A DNA stretch of 45,090 nt. Origin: Desulfurococcales archaeon (GTDB lineage: Archaea; Thermoproteota; Thermoprotei_A; Sulfolobales; Desulfurococcaceae). Below, piece by piece: positions 1 through 45,090 of the stretch. The translations under genes were made by a program, and so were the position numbers. Where the stretch lies: NCBI GenBank assembly GCA_015520735.1, contig WAPN01000036.1, positions 1 through 45,090 on the forward strand. The letters are read 5' to 3'. Each line of letters starts with the position of its first letter. Within the stretch, counting starts at the first letter, position 1. Under the pieces are notes generated by a model. That model worked only from the letters and a program-made list of their open reading frames with translations. It did no database searches and was not told where the DNA came from.

Positions 1-225
1 TGGTAAACCTGCTACTAATGCTTCAATAGCAGATAAAGGCAGGCACTCCATTCTCGATGTTGATATATAAATGTGAATTAAGCATACATTTATGAAGAAA
101 TTCAGGCTTTACAAATCCCACAAACATAATATTGCATTTGTTGATCCGAATTTTTCTTCTAGCTTTAAAGTTCCTGCAAGTATTGATGATATAAAATTCA
201 TATTTATTTCAGAATACCTCTGAAA
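1..225 (-). pseudogene. Glycosyltransferase remnant, frameshifted and N-terminally truncated
   Basis: On the minus strand three consecutive segments read like the C-terminal domain of a GT-B glycosyltransferase, but in different frames. Positions about 225-136 give ILAGTLKLEEKFGS. After a -1 shift near 133-140 the next segment gives NIMFVGFVKPEFLHK. After a +1/-2 shift near 63-68 the third gives TSRMECLPLSAIEALVAGLP, the donor-binding E-x-P-x(4)-EA-x-x-xG-P signature. An in-frame TAA lies at 226-228, only about 40 bp from the end of the epimerase gene, so there is no room for the N-terminal acceptor domain. The region is AT-rich compared with its neighbours. The gene would continue left of the window. 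I infer a decaying gene; two sequencing errors could also explain the shifts, but neither site is a long homopolymer. Confidence 0.72.
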
Positions 226-270
226 TTAGTAGATGGTAAATAATACAGAAACTGACATTTAAACAAACTA

Positions 271-1206
271 TTAAGAAGACAAATATGTACTGATAGTCTC
301 AGCTATACCTTTCCAGAGATCTACGAGGGGTTTCCAATGTAGTTGTTTTCTTGTTTTTTCTATTTTTGCTACGCTGTGTTTGATGTCTCCTGGTCTTGGC
401 TTGGCGTGTATCGGTTTTAGGTCTGGTTTGCCCATTAGTTCTGCTATTTGTCTTGCTAATTGGTTTATGCTTGTTTCTTTACCTGTTCCTATGTTGTATG
501 GTCCTGTTGCGCGTGTTTTTAGGGCTGCGATGTTTGCTCTTGCTACGTCTTCTACGTATATGAAGTCACGGGTCTGTGTTCCGTCTCCGTATATTATTGG
601 TGGTTTTCCCTCCTTGATCCTCTGGATGAACTTTATGATTACTCCCGCGTAGGGGCCGGGCTTCATTCGTGGTCCGTAGACGTTGAAGTATCTTAGGCTT
701 ATTGTTGATAATCCGTAGTTATCGTGATAGGCGTTGACCAGGGCTTCTCCGCCGAGCTTGGTTGCGCCATAGACGCTCTTAGGGTTGAGGGGGTGATCCT
801 CATCGATCGGGAGGTATTTTGGGTCTCCGTAGACGGCGGCGCTCGATGTATAGACTATTCTCTCGAGATCATGCTTCCTAGCGGTCTCCAGCACGTTATG
901 GGTTCCATTAACATTTACTCTTACGGCTTCGCCGGGATTCCTCGTGGCTTCCTCTACGCTGACTAGGGCTGCGAGATGTATTATCGAGTCTATCTCGTAG
1001 TGCTTAATGATCTCGTCCAGGAGGACATGGTTTCTTATGTCTCCCTTTACAACCTTGATCTTATCGATGACGCGGGCCAGGTTCTCTAGGCTCCCCGTCG
1101 TGAAATTATCGAGGACAACGACGCGGTAGCCCTCCCTAACTAGTAGCTCGACCGTCCAGCTACCTATAAAGCCCGCCCCGCCCGTCACTAGTATGTTCTC
1201 CGGCAT
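271..1206 (-). CDS. NAD-dependent sugar epimerase/dehydratase (UDP-glucose 4-epimerase-like)
   Basis: This is an extended short-chain dehydrogenase/reductase acting on nucleotide sugars, most like UDP-glucose 4-epimerase (GalE). The N-terminal Rossmann motif TGGAGFIGS binds NAD at about residues 8-16. The catalytic set is visible as the TSSAAVYG serines near 121-122 and the Y-x3-K in SVYGATK near 146-150. The LRYFNVYGP and YGDGTQTRDFIYVEDVA signatures of the sugar-binding part follow. The length of 311 residues is typical. The ATG at 1206 is chosen because the Rossmann strand follows directly; an in-frame GTG at 1218 would add four residues. The downstream glycosyltransferase remnant suggests an old surface-polysaccharide locus. 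Exact substrate (Glc/Gal, GlcNAc/GalNAc or a dehydratase role) cannot be decided from sequence. Confidence 0.88.
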   Translation of the reverse strand: MPENILVTGGAGFIGSWTVELLVREGYRVVVLDNFTTGSLENLARVIDKIKVVKGDIRNHVLLDEIIKHYEIDSIIHLAALVSVEEATRNPGEAVRVNVNGTHNVLETARKHDLERIVYTSSAAVYGDPKYLPIDEDHPLNPKSVYGATKLGGEALVNAYHDNYGLSTISLRYFNVYGPRMKPGPYAGVIIKFIQRIKEGKPPIIYGDGTQTRDFIYVEDVARANIAALKTRATGPYNIGTGKETSINQLARQIAELMGKPDLKPIHAKPRPGDIKHSVAKIEKTRKQLHWKPLVDLWKGIAETISTYLSS

Positions 1207-1331
1207 GCTCCATGGCACCAGGTGATCCTATCCTCTAATATTTACTGGAGCTATATCCAATATATTATATCCGGGGACAGGAAGCAGGAGGCCTGAGCAT
1301 ATCTTCCACAGTGCTATGGTGTGCGTGAACA

Positions 1332-2453
1332 TTGGGAAAATGTGTTCTCTGTGGCCGAGAAACGAGGCTTGTATCGGATACGCTGGGTGTTTGTGTAGAC
1401 TGTATTAGAAGCAGGAGTGAGGCCCACGGTATAGTTGGTCAGACCCATGCCCGGAGCCGGGCATTGTTCCGCCTACCACACAGGGTTTTTGGCGGTGTTT
1501 CTTGCGGCGTATGTGGTAGGAGGTGTGGTTTACGAGAAGGAATGAAGGGTTATTGTGGCCTTGTGGAGAGGCATGGCGGGAGGAGTGTTCCCCGTACTGG
1601 CTCTTATCTCGTGGTGCCGGGAACCTACTACTATGACCCACACCCCACGAACTGCGTTGCTGACCCCGTCTGCCCCGCTATACACGGGAATGGTTACCCA
1701 GACTACTGCTTGTCGCCCAGCGGAGAGCACGGCTACTATAATGTCGCGGTGTTCTACGGTGTATGCAACATGGATTGCCTATATTGCCAGAACTGGGAGT
1801 ACCGGAGGATGGCCCGCGACCTATCTCCGAGGATCAGCGTTGAGGAACTCGTGGAGAGCGTTAATACGAGAACGACTTGTGTCTGCTTCTTCGGCGGAGA
1901 CCCGGGCCCCGTTGCGCCTCATGCCCTCCTATCGGCCAGAAGGATGAGGAAGAGAGCCGAAGAGCTGGGCCTACGTGTTTTCAGGATATGCTGGGAGACA
2001 AATGGTCTGTGGAACAAGAACCTCTTCCGAGAAGCTGTTAGATTGAGCCTCGAGACAGGCGGGATAGTCAAGATAGATTTCAAGGCCTGGAGCCCGGAGA
2101 CATACCATGCTCTCACCGGGATAGAGCCCGAGCACGTCAGGACGATAAGAGAGAACATTGCATACGTCGCGGAACGAGCAGGGGAGAGACGCGAGCCTCC
2201 ACTCCTAGTGGTCTCTACGCTCCTAGTCCCTGGATATATTGATGAGTACGAGATAGATATGATGACAAGATACGTGGCGGAGCTGGATAGGAGTACGCCC
2301 TATGTGTTCCTCGGCTTCCACCCAGACTACATGCTGGGAGACCTTCCCCGCACAAGCAGGAGACACGCGTTGAGAGCCGTTGAGATCGCTAGGAAGAATG
2401 GGCTACGAAGAGTATATGTGGAGAACATATGGCTTCTCAGCAATGACTACTAG
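1332..2453 (+). CDS. Radical SAM protein, PFL-activating-enzyme-like
   Basis: A radical S-adenosylmethionine enzyme. The cluster motif CNMDCLYC (C145, C149, C152) binds the [4Fe-4S] that cleaves SAM. The N-terminal 115 residues hold many extra cysteines (CVLCGR, CVDC, CGVCGRRC, GYCGL), probably zinc-ribbon or auxiliary metal sites, as in the archaeal AmmeMemoRadiSam/PflA-like branch. FFGGDPGP corresponds to the SAM-binding glycine-rich strand, and CWETNGLWN and KIDFKAWSPETY are core-barrel motifs of this family. The frame begins with TTG at 1332 after a weak GGTGTG stretch. No glycyl-radical enzyme partner lies in the window, so the PFL-activase label describes homology, not function. Confidence 0.85.
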   Translation: MGKCVLCGRETRLVSDTLGVCVDCIRSRSEAHGIVGQTHARSRALFRLPHRVFGGVSCGVCGRRCGLREGMKGYCGLVERHGGRSVPRTGSYLVVPGTYYYDPHPTNCVADPVCPAIHGNGYPDYCLSPSGEHGYYNVAVFYGVCNMDCLYCQNWEYRRMARDLSPRISVEELVESVNTRTTCVCFFGGDPGPVAPHALLSARRMRKRAEELGLRVFRICWETNGLWNKNLFREAVRLSLETGGIVKIDFKAWSPETYHALTGIEPEHVRTIRENIAYVAERAGERREPPLLVVSTLLVPGYIDEYEIDMMTRYVAELDRSTPYVFLGFHPDYMLGDLPRTSRRHALRAVEIARKNGLRRVYVENIWLLSNDY

Positions 2454-2552
2454 GATAATCATTAAATATGAAGAATGATCAATAATTAGACTAAAATAAT
2501 CAGTCACATAACCCGGAAAACCGGTCCCCATACCCCTACAAGGATGATACTC

Positions 2553-4790
2553 ATGAGTAAAGACAAGCCCTGGTGGATGAAGCCCGTACGTGTCCTTCAG
2601 TTCAACATAGAGGACAGGTATGGAAGGTACGTCGAGACTATTACTGGGAAAGAGCTGGTGGAGCTCGCCGAGAAGATACATGCAAACGTCCTCGTAATAT
2701 TCGCCCGAGACCCTTGGGGCCGTACATTCTATCGTGGAGGAACAGTTGGGCCTACACACCCAAAGATGAGAGGAGACCTCGTAAGAGACGCTATACGGTA
2801 TGGTAGGGAGAAAGGAATACGCGTAGTAGTCATGGTAGGCCACACCGCCAACAAGTACCTGTACCACCAGCACAGCGATTGGGCCCAGATAAACAGGAAC
2901 GGCGAGATCATACTCTTGGAGCACGTCCCCCTAGAAGCACAGCACTACGAGCCCGAGTGGCCCCAGCTCTGTGTAAACAGTCCATTCATAGATCATGTGA
3001 AGCGCGAGATAATGGAGGGCATAAGTCTGGACGCCGACGGCGTATTCCTGGACAGCTTCAGGTACCAGCCCGACATAGAGCGGGCATGCTACTGTAAATG
3101 GTGTCAACGCCGATTCAAAGAGGAGCACGGCTATGACATGCCCAGAGAGGTGGACTGGATGGACAGTAGGTGGAGAGAACTATGGAAGTGGAGATACGAG
3201 GTGGTTGTTAGCAGGATAAAAGAGCTCTATGAGACCGCCAAGCAGGCCGCCCCTGACAAGCTATTCATGTATAATAGTCACCCCGGTGGATGGGCGGGTA
3301 GAACAAACAAGGTGGTCGAGAATGCCCGTGACTATATAGACGTGATCTTCGCGGAGTGTAGCGAGGTAGACCACCAGCCACCGGGATTCATAACCGAGAT
3401 GACCAAGCTAACCAAGGCTATGAGCGGTGGGAAACCTGTTTGGAGCAGTAGGAACTATTTCCACCTATATAGAACCGTGAAAGCCACGACCAGGATAGCT
3501 ATTAAGCAGGGTCTTAGAGAAGCAGTAATCGCGGGAGGATCACCGTGGCTCCTAGTGTTCAGCGTTAGCTACAGACAGAACCCGGAGCACCTCGACGCAG
3601 CAGAACAGGTGTTCAGGGAGCACGAGAAGATCGAGGAGTACCTCGAGGACACAGAGCCCGTCCGGTACGCCGGGATAATAGTCTCGAACAACACCCGTGA
3701 CTTCTACGGCCGAGAACACCCCGAGAAATACGTTGACGGCATAAGAGGAGTATATTACGCGCTTACACACAGCCATATACCGGTCGAATTCATAGCAGAG
3801 CGAGACGCCCCATCACTAGATAAGCTAGGCGAGTACAAGGTATTGTTTGTAGAGAACATGGTGTGTATGAAGAAAGAGATCGGGAACACTATCAAGAAGT
3901 ACGTCGAGAGGGGCGGAGGGGTAGTATCAACTTATCTAACTGGCACGAGGGACGAGAACTGTGTACGTATGTATGACTTCGCCTACAAGGAGGTTATCGG
4001 TGCGAGCTTCATAGGAGTACTGAGGAAGCCATGGACATACATGTACATAGATGATATCAAGCACCCATTGTTCAAAGACATAGAGGAGAAAATGATCTTG
4101 TTCGGGGACATGAGCTACGAGTTCAGAGTCAGAAGAGTGACACCAAACATGGGGTACCAGACACTACTAGACAACGTCCACGGCCAGACCCTCGGCAGAA
4201 TAGGGCTGGCTGTAGGTAATTGGGGACACGAGTACACGCTCGGGAGATCACCGCCCCCAATGGCGAAGGTCACGGACAACCCCGCAGTGATCATAAACAG
4301 TTATGGCAGAGGCAAAAGCGTCTACTTCACCGGCCAGCTGGGACGCCACTACTGGCGCACCGGCCTCCCGACATTCATGAAGCTGATAAGGAATAGCGCA
4401 AGATACCTGGGAGGCACACCACCCATAATAGTTGATGCCCCTGAAACCATCCATGTTGAGACATATAGGCAGAAAGAAAGAATCATAATACACTTGTTGA
4501 ACCACACCTATAACCAGTTGATCCAGGCAATGGGGACCGGCACGACCAAGCAACCATTACCACCATATAGTAGCGTCGAATCAGTACACCCGCCACGGAC
4601 AATCATACCTGTCGCAGATATAAGCATAAAGCTAGCCATAAGCCCTGGGACAAAGTACAGGGTGTATCTGCCGCTTAGAGACAAGGAGCTAGAGTACGGT
4701 ATGGACTTCAAAGAAATGCCGGGACAGATAATGTTCAAGCTACCGAAGCTCGAAGAATACGAGGTAGTCGTTGTAGAGCCTAGGAAATAA
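2553..4790 (+). CDS. Putative glycoside hydrolase, TIM barrel plus GATase-like trimerisation domain
   Basis: A 745-residue cytoplasmic protein (no signal peptide) resembling the hypothetical glycosyl hydrolase group GHL6 and GH42-type beta-galactosidases. The N-terminal half (about 10-360) reads as a (beta/alpha)8 barrel. DADGVFLDSFRY, with an Asp near residue 167, and VIFAECSEVDHQ, with a Glu near 268, sit where catalytic or substrate residues would be expected. A compact CYCKWC cluster near 179-184 could hold a metal or disulfide. Residues about 370-475 (PVRYAGIIVSNNTRDFYG ... YVERGGGVV) look like the glutamine-amidotransferase-fold trimerisation domain, and a beta-rich C-terminus follows. 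ATG 2553 is preferred over in-frame ATG 2544 because GGATGAT lies just upstream. The last 11 bp overlap the convergent membrane-protein gene. Substrate is unknown. Confidence 0.62.
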   Translation: MSKDKPWWMKPVRVLQFNIEDRYGRYVETITGKELVELAEKIHANVLVIFARDPWGRTFYRGGTVGPTHPKMRGDLVRDAIRYGREKGIRVVVMVGHTANKYLYHQHSDWAQINRNGEIILLEHVPLEAQHYEPEWPQLCVNSPFIDHVKREIMEGISLDADGVFLDSFRYQPDIERACYCKWCQRRFKEEHGYDMPREVDWMDSRWRELWKWRYEVVVSRIKELYETAKQAAPDKLFMYNSHPGGWAGRTNKVVENARDYIDVIFAECSEVDHQPPGFITEMTKLTKAMSGGKPVWSSRNYFHLYRTVKATTRIAIKQGLREAVIAGGSPWLLVFSVSYRQNPEHLDAAEQVFREHEKIEEYLEDTEPVRYAGIIVSNNTRDFYGREHPEKYVDGIRGVYYALTHSHIPVEFIAERDAPSLDKLGEYKVLFVENMVCMKKEIGNTIKKYVERGGGVVSTYLTGTRDENCVRMYDFAYKEVIGASFIGVLRKPWTYMYIDDIKHPLFKDIEEKMILFGDMSYEFRVRRVTPNMGYQTLLDNVHGQTLGRIGLAVGNWGHEYTLGRSPPPMAKVTDNPAVIINSYGRGKSVYFTGQLGRHYWRTGLPTFMKLIRNSARYLGGTPPIIVDAPETIHVETYRQKERIIIHLLNHTYNQLIQAMGTGTTKQPLPPYSSVESVHPPRTIIPVADISIKLAISPGTKYRVYLPLRDKELEYGMDFKEMPGQIMFKLPKLEEYEVVVVEPRK

Positions 4791-6129
4791 GGTGCGCTAA
4801 GTAGATCGAGAAGGCCTCTACTAGAGCAGCCGCGTAGAGCAAAGCATAGGAGCCAATTATTTTTGGCGCTACCCTTCTATCTCCAGTTAACAGCCTTATC
4901 GAGGAAGCTATGAAGAGGGCATAGGCGGATAGTTCCAGTATCGAGTGAGGCATAACCGGGAGCAAAAGTATGGCGGGGCCGGAAGAGGCGAGCTTAGCGC
5001 TGATCATGAAACCATATATGATCCCTGCTTGCCCAATAGCATACGCAAGGTACGGGGCACCAATAATTGGAGCGAGCGCGACGGTACTTGGAACCAAGTT
5101 GTTCGTATATATCTGGACTGAGAGAAGCCATGGATTATCTAGGCTGAACCTGCTCGTCACTTGCTCCAAGCTCTTATATAGCATTGAGAAGAGGCCTTGG
5201 CCCGCGAACCCGATGAAGCTGGTCGAGATGAAGAGGAAATATACCATTACGAGAGTCCCTAGGAATTGAAGGGCGAAGCTTCTCCAGGAAAGCCTGTAAG
5301 AAAAATAACAGGTAATGAGTCCCACACCTACGATGTAGGGCAGGTAGACTGGCAGACCGCTGACAACCATGAACACGGCTATCCCTAGGCCAATGAGGAG
5401 CATAGACACGGATAGGATGGGGCCGCTAGGATAGAATCTCTCAGGAACACTTGTCTCTCCTGGAACGGGTGGTTCCGGGTGCCGAGAATGAACTAATTCT
5501 ATATGGTTATTGTATGTCTTGATGAACCGTCTTATCCAGTAGAACATGTAGACACCAATGGTAAGCATAGAGGCCGCTATATCGAGAATACCCTGTCCCA
5601 GGCTCAAAGGCCTTGCCTGACTCCGGCCCAAGAACTTCTTCTCCTCGCCATATGCGTGGTTGCTGAACACACGCTCAGCCATATGGAGGATTAAAGGATA
5701 GGCGAGGCCTCCGGTAATAAGGCACAGGACTAGAGAGCTCAGTGGCGACGACAAGTTCTTCTTTCTAAGCCCTGACTCGTAGAGCCTCACCACGGCATCG
5801 TCATCACCCATGTTACGGAGCCAGTAATAGCTCATCAAGCCACTATCCACCAGATGCCTCGTAACTATCTTGGATAGCCTGTAAGCGGAATACGCTGAGA
5901 ATGCTATATAGGCAAGGTAGAGGCTCGCGAGAGGGTAATACCATGCCTCCCGCAATGACGATAAACCAGCCATCTCTACCTTGACCGAGAGAGAGGCAAT
6001 GACGGGGAGGGATATTATCAGGCCTATAGGGACAAGTATGTGGTTGATCAGAGGCTCGCGCTTAAATCTTATCCTCGATACAAGTCTGCCTAGAACAGCC
6101 AATATCCAACACCGCGTCGATTGTATCAT
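4780..6129 (-). CDS. SpoIIM/DUF95-family integral membrane protein
   Basis: A 449-residue polytopic membrane protein with about nine or ten hydrophobic helices. The C-terminal half carries the SpoIIM (stage II sporulation M, DUF95) pattern: YTNNLVPSTVALAPIIG, then a glycine-rich helix, then LPVMPHSILELSAYALFIA, which matches the family signature of Asn-rich loop, helix and P-H-x-I-L-E-L. The N-terminal half is less conserved and has four more membrane segments. In archaea these proteins are not linked to sporulation and their role is unknown. ATG at 6129 is clear. The gene converges on the glycosidase-like gene with an 11-bp overlap and diverges from the asparaginase gene across 78 bp of AT-rich DNA. 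Confidence 0.68.
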   Translation of the reverse strand: MIQSTRCWILAVLGRLVSRIRFKREPLINHILVPIGLIISLPVIASLSVKVEMAGLSSLREAWYYPLASLYLAYIAFSAYSAYRLSKIVTRHLVDSGLMSYYWLRNMGDDDAVVRLYESGLRKKNLSSPLSSLVLCLITGGLAYPLILHMAERVFSNHAYGEEKKFLGRSQARPLSLGQGILDIAASMLTIGVYMFYWIRRFIKTYNNHIELVHSRHPEPPVPGETSVPERFYPSGPILSVSMLLIGLGIAVFMVVSGLPVYLPYIVGVGLITCYFSYRLSWRSFALQFLGTLVMVYFLFISTSFIGFAGQGLFSMLYKSLEQVTSRFSLDNPWLLSVQIYTNNLVPSTVALAPIIGAPYLAYAIGQAGIIYGFMISAKLASSGPAILLLPVMPHSILELSAYALFIASSIRLLTGDRRVAPKIIGSYALLYAAALVEAFSIYLAHLIS

Positions 6130-6207
6130 GACTATATTTGGAGCCGCTAATTATTTTTCTATCACCGCATTCAATTATTAATTTGCAGGAAATAATGAGG
6201 GGCGGAC

Positions 6208-7179
6208 ATGCTTATGAGGCCAAACATAATCCTACACGGCGGAGCGGGCAGGTGGAGCCACTCCAAATACGCGGATAAGGCTAGAGAAGCAGTCATGAAA
6301 TGCACGGAGAAGGGAATGAATACACTACGAAACAATGGATCAGCAGTAGATGCTGTGGTTGAAGCCGTTAAGTGTATGGAGGACTCAGGATACCTCAACG
6401 CCGGGGTTGGAAGTGTCCTCGACTTCATGGGCGGTAGAAGCCTCGATGCAGGCGTAATGGATGGAGCCACGGGGAGAATAGGCGCTGTAGCATCGGTAAC
6501 AGCAACGAGGAACCCCGTAGTTCTCGCTAGGATAGTCATGGAGAAGACAGACCATCACATTATAGGGGGCAAGGGAGCCGACCTGCTCGCATTCCTCAAC
6601 GGCCTGCCCCCATTGCCACCACCACCGCCTCATGTATGGGAGAGGTACCAAGAAGCAGTCAGGAAGCTTTTAGAGGGCAAGCCCGAGATATATAAGAGGA
6701 TAACGTGTTTCCTCGAAGACTATGGCTTCATAAAGAAGATCATCGAGAAAACACTAGATGTCGGAGATACCGTCGGCGCAGTCGCTGTTGACTCGCATGG
6801 CAGGCTAGCCGCCGCGGTAAGCACTGGTGGAGTCATACTCAAGTTCCCGGGAAGAATAGGTGACTCACCCATTCCCGGTGCAGGCTTCTATGCCTCCGAA
6901 TACACTGCGTGCTCCGCCACAGGTATCGGGGAGAAGATCATGGAGTGCATGACGTGCAAGTACCTAGACACAATGTATAGGGAGACAAAGGATCTAGTCG
7001 CGGCCGCCGAGAAAACACTCGAATATGTTAACAAGGCCGTCGGAGAGAACACAATGGGCTTCATAGCCATCGATAAAAACGGGGAGATCGTCTGGGCCTA
7101 CAACACCGAGGCAATGCTCATAGGATACTATGAGGGCAACAACATCAAGGCATTGATAAAGCCTACTAGGGCACATTAA
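6208..7179 (+). CDS. Isoaspartyl peptidase / plant-type L-asparaginase
   Basis: An N-terminal-nucleophile hydrolase that cleaves isoaspartyl peptides and asparagine. It is made as a precursor that self-cleaves before a threonine. The cleavage motif is GDTVGAVAVD, placing the nucleophile at T188, with the large subunit before it and the small subunit after. LHGGAGRW at the start, GSAVDAVVEAV near 44, LNAGVGSVL near 63 and STGG near 206 are family signatures. The length of 323 residues is normal. A proline-rich loop (residues 134-141) lies before the linker. ATG 6208 follows a GAGGGG stretch; ATG 6214 is an alternative. The stop overlaps by 4 bp the end of the next, convergent gene. It would help amino-acid catabolism or repair of damaged Asp/Asn. 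Confidence 0.93.
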   Translation: MLMRPNIILHGGAGRWSHSKYADKAREAVMKCTEKGMNTLRNNGSAVDAVVEAVKCMEDSGYLNAGVGSVLDFMGGRSLDAGVMDGATGRIGAVASVTATRNPVVLARIVMEKTDHHIIGGKGADLLAFLNGLPPLPPPPPHVWERYQEAVRKLLEGKPEIYKRITCFLEDYGFIKKIIEKTLDVGDTVGAVAVDSHGRLAAAVSTGGVILKFPGRIGDSPIPGAGFYASEYTACSATGIGEKIMECMTCKYLDTMYRETKDLVAAAEKTLEYVNKAVGENTMGFIAIDKNGEIVWAYNTEAMLIGYYEGNNIKALIKPTRAH

Positions 7180-7961
7180 GATATCTTGAAGAGCTCCATA
7201 TACTCCGGGGTCTTCGGGAAGATTACCATGTATTTTTTAGCTAGCCCGGCGAGGTATCTTAAAGCTTCATCTGTTATTTCATCCTTTACTTTCTTAGCAA
7301 AGAATCGCCTGCTACGCCGTGGAAGATACGATGCTATATTATCGACTAGTTTTCCTGTTTCATCGATTAGGCTTGAGACGAACTTGTCGGCCAGCATGAC
7401 TGTGTCTATATTCAGAGTTGCTCCATTGCATTTGAGCTGGAGACTAATATCGTCGTAGCGGTACACGAACTCCTTGTAACTACTGATATAGCATTCTAGA
7501 AGCTCCTTCTTGAAGCACTTGGTCTTGCCGGATAAGAGTAGTTTTGGCTTATTTACCACGCCGTTGCTGAGCTCTTTTAGTGATTTAACCATATCTTCAA
7601 AATCGCTCTTGGGTAGGACGACTATGTTATCTGGTAATAGCATTCCTTCTAGCGATATGTCTTTGCTACTCCATACGACTACATCGCCGTTTATGAAGGT
7701 GTAGATATAGGATGCAACCGCGTAATCGTGGATGAACTCTCTCATATCAACTATGATGGCATCCAAGCCGTTGACCACAAGATCATAGCCATAAATGTTT
7801 CTGAGCTCCTCAGCTATTACTGCAATGAGTCTACTGCGTCCCTCCCCGAGATAAAGCGGAAGCAAAGAACAACATGAAAGTATTTCATACTCAATACTGT
7901 TCAAACTCTTCACCCGGTATAATCTTCTGGTAGAATGTTCTAAGAGACTACTATCCACCAC
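7176..7961 (-). CDS. Hypothetical protein, 261 residues
   Basis: No family was recognised. The protein is soluble, with no signal peptide or membrane segment. Residues about 1-115 look alpha/beta (EYEILSCCSLLPLYLGEG, DLVVNGLDAIIVDMREF), and a mostly helical, lysine- and arginine-rich C-terminal part follows (SYLPRRSRRFFAKKVKDEI). The N-terminal GTGGTG gives two adjacent possible starts; GTG 7961 is taken as the outer one. The 80 bp upstream are AT-rich with TATATATTTTTAA on the minus strand near 8010-8025, a plausible TATA region. The 3' end overlaps the asparaginase gene by 4 bp. Codon use matches the neighbours, which supports a real gene. Confidence 0.7.
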   Translation of the reverse strand: MVDSSLLEHSTRRLYRVKSLNSIEYEILSCCSLLPLYLGEGRSRLIAVIAEELRNIYGYDLVVNGLDAIIVDMREFIHDYAVASYIYTFINGDVVVWSSKDISLEGMLLPDNIVVLPKSDFEDMVKSLKELSNGVVNKPKLLLSGKTKCFKKELLECYISSYKEFVYRYDDISLQLKCNGATLNIDTVMLADKFVSSLIDETGKLVDNIASYLPRRSRRFFAKKVKDEITDEALRYLAGLAKKYMVIFPKTPEYMELFKIS

Positions 7962-8041
7962 GGACTTTCTAGTCTATATGAATAGGCTCCTCTTAAAAAT
8001 ATATACGGATAATAAGATTCTCTGGAAAAAGAGGGATAACT

Positions 8042-9442
<1,401 letters not shown>

Positions 9443-9461
9443 CTACAGACGGCTGGGAGGC

Positions 9462-11684
9462 CTAGATCCTTGGGAGAACAGGGAGGCCCATCACGTACAT
9501 TGCGTCACCAAGTATTTTCGCGGCACAGTAGATGAGTACGAGTCTGAATTTCTTTCTGTTCACGTCCTTCTCTTTTATAACGGGGATTTTCTCGTAGAAG
9601 AGATTAAGGGTTGATGATAGCTCGTAGGCGTATTCCGCCACCTTGTTGGGCTTCATCTCCTCATAGGCGGTTACCAGTACGTCTTTATAGCTCATGAGCT
9701 TCTCAACGATCTCTTCCTCCTCCCTAGCCAGATCAACGGCGTCGAAGTTGATTTCATCATAATCCCTTGTTACCTCTTCTCTTACATCGTCTGGCTCATC
9801 GATTTCTTTGCCGTATGCTTTCCTGAGTATACTTAGGAGTCTTGCATAGGTGTATTGTATCCACGATCCTTCCGTGTGCTCAGCCAGTTTCTTGGGATCG
9901 AATGTTAGTACTTTGAGGGGCTCTATGCTTAATAATAGGTACCTAGTGTTTGCTACGGCTAGTTTCTCGGCCCTGTCTAAGGCACTCTCGGCCTCCTCAA
10001 CTCCGAGTTTCTTGCGTGATTCCATGTATTGGTCTAGCATGAGCTTACGGTATCTCTCAATAAGCTCGTCTAGGCTGATGTATCTCCCGTATCTTCCACG
10101 CATCCTGTAGCCTTTAAGGTGTACCATTTCGTAGGCGAGGTGTATAGTGTTGTCGGCATAGTCCTCGTATCCGAGTAGGTAAAGGATGCTCCTAACTTGT
10201 TTCTGCTCGAGGTTCTGCTCGGTCGCGATCACATTGTATACTTTCTTCGCCCTTGTCACCCTGTACTTATATATGGTATAGGCTATGTCTCTTGAGACAT
10301 AGAGTGTTGTCCCATCACTCCTCCTCAGCACCACGCGCTCGGGCTTCTCTGCCCCGAATATACTATGGATATACTCGTCTTCCTCGTAGGCTTTCCCTAG
10401 ATCAACTATTACTGCCTGTCCCTCGCTACCACCATACCTTGTCTTTAGGGACGCTTCAATGATCTCCCTGGTCAACCTCTTGATCTCTGGGTCACTCTCC
10501 CAGTCATAGGAATCGAAGACTATGCCTATCCTTCTAAGTGTTGACTCGAAACCTCTCAGTACAAGGTCTATTGCTTCCCTGAAGAGACTTGTTATCCTCG
10601 GGTCTTCTTCCTCGTATAGCTTCATGAGCTCAGATACTTTCTCCTCGAATACCTCCGGTTCATCAATCGATTGGTATAAGACATCGTAGAGCCTTGGAAA
10701 AACTGTTCTGAGGTCTTCGGCGCACTCGTACAGCTCAGCTAGTTTATCTCTAACCTCACTGTACCTTGACAGAAGAGACTCTGCTTTTCTACGTACCTCG
10801 GAAGGCCTCTTTCCCTCCTGCTTCTTCAAAGCAGAAACTATCATTTCTAGGACTGCTCCTAGGTCGTGTTTTAGGCTTAGCTGGGACTTCGCTATCCTCG
10901 AAACAGCCAGTAGGTATCCGTCGCCGCGCTTCTCAGTTGCTTCCTCCTTGAGGTGCTGGATAAGGATTTTTATCTTGCCCGCTATTTTTTCTTGTTCGCG
11001 GTGCAGGGTCTTTATCGAGACTAAGATGTTTGTGAGTGCATAGATCGCCCCGATCCAGTGGTCGGGCTTGATTTCCGGGGGAGGCTCTATCCCTTTCCCC
11101 TTGACCTTCATGTATCCGTAAACCATCACGGCTACTTGTCTACCCATATCGTCAACATAGAAGTGCTCGCGGACGCTGAAACCTAGTCTGCGCAGTATTC
11201 TCGCGAAGGTATTGCCTATAACGGCGTTCCTGCCACTTCCAATATGGAGAGGGTGAATGGGGTTTGCGCTCGTGTGTTCTACGAGTACCTTTTCTCCCCG
11301 TCCATAATACCTTATCTCGTCGAGTAGGGCTTCATCTATTATTTTCTTGAAGATTATCCTGGAGAGCTTTTTATAATCTATGTAGAAGTTGAGGTAACCA
11401 TTAGAATACTCTATCCTATGTATGAAGCATTCCTTGGCTCTGCTGGAACCCATTATTTCATCGGCTATCCTGGACAGGAGCCTATCCCATTCTTGGCGGG
11501 GGGCCTTAACCATATGGAGGACTACGTGGAGCGCTACACCATAGTCCCCGTATTTTGGGTCAGGTGTTCTCGCTAACTTGAGCCTGCGTTTAGCTACAAG
11601 GTCTTCGACAATCTTCTCGTCGAGACCCGTGGCCTTAGGGATTGTCTCGATAAGCGAGCGTATCAGGCATTCCTTTATCTCCAC
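9462..11684 (-). CDS. argS: Arginyl-tRNA synthetase
   Basis: Class I aminoacyl-tRNA synthetase that attaches arginine to tRNA-Arg. An N-terminal Add-1-like domain (about 1-120) is followed by the Rossmann catalytic core with VEHTSANPIHPLHIGSGRN. This is the HIGH motif in the form HIGS, residues 147-150. FYVDDMGRQVAVMVYGY follows. The KMSKS equivalent is RMRGRYGRYISLDEL, without the canonical Lys-Met-Ser. The upstream lysine in EKVLVEH (K132) fits the known ArgRS group that lacks KMSK. The C-terminus (WIQYTYARLLSILRKA onward) is the DALR anticodon-binding domain. At 740 residues it is longer than usual because of a charged helical insertion around 205-370. GTG 11684 is preceded by GGGGGGAAG. 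Confidence 0.93.
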   Translation of the reverse strand: MEIKECLIRSLIETIPKATGLDEKIVEDLVAKRRLKLARTPDPKYGDYGVALHVVLHMVKAPRQEWDRLLSRIADEIMGSSRAKECFIHRIEYSNGYLNFYIDYKKLSRIIFKKIIDEALLDEIRYYGRGEKVLVEHTSANPIHPLHIGSGRNAVIGNTFARILRRLGFSVREHFYVDDMGRQVAVMVYGYMKVKGKGIEPPPEIKPDHWIGAIYALTNILVSIKTLHREQEKIAGKIKILIQHLKEEATEKRGDGYLLAVSRIAKSQLSLKHDLGAVLEMIVSALKKQEGKRPSEVRRKAESLLSRYSEVRDKLAELYECAEDLRTVFPRLYDVLYQSIDEPEVFEEKVSELMKLYEEEDPRITSLFREAIDLVLRGFESTLRRIGIVFDSYDWESDPEIKRLTREIIEASLKTRYGGSEGQAVIVDLGKAYEEDEYIHSIFGAEKPERVVLRRSDGTTLYVSRDIAYTIYKYRVTRAKKVYNVIATEQNLEQKQVRSILYLLGYEDYADNTIHLAYEMVHLKGYRMRGRYGRYISLDELIERYRKLMLDQYMESRKKLGVEEAESALDRAEKLAVANTRYLLLSIEPLKVLTFDPKKLAEHTEGSWIQYTYARLLSILRKAYGKEIDEPDDVREEVTRDYDEINFDAVDLAREEEEIVEKLMSYKDVLVTAYEEMKPNKVAEYAYELSSTLNLFYEKIPVIKEKDVNRKKFRLVLIYCAAKILGDAMYVMGLPVLPRI

Positions 11685-11696
11685 TAGTACTTCCCC

Positions 11697-11710
11697 CCAT
11701 TGATCAATGG
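11697..11710. promoter_or_regulatory. Perfect 14-bp palindrome in the argS promoter region
   Basis: CCATTGATCAATGG is a perfect inverted repeat 12 bp upstream of the argS GTG. On the minus strand an AT-rich block (TAAATTAATTTAATC, about 11718-11732) lies upstream and could be the TATA element, which would place the palindrome near the transcription start. The position is typical of an archaeal repressor operator, but no regulator is assigned. Confidence 0.4.
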
Positions 11711-11825
11711 TTAATGGGATTAAATTAATTTAGAAAACACTAACTTATTAGTTCTTGTGTAACCCGGTAATCACCTTGTTTTTACCGTAGGACATATAGT
11801 GTTTACCCCCGGATAGGTGTTAGTC

Positions 11826-13301
11826 TTGCCTGATTATAGGATCTATGAGCACCCGATCCTGGATTTCAGGCGCGGCCGACGTGTCAAGTTCTACTATAGG
11901 GACAAGGTCATAGAAGCCTATGAGGGGGAGAGCATCTTAGCAGCCCTCTACGCTGTGGGCTACAGGGTGTTCAATAGGAGCCCGAAACTAGGGCTCCCCA
12001 GGGGAGCCTACTGTATGATAGGCAAGTGTAGTAGCTGTCTATCAATAGTTGATGGTGTACCTAATACTAGGATATGTATTGAGCCCGTTAGGGAAGGAAT
12101 TCATGTTGAGCCTCAGGAGGGCTTAGCAGATATACGTATGGCTAGGAAGCAGGAGAACGTCGAGACGGTCAAGGTAGAGACAGATCTTCTGGTTGTGGGG
12201 GGAGGCCCCGCTGGGCTTAAAGCGGCTCTTGTGGCCGCTGAGCATGGGGCGGATGTCGTCCTGGTCAATGATCACTACGTGCTAGGAGGCCAGCTCGTCA
12301 AGCAGACACACAAGTTCTTTGGCTCGAGAGACTATTTCGGCGGGACAAGAGGGTTCAGGATAGCAGAGATACTCTCCAAGAAGATCAAAGAGTATAACAA
12401 CATACATGTCTACACTAATGGGTTCGCGTATGGGTACTTCAAAGACGGAGTAGTAGGGGTAGCAGTACACGGAGAGCATCCACTCAATCTCCTCGTCAAA
12501 GCCAAGACTATCATAGCTGCCCTCGGTGCCGCTGAGAAAGGATTGGATTTCGAGGGCAACTATCTACCCGGTGTAATGGGTGCTGGGGGTGCTCAGACCC
12601 TCATGAATCAATACGGTGTCCGGCCTGGAGACAGGGCAGTTGTGGTTGGTAGCGGTAATGTTGGCCTGATCATAGCGTATCAGTTGCTCCAAGCAGGCGT
12701 GAAAGTTGAGGCTCTAGCGGAGATACTGCCAAGGATAGGTGGCTGGTTCGTCCACGCCGCCAAGATCAGGAGACTAGGCGTCAAAATACTGACGAGGCAC
12801 AGCATAGTCAGAGCCGCCGGGTTGGAGAGGGTTGAGAAAGCAGTGCTCCAAGCATACGATGAGCATTTCCGCCCCATCCCGGGCACCGAGAAAGAGCTCG
12901 ATGTCGACCTGGTACTCATATCGATAGGCCTTCAGCCCGACACAAAGTTCTTCGCCCAGGCGGGAGCAGTTATGAAATGGGTTCCAGAAGCAGGCGGATT
13001 AGTGCCTATTAGGACATGGGGCCAGGAGACAAGTGTTGAGAACCTCTTCGTAGCAGGTGATGCTTCGGGCATAGAAGAGGCAACAACAGCGTTTATCGAG
13101 GGAGAAATCGCTGCTTTATCCGCACTACTAAAACTAGGCCTCGGGAGCAAGGAGGTCGAGGAGAGGCGTGGGAAACTCATAGATTTCCTCTGGAACGAGT
13201 ACAGGATGGCCCCGGTCGTAAGGAGGGCCAGGGAGGGGAAGCTCAAGGTGACTGTTTCAGAGGAGGAAATGAAAAAGATCAGGGTGGGTGAGTACCCGTG
13301 A
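11826..13301 (+). CDS. pdhA: Dye-linked L-proline dehydrogenase alpha subunit-like (FAD/2Fe-2S oxidoreductase)
   Basis: The flavoprotein subunit that passes electrons from the amino-acid-oxidising beta subunit to an electron carrier. Residues about 20-95 form a 2Fe-2S domain like that at the N-terminus of sarcosine oxidase alpha, with cysteines in C-x4-C-x2-C-x12-C spacing (YCMIGKCSSC ... RICIEPVREG). Two dinucleotide-binding motifs follow: LLVVGGGPAGLKAALVAAE and VVVGSGNVGLIIAYQLLQ. ENLFVAGDASGIEEATTA is the C-terminal FAD motif. TTG 11826 is chosen because AGGTG (11815-11819) stands six bases before it and itself contains the alternative GTG 11817. Size (491 residues, about 54 kDa) and gene order match the Thermococcus profundus pdhA-F-X-B complex. 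A related opine or sarcosine dehydrogenase cannot be excluded. Confidence 0.8.
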   Translation: MPDYRIYEHPILDFRRGRRVKFYYRDKVIEAYEGESILAALYAVGYRVFNRSPKLGLPRGAYCMIGKCSSCLSIVDGVPNTRICIEPVREGIHVEPQEGLADIRMARKQENVETVKVETDLLVVGGGPAGLKAALVAAEHGADVVLVNDHYVLGGQLVKQTHKFFGSRDYFGGTRGFRIAEILSKKIKEYNNIHVYTNGFAYGYFKDGVVGVAVHGEHPLNLLVKAKTIIAALGAAEKGLDFEGNYLPGVMGAGGAQTLMNQYGVRPGDRAVVVGSGNVGLIIAYQLLQAGVKVEALAEILPRIGGWFVHAAKIRRLGVKILTRHSIVRAAGLERVEKAVLQAYDEHFRPIPGTEKELDVDLVLISIGLQPDTKFFAQAGAVMKWVPEAGGLVPIRTWGQETSVENLFVAGDASGIEEATTAFIEGEIAALSALLKLGLGSKEVEERRGKLIDFLWNEYRMAPVVRRAREGKLKVTVSEEEMKKIRVGEYP

Positions 13302-13783
13302 GCTATAAGGAGAAAGGATATATTGAGCCTGAGGAACTCGAGAACCTAGGCCTTCTCCCACCGAGGGAGAGGCTCGAGAAAGGCCCCGTCGTCATAGCGG
13401 AGTGCCCTGAAGAGATACCCTGCAATATATGTGTACATGTATGCCCGTTTAAAGCGATAAAGATGGATAAGATCTACGAGATACCCAGGATAGACTGGGG
13501 CAAATGCATAGGGTGTGGAGTCTGCGTCCCCCAGTGCCCGGGCCAGGCATTGTTCGTTGTCGACCTCTCCAAGCCCAGCCAAGCACTAATAACACTACCA
13601 TACGAGTTCCTGCCGAGACCAGAGAAAGGTATGCGGGTGATTCTTCTCAATAGACGTGGAGAACATGTAGGAGAGGGCGTGATCGTTAAGGCATGGCAAC
13701 ATGACCGCACATGGGCTGTAACCGTTTCTGTCCCAAAGGATAAATGGTTGGAGGTGAGAGCTGTATGGATCCCCGAAAAATAA
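13298..13783 (+). CDS. pdhF: Proline dehydrogenase gamma subunit-like ferredoxin
   Basis: A 161-residue polyferredoxin predicted to carry two [4Fe-4S] clusters and link the flavin subunits electronically. The first cysteine set is CPEEIPCNICVHVCPF (C-x5-C-x2-C-x3-CP) and the second is CIGCGVCVPQCPG (C-x2-C-x2-C-x3-CP). The C-terminal 60 residues (about 103-161) look like a small beta-barrel (RVILLNRRGEHVGEG). The GTG start overlaps the pdhA stop as GTGA, indicating translational coupling. About 18 kDa, close to the 19-kDa gamma subunit known from Thermococcus. Its 3' end overlaps the next gene by 19 bp. Confidence 0.8.
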   Translation: MSYKEKGYIEPEELENLGLLPPRERLEKGPVVIAECPEEIPCNICVHVCPFKAIKMDKIYEIPRIDWGKCIGCGVCVPQCPGQALFVVDLSKPSQALITLPYEFLPRPEKGMRVILLNRRGEHVGEGVIVKAWQHDRTWAVTVSVPKDKWLEVRAVWIPEK

Positions 13784-14040
13784 TCATATGTAGATGCGAG
13801 GAAGTAACGCTCGCCGATGTCCTAGAAGCTATAGAGAAGGGATACACAGACCTCGAGAGCCTTAAGCGCTATCTAAGAATAGGTATGGGGCCCTGCCAGG
13901 GCACCCACTGTATACCCATAGTACTGAGGATACTCCGGAGAGCCACGGGCAAGAACCCGGAAGAACTAATGCTCCCAACATCTAGGCCCCCACTACACCC
14001 TGTGCAGGCCAAGTACTTCATGGGAGGCGATAAGGATTGA
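13765..14040 (+). CDS. pdhX: Proline dehydrogenase delta subunit-like BFD-type [2Fe-2S] protein
   Basis: A 91-residue protein of the BFD-like/NADH-dependent Fer2_BFD family. The cluster ligands are CRC near residues 9-11 and C-x4-C in GPCQGTHC, separated by a helix-loop-helix (TLADVLEAIEKGYTDLESLK). It is expected to sit in the alpha-beta complex as an extra electron-transfer centre. ATG 13765 is chosen over ATG 13744 because a near-perfect Shine-Dalgarno GGAGGTGA (13750-13757) lies seven bases upstream. The gene starts inside the end of pdhF and ends overlapping the start of pdhB as TTGA. Confidence 0.8.
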   Translation: MDPRKIIICRCEEVTLADVLEAIEKGYTDLESLKRYLRIGMGPCQGTHCIPIVLRILRRATGKNPEELMLPTSRPPLHPVQAKYFMGGDKD

Positions 14041-15170
14041 GATACGATGTGGTCGTGATCGGGGCCGGGATAAACGGGGTGTACACTACACTCGAGCTCC
14101 TCGACCGTGGCATTAAGAAAATAGCAATTATAGAGGAAAACTACCCGGGAAGCGGAGGCACGTTCAGGTGCGCGACTGGTATAAGGGCTAGCTTCACGAG
14201 CAGAGAACACGTAGTATTGATGAAGAGGAGTATAGAGAAGTGGAAGGAATTATCCAAAAGGTTCAGCTTCCCCTTTATACAGGGCGGGTATGTCTGGTTG
14301 TTATCGCGTGAAGAACATCTTAGGAACTTCAAGGAATATGTTCGCTTCCACCATAGCCTAGGCGTCCCGACACGCATAGTCGAGCCCGACAAGATAAAGG
14401 AGCTCGTCCCAACCATAAAGACCGACGGCCTCGTCGCCGGGGTACATGATCCAATTGCTGGAAAATCAAACCCGTTCACTGCGCTCCTAAACGTTCTAGA
14501 ATACCTAAAAAAGAGCGGCGTAGAGGTGAGGTATCCGGAGAAAGCCGAGAAGATAATCGTGGAGAATAGAGAAGCCAAGAGTGTATTGACTGAGAAGGAG
14601 AGAATTGATGCAGAAACAATACTAGTGGCCGCCGGGTACGGCAGTAGAGGTATACTCAGTACATGCGGAGTTGATGCCCCAATAAACAATCTGCCCAAAC
14701 ACGCGATGATAACGGAAAAATACAGGGAGGTCTTCAAGCCCCTCCTCGTCGACTGGGAGACGGCATCCTACATGGTGCAAACAGTATCGGGAGGCTTCCT
14801 CATCGGCGCTGAGCTCGAAGAAGAATATAACAAACCCCCGATGAACAGGATAGAGTTCTTATATACAGCCGTGAGGATATGGAGCAAGTACTTCGACTGG
14901 TTCCCATCAACACACATCATAAGATACTGGACAGGCTACTATGTCATGACGCCTGACCACCACCCCATACTCGGCCCGGTAAAAGATGTGGAAGGCCTCT
15001 ACGTCTCAACAGGATTTAGCGGCCACGGGTTTATGATAGCCCCAGCGGCCTCCGAGGCAATCGCCGAATGGATAGTCAGGGGCAAGCCAGGAATAAGAGA
15101 GGCCGAAAACCTCACCATAGACAGGTTCAAGGAAGGAAAGCTCATCCACGAGATCGCTGTGTTCGGATAA
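14037..15170 (+). CDS. pdhB: Proline dehydrogenase beta subunit-like FAD-dependent amino acid oxidoreductase
   Basis: The likely catalytic subunit, of the DAO/sarcosine oxidase beta family. The N-terminal VVVIGAGINGVYTTLELLDRG is the FAD-binding motif and GFSGHGFMIAPAASEAIAEWI near the C-terminus is the family's second FAD contact. The middle part is the substrate domain (about residues 90-300). The length of 377 residues (about 42 kDa) fits the 43-kDa beta subunit that oxidises L-proline to pyrroline-5-carboxylate in Thermococcus. The TTG start overlaps the pdhX TGA, so all four genes are coupled. The 3' end overlaps the convergent reductase gene by 29 bp. Substrate is inferred from gene order and size, not from active-site residues. 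Confidence 0.8.
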   Translation: MRYDVVVIGAGINGVYTTLELLDRGIKKIAIIEENYPGSGGTFRCATGIRASFTSREHVVLMKRSIEKWKELSKRFSFPFIQGGYVWLLSREEHLRNFKEYVRFHHSLGVPTRIVEPDKIKELVPTIKTDGLVAGVHDPIAGKSNPFTALLNVLEYLKKSGVEVRYPEKAEKIIVENREAKSVLTEKERIDAETILVAAGYGSRGILSTCGVDAPINNLPKHAMITEKYREVFKPLLVDWETASYMVQTVSGGFLIGAELEEEYNKPPMNRIEFLYTAVRIWSKYFDWFPSTHIIRYWTGYYVMTPDHHPILGPVKDVEGLYVSTGFSGHGFMIAPAASEAIAEWIVRGKPGIREAENLTIDRFKEGKLIHEIAVFG

Positions 15171-16263
15171 ACAGAGAACGTAATAGGATATACAGGAGCG
15201 CAGGTAAACGGGGTAGGGCTCTCCAAACAATTTTTTCATGAAGATCAAATAGGCCCGGCTCAAATTCCCCCTGAAAAACAGAGAACAAGTCCGCTATCAC
15301 CCAGTACTTATATTTGAACAGCCTTGTTAGAAACCATGACTGTTGAAACCTTTTCCTAAGATGTTCAACGCTCTGGTCATAGATCCTAGGATCACCTTTC
15401 ACGATAGCCCTAGTCAGCGCTGGCACTAACTCCTTTATACCGTAAAGACCTCCCCCAGTAACCGGTTTGGAGGCTGGAAGACTGTCGCCTATGAAAAATA
15501 TTCTCCCTTCTATGTTGTACGGTCTGTGTGGTAGATCCCTTATTATTGGGCCGCCGAAAACACGTTCTCTCGATACGGGTCGTAAACCGGCCTTTCTGAG
15601 CACCTTATCAAATATTCTGTTTGGGTCAGAATGAATCCTGCAGTCAGCATATCCAACCAGTACAGTTTTATCTCCGTCTATAGGGACAATCCACTGATAG
15701 AAACAGGGTGTATCAGGATCGAAGAAGACGTGGAAATTATTACCAAACTGTTTATCAACTCTAACTATTCTTTGTAGACCCGTAATTGTCTCCGGCATCC
15801 ATCCACAGTATTTCTTCCTGAAGAGACTATAAGCACCATCGGCCGCTATTACAAGGCCTTCATACTCCTTTCCACCGGCAACCAAGGCCCCGAGACGGGT
15901 GGGGAGGGCATGTTCTCCCAATCTTATCTCGACTCCCATGTCTAGTAGTTTATCACATAGTTTTTGCTCGAGATAGGGGCGAGCAAGCCTATATGCTATT
16001 GGTTTCTTAGAGTACACCGTGTATTTCCTTGTGGGCGTATGGAAGGTTACAGAATAGTATTCCTTCTCTATCACCTTCTCCCCGAGTATTTCTTTGTAGA
16101 ACTCGGCAGTTTCTATACCAACTATGCTTGTGCAGTGAGGGGGAACACCGGGTTTTCTCCTATGATCGAAAACAGTTATACTATTAGAAGGGGCTTCTCT
16201 GCTTAGGAAAAAACTCGTGGTAAGTCCTGCGGGGCCAGCTCCGACGATATATATTCTGTCCAA
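15142..16263 (-). CDS. Geranylgeranyl-reductase-like FAD-dependent oxidoreductase
   Basis: A p-hydroxybenzoate-hydroxylase-fold flavoprotein of the geranylgeranyl reductase family. In archaea members saturate the isoprenoid chains of membrane lipids. IVGAGPAGLTTSFFLS at residues 5-20 binds FAD; VIAADGAYS is the middle strand motif; IFFIGDSLPASKPVTGGGLYGI matches the family's GD-A-x(n)-P-tGGG region. The C-terminus is helical and basic (LLRSLFIRTQRSRG). The start is TTG 16263, four bases after the speD stop, so the two are co-transcribed. No lipid or polyamine gene other than speD is nearby, and this paralogue could act on quinones or another isoprenoid. Confidence 0.75.
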   Translation of the reverse strand: MDRIYIVGAGPAGLTTSFFLSREAPSNSITVFDHRRKPGVPPHCTSIVGIETAEFYKEILGEKVIEKEYYSVTFHTPTRKYTVYSKKPIAYRLARPYLEQKLCDKLLDMGVEIRLGEHALPTRLGALVAGGKEYEGLVIAADGAYSLFRKKYCGWMPETITGLQRIVRVDKQFGNNFHVFFDPDTPCFYQWIVPIDGDKTVLVGYADCRIHSDPNRIFDKVLRKAGLRPVSRERVFGGPIIRDLPHRPYNIEGRIFFIGDSLPASKPVTGGGLYGIKELVPALTRAIVKGDPRIYDQSVEHLRKRFQQSWFLTRLFKYKYWVIADLFSVFQGEFEPGLFDLHEKIVWRALPRLPALLYILLRSLFIRTQRSRG

Positions 16264-16267
16264 ACCA

Positions 16268-16672
16268 CTATTCCCGATAGCTTCGATCAGTATATTTCAT
16301 AGTGTATTTTTTAGCCTCAAACCTTCTGGCTATATGTTTGAAAGCAGCTATGGGGTCTCCCCCGGAACCGCAGGTGTAAACATCAACGGTTGCAAAACCG
16401 TACTCAGGCCACGTATGGATAGAGATATGGCTCTCCAAGACTATCCCAACAGCGCTAACTCCCGGGCTTATCTTCCATGACCTCACATCAAGTAGTGTGA
16501 AACCCCCTACCTCAGCAGCCTCTCTGATTATCTCTTCAATCATTTTCTCGTCGCTGAGGATCGCCTGGTTGCAGCCATAGAGCTCGCCGTAAACATGCCT
16601 CCCCACGACAGGAGTTTCTCCCCCCTTCTCCCTAACCATATAGATAACCCCCGTCATCCCAGACACCCCCAT
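16268..16672 (-). CDS. speD: Pyruvoyl-dependent decarboxylase, AdoMet decarboxylase (SpeD) family
   Basis: A self-processing decarboxylase of polyamine synthesis. The proenzyme cleavage motif VLESHISIHTWPE puts cleavage between E80 and S81, with S81 becoming the pyruvoyl group. H86 and C101 (VYTCGSG) have the same spacing as the conserved His and Cys of prokaryotic AdoMet decarboxylase. In Crenarchaeota this family also includes an arginine decarboxylase that arose from SpeD, and the present motif does not decide between the two activities. At 134 residues it has an N-terminal extension; ATG codons at 16672, 16657 and 16639 are all possible, and 16672 suits a leaderless transcript from the promoter described next. 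Confidence 0.9.
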   Translation of the reverse strand: MGVSGMTGVIYMVREKGGETPVVGRHVYGELYGCNQAILSDEKMIEEIIREAAEVGGFTLLDVRSWKISPGVSAVGIVLESHISIHTWPEYGFATVDVYTCGSGGDPIAAFKHIARRFEAKKYTMKYTDRSYRE

Positions 16673-16681
16673 TCAATGTTT

Positions 16682-16708
16682 TCTCCCCCGGGGGGAAATA
16701 AAAAGATA
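16682..16708 (-). promoter_or_regulatory. speD promoter with GC palindrome between TATA box and start
   Basis: On the minus strand TATCTTTTTATTT (16708-16696) is centred about 30 bp before the speD ATG, right for a leaderless transcript. It is followed directly by CCCCCCGGGGG (16695-16685), a perfect 10-bp palindrome plus one base. A protein bound there would block RNA polymerase, so this is a plausible operator. Confidence 0.5.
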
Positions 16709-16760
16709 CCCCCCACCCCTCCGACGAGAGGTCTCATTATATCTCAAGAAGAGATTATAT

Positions 16761-16791
16761 ATGCCTTTAAATCTTTCCCCCGGGGGGTAAT
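16761..16791 (+). promoter_or_regulatory. Mirror-image TATA plus CCCCCGGGGGG element facing a gene-free stretch
   Basis: On the plus strand ATGCCTTTAAATC (16761-16773) is followed by CCCCCGGGGGG (16777-16787) and TAATA. This repeats the TATA-then-palindrome arrangement of the speD promoter in the opposite direction. The shared element is CCCCCGGGGGG[A/T]AATA in both. The predicted start near 16795 would transcribe the region before 17141, where no protein gene is seen. Confidence 0.4.
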
Positions 16792-16799
16792 ACCGGGAA

Positions 16800-17140
16800 T
16801 TATCTGCAACTTCTGAGCCCTAGTTCCTCATAATCCTTCTCTAGACGCTAAGATACGTTTTTCCTTAACACTTCCGGTTCTCATTCAGATCTTCAGATGC
16901 TCTCTCATGCCTAGTATATGCTTGTAGATACGGTGCTGAGATCCATCATATTGAAACACAGAGTATTAGCTAAGGCTTAGCAAGTATGAAACGACAAATT
17001 CTTCTACCTGCTACAGGAGTACCTTGTGCCCAGACTCATGATTTGTGCAAATACGTAATTTCATCGATATTATTATATTATATCTTCTGGTAAGAAATTA
17101 TTTTAACACAGTCACAACCAGGATTCATATAGGTGCTAAG
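16800..17140 (+). other. Gene-free stretch, possible untranslated transcript or long leader
   Basis: No convincing reading frame occurs here. The stretch lies between the outward-facing speD-type promoter and the small gene at 17141. It contains a 13-base palindrome GCTAAGGCTTAGC (16969-16981) with partly matching flanks, and an AT-rich block TATTATTATATTATATC (about 17069-17085) that may be the TATA region for the 17141 gene. No tRNA, C/D box pair or riboswitch was recognised. Confidence 0.3.
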
Positions 17141-17353
17141 ATGACTTCAAAGAACGGCTGTGAGGATCTTGTTCCTGTGCTTGAGGAAGCAATAGATCTC
17201 ATAGACAAGATCGAAAGTCACCTAGGCAGGATCAAGCCCGGAGACAAGATAAGCCCTGGAGAACTATTTCTTATAGCGTCCACTCTCATGAATCTCCGTG
17301 AGAAAGTCGTTGAGGCGCGTATGAGAGCTTTTGAATACTGTACTTGTAAGTGA
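17141..17353 (+). CDS. Small hypothetical helical protein, 70 residues
   Basis: A small, probably all-helical protein (LVPVLEEAIDLIDKIESHL, then SPGELFLIASTLMNLREKVVEARMRAF), compatible with a helical hairpin or dimer. Cysteines lie near the N-terminus (C7) and in the terminal EYCTCK. No family was recognised. ATG 17141 is chosen because AGGTG stands six bases upstream and the frame before it is uncharacteristic hydrophobic sequence. An AT-rich TATA candidate lies about 60 bp upstream. Its last 68 bp overlap the convergent beta-helix-like gene. Confidence 0.6.
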   Translation: MTSKNGCEDLVPVLEEAIDLIDKIESHLGRIKPGDKISPGELFLIASTLMNLREKVVEARMRAFEYCTCK

Positions 17354-17822
17354 TCGCTGGGTTTTCGGCACGGATCTCCTCAAACCATACATGTGGATCA
17401 TAGAACATTATCTCGCGGACATCCTCCAGAATTCTTATCCCCACCCCCCATGAGAGTTTAAGTGTGTGAACAACTATTCTCGAAGCATATGATCTCTCCA
17501 TGAACAGTGTATCTGCCTTAATAAAATCAGCTATGACGGAGCCATTTCGTCCAATGATCAGAGCCTTATCCGTATTAAGGACATCAATAAATAAAGGCCC
17601 ATTGGCGATCAGATATGCTTCTTTCACTTCTATCCTGGATGCAAGACCATGTCCTATGACTGTTAGTTTTTCAGCCGATATCGTACCATTAACCTGTACT
17701 CGTCCAATGATTGTTAGATCGATGGCCTTGATCGTCGTCGACTTGACTCCACCAATTATTATAGTGGGCTTTACCAGTTCCAGTTTTCTCGAAATAACAT
17801 AGTCGTAAATAGTCTCCACCAA
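17286..17822 (-). CDS. Hypothetical protein with beta-helix (bactofilin-like) repeats
   Basis: Residues about 15-115 show short alternating hydrophobic strands every 10-20 residues, each followed by a turn: TIIIGGVKS, LTIIGRVQVNG, KLTVIGHGL, AYLIANGPLFI, KALIIGRNGSV. This is the look of a right-handed beta-helix as in bactofilins and polymer-forming proteins. A C-terminal non-repetitive tail follows (IMFYDPHVWFEEIRAEN). There is no signal peptide, so a cytoplasmic scaffold or filament former is possible. TTG 17822, or GTG 17819, is preceded by AGGGAGAGG. The call rests on pattern alone. Confidence 0.5.
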   Translation of the reverse strand: MVETIYDYVISRKLELVKPTIIIGGVKSTTIKAIDLTIIGRVQVNGTISAEKLTVIGHGLASRIEVKEAYLIANGPLFIDVLNTDKALIIGRNGSVIADFIKADTLFMERSYASRIVVHTLKLSWGVGIRILEDVREIMFYDPHVWFEEIRAENPAITYKYSIQKLSYAPQRLSHGDS

Positions 17823-17892
17823 TTCTTCCTCTCCCTACGATTTTTTAGGCCGATGGAAACAATAATCTCTTGTCCCGGAAGAGGTGAGTTTC

Positions 17893-18846
17893 TTGGAAGT
17901 CATAGGCATCGATACACGAATTATCGAGAGAGCTGCCAGAGTCCTCAGCAAAAACAAGCCAAGCCTGTCAAAACTGGACGTCTATGACCCGAAGTACTAT
18001 CCGCCAAGAGAAGATAAGCGTGAAAAAGTTCTAAGGTACTTCCTCGTTATGGTCGCTATGGATCACAGGCTCAGCCGGCCGGAGAAGCCGTACGAGGGCT
18101 ATGTTGATGGAGAATTCTATCACGGTGCAGACCTGCTCTACAGACTGGGGGCTAAGAAATATTATGAGGACCCGGATTTCTTCTCGCCAGAACACCTTAT
18201 GGGGATAAATGCCGATGAGGTAAGAGAATGGCTATCGGTCGGTAGTGTTTCTCCCCCTGATATTGTTGTGAGAACTCATCTTCTCAGAGATCTTGGGTTG
18301 AAACTCGTCAAACTCTATGACGGAAGCGTTGAGAAGCTTATAGGAGGATATAAGGTGAGGCTCCACGGCGTGATCAGCTCTCCGGGCCTTGTCGAGAGGC
18401 TAAGAGTCTTCAGGGCGTATGAAGACCCTGTTGAAAAGAAGGCCATGCTTCTCGCCAAGTTCCTTGAGGCAAGGGATCTCATAGAAATAATGGATGAGCT
18501 GGGCCTCGCAATTGATAACCACTTGTCAAGGATAGCTTATAGGCTCGGCATAGTAATGGTTAGTGGTCCCTTATGGGGCAAAATTACTGGAGGTGTAGAG
18601 GTCACATGGGAGGAGGACGTCCTGCTTAGAATGACTACAAGAAGAGCATATAGATTATTAGCGCGCAAAAGCGGTGTATCGCCTGGGCTTCTCGACGATC
18701 ATCTATGGATTATGGGGCGCAAGATATGCCTACGGGGCAGAGAGCCATTATGTAATAAGTGTCTGTTCAGAAACTTCTGTATGGCGAGGAGGAACCCTAA
18801 ATTCATGGTTAACGAACACACATATTATAATACATGGTATTATTAG
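17893..18846 (+). CDS. Fe-S protein with C-terminal endonuclease-III-type cluster loop
   Basis: A 317-residue soluble protein whose C-terminus carries CLRGREPLCNKCLFRNFC, spacing C-x7-C-x2-C-x5-C. This resembles the [4Fe-4S] cluster loop of endonuclease III/MutY enzymes (C-x6-C-x2-C-x5-C). The preceding helices (about 215-285, including RLGIVMVSGPLWG and GVSPGLLDDHLWIMG) fit a HhH-GPD-like fold, while the N-terminal half with MVAMDHRLSRP and YHGADLLYRLG is of an unidentified type. A role in nucleic-acid base chemistry is possible but not shown. TTG 17893 is preferred over GTG 17884 because GAGGTGA (17881-17887) stands five bases before it. A small gene follows 16 bp downstream. Confidence 0.5.
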   Translation: MEVIGIDTRIIERAARVLSKNKPSLSKLDVYDPKYYPPREDKREKVLRYFLVMVAMDHRLSRPEKPYEGYVDGEFYHGADLLYRLGAKKYYEDPDFFSPEHLMGINADEVREWLSVGSVSPPDIVVRTHLLRDLGLKLVKLYDGSVEKLIGGYKVRLHGVISSPGLVERLRVFRAYEDPVEKKAMLLAKFLEARDLIEIMDELGLAIDNHLSRIAYRLGIVMVSGPLWGKITGGVEVTWEEDVLLRMTTRRAYRLLARKSGVSPGLLDDHLWIMGRKICLRGREPLCNKCLFRNFCMARRNPKFMVNEHTYYNTWYY

Positions 18847-18862
18847 CGGGGGCGGTGATTGC

Positions 18863-19228
18863 TTGTTCACCGAACTACCAGGCGTTAAAGACATACTTTC
18901 TCTCCCAAAGCTCGAAAGACTAATCATGGACTATTTCCTGAAACACATTAGTGCAGGCGAGATCATCAGCGTTATAGAGATCAGAGAGGAGATCAAGAGG
19001 CTCAGAGACCCCGAGCTAGTCCCAGAGTTCGATGATGTTATCATCGAGCTGACCGTTAACAGGGCTATAGCTAGGCTTGTGAAGAAGAAATTCCTAGTAC
19101 ATGAGTCGGGATGCTATAATGTGAACGAGAGGATCAGGGAGGAGATCAAGAAAGCCTATGGAGAGCTACGCCCAGGGTTCAGCAAAGATATCTACGAGAT
19201 ACTGGAAAAGATCGAGAAGACCGGGTAA
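18863..19228 (+). CDS. Hypothetical protein, possible winged-helix, 121 residues
   Basis: A charged alpha/beta protein without a recognised family. The order helix (LPKLERLIMDYFLKHIS), helix (SVIEIREEIKRL), helix (VIIELTVNRAIARLVKKKF), short strands (LVHESGCYNV) and a last helix resembles a winged-helix domain. Start TTG 18863 is taken because GGTGAT (18854-18859) lies just upstream; the frame extends back to 18674 only as an overlap with the preceding gene. It is probably co-transcribed with the Fe-S protein and may act with it. Confidence 0.55.
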   Translation: MFTELPGVKDILSLPKLERLIMDYFLKHISAGEIISVIEIREEIKRLRDPELVPEFDDVIIELTVNRAIARLVKKKFLVHESGCYNVNERIREEIKKAYGELRPGFSKDIYEILEKIEKTG

Positions 19229-19239
19229 GCACCACATAA

Positions 19240-20124
19240 TCATATATGTTTATGGCAGACAAACCCCTGAGCCCTCCTATCATAGATAACAGGATAGAAA
19301 CCGGCTTTCCTCAACCGCTCACTTATACCTTTCAATATGCTTGGAGCACCATGTCTCCGCGGCTCTCCTGTGTAATGGAACATAATTCCGCCCGTACGGA
19401 GAACCCTATAGGCCTCACGATAGAACTCAAGACTATACAAGTCTCCTGTTCTACGCGTGAATCTTGGAGGATCATGGATTATCCTGTCGAAATAAGAGTC
19501 CGGGAGCATGCCTATGATCTTGGAGGCATCGCCTAGCAATATCTTTACACGTGCATCACTAAGCCCATGGCTCCAGGGATTATGTGCTGCAACCCAGTAG
19601 ACGTTCTCGTCTTTCTCTATGGTCACGACTAATTCCGCGCCTCTTAGAATGGAGTGTATGGCAGTGTATCCCAGACCCATACATGTATCGAGAACCCTCA
19701 AGCCCTTCTTTATCCTGGCGGTCCTCACTTTCATCCGTGAATCAGTCCAGGGATCAACTCCTACTATCCGGTGCATGTGTATCCCGTTTATCTCGAGAGT
19801 AGGGGCCCCATATTTCTTGATGGCTTTTAGCTTATAGAAACCAGTATCTGTTCTCCTGACTACCTCGTATGCATTCGTCGTCTGAACATTGATGTAGATT
19901 ATTCTGTCAGGTTCCCTGGGCACCAGAAGAGGGATCCGTGCATCGTCTAGAAGTATTTTATTATTGTCCAGGCATAGCTTGCTCCAAGTTATTCCAAGGT
20001 CTAGGCTCGCGTCTATGCATGACCGGGATCCTGTTATCTCGTCTACAAGCCATTTTGTGAGCCAATAGCCCTCTCTCGGCTTGAATTGTACCTCATATCT
20101 ATCGAGAATTTCTTGTATCCCCAT
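19240..20124 (-). CDS. Predicted archaeal SAM-dependent methyltransferase (COG2521-like)
   Basis: A class I methyltransferase of the archaeal COG2521 group. VLDTCMGLGYTAI near residues 144-156 is the SAM-binding motif I; VVTIEKDENVYWVAAHNPW is motif II; RIIHDPPRFTRR (motif IV, D-P-P) is the putative catalytic loop. An N-terminal domain of about 100 residues precedes the Rossmann fold. The substrate is unknown; the D-P-P motif suggests a planar amino group or similar. It is the last gene of the metal-uptake operon, three bases after the NikR-like gene, an unexpected partner for a transporter. Confidence 0.75.
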   Translation of the reverse strand: MGIQEILDRYEVQFKPREGYWLTKWLVDEITGSRSCIDASLDLGITWSKLCLDNNKILLDDARIPLLVPREPDRIIYINVQTTNAYEVVRRTDTGFYKLKAIKKYGAPTLEINGIHMHRIVGVDPWTDSRMKVRTARIKKGLRVLDTCMGLGYTAIHSILRGAELVVTIEKDENVYWVAAHNPWSHGLSDARVKILLGDASKIIGMLPDSYFDRIIHDPPRFTRRTGDLYSLEFYREAYRVLRTGGIMFHYTGEPRRHGAPSILKGISERLRKAGFYPVIYDRRAQGFVCHKHI

Positions 20125-20127
20125 AGC

Positions 20128-20508
20128 TTATTCACTCCTATAATCTATCGGTATGTATCTCGAAGTACATCCTCTGCTCAGTATTTCGCGGTGCAACCTG
20201 ATAATGTCGGTTGAGAAGCCATCTACCACTATGGTCGCTATACATGTATTGGATAAATGGTAGTGATTGTATGCTACGACGAGGTTGTGATACTTTTCTA
20301 TGAGATCCAGAATATCCTCCGATCCTTTTACAACTATTATTCCCCTACATCTGTGTCTCACAAGATAGTACAGGTGATCATGAACAATATTCTCTATGGC
20401 CATTCTCACGATCCTGCTCCTATCGCATCCCAGCTTCTCGGATAATTGGTCGAGCTTGTCCGCTAGATTAGAGGGTATGCTTATCCCGAACCTTCTCTTC
20501 ACGGTCAT
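20128..20508 (-). CDS. NikR-like ribbon-helix-helix metal-responsive regulator
   Basis: A 126-residue transcription factor with an N-terminal CopG/ribbon-helix-helix DNA-binding domain (RRFGISIPSNLADKLDQL, then SRIVRMAIENIV) and a C-terminal ACT-like domain as in NikR. NikR binds nickel through H76, H87, H89 and C95 in E. coli. Here the matching residues appear to be H74, H82, H84 and C89, in YNHYHLSNTC. The same residue types are present but with shorter spacings, so the metal may differ. The ATG overlaps the permease stop by 4 bp. Being inside the operon, it probably senses the transported metal and represses its own locus. Confidence 0.75.
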   Translation of the reverse strand: MTVKRRFGISIPSNLADKLDQLSEKLGCDRSRIVRMAIENIVHDHLYYLVRHRCRGIIVVKGSEDILDLIEKYHNLVVAYNHYHLSNTCIATIVVDGFSTDIIRLHREILSRGCTSRYIPIDYRSE

Positions 20509-21362
20509 TTTCTCCCCCTCCCGAGCAGTGATAGTAGATAGTACACGAGAAGAACGGCTCCGGTGACACCGCTCGGCGGTAGATTAAGGATGAGCGCTAT
20601 GTTGAGACCGAGCAGACCAGCTGTTAATGCTGATAGAATCGATATCGTGAATGCTTTCCCTGATGACTTTGATGCAGTCAATGCTATACTTACCGGTATC
20701 AATATGAGTACATGTTCCAAGATAAAACCTATGATTCTAAGCAGGGCAGCAGCAGCTAGGCCTAGAAGTGTGAAGACTATTAGGTCGTAGACCCAGACCC
20801 TTATTCCCGCCAATTGGGCCGAGTCACGGTCTATCCCGATGCTGACTTGCTCCCTATAAGTTGTCCAGACAATAATAAACGAAACAACGGAAAGACCCAT
20901 CATGAACAATGCTTCCGTTGGCGTTGCCAGCAATGGATCACCTAGTATGATCGCCGATATATCCGTCTGTACAGGATAACTTGTGAGGACATAATAAGCG
21001 AGAATAACGCTGAGCGAGGCCGAGAAAGCTATGAAGACAGAGGTAGATACGTCGGGGTCGTGGCCGCGATGTATAGCGTACCCAACCATATATACTAGTA
21101 GTACTCCTATAAGCGAAGCCATCACTACTGGATCATATCCGGTAATATATGCTAAAGGAATAGCTACGAGAGCCGCGAGTAAACCACTATGAGGCGCCGC
21201 ACCGGCAAGGAAGAAGAGCTTCCGAGCACCAACAAGCGCGCTTATCGCCCCTAGCGTTAATGCGGATGAAGCCATCACGGCTACCCATACCCAACTAGTC
21301 GTTATCGAGAGAAGAACAGCGTATACGCTGATCAGAATAACTAGCAGTAGTTCGAGCCTCAT
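20505..21362 (-). CDS. Metal ABC transporter permease (ZnuB/MntB, ABC-3 family)
   Basis: A 285-residue integral membrane permease with about eight or nine helices, of the ABC-3 family that imports Zn2+, Mn2+ or Fe2+. GAAPHSGLLAALVAIPLAYI and ILGDPLLATPTEAL are typical loops, and IGIDRDSAQLAGIRVWVYDLIVF is the cytoplasmic coupling region contacting the ATPase. ATG 21362 is chosen because GAGGGAGG stands a few bases before it and the start overlaps the znuA-like stop as ATGA. The longer frame from 21410 would lie inside the upstream gene. Confidence 0.88.
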   Translation of the reverse strand: MRLELLLVILISVYAVLLSITTSWVWVAVMASSALTLGAISALVGARKLFFLAGAAPHSGLLAALVAIPLAYITGYDPVVMASLIGVLLVYMVGYAIHRGHDPDVSTSVFIAFSASLSVILAYYVLTSYPVQTDISAIILGDPLLATPTEALFMMGLSVVSFIIVWTTYREQVSIGIDRDSAQLAGIRVWVYDLIVFTLLGLAAAALLRIIGFILEHVLILIPVSIALTASKSSGKAFTISILSALTAGLLGLNIALILNLPPSGVTGAVLLVYYLLSLLGRGRK

Positions 21363-22354
21363 TTCTCCTCCCTCTTTAAGACATAGAATGCTGTTGCGAA
21401 GCCAGTGCATAGGCCGAGCACTAGTGCTACCTGAGTAGTTAAGAGTTGTTCGCTACGGCTGCTCATCCGGCTAACCGGGGTGTTTAGAGTGACGGTGGAA
21501 TTTATCTCCCGGACAATATACTCGAGCTTATCGAGAATACTCGAGGGAGACATTGGGCTAGGAACAACTATTGTTTTTAATCCATATTTTTTCGCTAAGT
21601 TAATGAGGAGTTCGTGGGCTGGATTAGTGCTATTCCCTATAATTACGACGTAATCAATCTTGTGTTGCTCGACCTCCTCATTAATTCGTTTGAGAAGCGA
21701 TGGAGGTGCCGATACTCCGGGCTGAATCAATACAAGGTACTTTATCTTGAGACCCATCCACTCGACAGCGTATTGCACAGGCGGTGCTTCCCCAACACCA
21801 ATACCTGTGATTCTCCTAGTACCCGATATTATCTCGGCCACTTTATCGATTACTTCTGTTTCCCTCTCGATATACACGTTCTTCATGCTCGGTCTTAGAG
21901 AAGACATTGTACGAGCCAGCCTAGAGATGAATACAATATAATTATATGGATCATAGATTGGCATATGTAGATTAGGCTCACCCGTTACAGGGTTATCCAG
22001 TACCTTAATACCCGGTATATCAGGTATCTCGATCAGTTCCGCCTTTATAACTCCTTCCTTGACCATTTTCTCTATTTGTTTCTCGAAGGCTACATGACCA
22101 GTAGATACAATAAGATCTGCCTTCTCCAATAACTCGATGTCTTGCGGCCTCAAACTATAGCTATGCGGATCTACTCCAGAAGGCACGAGACTTACAACCC
22201 TATCTCCGGGAGCTAGGAGCTGTTTAACATCGTATTTTAGATTATCAAATGTAGTTACTATGAGCAAACCATTGTTTTGCCCAGCCCATACAAGCTGTAA
22301 TGCCATGGTTGTGGGAAGTATGATTAGCAAAATTAATACTGGGGCGAACCTCAT
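21359..22354 (-). CDS. Metal-binding ABC transporter substrate-binding protein, membrane-anchored
   Basis: A cluster A-I (ZnuA/TroA-like) binding protein of 331 residues. An N-terminal signal segment (residues 1-24) leads to the mature domain. Candidate metal ligands are H64 in SGVDPHSYSLRP, H87 in VSTGHVAFE and H130 in GEPNLHMP. Unlike most bacterial homologues it ends with a C-terminal transmembrane anchor (QVALVLGLCTGFATAFYVL), a common archaeal way of keeping binding proteins at the cell surface. It is the first gene of the minus-strand operon, divergent from its ATPase. Zinc or manganese is most likely; the sequence does not decide. Confidence 0.85.
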   Translation of the reverse strand: MRFAPVLILLIILPTTMALQLVWAGQNNGLLIVTTFDNLKYDVKQLLAPGDRVVSLVPSGVDPHSYSLRPQDIELLEKADLIVSTGHVAFEKQIEKMVKEGVIKAELIEIPDIPGIKVLDNPVTGEPNLHMPIYDPYNYIVFISRLARTMSSLRPSMKNVYIERETEVIDKVAEIISGTRRITGIGVGEAPPVQYAVEWMGLKIKYLVLIQPGVSAPPSLLKRINEEVEQHKIDYVVIIGNSTNPAHELLINLAKKYGLKTIVVPSPMSPSSILDKLEYIVREINSTVTLNTPVSRMSSRSEQLLTTQVALVLGLCTGFATAFYVLKREEK

Positions 22355-22362
22355 ATTATCCC

Positions 22363-22405
22363 CTGTGCACAGCCAATGTTATATTTATCTTCAGCCGTGC
22401 ATAGA
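22363..22405. promoter_or_regulatory. Divergent metal-uptake promoter with paired GTGCAY palindromes
   Basis: The 77-bp divergent gap has one AT-rich core, TTATATTTATC (22380-22390), readable as a TATA box on both strands. It is flanked on one side by the perfect palindrome CTGTGCACAG (22363-22372) and on the other by the related CCGTGCATAG (22395-22404). Each site lies downstream of the TATA core relative to one of the two genes, as expected for a shared repressor. The in-operon NikR-like protein is the obvious candidate. Confidence 0.5.
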
Positions 22406-22431
22406 ATGTAGTGTTTAGGGGTAGATAAATA

Positions 22432-23205
22432 TTGAGTGTGCCTAGAATAGAGTTGATCGGCGTTACGACAGGATACGACGGTGAAGCGTTGATCAGGGAT
22501 CTAAGTATAGTCATCGAAAACTATGGAGTAGTACAAATATTGGGGCCGAACGGAGCCGGCAAGACAACGCTGATAAGAACTATTCTGGGACTAATAAGAC
22601 CCTTCAAGGGAAAAATAATTATCAATGGAGAGGATGTGACCGGTGATCCGGGCAAAGCCGGGAGATACATCGGCTATGTCCCACAGTTAACACATGCTCC
22701 TGGCTCACGATTCCCGATAACAATATGGGAGATGGTGGAGTGCTGTCTCCTGATGCGGGAGAAGTGGCCGAGGATACCACGCAAGAAACACAAGGAGCTC
22801 GTCGCGAAGACCCTCAAGAGCGTCGGGCTCGACGAGAGGTACTGGTACAGGAATTTCTGGGAGCTAAGTGGTGGGCAGAAGCAGAGAGGCTTTATAGCAA
22901 GAGCCCTTGTAACTGATCCGCCGATAATAGTTATGGATGAGCCCTTATCAAGCATTGACCCTGCGGGCAGAGCGGAGCTTGCCCGGAGAATAGGCGAGAT
23001 GGGGCGCGACCACTTATTGATAATAACGAGTCACGACCCAATGCTTCTCCTACCCTATACCAATTATATCATTATGGTGAATAAGGGAGTATACATTGCT
23101 GGTCCTCCCAATGAGGTCTTGACAATAGAGAATACACGGAAAATATATGGGGATGCAGCAATACCTGTGATGAAGCACGTACACATAGCCGATTCACACT
23201 ACTAG
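22432..23205 (+). CDS. Metal ABC transporter ATP-binding protein (ZnuC/MntA-like)
   Basis: The ATPase of the divergent metal importer. Walker A is GPNGAGKTT near residues 38-46; the ABC signature is LSGGQKQR; Walker B is IIVMDEPLSSID; the switch histidine is in ITSHDP. The length of 257 residues is typical of cluster A-I importers. The frame opens at TTG 22432, with GTG 22438 as an alternative; the TATA core about 45 bp upstream suggests a short leader. It is transcribed away from the binding-protein and permease genes, so balanced expression depends on the shared regulatory region. It ends two bases before the convergent permease gene. Confidence 0.9.
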   Translation: MSVPRIELIGVTTGYDGEALIRDLSIVIENYGVVQILGPNGAGKTTLIRTILGLIRPFKGKIIINGEDVTGDPGKAGRYIGYVPQLTHAPGSRFPITIWEMVECCLLMREKWPRIPRKKHKELVAKTLKSVGLDERYWYRNFWELSGGQKQRGFIARALVTDPPIIVMDEPLSSIDPAGRAELARRIGEMGRDHLLIITSHDPMLLLPYTNYIIMVNKGVYIAGPPNEVLTIENTRKIYGDAAIPVMKHVHIADSHY

Positions 23206-23207
23206 CT

Positions 23208-24320
23208 CTAACCATAAAGCCCGATATAGACCAGCAGCAGGCACAACAGCCCCAGCAAAACGAAGAAGGGGAGCGCGTACCGGTGATAATCGCGTGTTTT
23301 CATCCTAGATAGCCTCAAAGCAATAATGTTAGCCATACTCCCGGGGAGAAAACCCACACCGCCAATATTTACACCTGCGAACAATGGTTTCCAGTAAACC
23401 GTGTGCCTGATAAGAGCTATTGTTGCTGGAACATTGCTTATAGCCTGGCTCAAAACCAGCGATAAGCCATAGACCTGGATAGGGGTCAACACGCTTATCA
23501 ATGATTGTATACCAAGAAGATGGGGTATCTCGGAGAAATCAATAAACATTAGGAGAAACACTGCAAACAAGGGATAATCAACCTCAATCAATATCCTAGG
23601 CCGGGACAATAGGATGAGTGCAAGGGTTATTATGAGACCGATCAACGGGTTTTTGAGCTGTGCACTAATAATGATAGTAATTAACGAGGCTATAGACGCT
23701 ATGGAGAGCTTCTTATCAAGTCTTATCCGGGGGAGCAGAGGCAATTCCTTAATAACAAGCCTCCTCGACAAGAATACAACATATAGGGCAAGAAGCCCTA
23801 GTGATAGGAAGTAGAGTGGAAGAGAAGCCAATACATACTCGGGCAAGGATAACCCATAGTGTGTCCAGATCACAATGTCCTGGGGATTACCTATCGGCAG
23901 AATTATGGAGGCCAGATTAGCCGAGATAGCCACAAGCGTCACAAGTAATGCTTCTTCGTGGCCGGACAGCTCAGCCACAACTATTACCAGAGGCACCATT
24001 ACGAATATGGCGCCATCATTCATTATGAATGGAGCAAGAAGATATGTGATCAACACTATATAGAACAATGTAGCACGAGGCAAGCCCTTCGTACGAGATA
24101 GTATCCTCACTGCTATCCGGTTTGTTAGCCCCGAGACATGTAGAGAGCGGCTGATCACAAGTAGTGCAAAAATAACTATGAGAGCATTCATGTTTACATA
24201 CTCGGATATACGTTTAACTAGGCCATGATCATATATGAGGAACAATAGGAATAATACTAATAGTGTTATCAAGAGTTTCTCTCTCATGATGAAATAGAAT
24301 ACGCTCCTCCGAAGCTTCAC
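23208..24320 (-). CDS. Ion transporter superfamily permease (ArsB/NhaD/SLC13-like)
   Basis: A 370-residue polytopic membrane protein with about ten helices of the ion-transporter superfamily that includes ArsB arsenite pumps, NhaD Na+/H+ antiporters and divalent-anion transporters. LAPFIMNDGAIFVMVPLVI and SANLASIILPIGNPQDIVIW match the two inverted re-entrant motifs (N-D-x and G-N-P). LSQAISNVPATIALI and GGVGFLPGSMANIIAL are their repeat copies. Ion specificity cannot be read from the sequence. GTG 24320 is used; ATG 24287 is possible. It follows the unknown gene 24334-24807 by 13 bp and is likely co-transcribed with it. Confidence 0.78.
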   Translation of the reverse strand: MKLRRSVFYFIMREKLLITLLVLFLLFLIYDHGLVKRISEYVNMNALIVIFALLVISRSLHVSGLTNRIAVRILSRTKGLPRATLFYIVLITYLLAPFIMNDGAIFVMVPLVIVVAELSGHEEALLVTLVAISANLASIILPIGNPQDIVIWTHYGLSLPEYVLASLPLYFLSLGLLALYVVFLSRRLVIKELPLLPRIRLDKKLSIASIASLITIIISAQLKNPLIGLIITLALILLSRPRILIEVDYPLFAVFLLMFIDFSEIPHLLGIQSLISVLTPIQVYGLSLVLSQAISNVPATIALIRHTVYWKPLFAGVNIGGVGFLPGSMANIIALRLSRMKTRDYHRYALPFFVLLGLLCLLLVYIGLYG

Positions 24321-24333
24321 GCTAACCGCCTGA

Positions 24334-24807
24334 TCACATAAGGCGTCCCGTTATCTCCTCGGTCAGGGGATAATCTGGAACCAGTTCTTCACCGTCATAG
24401 CTTACCTTAATGTGAGCAACGATAAAGCATCTCCACGCGAGAGGCACAATCCACACGTCTTCGGGCTCCCTGTACTCAACGGCTTCAATAATGTATAGTT
24501 CTTTAACGTACTGTTTAGAGAGCTCCCAGACAGTATCACGAGATACTTGTACATTTACGGCATGAACAGGCCTTCCTTTCGGCGAGAAAGTATTCGTGTA
24601 TGGATCATAGTGTATTCTGTCCAAAGCATAACCATTATACATCAAGGGGATATCAACATGAGTTTCTCCGGCGGGGCCGCGATGAATTATCGGTGGGCCG
24701 GCAGTGAATAGTTTGATACCCTCCTTCACAAGATTAATCGCTTTGACAGCGTCCTCCGGGCGTATTCTCCGAGGTTCCCGGCTAGGGCCTCTAATCCTTA
24801 TAGGCAT
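24334..24807 (-). CDS. Hypothetical protein, 157 residues
   Basis: No family was recognised. A basic, proline-rich N-terminus (IRGPSREPRRIRPEDAVK) leads into an alpha/beta domain with HVDIPLMYNGYALDRIHYDP in the middle and DVWIVPLAWRCFIVAHIKVSYDG near the end. No membrane segment or signal peptide is present. ATG 24807 is preferred over ATG 24843 because GGTGTGATT stands four bases upstream. It lies in an apparent two-gene operon with the ion permease downstream and diverges from the MgtE-like gene. Confidence 0.65.
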   Translation of the reverse strand: MPIRIRGPSREPRRIRPEDAVKAINLVKEGIKLFTAGPPIIHRGPAGETHVDIPLMYNGYALDRIHYDPYTNTFSPKGRPVHAVNVQVSRDTVWELSKQYVKELYIIEAVEYREPEDVWIVPLAWRCFIVAHIKVSYDGEELVPDYPLTEEITGRLM

Positions 24808-24935
24808 GGTAATCACACCTATAAAAGTAATAGCGGTTTTCATTTATTTGAACATGAGGGTTTATTTAAATAAGATTTAGCGCCCATATCACAGTTTGAC
24901 CAAGTAGACGTCAATAATACCTAGGAGGAAGGGTG

Positions 24936-24959
24936 ATGACCAGGTGTAGTAATAGTTAA
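24936..24959 (+). CDS. Candidate seven-codon leader peptide of the MgtE-like gene
   Basis: ATG 24936 is preceded by TAGGAGG (24922-24928) at seven-base spacing, a strong Shine-Dalgarno for this genome. It encodes MTRCSNS and stops at TAA 24957-24959. The stop overlaps ATG 24959, one of two possible starts of the cation transporter, as TAATG. Such geometry would couple transporter translation to that of the leader. It is too short to test by homology, and the strong site may instead be chance. Confidence 0.3.
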   Translation: MTRCSNS

Positions 24960-26167
24960 TGGTGGGATCTATGCTCTTCGATGAAGAGTTCAGGAAGGAC
25001 CTGAAAGAAGGCGCGGCCTCACTTATGCTCTGTAATCTTGGCGACTATATATCCGGCTATTTCCTACAGGTCTTCCAGCCTATCATCATGCATGCAGAGA
25101 TCCTTCTCGCTCTCCTACCAGCAGCTAGTGATGCACGTGGAGACGTTTACTCCAGCTATGGTTCAAGACTCGGCACTCTGCTCCACCTCGGTATTGCAAA
25201 AAAGCTTATCCGGGCAGAGCTCATGGCTTTGTCCTCGATCCTCATCTTGATAAATACGTGGATAGGCCTTCTCACCTTCATGGTATCTATTATATTTGGC
25301 AAATACAATCTCGAGCCTTATTCAACCGTCTTTGTAGCTGTTTTATCAGCCGTGATCTCGAGTACCCTCATGATACCATCAACCACATGGCTTGCTTTCA
25401 CCAGTTTTAAGCGAGGAATTAACCCGGATAACGTTGTCGCACCTATAGCAACGCTGTTCGGAGACATGGTTACAGTACCAACGATCGTTTTTGCCTACCT
25501 CATTGCTACGGACGTGCCAAGGCTCTTTATGTTATTGTTCACACTCATATTACTGGTTATCCCTGCCTATGTGTTCTACAGAGTTGTTACTAGAGGAGAA
25601 AACGATCCATTGGAGAGAACATGGAATATACTAGTCCAGAACATACCTATAATTATGTTATCAACCAGCATGAGCATGTTCGCCGGAGTAATATTAATGA
25701 CTAACATAAATAACATTGTAAAGGGAATAGGTATATTGGCGGTCATACCCGCTTTCTTAGAGGATGGCGGTGCCATTGCATGCAGATTCTCGTCCAGGCT
25801 CTCCACGAGCCTCCACATAGGCTCCATCAAGATTAAATGGATTCCTAGTGATTCATGGACCCTTAAACAGTTCTTATTAAACATGATACACGCGTTGATG
25901 ATATTTGGTTCTCTGAGCTTATTTGGGTTCGCTGTCGCGATTTCTCGTGGTGCGTCTATTGTATGGGGATTAAAGGTAATCGAGATAGTTATGTCTGCTG
26001 GCTTACTGCTCACAGTAGTAATAACTATTCTTACGTACTATGCGGCGGTGGCGAGCTTTAAGGCGGGAGTAGATCCAGATAATACGTTGGCGCCCATACT
26101 TACCAGCATAGCAGACATAATAGGCACAAGCTGCCTAGCCCTAATGCTCATTATAATGGGTGGGTAA
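24959..26167 (+). CDS. Divalent cation transporter with two MgtE/SLC41-type domains
   Basis: A 402-residue membrane protein made of two tandem MgtE integral domains, the SLC41-like architecture. Repeat 1 has LLALLPAASDARGDVYSSYG and later KRGINPDNVVAPIATLFGD. Repeat 2 has VIPAFLEDGGAIACRFSSRL and KAGVDPDNTLAPILTSIAD. The P-D-N and following Asp are the membrane Mg2+ site residues of the family. The cytoplasmic N and CBS domains that gate bacterial MgtE are absent, so Mg2+ sensing must differ. ATG 24959 and ATG 24971 are both possible; GGTGGGATC precedes the second. A TATA-like TTATTTAAATAAG lies near 24870-24882. Confidence 0.83.
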   Translation: MVGSMLFDEEFRKDLKEGAASLMLCNLGDYISGYFLQVFQPIIMHAEILLALLPAASDARGDVYSSYGSRLGTLLHLGIAKKLIRAELMALSSILILINTWIGLLTFMVSIIFGKYNLEPYSTVFVAVLSAVISSTLMIPSTTWLAFTSFKRGINPDNVVAPIATLFGDMVTVPTIVFAYLIATDVPRLFMLLFTLILLVIPAYVFYRVVTRGENDPLERTWNILVQNIPIIMLSTSMSMFAGVILMTNINNIVKGIGILAVIPAFLEDGGAIACRFSSRLSTSLHIGSIKIKWIPSDSWTLKQFLLNMIHALMIFGSLSLFGFAVAISRGASIVWGLKVIEIVMSAGLLLTVVITILTYYAAVASFKAGVDPDNTLAPILTSIADIIGTSCLALMLIIMGG

Positions 26168-26196
26168 AAGAACTCGAAGAGCAATTGATTGATGCC

Positions 26197-26700
26197 TTAT
26201 GCCGAAGCCCTTGTCTCCCTAGTATATTTGACGAGGATCTTTGCTATTTCTTCCTTCATCCTGCCAAGGACTTCTTTCACGTATGCCTTGTCTTCATCGC
26301 TAACCTTATCCCATATTTTAATTAAAACCCATAGCTCAGCCATTATTTCTCTGAGGCCGTAGTCAAATAAGTGTTTAAGCCTTGAGAACATCTCTATAGC
26401 TTCATTGATCCTATCCATGTTCTCTGCAAGGTGCTCTAGGCCTTTCTCGGTTATCCTATATACTTTTCTTTTCCGGCCCTTTCTGATCTCCTCGTGTATC
26501 TCGATATAGTTCTTGCGGAGCAGGTATCTTATCTGTGGATAGATGTTTCCCGGGCCAGGCATCTTACCCATGATCTCTTTAAGCTCCTTCATTATACCAT
26601 AGCCGTGAAGCGGTTTTTCACGTAGAACGTAGAGTATCAATAGCCTTATGATCCCCCTGTACCTAGCATATATGTCTAAGACGCTTCGCAACGATACCAC
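26197..26700 (-). CDS. PadR-family transcriptional regulator
   Basis: A 167-residue winged-helix regulator. The opening helices IIRLLILYVLREKPLHGYGIMKELKEIMG and MPGPGNIYPQIRYLLRKNYI, read in shorter pieces, carry the PadR signature H-G-Y-x-I and G-x-I-Y-P-x-L. The wing is ERK-rich (IRKGRKRKVYRITEKG). The C-terminal helices (MDRINEAIEMFSRLKHLF onward) form the dimerisation part. It follows the ABC permease by 108 bp on the same strand. PadR proteins often control neighbouring exporters in response to bound small molecules, so it likely regulates the exporter-like locus upstream. GTG 26700 is used; TTG 26691 after GGTGGTATCG is an alternative. Confidence 0.83.
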   Translation of the reverse strand: MVSLRSVLDIYARYRGIIRLLILYVLREKPLHGYGIMKELKEIMGKMPGPGNIYPQIRYLLRKNYIEIHEEIRKGRKRKVYRITEKGLEHLAENMDRINEAIEMFSRLKHLFDYGLREIMAELWVLIKIWDKVSDEDKAYVKEVLGRMKEEIAKILVKYTRETRASA

Positions 26701-26808
26701 CAGCTAGCCATCTATATGGTTGATATTAGAATGTAGATGTATTGCTTACTGACTCGGGATCAATACTAATTTATTTTTCTTGATTAAAATAGTCTTTGTC
26801 AATGGTTT

Positions 26809-28023
26809 TTACTCGTATCTTAAAGCGACCGCGGGCGGTATCTTAGCGGCCCTGTAAGCTGGGAATATACTGCCAGCAACACCGATCATTATAGTCATGA
26901 TCATAGTTAACCCCATGAATTCCGGCGAGATCGCGGGATTGGCCTTGATAAGTATCGATGTAGTTCCTGCATGTATGACCATGCCTCTTGATGCGAGCAT
27001 GTAAGCCCCAACTATTCCTAGAGACACTCCTATTACTCCGCCTATAAGGCTCATGACTATGCCCTCAGCTATTATGAGCATCAATACCTGACCATCAGTG
27101 AAGCCAAGAGCCTTCATCACACCTATTTCTTTTGTCCGCTCGATGACGGACGTGATCATAGTTGCGGCCACGCCAGCTATCGCTACGGCGAATGCTGCTA
27201 GGCTAGCGGCAAACGTCATGAAGTTTATTGCTCCTGTTATTGATGATGTTATTTGGGCTATGGCTAGGAATGATACTATGTCGATGTTGCCTCCATAGCT
27301 TTGCTTGAGTGTCTCCGTTATATTGTTTACAAGCGTCGGGCTTTTTGCGAGTATGAGGATTCCTGTCCATTGGCTTATGCCTATGATCCTCTTGGCGGCC
27401 TCCATGCTTATGAATATTGTCTGGTCAGGGTTAAGGAACGCTGCTCCACCGTATTTCTTAAGTATCCCTTCAACTAAGAATGACACGTGTTTTATCTCGA
27501 GTTTACCACCGCTCTTGACACGGTATATCTTAATAGTTATTACATCGCCTATGCTATAGGCTCTTGTCCCCATACTCGTATATGCTATGTCATGGCCTAT
27601 GATACATTTAGATATGTCGCTATCTGCCGGTATGCTTCCCTCGCCTATCTTCAGGCTTGGTATGGCTTTGAATAGGAAGGAGTAGGATACAGCATATATG
27701 AACACTGTTTTCTTTTTTGTCCCTACCCGTACCTCACCTTGTGTTGAGTAAAACGGTGCTGCGTCCGCTACCCCTGGCAACGACTTAATGTAGTTCAAAT
27801 CATCGTTTCCCAGCTTAAAGTTCTCCTTAGGAGTTATGACTATCAAGTTCTCCCCCAATCCCTTGATCTGCTGCAGTATATAGTTGCTATAACCAGATAC
27901 AACACCGTTGATCATAACAAGAGCCATAGGACCGATCATAATACCTATAATCGTCAAGATAGCACGTGTTTTCTTCTCGGATAACGCCTTAGAAGCGAGT
28001 CTAAGAACATCTGTTATCAGCAT
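26809..28023 (-). CDS. FtsX/MacB-type ABC transporter permease
   Basis: A 404-residue permease of the type VII (MacB/FtsX/LolCE) ABC group. TM1 is near 20-45 (TRAILTIIGIMIGPMALVMI). A long extracellular MacB_PCD-like domain spans about 50-255 (GLGENLIVITPKENF, LPGVADAAPFY). Three more helices follow, with the signature ERTKEIGVMKALGFTDGQVL in the cytoplasmic loop after TM2. Such proteins use ATP hydrolysis to drive mechanical work across the membrane on substrates or surface partners. The gene starts 23 bp after the giant surface protein gene, and its ATPase is upstream of that gene. Confidence 0.87.
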   Translation of the reverse strand: MLITDVLRLASKALSEKKTRAILTIIGIMIGPMALVMINGVVSGYSNYILQQIKGLGENLIVITPKENFKLGNDDLNYIKSLPGVADAAPFYSTQGEVRVGTKKKTVFIYAVSYSFLFKAIPSLKIGEGSIPADSDISKCIIGHDIAYTSMGTRAYSIGDVITIKIYRVKSGGKLEIKHVSFLVEGILKKYGGAAFLNPDQTIFISMEAAKRIIGISQWTGILILAKSPTLVNNITETLKQSYGGNIDIVSFLAIAQITSSITGAINFMTFAASLAAFAVAIAGVAATMITSVIERTKEIGVMKALGFTDGQVLMLIIAEGIVMSLIGGVIGVSLGIVGAYMLASRGMVIHAGTTSILIKANPAISPEFMGLTMIMTIMIGVAGSIFPAYRAAKIPPAVALRYE

Positions 28024-28046
28024 TGCTGTTCCCTTGTAGATACTGA

Positions 28047-31000
28047 TTATCCACCAAGTCTCCTCATATGACGCCGAGCAAGCCTGTATATTAGGATAAA
28101 TACCCCGACAAGGAAAGCTCCAACCATACCAATGATTAGGTAGTGCATGAAGGTTGGCTGACCAGTGCTCGCCGATGAAGCTGGCTGAAGCGATGTCACG
28201 TTTTCAACCTCGATCGGCAACGTGTAGGTCTTATAATACATGTTGTTGTACATGTCTCTATAGGTTATTTCTAGAGTAACCGTCCTCGATATCAGTCTCG
28301 GTACATTCATAGACACTTTGAAAGCCGTCTGACTAGCTGCATCAATATCGCCGATGAAGTTTGCTGCCCTTGTGTTGCCATAAATGATTGCTACATCTAC
28401 GCTTCTTGCTTGTGTAATGCCATAGTTTATTAGTACACCCGATACCGAGAGCTCCCCTCCGCTATACTTCGCCTTTGTATCACTGCTTATCCCTATATCT
28501 ATGAATGGCTTCACCAGTGATGATACCGTTGTATTATAGATATTCATTGCCCCCGTGGGGTCACGGTATATTATGGCTATCTTGAATGGTACTGAGGTAT
28601 ACGATATGGGCGTCCCACCCGCATAGGTTATCATGTTCATTGGATTGTAAACTAGCTTATATGTAACATTTATGGACTGACCAGGCCTGATCATGGAGAC
28701 GTATTTTATATTGTCTATGGGCAGAGCCACAGGAGCCATCGGTGCTAGTATGATGTAGACATTATATATTGGTGAAGGCGATGTATTATTAATTGTCATG
28801 GTAAACCATGTGGTGCCGTTATGGAATACTATTATCTGACTAGTAGTTACACCCAGCTTGGCTGGTTTGCCGAGCACTAGTATGGGGAACTCTATTGTGA
28901 GGTTGTACTGGCTCCCCCAAGGATCAATGTAGGATAGATTAGCGTCTACAATGTATTTTCCTGGATGTTTTAAGCAGAGGTTGAGGGGAAGCACAAATGA
29001 GATCAGTGCTCCCTTGCCAGTCCTTGTTACTGTTGTCTGCTGGGACTGCGTTGTTAGCAGCTTTATTATCTGCTGCATGCTTGGCTGAGTAGTCATTGTT
29101 GTGCTTGGGGTCTGTGGAATTACGGCTGCTGATGCTGGTGCTCTCGCCATGCTTGAGTTGTCTGGGGAATAATATATGCCGCTCGGTAGCCGCACATACA
29201 GGATCGGGTACTGTATCTGAGGTATCTCGTTGTTCCTCAACACCACATAGTATCTCGCACCTTTCATATCTAGAGTGGGCTGGCTTGTCTGCCAACCATA
29301 CGTCACAACAGTGACAGCTGTTCTCGGATCGCTGACCGATATCTTGATAGGTACATAGATGGTCTTTCTAAGACCGGGGCCACCGCTAACTATATAGTAT
29401 GATATCTCTATGAATCCCTTGTATACTCCTGGCTTTCCTTTAACGTCTAGCCTGAAGCTACCAGTTATAGTCTGCAGAGAGTTAATTGGACCAGCTATAT
29501 AGGTTGTCGCGGAGTAATTTGTGTGCGGCTTAAAAGCACTAGGAAGTATTAGCTTTGCTAGAACCCCTTCTATAGAATACGGGAGTAGATTTGCGATCGT
29601 GAAAGTATACTCGGCGTTCTTAGTGCTGGGGTATACCGGCCAGTTATTTCTCCAGCCAGCGTTGACCAGATAGATCTCTGTGTTGTTGATCATTGTTTCT
29701 GACCGGGTAATCACTAGTTTATCGGCCGCCCTATATGTTACGTCTATATCGGCGCCATATATCCTGATCTGATAATGTACTGTGATGTTAAGAAGCGCTG
29801 CTCCGGGTTTACTGTTTCCTAGGTCAAAGTAAGCTATCGCTCTAACAGAGGCCCCAGGAGCAATTGTTGATGCAACATATATTTCTCTTGTTAGTGGGCG
29901 GGCGTTCTCAGCATCAAGTGCTAGTCTGGCATTGTATGCGGGGTACTGGCCATTATTGACTATGATTATTGAGGCGGGCTGATCTCTCATTCCCGGATAA
30001 ACATATGTGGGCGCCGTTGTTCCCCAGTATACATCCAAAACCCTTAGTTCCGCACAGTACTTTTCCGGGTTATCTATCACAAGATATACATTGATGCTCT
30101 GTTCATTGGTTATGACTGCTCCATTGTTTACCCTCGTAAAGAATAGCTTCAATACTGCCTTGTAGATCCCAGGCTCAAGATCACCTATGTTTAGCCTATA
30201 GGTAAGGGTCACTGTTGCACCCGGGGATACTGGGCCCGCGACGCTCTTTCTGTAGCCTATGGTCTCGAAGCCCCGTGGAAGTATGATCTCCGCTGTCAAG
30301 CTGTTGATCGTGTAGCTCCTAATGTTTAGGAGGGTTATCGATAATGTTACTCCTTTTGCTGTTGGGAGTAATGAGGCTGGCTGTCCATTATAGGTTGTGG
30401 CTATCCGTGACAGTATGAACGTCGTGTTTGTACTGTTTATTTCTAATCTGAAATATAGTGTGTTGTTGAGCAGGTATATTGTGCCTGAGTCATCGATTCT
30501 TGCTGTGAGCACCAGTGCGAATGGTAGGCTATTACTAGTAGTGTTTATCCTGATGCCATTAAATGATATGCTGAATACTTGTGCGTATGCGACTGAGCTT
30601 GTAATTGTTCTTATGATGTATTTTCTTCCCTCAAGGCTCTCGGCACCTGATGGCAGGAGTAGCTTGGCTGTTAATTGTGTTATTGTTCCTGTCTGGTTGT
30701 TATAGAGGAGAATGTTGATGCCTGCATTATCCATTATGTGTGATGGATCTGGTATATTCCATGAAGCATCTACTAGTTTTATGTTTAGAATGGGTTCACT
30801 GATCTCTAGTGTTATGGTCTTGTTTATTTGGAAGTAAGCCGTTCCTCCGTTAATTGTTACTGTTCCCGTATATATTATCGTGAAGCTGTAGTTTCCTGGG
30901 CTTAGCCCTTCTATTTTTATCCCGGTGTACTGGACCGGTATTATGTCGCCGTACTGATGTGGTGTGTTTGTGTACCATGTATCATATGCTCCACCTGTAT

Positions 31001-33083
31001 GTGTTGATACTATGCCTTGTGGATAGATTATTTTCGCGGAGAGCCTGTCCACGGTTATGTCATCACTAATTCTTGTTAGTACCTGTATGCTTGCCTGTGC
31101 TGTCCATGGGTATGCTTTGCCCGAGCCCCACCGGGCACTTATTATCTCGAGAATGTTGCTGGGTGGCTCAACTCTTAGTCTCAGTAATATTGTTTTGTTT
31201 ATCCATGTGTTGGCCCCGTTTATAGTTGCTTGAGCGGTTAGTTTTATCGCTACATATATTGTACCCATAGTGTTTCTATCAATGCTTATGCTTGTGAACC
31301 GCAGCGGTATTATTGACCCGTAGCCGTATGGACCGTTCAGTGTTATTGTCTCGTTGTGTCTTGCAGTTGTCTCAGCCCATATTCCCTTGGGCAGTATTAT
31401 GGTTGCTACAATATCTCTTAGCTCAGTGTTACGTATAACTTGGAGAAGTGCTTCGACGCCTGTATTGTTCATTGCTGGGTAGGCTTTGCCTGTGATCCAT
31501 CTGTATGTGACTAATTCTACAAGGCTTGTATTAGGCTGAGATATTGTTACCAGTAGTGTGTAGTTAATCTTTATGGGACGGTATGAACCGTCCGTATCGA
31601 CGAGGAGGCCGTTGATGGTCAGGTTACAGGTGTAGTTTCCTGGACGAGCGTTCTTCTCGATGTTTATTCCCTGGAAGGCGAGCCTTGCAACAGAGCCTGA
31701 TGTTATTCCCACGTTGTCAAGATAGATCTTCTGTGGGTAAAAGACACTTGACGGTAGCTGGAGTACTGCTTCTGCTCCTTCTATTCTTGCACGCATAAGG
31801 TTCTCTATACCTACAACCAGTGCCTGCCCTGTTGAGCCTGGATACACTTGTCCCGATCCCCAGTGAGCGTAGAGTATGTGTATATCGTACGGCATATGGT
31901 TGATCGAGAAGACCAGAACGTATCGGACGTGGGCCCAGTATGTTGAGCCGCTATAGGATAGAAGTAGATCGAGGTCATATACTGCGAGGACATAGGTCTG
32001 GTTAACCGGTATTACTAGGCGGGGAGACGCTATCGTGAATACCCCGCCGTAGCTTATAGGACCATTAACTGTGGCTACCCCGTATATGCTACCATTCATG
32101 AAGTAGGCGTTGGTAAGCATTATATTGGCTACTATGGACTCTATTGTCGCTCTATCCCTGTTCTGTATCTTTAGATATAGTTGTACATTTCTGGCACCAG
32201 GCCCTGGATAGTCTCCTGCGAACCCATAATCTAGTACCTTCAGATCTACTGGGGGCGGATTCTGGATCTGGAAGGTTATATTGACTGCTGTGGTCGCATT
32301 ATATGTTACTCCGTCACTCGTAGTCATTTCAGCATTTATAGTTATAGTACCTGTATAGTTGCCGGGGGTTGCTTCCGGCTTAATGAATATGTTATTGAAT
32401 GTTATTACCGAGCGTGTATGTGGTGATACGTTCCTAATGGTTGTTCTCGGATTCGTCGGCTCGACTGGAGCATTGAGTATTGCTTTTACTTCTGCCTGAC
32501 TTATCGTCGAGTCAGCAGTGTTCTCGAAGACAATGTTCAGCGAGGCACTTGTTTCGCCCGGATATCCATCGGGTGACCAGTATGTGTCTATAATGCTTAC
32601 CGTTAGTTCTGGGTAAGGGTGTACTGTTACGGTCACATTAGCTAGCTGATAATGTAGTGTTAAATTATAATAATATGTAATATTTAGCTCGACGGTATAG
32701 TTTCCGGGTGAAACAGTCCTATTAACATCTACTACGTAGTGGAAATATATTACCTGGCCAGGAGCAACGGATGAAGCTACTTTATCATTGTAGTTATAGG
32801 CAGGGCTACAATTATCATGAAAGCTGAATCCTCCTGGAGCCGAAACAATGCATGCAAATACTTGTGTAGCATTCTGCGTCCCATTAAACATGAAATCAGT
32901 ATTTAATACCGCGTTCTGGCTACCGGGATAAACATCTCCCCCAGTCCTTGACCTGAAACTAGTACTTACGAGCTGGAAATATGGCTGGGAGGCAGAATAT
33001 GCTAAGTAATATAGAGTTGCAAGGGGCTGGAGAAGAATAGCAATGAGTATTATGAGACTTAAAATGTGTCCTGGTCCACGCAT
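28047..33083 (-). CDS. Giant membrane-anchored surface protein with about 13 Ig-like repeats
   Basis: A 1678-residue secreted protein. It has a signal peptide (residues 1 to about 32), about thirteen tandem beta-rich repeats of roughly 120-125 residues, a C-terminal membrane helix (HYLIIGMVGAFLVGVFILIY) and a basic cytoplasmic tail. Most repeats begin with an aromatic strand followed by Y-P-G or Y-P-x: DTYWSPDGYPG, AHWGSGQVYPGS, RWITGKAYPA, ARWGSGKAYPW, VYWGTTAPTYVYPG, AGWRNNWPVYPS. Each ends in a L-P-x-G strand and a G-x-Y-x-x-x-I strand, like the NEW3/COG1361 alpha-galactosidase-associated fold. A Ser/Thr/Gln-rich linker interrupts repeat 11. N-x-S/T sites are very frequent, suggesting heavy glycosylation. 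It lies between the ATPase and permease genes, so it is probably their extracellular partner. TATA and start are unremarkable. Confidence 0.82.
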   Translation of the reverse strand: MRGPGHILSLIILIAILLQPLATLYYLAYSASQPYFQLVSTSFRSRTGGDVYPGSQNAVLNTDFMFNGTQNATQVFACIVSAPGGFSFHDNCSPAYNYNDKVASSVAPGQVIYFHYVVDVNRTVSPGNYTVELNITYYYNLTLHYQLANVTVTVHPYPELTVSIIDTYWSPDGYPGETSASLNIVFENTADSTISQAEVKAILNAPVEPTNPRTTIRNVSPHTRSVITFNNIFIKPEATPGNYTGTITINAEMTTSDGVTYNATTAVNITFQIQNPPPVDLKVLDYGFAGDYPGPGARNVQLYLKIQNRDRATIESIVANIMLTNAYFMNGSIYGVATVNGPISYGGVFTIASPRLVIPVNQTYVLAVYDLDLLLSYSGSTYWAHVRYVLVFSINHMPYDIHILYAHWGSGQVYPGSTGQALVVGIENLMRARIEGAEAVLQLPSSVFYPQKIYLDNVGITSGSVARLAFQGINIEKNARPGNYTCNLTINGLLVDTDGSYRPIKINYTLLVTISQPNTSLVELVTYRWITGKAYPAMNNTGVEALLQVIRNTELRDIVATIILPKGIWAETTARHNETITLNGPYGYGSIIPLRFTSISIDRNTMGTIYVAIKLTAQATINGANTWINKTILLRLRVEPPSNILEIISARWGSGKAYPWTAQASIQVLTRISDDITVDRLSAKIIYPQGIVSTHTGGAYDTWYTNTPHQYGDIIPVQYTGIKIEGLSPGNYSFTIIYTGTVTINGGTAYFQINKTITLEISEPILNIKLVDASWNIPDPSHIMDNAGINILLYNNQTGTITQLTAKLLLPSGAESLEGRKYIIRTITSSVAYAQVFSISFNGIRINTTSNSLPFALVLTARIDDSGTIYLLNNTLYFRLEINSTNTTFILSRIATTYNGQPASLLPTAKGVTLSITLLNIRSYTINSLTAEIILPRGFETIGYRKSVAGPVSPGATVTLTYRLNIGDLEPGIYKAVLKLFFTRVNNGAVITNEQSINVYLVIDNPEKYCAELRVLDVYWGTTAPTYVYPGMRDQPASIIIVNNGQYPAYNARLALDAENARPLTREIYVASTIAPGASVRAIAYFDLGNSKPGAALLNITVHYQIRIYGADIDVTYRAADKLVITRSETMINNTEIYLVNAGWRNNWPVYPSTKNAEYTFTIANLLPYSIEGVLAKLILPSAFKPHTNYSATTYIAGPINSLQTITGSFRLDVKGKPGVYKGFIEISYYIVSGGPGLRKTIYVPIKISVSDPRTAVTVVTYGWQTSQPTLDMKGARYYVVLRNNEIPQIQYPILYVRLPSGIYYSPDNSSMARAPASAAVIPQTPSTTMTTQPSMQQIIKLLTTQSQQTTVTRTGKGALISFVLPLNLCLKHPGKYIVDANLSYIDPWGSQYNLTIEFPILVLGKPAKLGVTTSQIIVFHNGTTWFTMTINNTSPSPIYNVYIILAPMAPVALPIDNIKYVSMIRPGQSINVTYKLVYNPMNMITYAGGTPISYTSVPFKIAIIYRDPTGAMNIYNTTVSSLVKPFIDIGISSDTKAKYSGGELSVSGVLINYGITQARSVDVAIIYGNTRAANFIGDIDAASQTAFKVSMNVPRLISRTVTLEITYRDMYNNMYYKTYTLPIEVENVTSLQPASSASTGQPTFMHYLIIGMVGAFLVGVFILIYRLARRHMRRLGG

Positions 33084-33150
33084 GGCTTCTCACCTATCTC
33101 GATTCCCGATATATTTACCGATATATTACATCCCTATTGGGAAAAATAAA

Positions 33151-33897
33151 TTATCTCTTAGTAGTGGGTGGAACTGTCCTTAGAATACACTTGCCGAAAT
33201 CAGGATCCTTAACCCCTATTATACGGCCGTCTCGGAGCAAGTATATCTTCTCCGTACAATTAGCAACCTCCGGATCATGGGTAACCATAACAATTGTCTG
33301 GCCCTGCTTGTTAAGCCTCACAAAAGTCTCTATAACTGCGCGGGAGCTAGCTCTGTCCAGGTTGCCTGTCGGCTCATCAGCCAATATAATCTCGGGTTCA
33401 CCTGCAAGAGCTCTCGCTATTGCTACGCGTTGTTGCTGTCCACCACTAAGTTGTATTGGCCGCTTGGGAAGCCATGAGAGATCGCCGCCGGCCATTAATA
33501 ATGCCTTCTTTGCCTTCTCAATCCTTATTTTCCTAGGCACACCCCTAACCATGAGGGGGAGCTCGATGTTTTCAAGTACTGTGTATCTGTTAATAAGATT
33601 GAAGGATTGAAACACAAACCCTATTTTTCTGTTTCTGAGATATGCTAGTTCCTTAGATGCAAGTTCTGCCGCGTTTCTCCCATCAATAATTATTTTCCCC
33701 TCTGTTGGCTTGTCGAGTAGTCCCACCATGTTTAGGAGAGTTGTTTTCCCACTCCCGCTTGGCCCCATAATCGATATGAATTCCCCCTTGTAGACTTCCA
33801 GGTCTACCCCTCTTAGACCCCATGTTTTTACCGTTCCTGTCACATATACTTTTTTCACGCCTATCAGTTTGATCACTATACCGCCTATGGACGGCAT
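33151..33897 (-). CDS. MacB/LolD-type ABC transporter ATP-binding protein
   Basis: A 248-residue ABC ATPase of the MacB/LolD/FtsE type. Walker A is GPSGSGKTT; the Q-loop is FVFQSFNLINRYTVLEN, typical of the LolD group; the signature is LSGGQQQR; Walker B is IILADEPTGNLD; the switch is VTHDPEV. It should pair with the FtsX/MacB-like permease encoded 5 kb downstream. ATG 33897 is the outer start; GTG 33876, after GGCGGT, would begin at the first strand IKLIGVKKVYV. It is the first gene of the locus; an AT-rich TAAATAATAATTG sits about 25-35 bp upstream on the minus strand. Confidence 0.9.
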   Translation of the reverse strand: MPSIGGIVIKLIGVKKVYVTGTVKTWGLRGVDLEVYKGEFISIMGPSGSGKTTLLNMVGLLDKPTEGKIIIDGRNAAELASKELAYLRNRKIGFVFQSFNLINRYTVLENIELPLMVRGVPRKIRIEKAKKALLMAGGDLSWLPKRPIQLSGGQQQRVAIARALAGEPEIILADEPTGNLDRASSRAVIETFVRLNKQGQTIVMVTHDPEVANCTEKIYLLRDGRIIGVKDPDFGKCILRTVPPTTKR

Positions 33898-33975
33898 TAC
33901 TGGTCACTGTGTTTTTCTCAATTATTATTTAGTTGTATAGGTTTAACGGTGCTAAACACGTTTCGGAGGAATTGT

Positions 33976-34029
33976 ATGTGGTTATTTACACTTAAGTGGG
34001 TTGAATATATTTGTATATACTTATTGTAA
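33976..34029 (+). CDS. Candidate 17-residue hydrophobic peptide
   Basis: ATG 33976 is preceded by GGAGGA (33965-33970), one of the best Shine-Dalgarno matches in the window, at six-base spacing. The frame encodes MWLFTLKWVEYICIYLL and stops at TAA 34027-34029. It is aromatic and hydrophobic enough for a membrane-surface peptide. It lies in the AT-rich gap before the P-type ATPase, about 150 bp upstream. It could be a leader peptide, a free peptide or chance. Confidence 0.25.
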   Translation: MWLFTLKWVEYICIYLL

Positions 34030-34145
34030 AGATTTATAAGATTTCATAAAATAGATGCATATCAAATAATTATTTATATTGTTCTCTAACAGGCTAAGCT
34101 ATTGTTAAAATTGTCCGTAATTCATAGAAATTATTCATTTTTGAA

Positions 34146-34166
34146 ATAAACTATTTATCTTTAAAC
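34146..34166 (+). promoter_or_regulatory. Probable TATA region of the P-type ATPase gene, leaderless transcript
   Basis: AATAAACTATTTATC (34146-34160), continuing to TTTAAAC, is centred about 25 bp before ATG 34177. No Shine-Dalgarno precedes the ATG, so transcription probably starts at or next to it. The wider gap 33898-34176 is unusually AT-rich and holds the short candidate peptide frame. Confidence 0.5.
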
Positions 34167-34176
34167 TACAATAATT

Positions 34177-36726
34177 ATGGAATCGGGTATGGGACAGGAA
34201 AAATGTGAAGAATGGTGGTCAAAAATGGCTGAGAAGGAGAAACTACTGTTGTCGGCTGAAGAAGTCAAGAAACTCTCTCCAGAAGAAATACTAAGAAGAC
34301 TCGGAGTAAACAAAGAGACAGGGATCTCAACAGAAGAGGCAAAAAGAAGGCTAAAAATAGTTGGTCCGAACGAGATCCCAGAGAAGAAAGTACATCCCCT
34401 CATAAGGTTCCTGAGCTATTTCTGGGGACCAATACCATGGATGATCGAGGCTGCAGCTATACTGTCCGCCATTATCCATCATTGGGCAGACTTCTGGATT
34501 ATCCTCACGATGCTACTGATTAATGGTATTCTTGGTTTCTGGCAGGAGCACAAGGCGGAGAACATTCTCGAGTACTTGAAGCAGAAGCTGAGCCAGACTG
34601 CCAGAGTTCTAAGAGATGGCGAGTGGAAAGTAATACCGGCTAGAGAGCTTGTGCCCGGAGATATTATCAGGGTAAGAATTGGAGACATAATACCAGCTGA
34701 TATCAAGCTGATCGAGGGAGACTATCTCCTCGTCGACGAGTCGGTCCTGACGGGTGAATCACTACCCGTTGAGAAGCATGTTGGAGACGTGGCGTTCTCC
34801 GGGAGCCTGGTGAAACGAGGGGAAATGACGGGCGTTGTCGTGGCGACCGGGCTTCACACATTCTTCGGTAAAACAGTACAGCTCGTCCAGAGAGCTAAGA
34901 CGGTTAGCAGGTACCAGAAGCTGATTATCAGGATAGGTGATTTCCTGATACTCCTAACGATATTCCTAGCGGCAATAATGGTTATCGTCGAGCTACAGCG
35001 TGGAGCCAACATACTAGAGCTTATAAGGTTTGCACTGGTACTAGTTGTAGCTGCTATACCAGCCGCGATGCCGGCAGTTCTATCAATAACTATGGCCATA
35101 GGAGCTTATGAGCTGGCGAAGAGACAGGCAATCGTTAGGAAACTGGTGGCCATTGAGGAGATGGCTGGTGTTGACGTTCTCTGTGCTGATAAGACTGGTA
35201 CTCTGACGAAGAACCAGCTGACAGTCGCTGACCCTGTACCGGTGCAGCCGAAGTATACGCCGGCAGACGTTGTATTGTATGCGGCCCTGGCATCGAGGGA
35301 GGAGGATAAAGACCCAATCGATCTCGCTGTACTGCATGCCCTTGAGAGGTTCAATCTCAAAGACGAGATAAAGAAGTTCAGGCAGGTGAAGTTCACACCA
35401 TTCGATCCCGTGATAAAGAGGACGGAGGCCGTCATAGAGGCTCCCGACGGCAAACAGTTCAAGGCCGCGAAAGGAGCACCGCAGGTCATACTCAACCTCG
35501 TCGGTGCAGATGAGGAGCTACGCAAGAAGGTTATGGAGATAGTGGATGAGCATGCGAAGAGAGGCTACCGTATGATCGGTGTCGCTAAGACGAAGGAGGG
35601 AACACTGGATAAGTGGGAGTTTGTAGGGCTAATACCGCTGTTTGATCCGCCGAGAGAAGACTCCGCCGAGACTATAAAGTTCCTGAAGAAGATGGGTGTT
35701 AGAGTCAAGATGATCACCGGTGACCACATAGCGATAGCGAGGCAGATTGCCAGGATGCTGGGCATCGGTACCAGGATATACACTATCGACGAGCTGAGGA
35801 AAGCCCACCCAACCGAAGCAGAGAGAATGATCGAGGAGGCGGACGGCTTCGCCCAGGTGTTCCCAGAGCACAAGTACATGATAGTTGATGCGCTGCAGAA
35901 GCGCGGCCACATCGTTGCGATGACCGGTGACGGTGTCAACGACGCACCAGCACTAAAGAAGGCTGATGTAGGGATCGCTGTGGCGAACGCAACCGATGCA
36001 GCAAGAGCAGCAGCCGACATAGTAATGTTAGCACCCGGTATCTCTGTAATAAAGAACGCGCTTGTTGAGGCTAGGAAGATATTCAGGAGAATGTACAGCT
36101 ACGTAGTGTACAGGATCACTGAGACCTTCCGTGTATTGTTCTTCATCACGCTATCAATCATAGCGTTCAACTTCTACCCAGTAACAGCCATACAGATCAT
36201 CCTGCTAGCATTACTGAACGACCTACCAATACTGACTATCGCGTACGACAATGTGAGGATCGGTAACAAGCCGGAGAAATGGAACATACCATTAGTACTG
36301 GCACTATCGTCATCACTAGGAACAGTCGGTGTCATCGAGTCGTTCCTGCTACTATGGATAGGCATCTACTACTTCCACATGAACCCTGTGACACAAATAG
36401 CAATGATACAGACATTCATATTCCTAAAACTAGCAGTGGCAGGACACCTAACAATATTCGTGACGAGAACCCACAAGCCATTCTACTCAATAATGCCCGG
36501 CAAATGGCTATTGATCACGGCTATCGCGACAAAGCTTGCCGCGACAATCGTGGCCATCTACGGATTTGGCTTAATAGCACCAATACCTGCATGGCTGGCG
36601 GGCTTCGTGTGGCTATACTGTATAATATGGTTCATCATAGAGGACTGCACAAAGCTAGTAGTATACAAGATGGCTGGCGAGCATCCACTACACATTAAGC
36701 GCAGACACTACAGGAAACATTTCTGA
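34177..36726 (+). CDS. P-type (P3A) plasma-membrane H+-transporting ATPase
   Basis: An 849-residue P3A-type pump related to fungal/plant plasma-membrane H+-ATPase and the methanogen homologue. The phosphorylated aspartate is D338 in DKTGTLT. The actuator-domain loop is VLTGESLPVE. The M4 motif is IPAAMPAVLS. KGAPQVI lies in the nucleotide-binding domain, and GDGVNDAPALKKADVGIA is the hinge. The M6 region LLALLNDLPILTIAYDNV keeps the Asp corresponding to the proton-binding Asp of plant AHA2. There are ten predicted helices and no long C-terminal autoinhibitory domain. It would export protons using ATP, alongside or against the archaeal A-type ATPase. It stands alone, with a probable leaderless promoter. 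No sign of truncation. Confidence 0.93.
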   Translation: MESGMGQEKCEEWWSKMAEKEKLLLSAEEVKKLSPEEILRRLGVNKETGISTEEAKRRLKIVGPNEIPEKKVHPLIRFLSYFWGPIPWMIEAAAILSAIIHHWADFWIILTMLLINGILGFWQEHKAENILEYLKQKLSQTARVLRDGEWKVIPARELVPGDIIRVRIGDIIPADIKLIEGDYLLVDESVLTGESLPVEKHVGDVAFSGSLVKRGEMTGVVVATGLHTFFGKTVQLVQRAKTVSRYQKLIIRIGDFLILLTIFLAAIMVIVELQRGANILELIRFALVLVVAAIPAAMPAVLSITMAIGAYELAKRQAIVRKLVAIEEMAGVDVLCADKTGTLTKNQLTVADPVPVQPKYTPADVVLYAALASREEDKDPIDLAVLHALERFNLKDEIKKFRQVKFTPFDPVIKRTEAVIEAPDGKQFKAAKGAPQVILNLVGADEELRKKVMEIVDEHAKRGYRMIGVAKTKEGTLDKWEFVGLIPLFDPPREDSAETIKFLKKMGVRVKMITGDHIAIARQIARMLGIGTRIYTIDELRKAHPTEAERMIEEADGFAQVFPEHKYMIVDALQKRGHIVAMTGDGVNDAPALKKADVGIAVANATDAARAAADIVMLAPGISVIKNALVEARKIFRRMYSYVVYRITETFRVLFFITLSIIAFNFYPVTAIQIILLALLNDLPILTIAYDNVRIGNKPEKWNIPLVLALSSSLGTVGVIESFLLLWIGIYYFHMNPVTQIAMIQTFIFLKLAVAGHLTIFVTRTHKPFYSIMPGKWLLITAIATKLAATIVAIYGFGLIAPIPAWLAGFVWLYCIIWFIIEDCTKLVVYKMAGEHPLHIKRRHYRKHF

Positions 36727-36737
36727 GCATAATACAT

Positions 36738-36755
36738 ATTTTTAAATAATTTTTC
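36738..36755. terminator. T-rich terminator region between convergent genes
   Basis: Just after the ATPase stop the plus strand has ATTTTTAAATAATTTTTC, two T runs with no hairpin, in the form of archaeal T-rich terminators. The 41-bp gap also separates the hydrogenase operon's 3' end. Confidence 0.35.
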
Positions 36756-36767
36756 TATTGCTCCTAC

Positions 36768-37604
36768 CTAGAGGATCCTCATAATGTACTTTAATGATCT
36801 ATTAAGTTTATCCAATGCTTTCTCCCTAGCGTATCTGATTTCTTCCTCCGTGGCCTCACTGATCTCGAGGTAACCGTCATAGGCTGCATTATTGACTATA
36901 CTATCTGCCAATCTATTACGTGTCAATATGAGCGTGTATCCCTCCCTGGAAGCTCTACCGGCCGAGATATCCGCGAATACACCTGTGTAGTCCGGGCATA
37001 GTATACAGCCGTGCTGTACATGGTAGATTATGGATTCTATAGGTAATCGGAGCTTTTTACCAGAATAGAATATGACTAGATAGTCTCCCTCAATATCAAT
37101 GTTCTCAACTTCTTCTAGGGGGACATTATAGTTCCTAGCCAGATAATCCGTGAAACTCTCAACAGCGAATGTCCCCATGCAGAACAGGCTTATAATCACG
37201 AATATCTTGTCAGCGAAATCGCCTTCCATGAGCGGGAACATCTTCATCTGTCGTAGGAACTGTGCCTGGCATGGGAGCCCTACGAATGCAACCCTCCTTA
37301 TGTCGGTGGACATGAGGGTTTCTTTTAGCCTCATTGTGTAGGGTACTATGCTCCACCTATTACCAGCAGCCATAAGGATTTCCTCCCTCGTCTTCGCGAG
37401 AACGATTTCACCCTTAATCCCTCTTGTCTTCTTAGCTGCTACGACTCCATCAATCTTCTTCTTATCAAGCAGATAGAGGAGGATAGCGGTTACAGCCCCT
37501 CCTCCCCCAGCTTTAACGTTTTTTGCCGTTGAACGAGCAATATAGGCCCCAATATATGGGCCTAGGGGATTTGAAGGGTCAATCGTGGCGGGCTGGAAGG
37601 CCAT
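36768..37604 (-). CDS. frhB: FrhB-like hydrogenase/dehydrogenase beta subunit
   Basis: A 278-residue member of the coenzyme F420 hydrogenase/dehydrogenase beta family. GGGGAVTAILLYLLDK near residue 34 and RVAFVGLPCQAQFLRQ near 104 are its flavin/cluster signatures. HGCILCPDYTGVFADISAG adds the cysteines of a [4Fe-4S] site. In methanogens FrhB uses FAD to reduce F420. Related proteins elsewhere use NAD(P) or ferredoxin, so the acceptor is uncertain. The N-terminal ferredoxin domain seen in some homologues is absent. The ATG overlaps the small-subunit stop as TAATG, after GGTGGTGAG. Confidence 0.8.
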   Translation of the reverse strand: MAFQPATIDPSNPLGPYIGAYIARSTAKNVKAGGGGAVTAILLYLLDKKKIDGVVAAKKTRGIKGEIVLAKTREEILMAAGNRWSIVPYTMRLKETLMSTDIRRVAFVGLPCQAQFLRQMKMFPLMEGDFADKIFVIISLFCMGTFAVESFTDYLARNYNVPLEEVENIDIEGDYLVIFYSGKKLRLPIESIIYHVQHGCILCPDYTGVFADISAGRASREGYTLILTRNRLADSIVNNAAYDGYLEISEATEEEIRYAREKALDKLNRSLKYIMRIL

Positions 37605-38323
37605 TACTCACCACCTACCAGTGAAGCAAGCATTTTTGCTCTTTCCCGTAACTTATATCTCTGTATCAGAATTTGAGTAAATCTGGGGCATCTAACAGTA
37701 CAGGTACCGCATCTAATGCATTTCTCGACTATAAGGTCTGGCCTGCCATCGACCATGTGAAGAGCATTTGTAGGACATGATAACACACAGGCACCGCACC
37801 CAACGCATATCCCAGTGAGCACAACCTCGTCCATTAGATCGAATCCACTCAGCTTCGAGTAAGCACTAACTGCCTTGAACAAGTCTAGGAAGTATCCCCG
37901 TCCAGAACGTATACAGCCAAGGAGGCTTATGAGCATCTGAGGCGCGGGCGGACATCCAGGTATCGAGAAGTCTACTCTGACTATCTTCGATATCGGGGCA
38001 TAGACGCGGTGGTCGGGGCGAGGCTCTTGACCTCCTCTAGCGTAGAGGATTATGCCTCCGACGCTAGCGCATGAGCCATAAGCTATCAGTATTTTCGAGT
38101 TCTTCCTGATCTTCTTTAGCTCCTCGATGTGTCTCTGACTATTTAGACAGATAGGACCAGTTATGATCGCGTAATTGTATTGTCGTTCAATATCCGCATT
38201 ACCAATGCATTTAGCGTGGACGTCATATATTCTCGCTAATCTGGGATAGCTCCTCATTATTGATAGAGGGCATCCCTCACACCCACCTAGATCATATATG
38301 AGTATGCTTGTCTTTCCACTCAT
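37604..38323 (-). CDS. frhG: NiFe hydrogenase small subunit with C-terminal ferredoxin (FrhG-like)
   Basis: A 239-residue small subunit of a group 3 [NiFe] hydrogenase. The proximal-cluster cysteines are in GGCEGCPLS (C15, C18), GSCASVGG and IPGCPPAPQM. The C-terminal 75 residues are a two-cluster ferredoxin domain (CVGCGACVLSCPT and CIRCGTCTVRCP), which passes electrons toward the FrhB-like subunit. No Tat signal is present, so the enzyme is cytoplasmic. ATG 38323 follows GGTGATATAG, which overlaps the stop codon of the large-subunit gene. Confidence 0.88.
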   Translation of the reverse strand: MSGKTSILIYDLGGCEGCPLSIMRSYPRLARIYDVHAKCIGNADIERQYNYAIITGPICLNSQRHIEELKKIRKNSKILIAYGSCASVGGIILYARGGQEPRPDHRVYAPISKIVRVDFSIPGCPPAPQMLISLLGCIRSGRGYFLDLFKAVSAYSKLSGFDLMDEVVLTGICVGCGACVLSCPTNALHMVDGRPDLIVEKCIRCGTCTVRCPRFTQILIQRYKLRERAKMLASLVGGE

Positions 38324-38329
38324 CCTATA

Positions 38330-39511
38330 TCACCTGCTATCTAATCTTATTATATGTGTGGAGCAGGGTATGCAGGGATCATATATTCTTGGGACAATAT
38401 CAACATGTTTCGACGGAAATCCTTGGGCGGCCTGCTCTATTAATGGTATGTTGAACATTGTGGGTACGATTATCTTGTACTTGCTTATTCTGCCGTTATC
38501 GTCTAGCTCAACTGTATGGATTAATGTACCTCTCGGCGCCTCGAAAACTCCTGTTCCCTTCCCCGACCTATATACGAGGACTTTTGAGTGGCCTGACTCT
38601 CCTACCTCGACTTTCTCAAGTAGTTCTCTCGTTCTCTTAAGGAACAATTCTATCTCTATGAGTCTCGCCTCTTGTAGCCCCCATAAAGAGTCGTCGCTAT
38701 AGTCGTAATACTTGTTTAGCCTAGCTCTTGGACCTGTCTCAACGATTTGGCCATCATATAGGGCGATCATTGAGGTGTTTTCACGGGCCTTACTAGGTAG
38801 ATCCTCGTGAATATCCTCGTACCTTACGACCCTGATCTTATCGATCCTTATACTGTACTTGTCTCCATAGAACATGTGTGACGCAAGATATTTTGGTTTA
38901 TGTTTCTTAAACCTAAGTTGCCCGTAGATGTCACTACTAGAGATACTTGTTTTGAAACTTCTTCGGAGAACAATATATTCTTCGATGAGCTTGTCTAGTT
39001 CTTCAAGGAGATTCACTAGGGTTTTTTCGTCGGGTACCCGGCTTACTCCCCCGATCACTAGATAGGGCGGGTGTGTCGGGCTTCCCCCTATTTTTGTCAG
39101 GACATCGTTTATCTTATTCAATATATTCAGGGTTGCCACGATGTACTTCATTCTTTCAGGTTCTGGGATGAGGTCAGGTATTATCATTACTAAGTGCATT
39201 AAGTGACTCTGTATCTTGTTGAGTAACCCTATTGTTTCTCTGAGGTAGCGGCCATTAGCTGGCGGTGAAACCCCCATCGCGTCTTCGATTGCTTCAGCTG
39301 ATGCTATTCCGTGGGCTGCGTGGCATATACCGCATATTCTCATAACGGCGTTCACTGCGAAAACAGGGTTTTTGCCCTTTACTATTCTTTCGAAGCCTCT
39401 CACAGGCGCTGTTGTTATAAAGTATGCTTTCTCAACGATCCCGTCCAAATCATAGGCCAATAGCTCTGCTTCACCGCCTACTCGTTGAAGATCGATAACT
39501 GTCGCTTCCAT
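38330..39511 (-). CDS. frhA: NiFe hydrogenase large subunit (FrhA/MvhA-like)
   Basis: The 393-residue catalytic subunit holding the NiFe centre. The N-terminal motif is RICGICHAAH (C60, C63) and the C-terminal one DPCIPCSTH (C380, C383, H386). All four nickel-ligand cysteines are therefore present. Only seven residues follow H386, shorter than the tail removed by maturation proteases in most families. It is the first gene of a three-gene operon with the small and FrhB-like subunits. It may recycle H2, or evolve it, depending on the redox carrier. Maturation genes are not in the window. Confidence 0.9.
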   Translation of the reverse strand: MEATVIDLQRVGGEAELLAYDLDGIVEKAYFITTAPVRGFERIVKGKNPVFAVNAVMRICGICHAAHGIASAEAIEDAMGVSPPANGRYLRETIGLLNKIQSHLMHLVMIIPDLIPEPERMKYIVATLNILNKINDVLTKIGGSPTHPPYLVIGGVSRVPDEKTLVNLLEELDKLIEEYIVLRRSFKTSISSSDIYGQLRFKKHKPKYLASHMFYGDKYSIRIDKIRVVRYEDIHEDLPSKARENTSMIALYDGQIVETGPRARLNKYYDYSDDSLWGLQEARLIEIELFLKRTRELLEKVEVGESGHSKVLVYRSGKGTGVFEAPRGTLIHTVELDDNGRISKYKIIVPTMFNIPLIEQAAQGFPSKHVDIVPRIYDPCIPCSTHIIRLDSR

Positions 39512-39555
39512 AATGATTACCGGGTAAAACTATCTTAGTTCATATTTATATCCTC
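39512..39555 (-). promoter_or_regulatory. Hydrogenase operon promoter and ribosome binding site
   Basis: Minus-strand GGATATAAATATG (39553-39541) is a good TATA box about 36 bp before the large-subunit ATG. GGTAATCATT precedes the ATG directly and gives partial Shine-Dalgarno pairing. Confidence 0.5.
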
Positions 39556-39574
39556 TGCCGGGAGACATGTGGGA

Positions 39575-40288
39575 TTACTCCATCTTGATCCAGTCGATCT
39601 CGAGGCATGCCTCTCTCCTGTTCTCATGGGTTATATGTCGGTAGACATAGGACGGATCGTTTCTCTGGGGCTGAAACACAGCATTATCCAGCCATGCATC
39701 TATTCTTGCCTTCCCCTCGTATTCTACGCTTATATCTGCGATCTCCTGGTCATCTATATAGAATACGGCTTTCCCACTCGACCAGTCGATACCATATGTG
39801 TGCCATTCCCTAAGATTTATCCCCTGCATTAACGGTTTAGTGGACAAGATCTTTATGGGTGCGGCGAAGGGGAACAGGGTCAGTAATGTCTTGTATATGC
39901 CAATAGATCTGGTGAGCACTATGGGCGCGAACTTGTTTCCTACTTGGATAAAGAATCCTTGAAGAGGATAGTTCCTGCGAACTGATCGTAAATAAATGAA
40001 CCATATTGGGTAGCTGAGATCTATTCTCATGCTATGGTTCCAGAACCCGAAGCCCGCGCTCCCATAGTGAGGGAACCCGTCTCCCGAAAACCTTGCTTTG
40101 AATAGGAGTTTTCCGCCATTCCATTGGAGTTTGTCGAAGGATCCATCACTTATTTCTGCATTACTATAGTATAGTGCCTCGGCCGGACCCATGCATAGCC
40201 TTAAGATACTATTCTGTATAATGATCCTTGAGACTCCGTCACGGCGTAGCTCCCAGCGTGGATTCCTTTCATTGAAGTCATCAAGCAT
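39575..40288 (-). CDS. GH16/concanavalin-A-like fold protein without catalytic motif
   Basis: A 237-residue protein with the look of a GH16 or LamG beta-jelly roll. REWHTYGIDWSSGKAVFYID near residues 163-182 matches the strand pair W/F-H-x-Y-x-x-x-W ... F-Y-x-D of GH16 glucanases. The GH16 catalytic E-x-D-x-x-E is not seen; the equivalent part (AGFGFWNHSMRIDLSYP) lacks it. There is no signal peptide. It lies 72 bp downstream of the sugar transporter ATPase on the same strand, so binding or hydrolysis of the imported oligosaccharide is a reasonable inference, but enzyme activity is doubtful. ATG 40288 follows GTGATC. Confidence 0.55.
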   Translation of the reverse strand: MLDDFNERNPRWELRRDGVSRIIIQNSILRLCMGPAEALYYSNAEISDGSFDKLQWNGGKLLFKARFSGDGFPHYGSAGFGFWNHSMRIDLSYPIWFIYLRSVRRNYPLQGFFIQVGNKFAPIVLTRSIGIYKTLLTLFPFAAPIKILSTKPLMQGINLREWHTYGIDWSSGKAVFYIDDQEIADISVEYEGKARIDAWLDNAVFQPQRNDPSYVYRHITHENRREACLEIDWIKME

Positions 40289-40360
40289 GTTTGATCACAT
40301 TAGTTAGAAGTGTTCTTTGGGAGATAAAAGAGTTTTGAGCTGAAGAGCAGATATGGATGG

Positions 40361-41458
40361 CTATATTATTGCCCTGCCTGTGTTTTTGTCGAAGATATGT
40401 ATTTTATCTAGACCGAATATCACGGTTAGTTCTTCCCCTATTCTATAGTGGTGGCTTCCCGATATTTTAATTACCAAGTGCTTGTTCCCTACCTTGAGGT
40501 GTATTATTGTGTCGCTTCCAAGTGCTTCAACAAAGTCTATCACGCCTTTTATCTCGGGGCCAATCATGTTTTTGGGTGCTAGTTCGCGTGGATACATGTA
40601 CTCGGGTCTTATACCGACTATGACAGTTTTATTGTTATAGTCTTTAAGCGCCGCGGCTAGATCGCCGGTCAATGAAATCGTGAACTCCCCCGCGTCCAGT
40701 AGTTTTTCTCCATCTAACTTGACTGTTGCATCGAAGAAGTTCATCTGCGGCGAGCCCACGAATCCGGCTACGAACGTATTTGCGGGCTTCAAATATATTT
40801 CTTCCGGTGTACCCACTTGTTGTATCTTGCCAGCATTCATTACTGCTATCCTGTCACCCATAGTCATGGCTTCCACCTGGTCATGGGTGACATAGATCGT
40901 TGTGACACCGATGCGGCGCTGTAGTTTCTTGAGCTCGCTCCTCATCTTGACCCTTAGTAGCGCGTCTAGGTTGCTCAGCGGCTCATCCATGAGCAGTACA
41001 TCTGGCTCTATGACGATTGCACGGGCTACTGCTACCCTCTGCCTCTGCCCACCGCTCAGCTGGTGTGGGTACCTGTCAAGGAGCTCGTCTATCTGGAGTA
41101 GTTCGGCTGCCCACTTGACCCTCTTATCGATCTCTTCTTGGGGGACACCCCTTATTTTTAGTGGGAAGGCGATATTGTCTCTAACCTTCATATGGGGCCA
41201 GACAGCATAGCTTTGGAAAACCATGGAGACATTCCTGTCTTTAGGCGGCAGGTACGTCACATCTTTCTCGCCGAACAATACTCTGCCTTCATCGGGCTTC
41301 TCCAGACCAGCTATGATTCTGAGCGTTGTTGTTTTTCCACAGCCCGATGGGCCTAGGAGAACGATAAATTCACCATCCCTTATATCCAGGTCTATGCCTC
41401 TCAGTGCTATCGTTTTCCCGAATCTCTTTACGAGACCTCTTAGTCTAACATCCACCAT
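40361..41458 (-). CDS. Sugar ABC transporter ATP-binding protein (MalK/UgpC family)
   Basis: A CUT1-type ATPase. Walker A is GPSGCGKTT, signature LSGGQRQR, Walker B VLLMDEPLSNLD and switch VTHDQVEAM. After about residue 235 come the MalK-type OB-fold regulatory domains (NMIGPEIKGVIDFVEALG, IRPEYMYP). ATG 41458 is preferred over the 41491 frame start because GGGTGTGG lies just upstream and MVDVRLRGLVKRFG is the usual opening. It follows the permease gene by 11 bp. Such ATPases may also be shared among sugar importers. Confidence 0.9.
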   Translation of the reverse strand: MVDVRLRGLVKRFGKTIALRGIDLDIRDGEFIVLLGPSGCGKTTTLRIIAGLEKPDEGRVLFGEKDVTYLPPKDRNVSMVFQSYAVWPHMKVRDNIAFPLKIRGVPQEEIDKRVKWAAELLQIDELLDRYPHQLSGGQRQRVAVARAIVIEPDVLLMDEPLSNLDALLRVKMRSELKKLQRRIGVTTIYVTHDQVEAMTMGDRIAVMNAGKIQQVGTPEEIYLKPANTFVAGFVGSPQMNFFDATVKLDGEKLLDAGEFTISLTGDLAAALKDYNNKTVIVGIRPEYMYPRELAPKNMIGPEIKGVIDFVEALGSDTIIHLKVGNKHLVIKISGSHHYRIGEELTVIFGLDKIHIFDKNTGRAII

Positions 41459-41469
41459 TTCCCACACCC

Positions 41470-42300
41470 TTATCTCACGGTTATACCCCACATGGACACG
41501 AGGTATCTACGGGCTATAAATACGAAGATCAGTGCGGGTAGGATCATTATGAATGATGCCGCGAACTTAATTATATCTGGCGCCGCCATCGCCGAGGTAA
41601 GTATGAAGGCGGGCAACGTCCTGTTTGTTAGTGTAAGCACGGCCGCCATGAATACTTCGTTCCAGGACATTATGAAAGTAAATATGGCCGCCGCGGTTAG
41701 TCCCGGAAGGGCTAATGGTAGCGTTATCCTTAGGAATGTCTGCTTCCTGTCGAGGCCGAAGACATAGCCTGCCTCTTCAAGCTCTATCGGTACGCTCACG
41801 AATATACTTGAGGTGATCAGTATAACGAAGGGGAGGGCCATAGTGGTGTGTGCTAATGCTACACCAAGCAATGTATCGTTGAGGCCGAGCTTAATGTATA
41901 GTGTTACTAGTGGAATCGCTATGACCAGCATTGGGAACATTCTCAGCCCTATAATCAATAGCTTCAATGAATCCTTGCCCTTGAAGGCGAATCTGGCGAA
42001 CGCGTACCCGGCGGGTAGCCCGAGCGCGAAGCTGAAGATCACGGTCATTACCGCGACTATTATACTGTTCATGGTAGCCCTAGCCGCTCCGAGTGCTAGT
42101 AGTTTCTGTATGTTTGAGAGGGTATAGTGTAATGGGATGATCTCTTTGGGGCTGTAGAAGTCCTGTGGACTCGAGAAGGCGTAGAGTATTGATATGATGA
42201 TCGGTAGTAGCACCCATGTACATGACAGTATCACTATCCCCGCGAACACTATTCTCAGTAGATAATACCTTATAGGCGGGGTTTCACCCGGTGTACTCAC
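41470..42300 (-). CDS. Sugar ABC transporter permease (MalG-like)
   Basis: A 276-residue inner-membrane component with six helices, CUT1 family. The EAA loop that docks the ATPase is EEAGYVFGLDRKQTFLRITL and is followed by PLALPGLTAAAIF. The GTG start overlaps the previous permease's TAG by one base (TAGTG). The binding protein and both permeases are the usual importer set; no sugar specificity is evident. Confidence 0.88.
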   Translation of the reverse strand: MSTPGETPPIRYYLLRIVFAGIVILSCTWVLLPIIISILYAFSSPQDFYSPKEIIPLHYTLSNIQKLLALGAARATMNSIIVAVMTVIFSFALGLPAGYAFARFAFKGKDSLKLLIIGLRMFPMLVIAIPLVTLYIKLGLNDTLLGVALAHTTMALPFVILITSSIFVSVPIELEEAGYVFGLDRKQTFLRITLPLALPGLTAAAIFTFIMSWNEVFMAAVLTLTNRTLPAFILTSAMAAPDIIKFAASFIMILPALIFVFIARRYLVSMWGITVR

Positions 42301-43187
42301 TACATGGCCACCTCCTTGAGGTACTGGGCCTTGAACATCTTGATATAGATATAGCCTATCACTACTGATATCGCGGCTATTATCAGGGCGTACAGGGCCG
42401 CGACACCATAGTGGTAGAGTATGGTTTGCTCATAGTATGCTTCGCCAGCCAAGACTGGTATGTCGCGTCCAGCAAGCACCATCACTACTCCGAATACCTG
42501 GAAAGCGAACAATGTCCTTATCAATAGCGCCGTCTGCACACTGGGCTTCAGCATGGGGAATATTATGTGGCGGAGCTTCGTCCACGTCCCTGCACCGAAT
42601 ACCTCTGCAGCCTCAATGTACTCTCTGCTGATCATCTGTAGACCCGCGAATATTATTACGAAGACGAGGGCCGTGGCCCTCCAGACTTCTGCGAGCACTA
42701 TAGCTATGAATTCCATCGGCCTGAACTGGTATCCAAAGAACTGTATTGGCTGGTTAATTATCCCCAATGCCATGAAGAGCTTGTTGAAGAACCCGTTCGC
42801 TGTTAGCAACGAGTACCATATTAGTCCGCCAGCCACATCGCTTATCGTCAACGGTATTATCAGTATGTAGAGAGCCATGTCTTTACCCTTGAAATTAGCG
42901 CTGAGCATCAGCGAGAAGCCCAGGGCGAGCATGATCTGGATCGGTATTATGACCGCGGCTAGCGCCAGTGTATCCTCTAGGGCCGGCCAGAAATTAGAGC
43001 TAGGTGAATAGAGGAGGTAATAGACGTGTTGAAGCGTGAAGTGACCGTTCTGATCAGTGAATGCTAGGAGAACTCCTTGGGTGAGGGGATAACCTATGAA
43101 AAAAAGGAGATAGCCTAGTGCGGGGGCTATCAGCAGGTATGGCAGGTATCGCTCTACTAGGGAGTATCCCTGCTTGTTACTGGTCAC
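42300..43187 (-). CDS. Sugar ABC transporter permease (MalF-like)
   Basis: A 295-residue six-helix permease, partner of the MalG-like protein. The EAA-type loop is IEAAEVFGAGTWTKLRHIIF and is followed by PMLKPSVQTALLIR. GTG 43187 is preceded by GGGGGATAATA, in which the G run is part of a CCCCGGGGG palindrome (43194-43202). The gene follows the binding-protein gene by 29 bp. Confidence 0.87.
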   Translation of the reverse strand: MTSNKQGYSLVERYLPYLLIAPALGYLLFFIGYPLTQGVLLAFTDQNGHFTLQHVYYLLYSPSSNFWPALEDTLALAAVIIPIQIMLALGFSLMLSANFKGKDMALYILIIPLTISDVAGGLIWYSLLTANGFFNKLFMALGIINQPIQFFGYQFRPMEFIAIVLAEVWRATALVFVIIFAGLQMISREYIEAAEVFGAGTWTKLRHIIFPMLKPSVQTALLIRTLFAFQVFGVVMVLAGRDIPVLAGEAYYEQTILYHYGVAALYALIIAAISVVIGYIYIKMFKAQYLKEVAM

Positions 43188-43216
43188 TATTATCCCCCGG
43201 GGACCTAGTGGCTAAG

Positions 43217-44566
43217 CTATGTGCCTGAGTCCGGTGGTGGTAGCGGAGCTCCCGTCTCTTTGAAGAGATTCAGTAGCTGCGGGTATAGCTCGTTCAGTAC
43301 CTTCTGCGGATCTTGTCCCTGGAGGACTATTTGCTTGAACGCTGTTATATATATGCTCTTGAAGTCTCCTGACTTGCTTCCGAGGCTGGGTATCATCGCA
43401 ACGATCGGATTAGGCGCGTTCAGCTGCGCATTCACGCCTTTAATCAGGACCTGTAGTGCTCCAGCGGGGGCCTGGGTCGAGGCTTCCTTCACGGTTGGGA
43501 AGAACCCTGTCTTCTCCAGTACCTTTACCTGTGTTGAGGGCTTTGTCAGATAATCTATAAGTTTCCAGGCCGCCTGGGGATCCGGTGCTCCCTTCGGAAT
43601 TGCTAGTCCAGCCACCACTAGGATGTATCCTCTACCCTTAGGCCCCATCGGTACTGGCACTACTACGAACTGATCGGGCTTCTGCTCTATAGCATCCTTA
43701 ATCCTAGCGGTGTGGTCCCACGCTATCCATACCTCTCCCTTAAGGAGCGGATCGGCCATGGCATCCCACGTGGTGCTCGCTGGGTTGACGTACTGCCATA
43801 GCTCTTTAAGGTAGTTCCACATCTTTATGGCGTCCTGACTATTGAAGTTCTTGACCTGCGCACCCGTGAAGGCCGGGTACAGGTATCCGTGCAGGAACCT
43901 TACAAATAAGCCGTTGGGGCCCGCCGGGAAGCCTAGTAGCTTCTTCCCGGTCTTCTCGTACAGGTTCTTAGCCCATTCCAGAAGTGCCTGGTATGTCCAC
44001 TTGGATGAGCCTGTTATGACGTCTTGCTTGGTCAGACCCTGTGGTAGGTAGTTGAATGCCTCCTTGTTAACTACCATTACGTAGGTGGCGGTCATCCATG
44101 GGATGTAGGCGAGTATTCCGTGTAGATGGGCATACTTCATCAGAACGTCCGGGAACGTTCTCCCTGGGAGTGTGCCGAACTTTGAGAGGTCTGTCAAGTA
44201 GCCCTTGCTGGCCATGAGGTCCAGGTTTCCATGTAGGTCACCTATTAGGCTGATAGTTACTTTACCGGCTTGTTCTTCGCTAGTGATCCTAGTTATCATG
44301 TCGGAGTAAGACATACCGACAAAGCTTACCTTGATACCTGTTTGTTTCTCGAAGTCTGTCAAAAGCGTTCCCTTTACGAATGCCTGTTCTTCTGGTGGTA
44401 CGAGCTGTGTTGAAGCCCATATGATCGATACTGTCTTCTGTTGCTGCGACGCGTAGTAATAGTATCCTACTCCTGCGATTATTGCCGCAATTATGATAAC
44501 GATTATAGCGATTGCGACAGATTTGGAGATTGCTCGAGACATGCGTGGCGTGTATAAGTTATTCAT
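43217..44566 (-). CDS. Extracellular sugar-binding protein of CUT1 ABC transporter
   Basis: A 449-residue solute-binding protein. Residues about 12-36 form an uncleaved or cleaved hydrophobic N-terminal segment (AIAIIVIIIAAIIAGVGYYY). The rest is a family 1-type bilobed binding domain: VSIIWASTQLVPPEEQAFVK, KQTGIKVSFVGMS, ISLIGDLHGNLDLMASKGYL and VPVPMGPKGRGYILVVAGLA are typical. It anchors in the membrane and hands sugars to the permeases. The C-terminus (KETGAPLPPPDSGT) has no second anchor. ATG 44566 follows GAGGTTCAT; ATG 44542 is possible. Confidence 0.87.
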   Translation of the reverse strand: MNNLYTPRMSRAISKSVAIAIIVIIIAAIIAGVGYYYYASQQQKTVSIIWASTQLVPPEEQAFVKGTLLTDFEKQTGIKVSFVGMSYSDMITRITSEEQAGKVTISLIGDLHGNLDLMASKGYLTDLSKFGTLPGRTFPDVLMKYAHLHGILAYIPWMTATYVMVVNKEAFNYLPQGLTKQDVITGSSKWTYQALLEWAKNLYEKTGKKLLGFPAGPNGLFVRFLHGYLYPAFTGAQVKNFNSQDAIKMWNYLKELWQYVNPASTTWDAMADPLLKGEVWIAWDHTARIKDAIEQKPDQFVVVPVPMGPKGRGYILVVAGLAIPKGAPDPQAAWKLIDYLTKPSTQVKVLEKTGFFPTVKEASTQAPAGALQVLIKGVNAQLNAPNPIVAMIPSLGSKSGDFKSIYITAFKQIVLQGQDPQKVLNELYPQLLNLFKETGAPLPPPDSGT

Positions 44567-44890
44567 AATATGAACCTCTTCTCTCCAGATTAGTTGTTTA
44601 TGTATTTTTATAAAATGATATATAAGTTTTACAAGCGTAAAGATTAAAACCTCTCATTTAAGAAAATTATTACAGGCTAATAATAAACATTTAAAGCTAA
44701 TATCATCTATTGATGTAATTATTGGAAAAAATTTATTTATCCCACTACAGTGGTTAAATTCATTTAAACAAATGATTAAATAACATCCGACAATATTATT
44801 ATGCAGTACTTGAACGTAGTACAGTCTGAGTCATCGAAGAATAATCGTAGAAGAAGGCTGTATCAAAAAATTAGTTGGAGTGGGGTTATC
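44567..44890. other. AT-rich gene-free stretch with inverted repeats
   Basis: No convincing gene is seen. Besides the sugar-operon promoter it contains CCACTACAGTGG (44742-44753; five-bp arms, two-base gap) and TCATTTAAACAAATGA (44760-44775; six-bp arms), the latter flanked on both sides by TTAAAT. These are 140-220 bp upstream of the binding-protein start and could be regulator sites for either flanking gene. Confidence 0.4.
44603..44625 (-). promoter_or_regulatory. Sugar operon promoter
   Basis: Minus-strand TTATATATC (about 44625-44617) and TTTATAAAAATAC (about 44615-44603) are two overlapping TATA candidates, 35-60 bp before ATG 44566. They would give a short leader with GGAGAGAAGAGG upstream of the start. 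Confidence 0.45.
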
Positions 44891-45085
44891 TTAATCTTCG
44901 CCAATGTATGCTTGGCCAGGATATATCCCGTTGATTGCCCCATTCCTCGTCATTATTCTCGCGGTGCTACCATCGTATCTGTTCATGAACAGCATTCCCC
45001 TTATCCTTGCGTCGGAGGAGGACAGTATTATCATGTCTACAAGGTATGTTTTCCCGTTGATCGTTATCTTTATATCGTTGCCCAT
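44891..45085 (-). CDS. Small hypothetical protein, possibly continuing beyond the window
   Basis: A 64-residue reading frame starting at ATG 45085, with regular strands (DIKITINGKTYLVDMIILSS, then TARIMTRNGAINGIYPGQAY). It has the look of a small beta-barrel or ubiquitin-like fold, but no family was recognised. The frame stays open to the window edge, five bases further, so the true start may lie outside. The plus strand also has an open frame from 44802 through this region, but its translation is cysteine- and histidine-rich without pattern and looks like a shadow. Confidence 0.45.
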   Translation of the reverse strand: MGNDIKITINGKTYLVDMIILSSSDARIRGMLFMNRYDGSTARIMTRNGAINGIYPGQAYIGED

Positions 45086-45090
45086 GATTA

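Follow-up and report, generated by a model that had tools for sequence, protein, structure and literature searches.

Two GC-only palindromes upstream of speD in a Desulfurococcales archaeon probably belong to tandem promoters with a speD-specific G-tract module

Organization of the speD upstream region

The window analyzed here is a stretch of 45,090 nucleotides, contig C36 of the 1.53 Mb genome of a Desulfurococcales archaeon. On the minus strand it carries the S-adenosylmethionine decarboxylase gene speD, whose product is responsible for a key step of polyamine synthesis, and the nearest relatives of this gene are found in Desulfurococcaceae and Desulfurococcales records. The features of the locus are listed below, where P1 and P2 denote the proximal and distal putative speD promoters, G001 is a sister genome and matrix scores are those described in a later section.

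16268..16672, minus strand: speD, S-adenosylmethionine decarboxylase (Pfam AdoMet_dc, E 6.8e-36; TIGR03330, 2.9e-37)
16658..16790, minus strand: speD control block, conserved as far as the outer edge of the distal element (92-100% identity to G001)
16666..16670, minus strand: leader G5 tract, Shine-Dalgarno-like, part of a cluster of three G5 tracts (from sequence)
16685..16695, no strand: proximal CCCCCGGGGGG element, following the P1 TATA directly when read toward speD
16696..16704, minus strand: P1 TATA-like box TTTTTATTT (from sequence; matrix score 15.7, second in the window)
16709..16719, minus strand: G tracts GGGGTGGGGGG upstream of the P1 TATA, separated from it by 4 nt (from sequence; a class-wide feature of speD promoters)
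16766..16771, minus strand: putative P2 TATA core TTTAAA, self-complementary (matrix score 19.4 toward speD, rank 1 in the window)
16772..16776, minus strand: AAAGA between G tract and TATA, BRE-like, with the modal spacer length of 5 nt (from sequence and the spacer distribution)
16777..16787, no strand: distal CCCCCGGGGGG element, whose G5 on the speD strand is the P2 G tract
17141..17353, plus strand: conserved 70-aa protein, a helical hairpin (homologues, alignment and a structure model with pLDDT 87.6)

Comparison with relatives that carry GGGGGTGAT-ATG suggests that translation of speD likely starts at Met6, with its first base at 16657, after the Shine-Dalgarno-like GGGGGTG. The G tracts run on into the first speD codons (16620-16652, minus strand), with GGGGG at 16648-16652 and GGGGGG at 16620-16625. 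In Sulfolobales, a G5 tract is often found directly after the speD ATG.

The two identical elements were found 92 bp apart, where the original prediction had placed them. The assignment of the proximal one to a TATA-like box serving speD was also borne out, as TTTTTATTT lies directly upstream of the element in the speD sense. Toward speD, P1 reads TATC-TTTTTATTT, and its BRE is less A-rich than that of P2. Since the element is composed of C5G6, the strict palindrome is the 10-bp core CCCCCGGGGG.

Occurrence of the palindromic element in the genome

The frequency of the element was determined by pattern searches of the whole genome and not with the matrix. Within the 1.53 Mb genome, exact matches to CCCCCGGGGGG are limited to the two upstream of speD, while its reversed control has none. 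Allowing up to one mismatch, the 11-mer was found seven times in the window against 0.77 expected, though six of the seven are the two sites themselves in different registers. The 10-bp core with up to one mismatch occurs at 17 places per strand of the genome, the reversed control at 10. One further exact core exists in the genome, a third near-exact site at C1:26077; it was set aside as it overlaps the 3' end of an ORF. Other exact matches to the 11-mer in relatives (G001 C31, G032, G052, G055, the rRNA-like match in G053 and G012 C53) were likewise discarded, being located in coding or GC-rich stretches. The counts of two copies and no control copy, along with retention in the sister genomes, agree with the earlier view that a GC-only palindrome of this kind is unlikely to arise by chance.

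Conservation of the elements in sister and family genomes

Both elements are kept in G001, where they are 93 bp apart. In the second sister genome, G005, the distal element is kept and the contig breaks just before the proximal one. The distal element is identical in G001 and G005. Conservation in relatives, the absence of which had been named as evidence against the prediction, is thus present in the sister genomes.

In the wider family, the element or the shorter CCCCCGGGG is positioned directly after the speD TATA in ten genomes (G006, G012, G015, G016, G018, G019, G020, G026, G027 and G035), so that in this subset the palindrome is kept at a fixed distance from TATA, as in an operator. Six genomes (G006, G015, G016, G018, G019 and G026) possess an extra CCCCCGGGG about 60 bp upstream, and G006 and G019 a third about 146 bp upstream. 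TATA is mostly absent beside such copies, indicating that palindromes can occur there without being promoters. These extra copies hint that each promoter may have two or three palindromes serving as cooperative repressor operators, whether or not there is a second promoter. This is a tentative possibility, as the spacing varies (59-63, 92-93 and 146 bp) and in the class as a whole the majority of speD genes carry the G-tract module described below but no palindrome. It is compatible with tandem speD promoters, and one does not exclude the other.

The pattern TTTAN{2,9}CCCCSGGGG was searched in 40 genomes of the family. Matches fall at speD promoters, at the distal element in the window genus and in the promoter region of one G007 gene for a small protein; the rest are internal to ORFs. 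The genome-wide search for the element next to TATA boxes, proposed along with the prediction, therefore points almost solely to speD promoters, the inspected matches elsewhere being within ORFs. A match in G013 lies 40 bp upstream of a spermidine synthase gene, but speE was rejected as a second regulon member, since that genome is GC-rich and no other inspected speE has the element. The targets are accordingly not several genes of one pathway but speD only, plus the small protein in G007 and G008; a speD paralogue lacks the element. No conserved regulator gene was found beside speD in the relatives inspected. One speD of G007 (contig C246, L293) was dropped from the family comparison, because this gene is probably contamination: its upstream region matches that of the Pyrodictiaceae record L009. 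Another contig of G007 (C241, L154) ends in AGATGTGTATAAGAGACAG, which resembles a transposon-adapter remnant.

Direction of the distal element

The TTTAAA of the distal element is the same on both strands, and its direction must therefore be taken from the flanks. Toward speD the site reads GGGGG-AAAGA-TTTAAA, and away from speD it reads TATGCC-TTTAAA-TCTTT-CCCCCGGGGGG. The archaeal BRE is A-rich and situated upstream of TATA (PMC5316973). The distal TATA is preceded by the A-rich AAAGA when read toward speD, and by TGCC when read away from it.

A position matrix was built from 46 distinct speD modules of other genera, excluding the window genus, and was run over both strands of the window (about 90,000 positions). 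The distal element toward speD ranked first with a score of 19.4, followed by P1 with 15.7 and the next site with 12.7, while the distal element away from speD scored -14.8. P1 and P2, both read toward speD, are thus the top two matches, and P2 fits the TATA/BRE arrangement well. In a family-wide scan, with the genus excluded from training in each case, the best module upstream of speD points to speD in all scanned genomes but two. The exceptions are G008, where the top module is divergent from speD, and G042, which has no match. Upstream modules pointing away from speD are carried by G006, G008, G025 and G035. Since the G tract and TATA make up most of what the matrix scores, this stretch is also compatible with a mirrored TATA-C5G6 arrangement as in P1. 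A direction toward speD is hence favoured but not proved for the distal element.

Extent of conservation and the gap beyond the distal element

Identity to G001 is 100% over 16658-16715, 92% over 16716-16755 and 100% over 16756-16790. Past 16790 it is 75%, 69% and 73% in the next three segments (69-75% across 16791-17050), and it climbs again to 86% before the small ORF and 88% within it. The 90 bp upstream of the small ORF show 86-93% identity between the sister genomes. G005 has the same identity pattern, plus 238 inserted bases in 16791-16850. This insert (L152, G005:C125, about 110-350) has CCCGTGCA/TGCACGGG near one end and is perhaps a small mobile insertion.

The conserved block extends no farther than the outer edge of the distal element and therefore appears to belong to speD. 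Together with the direction score, this boundary argues for tandem speD promoters, P2 and P1, and against the mirror-image promoters proposed originally, a reading that the self-complementary TATA invites and that the present analysis corrects. The prediction also had the distal side facing a stretch without a protein gene. This is true of 16795-17140 only, and the conserved 70-aa ORF, 345 nt away, occupies 17141-17353. The transcript proposed to arise from the distal promoter is not supported: nowhere in the gap is conservation lower than in its start region, which also holds the insertion in G005, and no Rfam family or tRNA was found downstream of the distal element.

The 70-aa protein has homologues in 31 of 61 genomes (E below about 1e-3) and forms a family conserved in Desulfurococcaceae, without matches in Pfam or NCBIfam. 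Its gene adjoins speD in G000, G001, G005 and G008, is about 1 kb off in G039 and G043, and is unlinked in most relatives. On the opposite strand, an ORF at 17286-17822 (minus strand) overlaps its 3' end; it is repetitive, bactofilin-like by eye, has no Pfam match and is similar to G007 L154:3073-3534. Further along, a methyltransferase-fold protein (19240-20124, minus strand) shows weak aminopropyltransferase similarity (NCBIfam PRK00811, 9.8e-10, below cut-off) and is possibly an additional polyamine-type enzyme. In G027 C120, a relative sits immediately upstream of the gene for the small protein. A NikR-like ribbon-helix-helix protein (20128-20508, minus strand), below the NCBIfam cut-off, is also found near speD in G001.

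With the small-protein gene as the divergent neighbour in the window, the pair could still represent two divergent promoters that share an operator. The distal promoter would then make a plus-strand transcript, either noncoding or an mRNA with a long leader that encodes the 70-aa protein. The 4-nt spacing between the distal TATA and C5G6 mirrors that of P1 and would suit such an arrangement. Besides, the small-protein gene of G007 has its own promoter of G tract, TATA and CCCCCCGGGGG, and that of G008 is divergent from speD with a G-tract module. Against this stand the score of -14.8 in that direction, the lack of an A-rich BRE on that side, and the low identity and insertion right past the element. 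The 90 bp before the small ORF are better conserved, as expected for its own promoter, and in most relatives the gene is located elsewhere without the element. This arrangement is considered unlikely for the window. The promoters of G007 and G008 indicate a possible second target in some lineages, and a weak form of the divergent idea survives in that respect.

A G-tract module at speD across Thermoproteia

In relatives without the palindrome, a G5-6 tract on the coding strand is found just before the BRE/TATA, commonly with another tract after TATA. This second tract is often situated 11-16 nt past the TATA start. At 94 speD upstream regions sampled from the class, coding-strand tracts of G5 or longer average 2.13 and C tracts 0.53. 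The corresponding G-tract averages are 0.16 for shuffled sequence, 0.21 for speE, 0.32 for the SpeD-fold paralogue and 0.25 for 196 ORF starts; these signature statistics ignore the kinship of the genomes, many of which supplied the speE and paralogue controls as well. A tract of G4 or longer lies within 9 nt before TATA at 59 of 94 speD genes. Among polyamine-gene controls the count is 2 of 48, and the expectation from shuffles is 1.06. In 36 of the 59 speD modules, the spacer between G tract and TATA is exactly 5 nt. Of the 14 numbered Thermoproteia families sampled, 10 have the module in one member or more. It is rare in Sulfolobales (1/14), where G tracts are found downstream of TATA instead, and absent in families f3 and f7. 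An extreme case is the cultured Vulcanisaeta distributa (L019), with five tracts of G7 or longer around the TATA and start of speD within 150 nt upstream.

The signature is also almost restricted to one gene. Among 144 whole genomes of the class, GGGGGTAAN{0,3}TTWAWA has 51 matches, of which 21 are at speD (20 from their coordinates and, in addition, G087:C3). Among the remainder, no gene turns up repeatedly in a convincing way.

Some of the G tracts, for instance GGGGGTGA before ATG, are plausibly ribosome sites, and one could imagine a chance GC run combined with ordinary G-rich Shine-Dalgarno sequences. The whole-genome counts, the relatives, the controls and the shuffles contradict such a coincidence, and tracts upstream of TATA, where no ribosome site is possible, speak against it too. 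Its probability is practically negligible.

Structure-forming potential of the G tracts

The strand bias of the tracts (2.13 G5 against 0.53 C5) may instead reflect a structure, such as a quadruplex, A-form DNA or a switch formed by the P2 leader RNA, stabilised directly by polyamines and providing feedback without a protein regulator. Relaxed quadruplex motifs occur at 32 of 94 speD genes compared with 5 of 48 controls. Three G5 tracts are clustered here, and in several genomes speD is among the very few such sites outside structural RNAs. Polyamine-responsive G2-quadruplexes have moreover been reported for human polyamine genes (PMC6067879). However, 62 of 94 speD genes are without even a relaxed four-tract motif, and four clustered tracts are present in only 8 of 94 when loops are limited to 12 nt or less. 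Energy folding that permits quadruplexes still picks ordinary helices. The stability of the P2 leader does not exceed that of its shuffles (z -0.77), and the leader has no Rfam match. These results disfavour an RNA switch or quadruplex in this leader. The fixed 5-nt distance to TATA also resembles the geometry of protein binding. Structural sensing by the tracts is accordingly rated as quite improbable. In its most far-reaching form, an ancient built-in polyamine sensor, long or branched polyamines would alter the structure of G-tract DNA or of the transcript around the BRE/TATA and silence speD without a protein regulator; this is speculative and would hold only against long odds.

Proposed organization and function of the tandem promoters

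The two elements most probably belong to tandem speD promoters with a speD-specific module, likely bound by a dedicated factor, a reading to which we assign a probability of roughly 0.6. P2 (TATA 16771-16766) and P1 (TATA 16704-16696) would both transcribe speD from the minus strand, with starts predicted near 16744 and 16677. Each would be a copy of the speD promoter module, the P1 copy having diverged. The order of this module would be a coding-strand G5/G6 tract, a spacer of usually 5 nt at the BRE position, TATA, and often a further G tract. In some Desulfurococcaceae, a C tract may have been gained ahead of the G tract, giving the CCCCCGGGGGG palindrome as a local elaboration of the wider module and providing additional or cooperative sites.

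The module, its fixed spacing, gene specificity, conservation and direction score are observed at the level of sequence. The constant spacing and the near restriction to one gene point to a speD-dedicated factor that would influence how TFB/TBP load, competing with or assisting them at the BRE and TATA. SAM-decarboxylase synthesis may thereby follow polyamine demand.

Hyperthermophilic archaea depend on unusual polyamines. In the open-access literature searched, no paper was found on the control of polyamine synthesis in these organisms, including archaeal speD regulation. Similarly, no description of this speD element was found in the literature searched, which was mostly open-access, and the archaeal G-quadruplex surveys consulted do not mention speD or polyamines. 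A signature at one polyamine gene in 10 of the 14 sampled Thermoproteia families offers a short, testable DNA target toward a regulator or a direct sensor.

Comparison with known systems

G2-quadruplexes are described in human polyamine-gene mRNAs, including that of the SAM decarboxylase AMD1 (Lightfoot et al. 2018, PMC6067879). The likeness consists of G tracts at genes of the same pathway and is a parallel, not membership. The human structures are formed by two-G tracts in mRNA untranslated regions, whereas the best conserved speD tract precedes TATA, outside the transcript, and quadruplex potential is limited to some speD genes.

With the archaeal pathway-specific operators that lie beside BRE/TATA, the speD site shares a short inverted repeat that overlaps the promoter core and is kept in relatives. 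Unlike them, it is GC-only, has essentially one target gene per genome, and its factor is only putative. The closest frame is the archaeal BRE/TATA promoter recognized by TFB-TBP, with which it shares the TATA, the A-rich 5-nt stretch just upstream and the position relative to the start codon. It differs from an ordinary promoter of this type in the G5-6 tract that abuts the BRE at this single gene, and in the doubling of the whole unit in the window genus.
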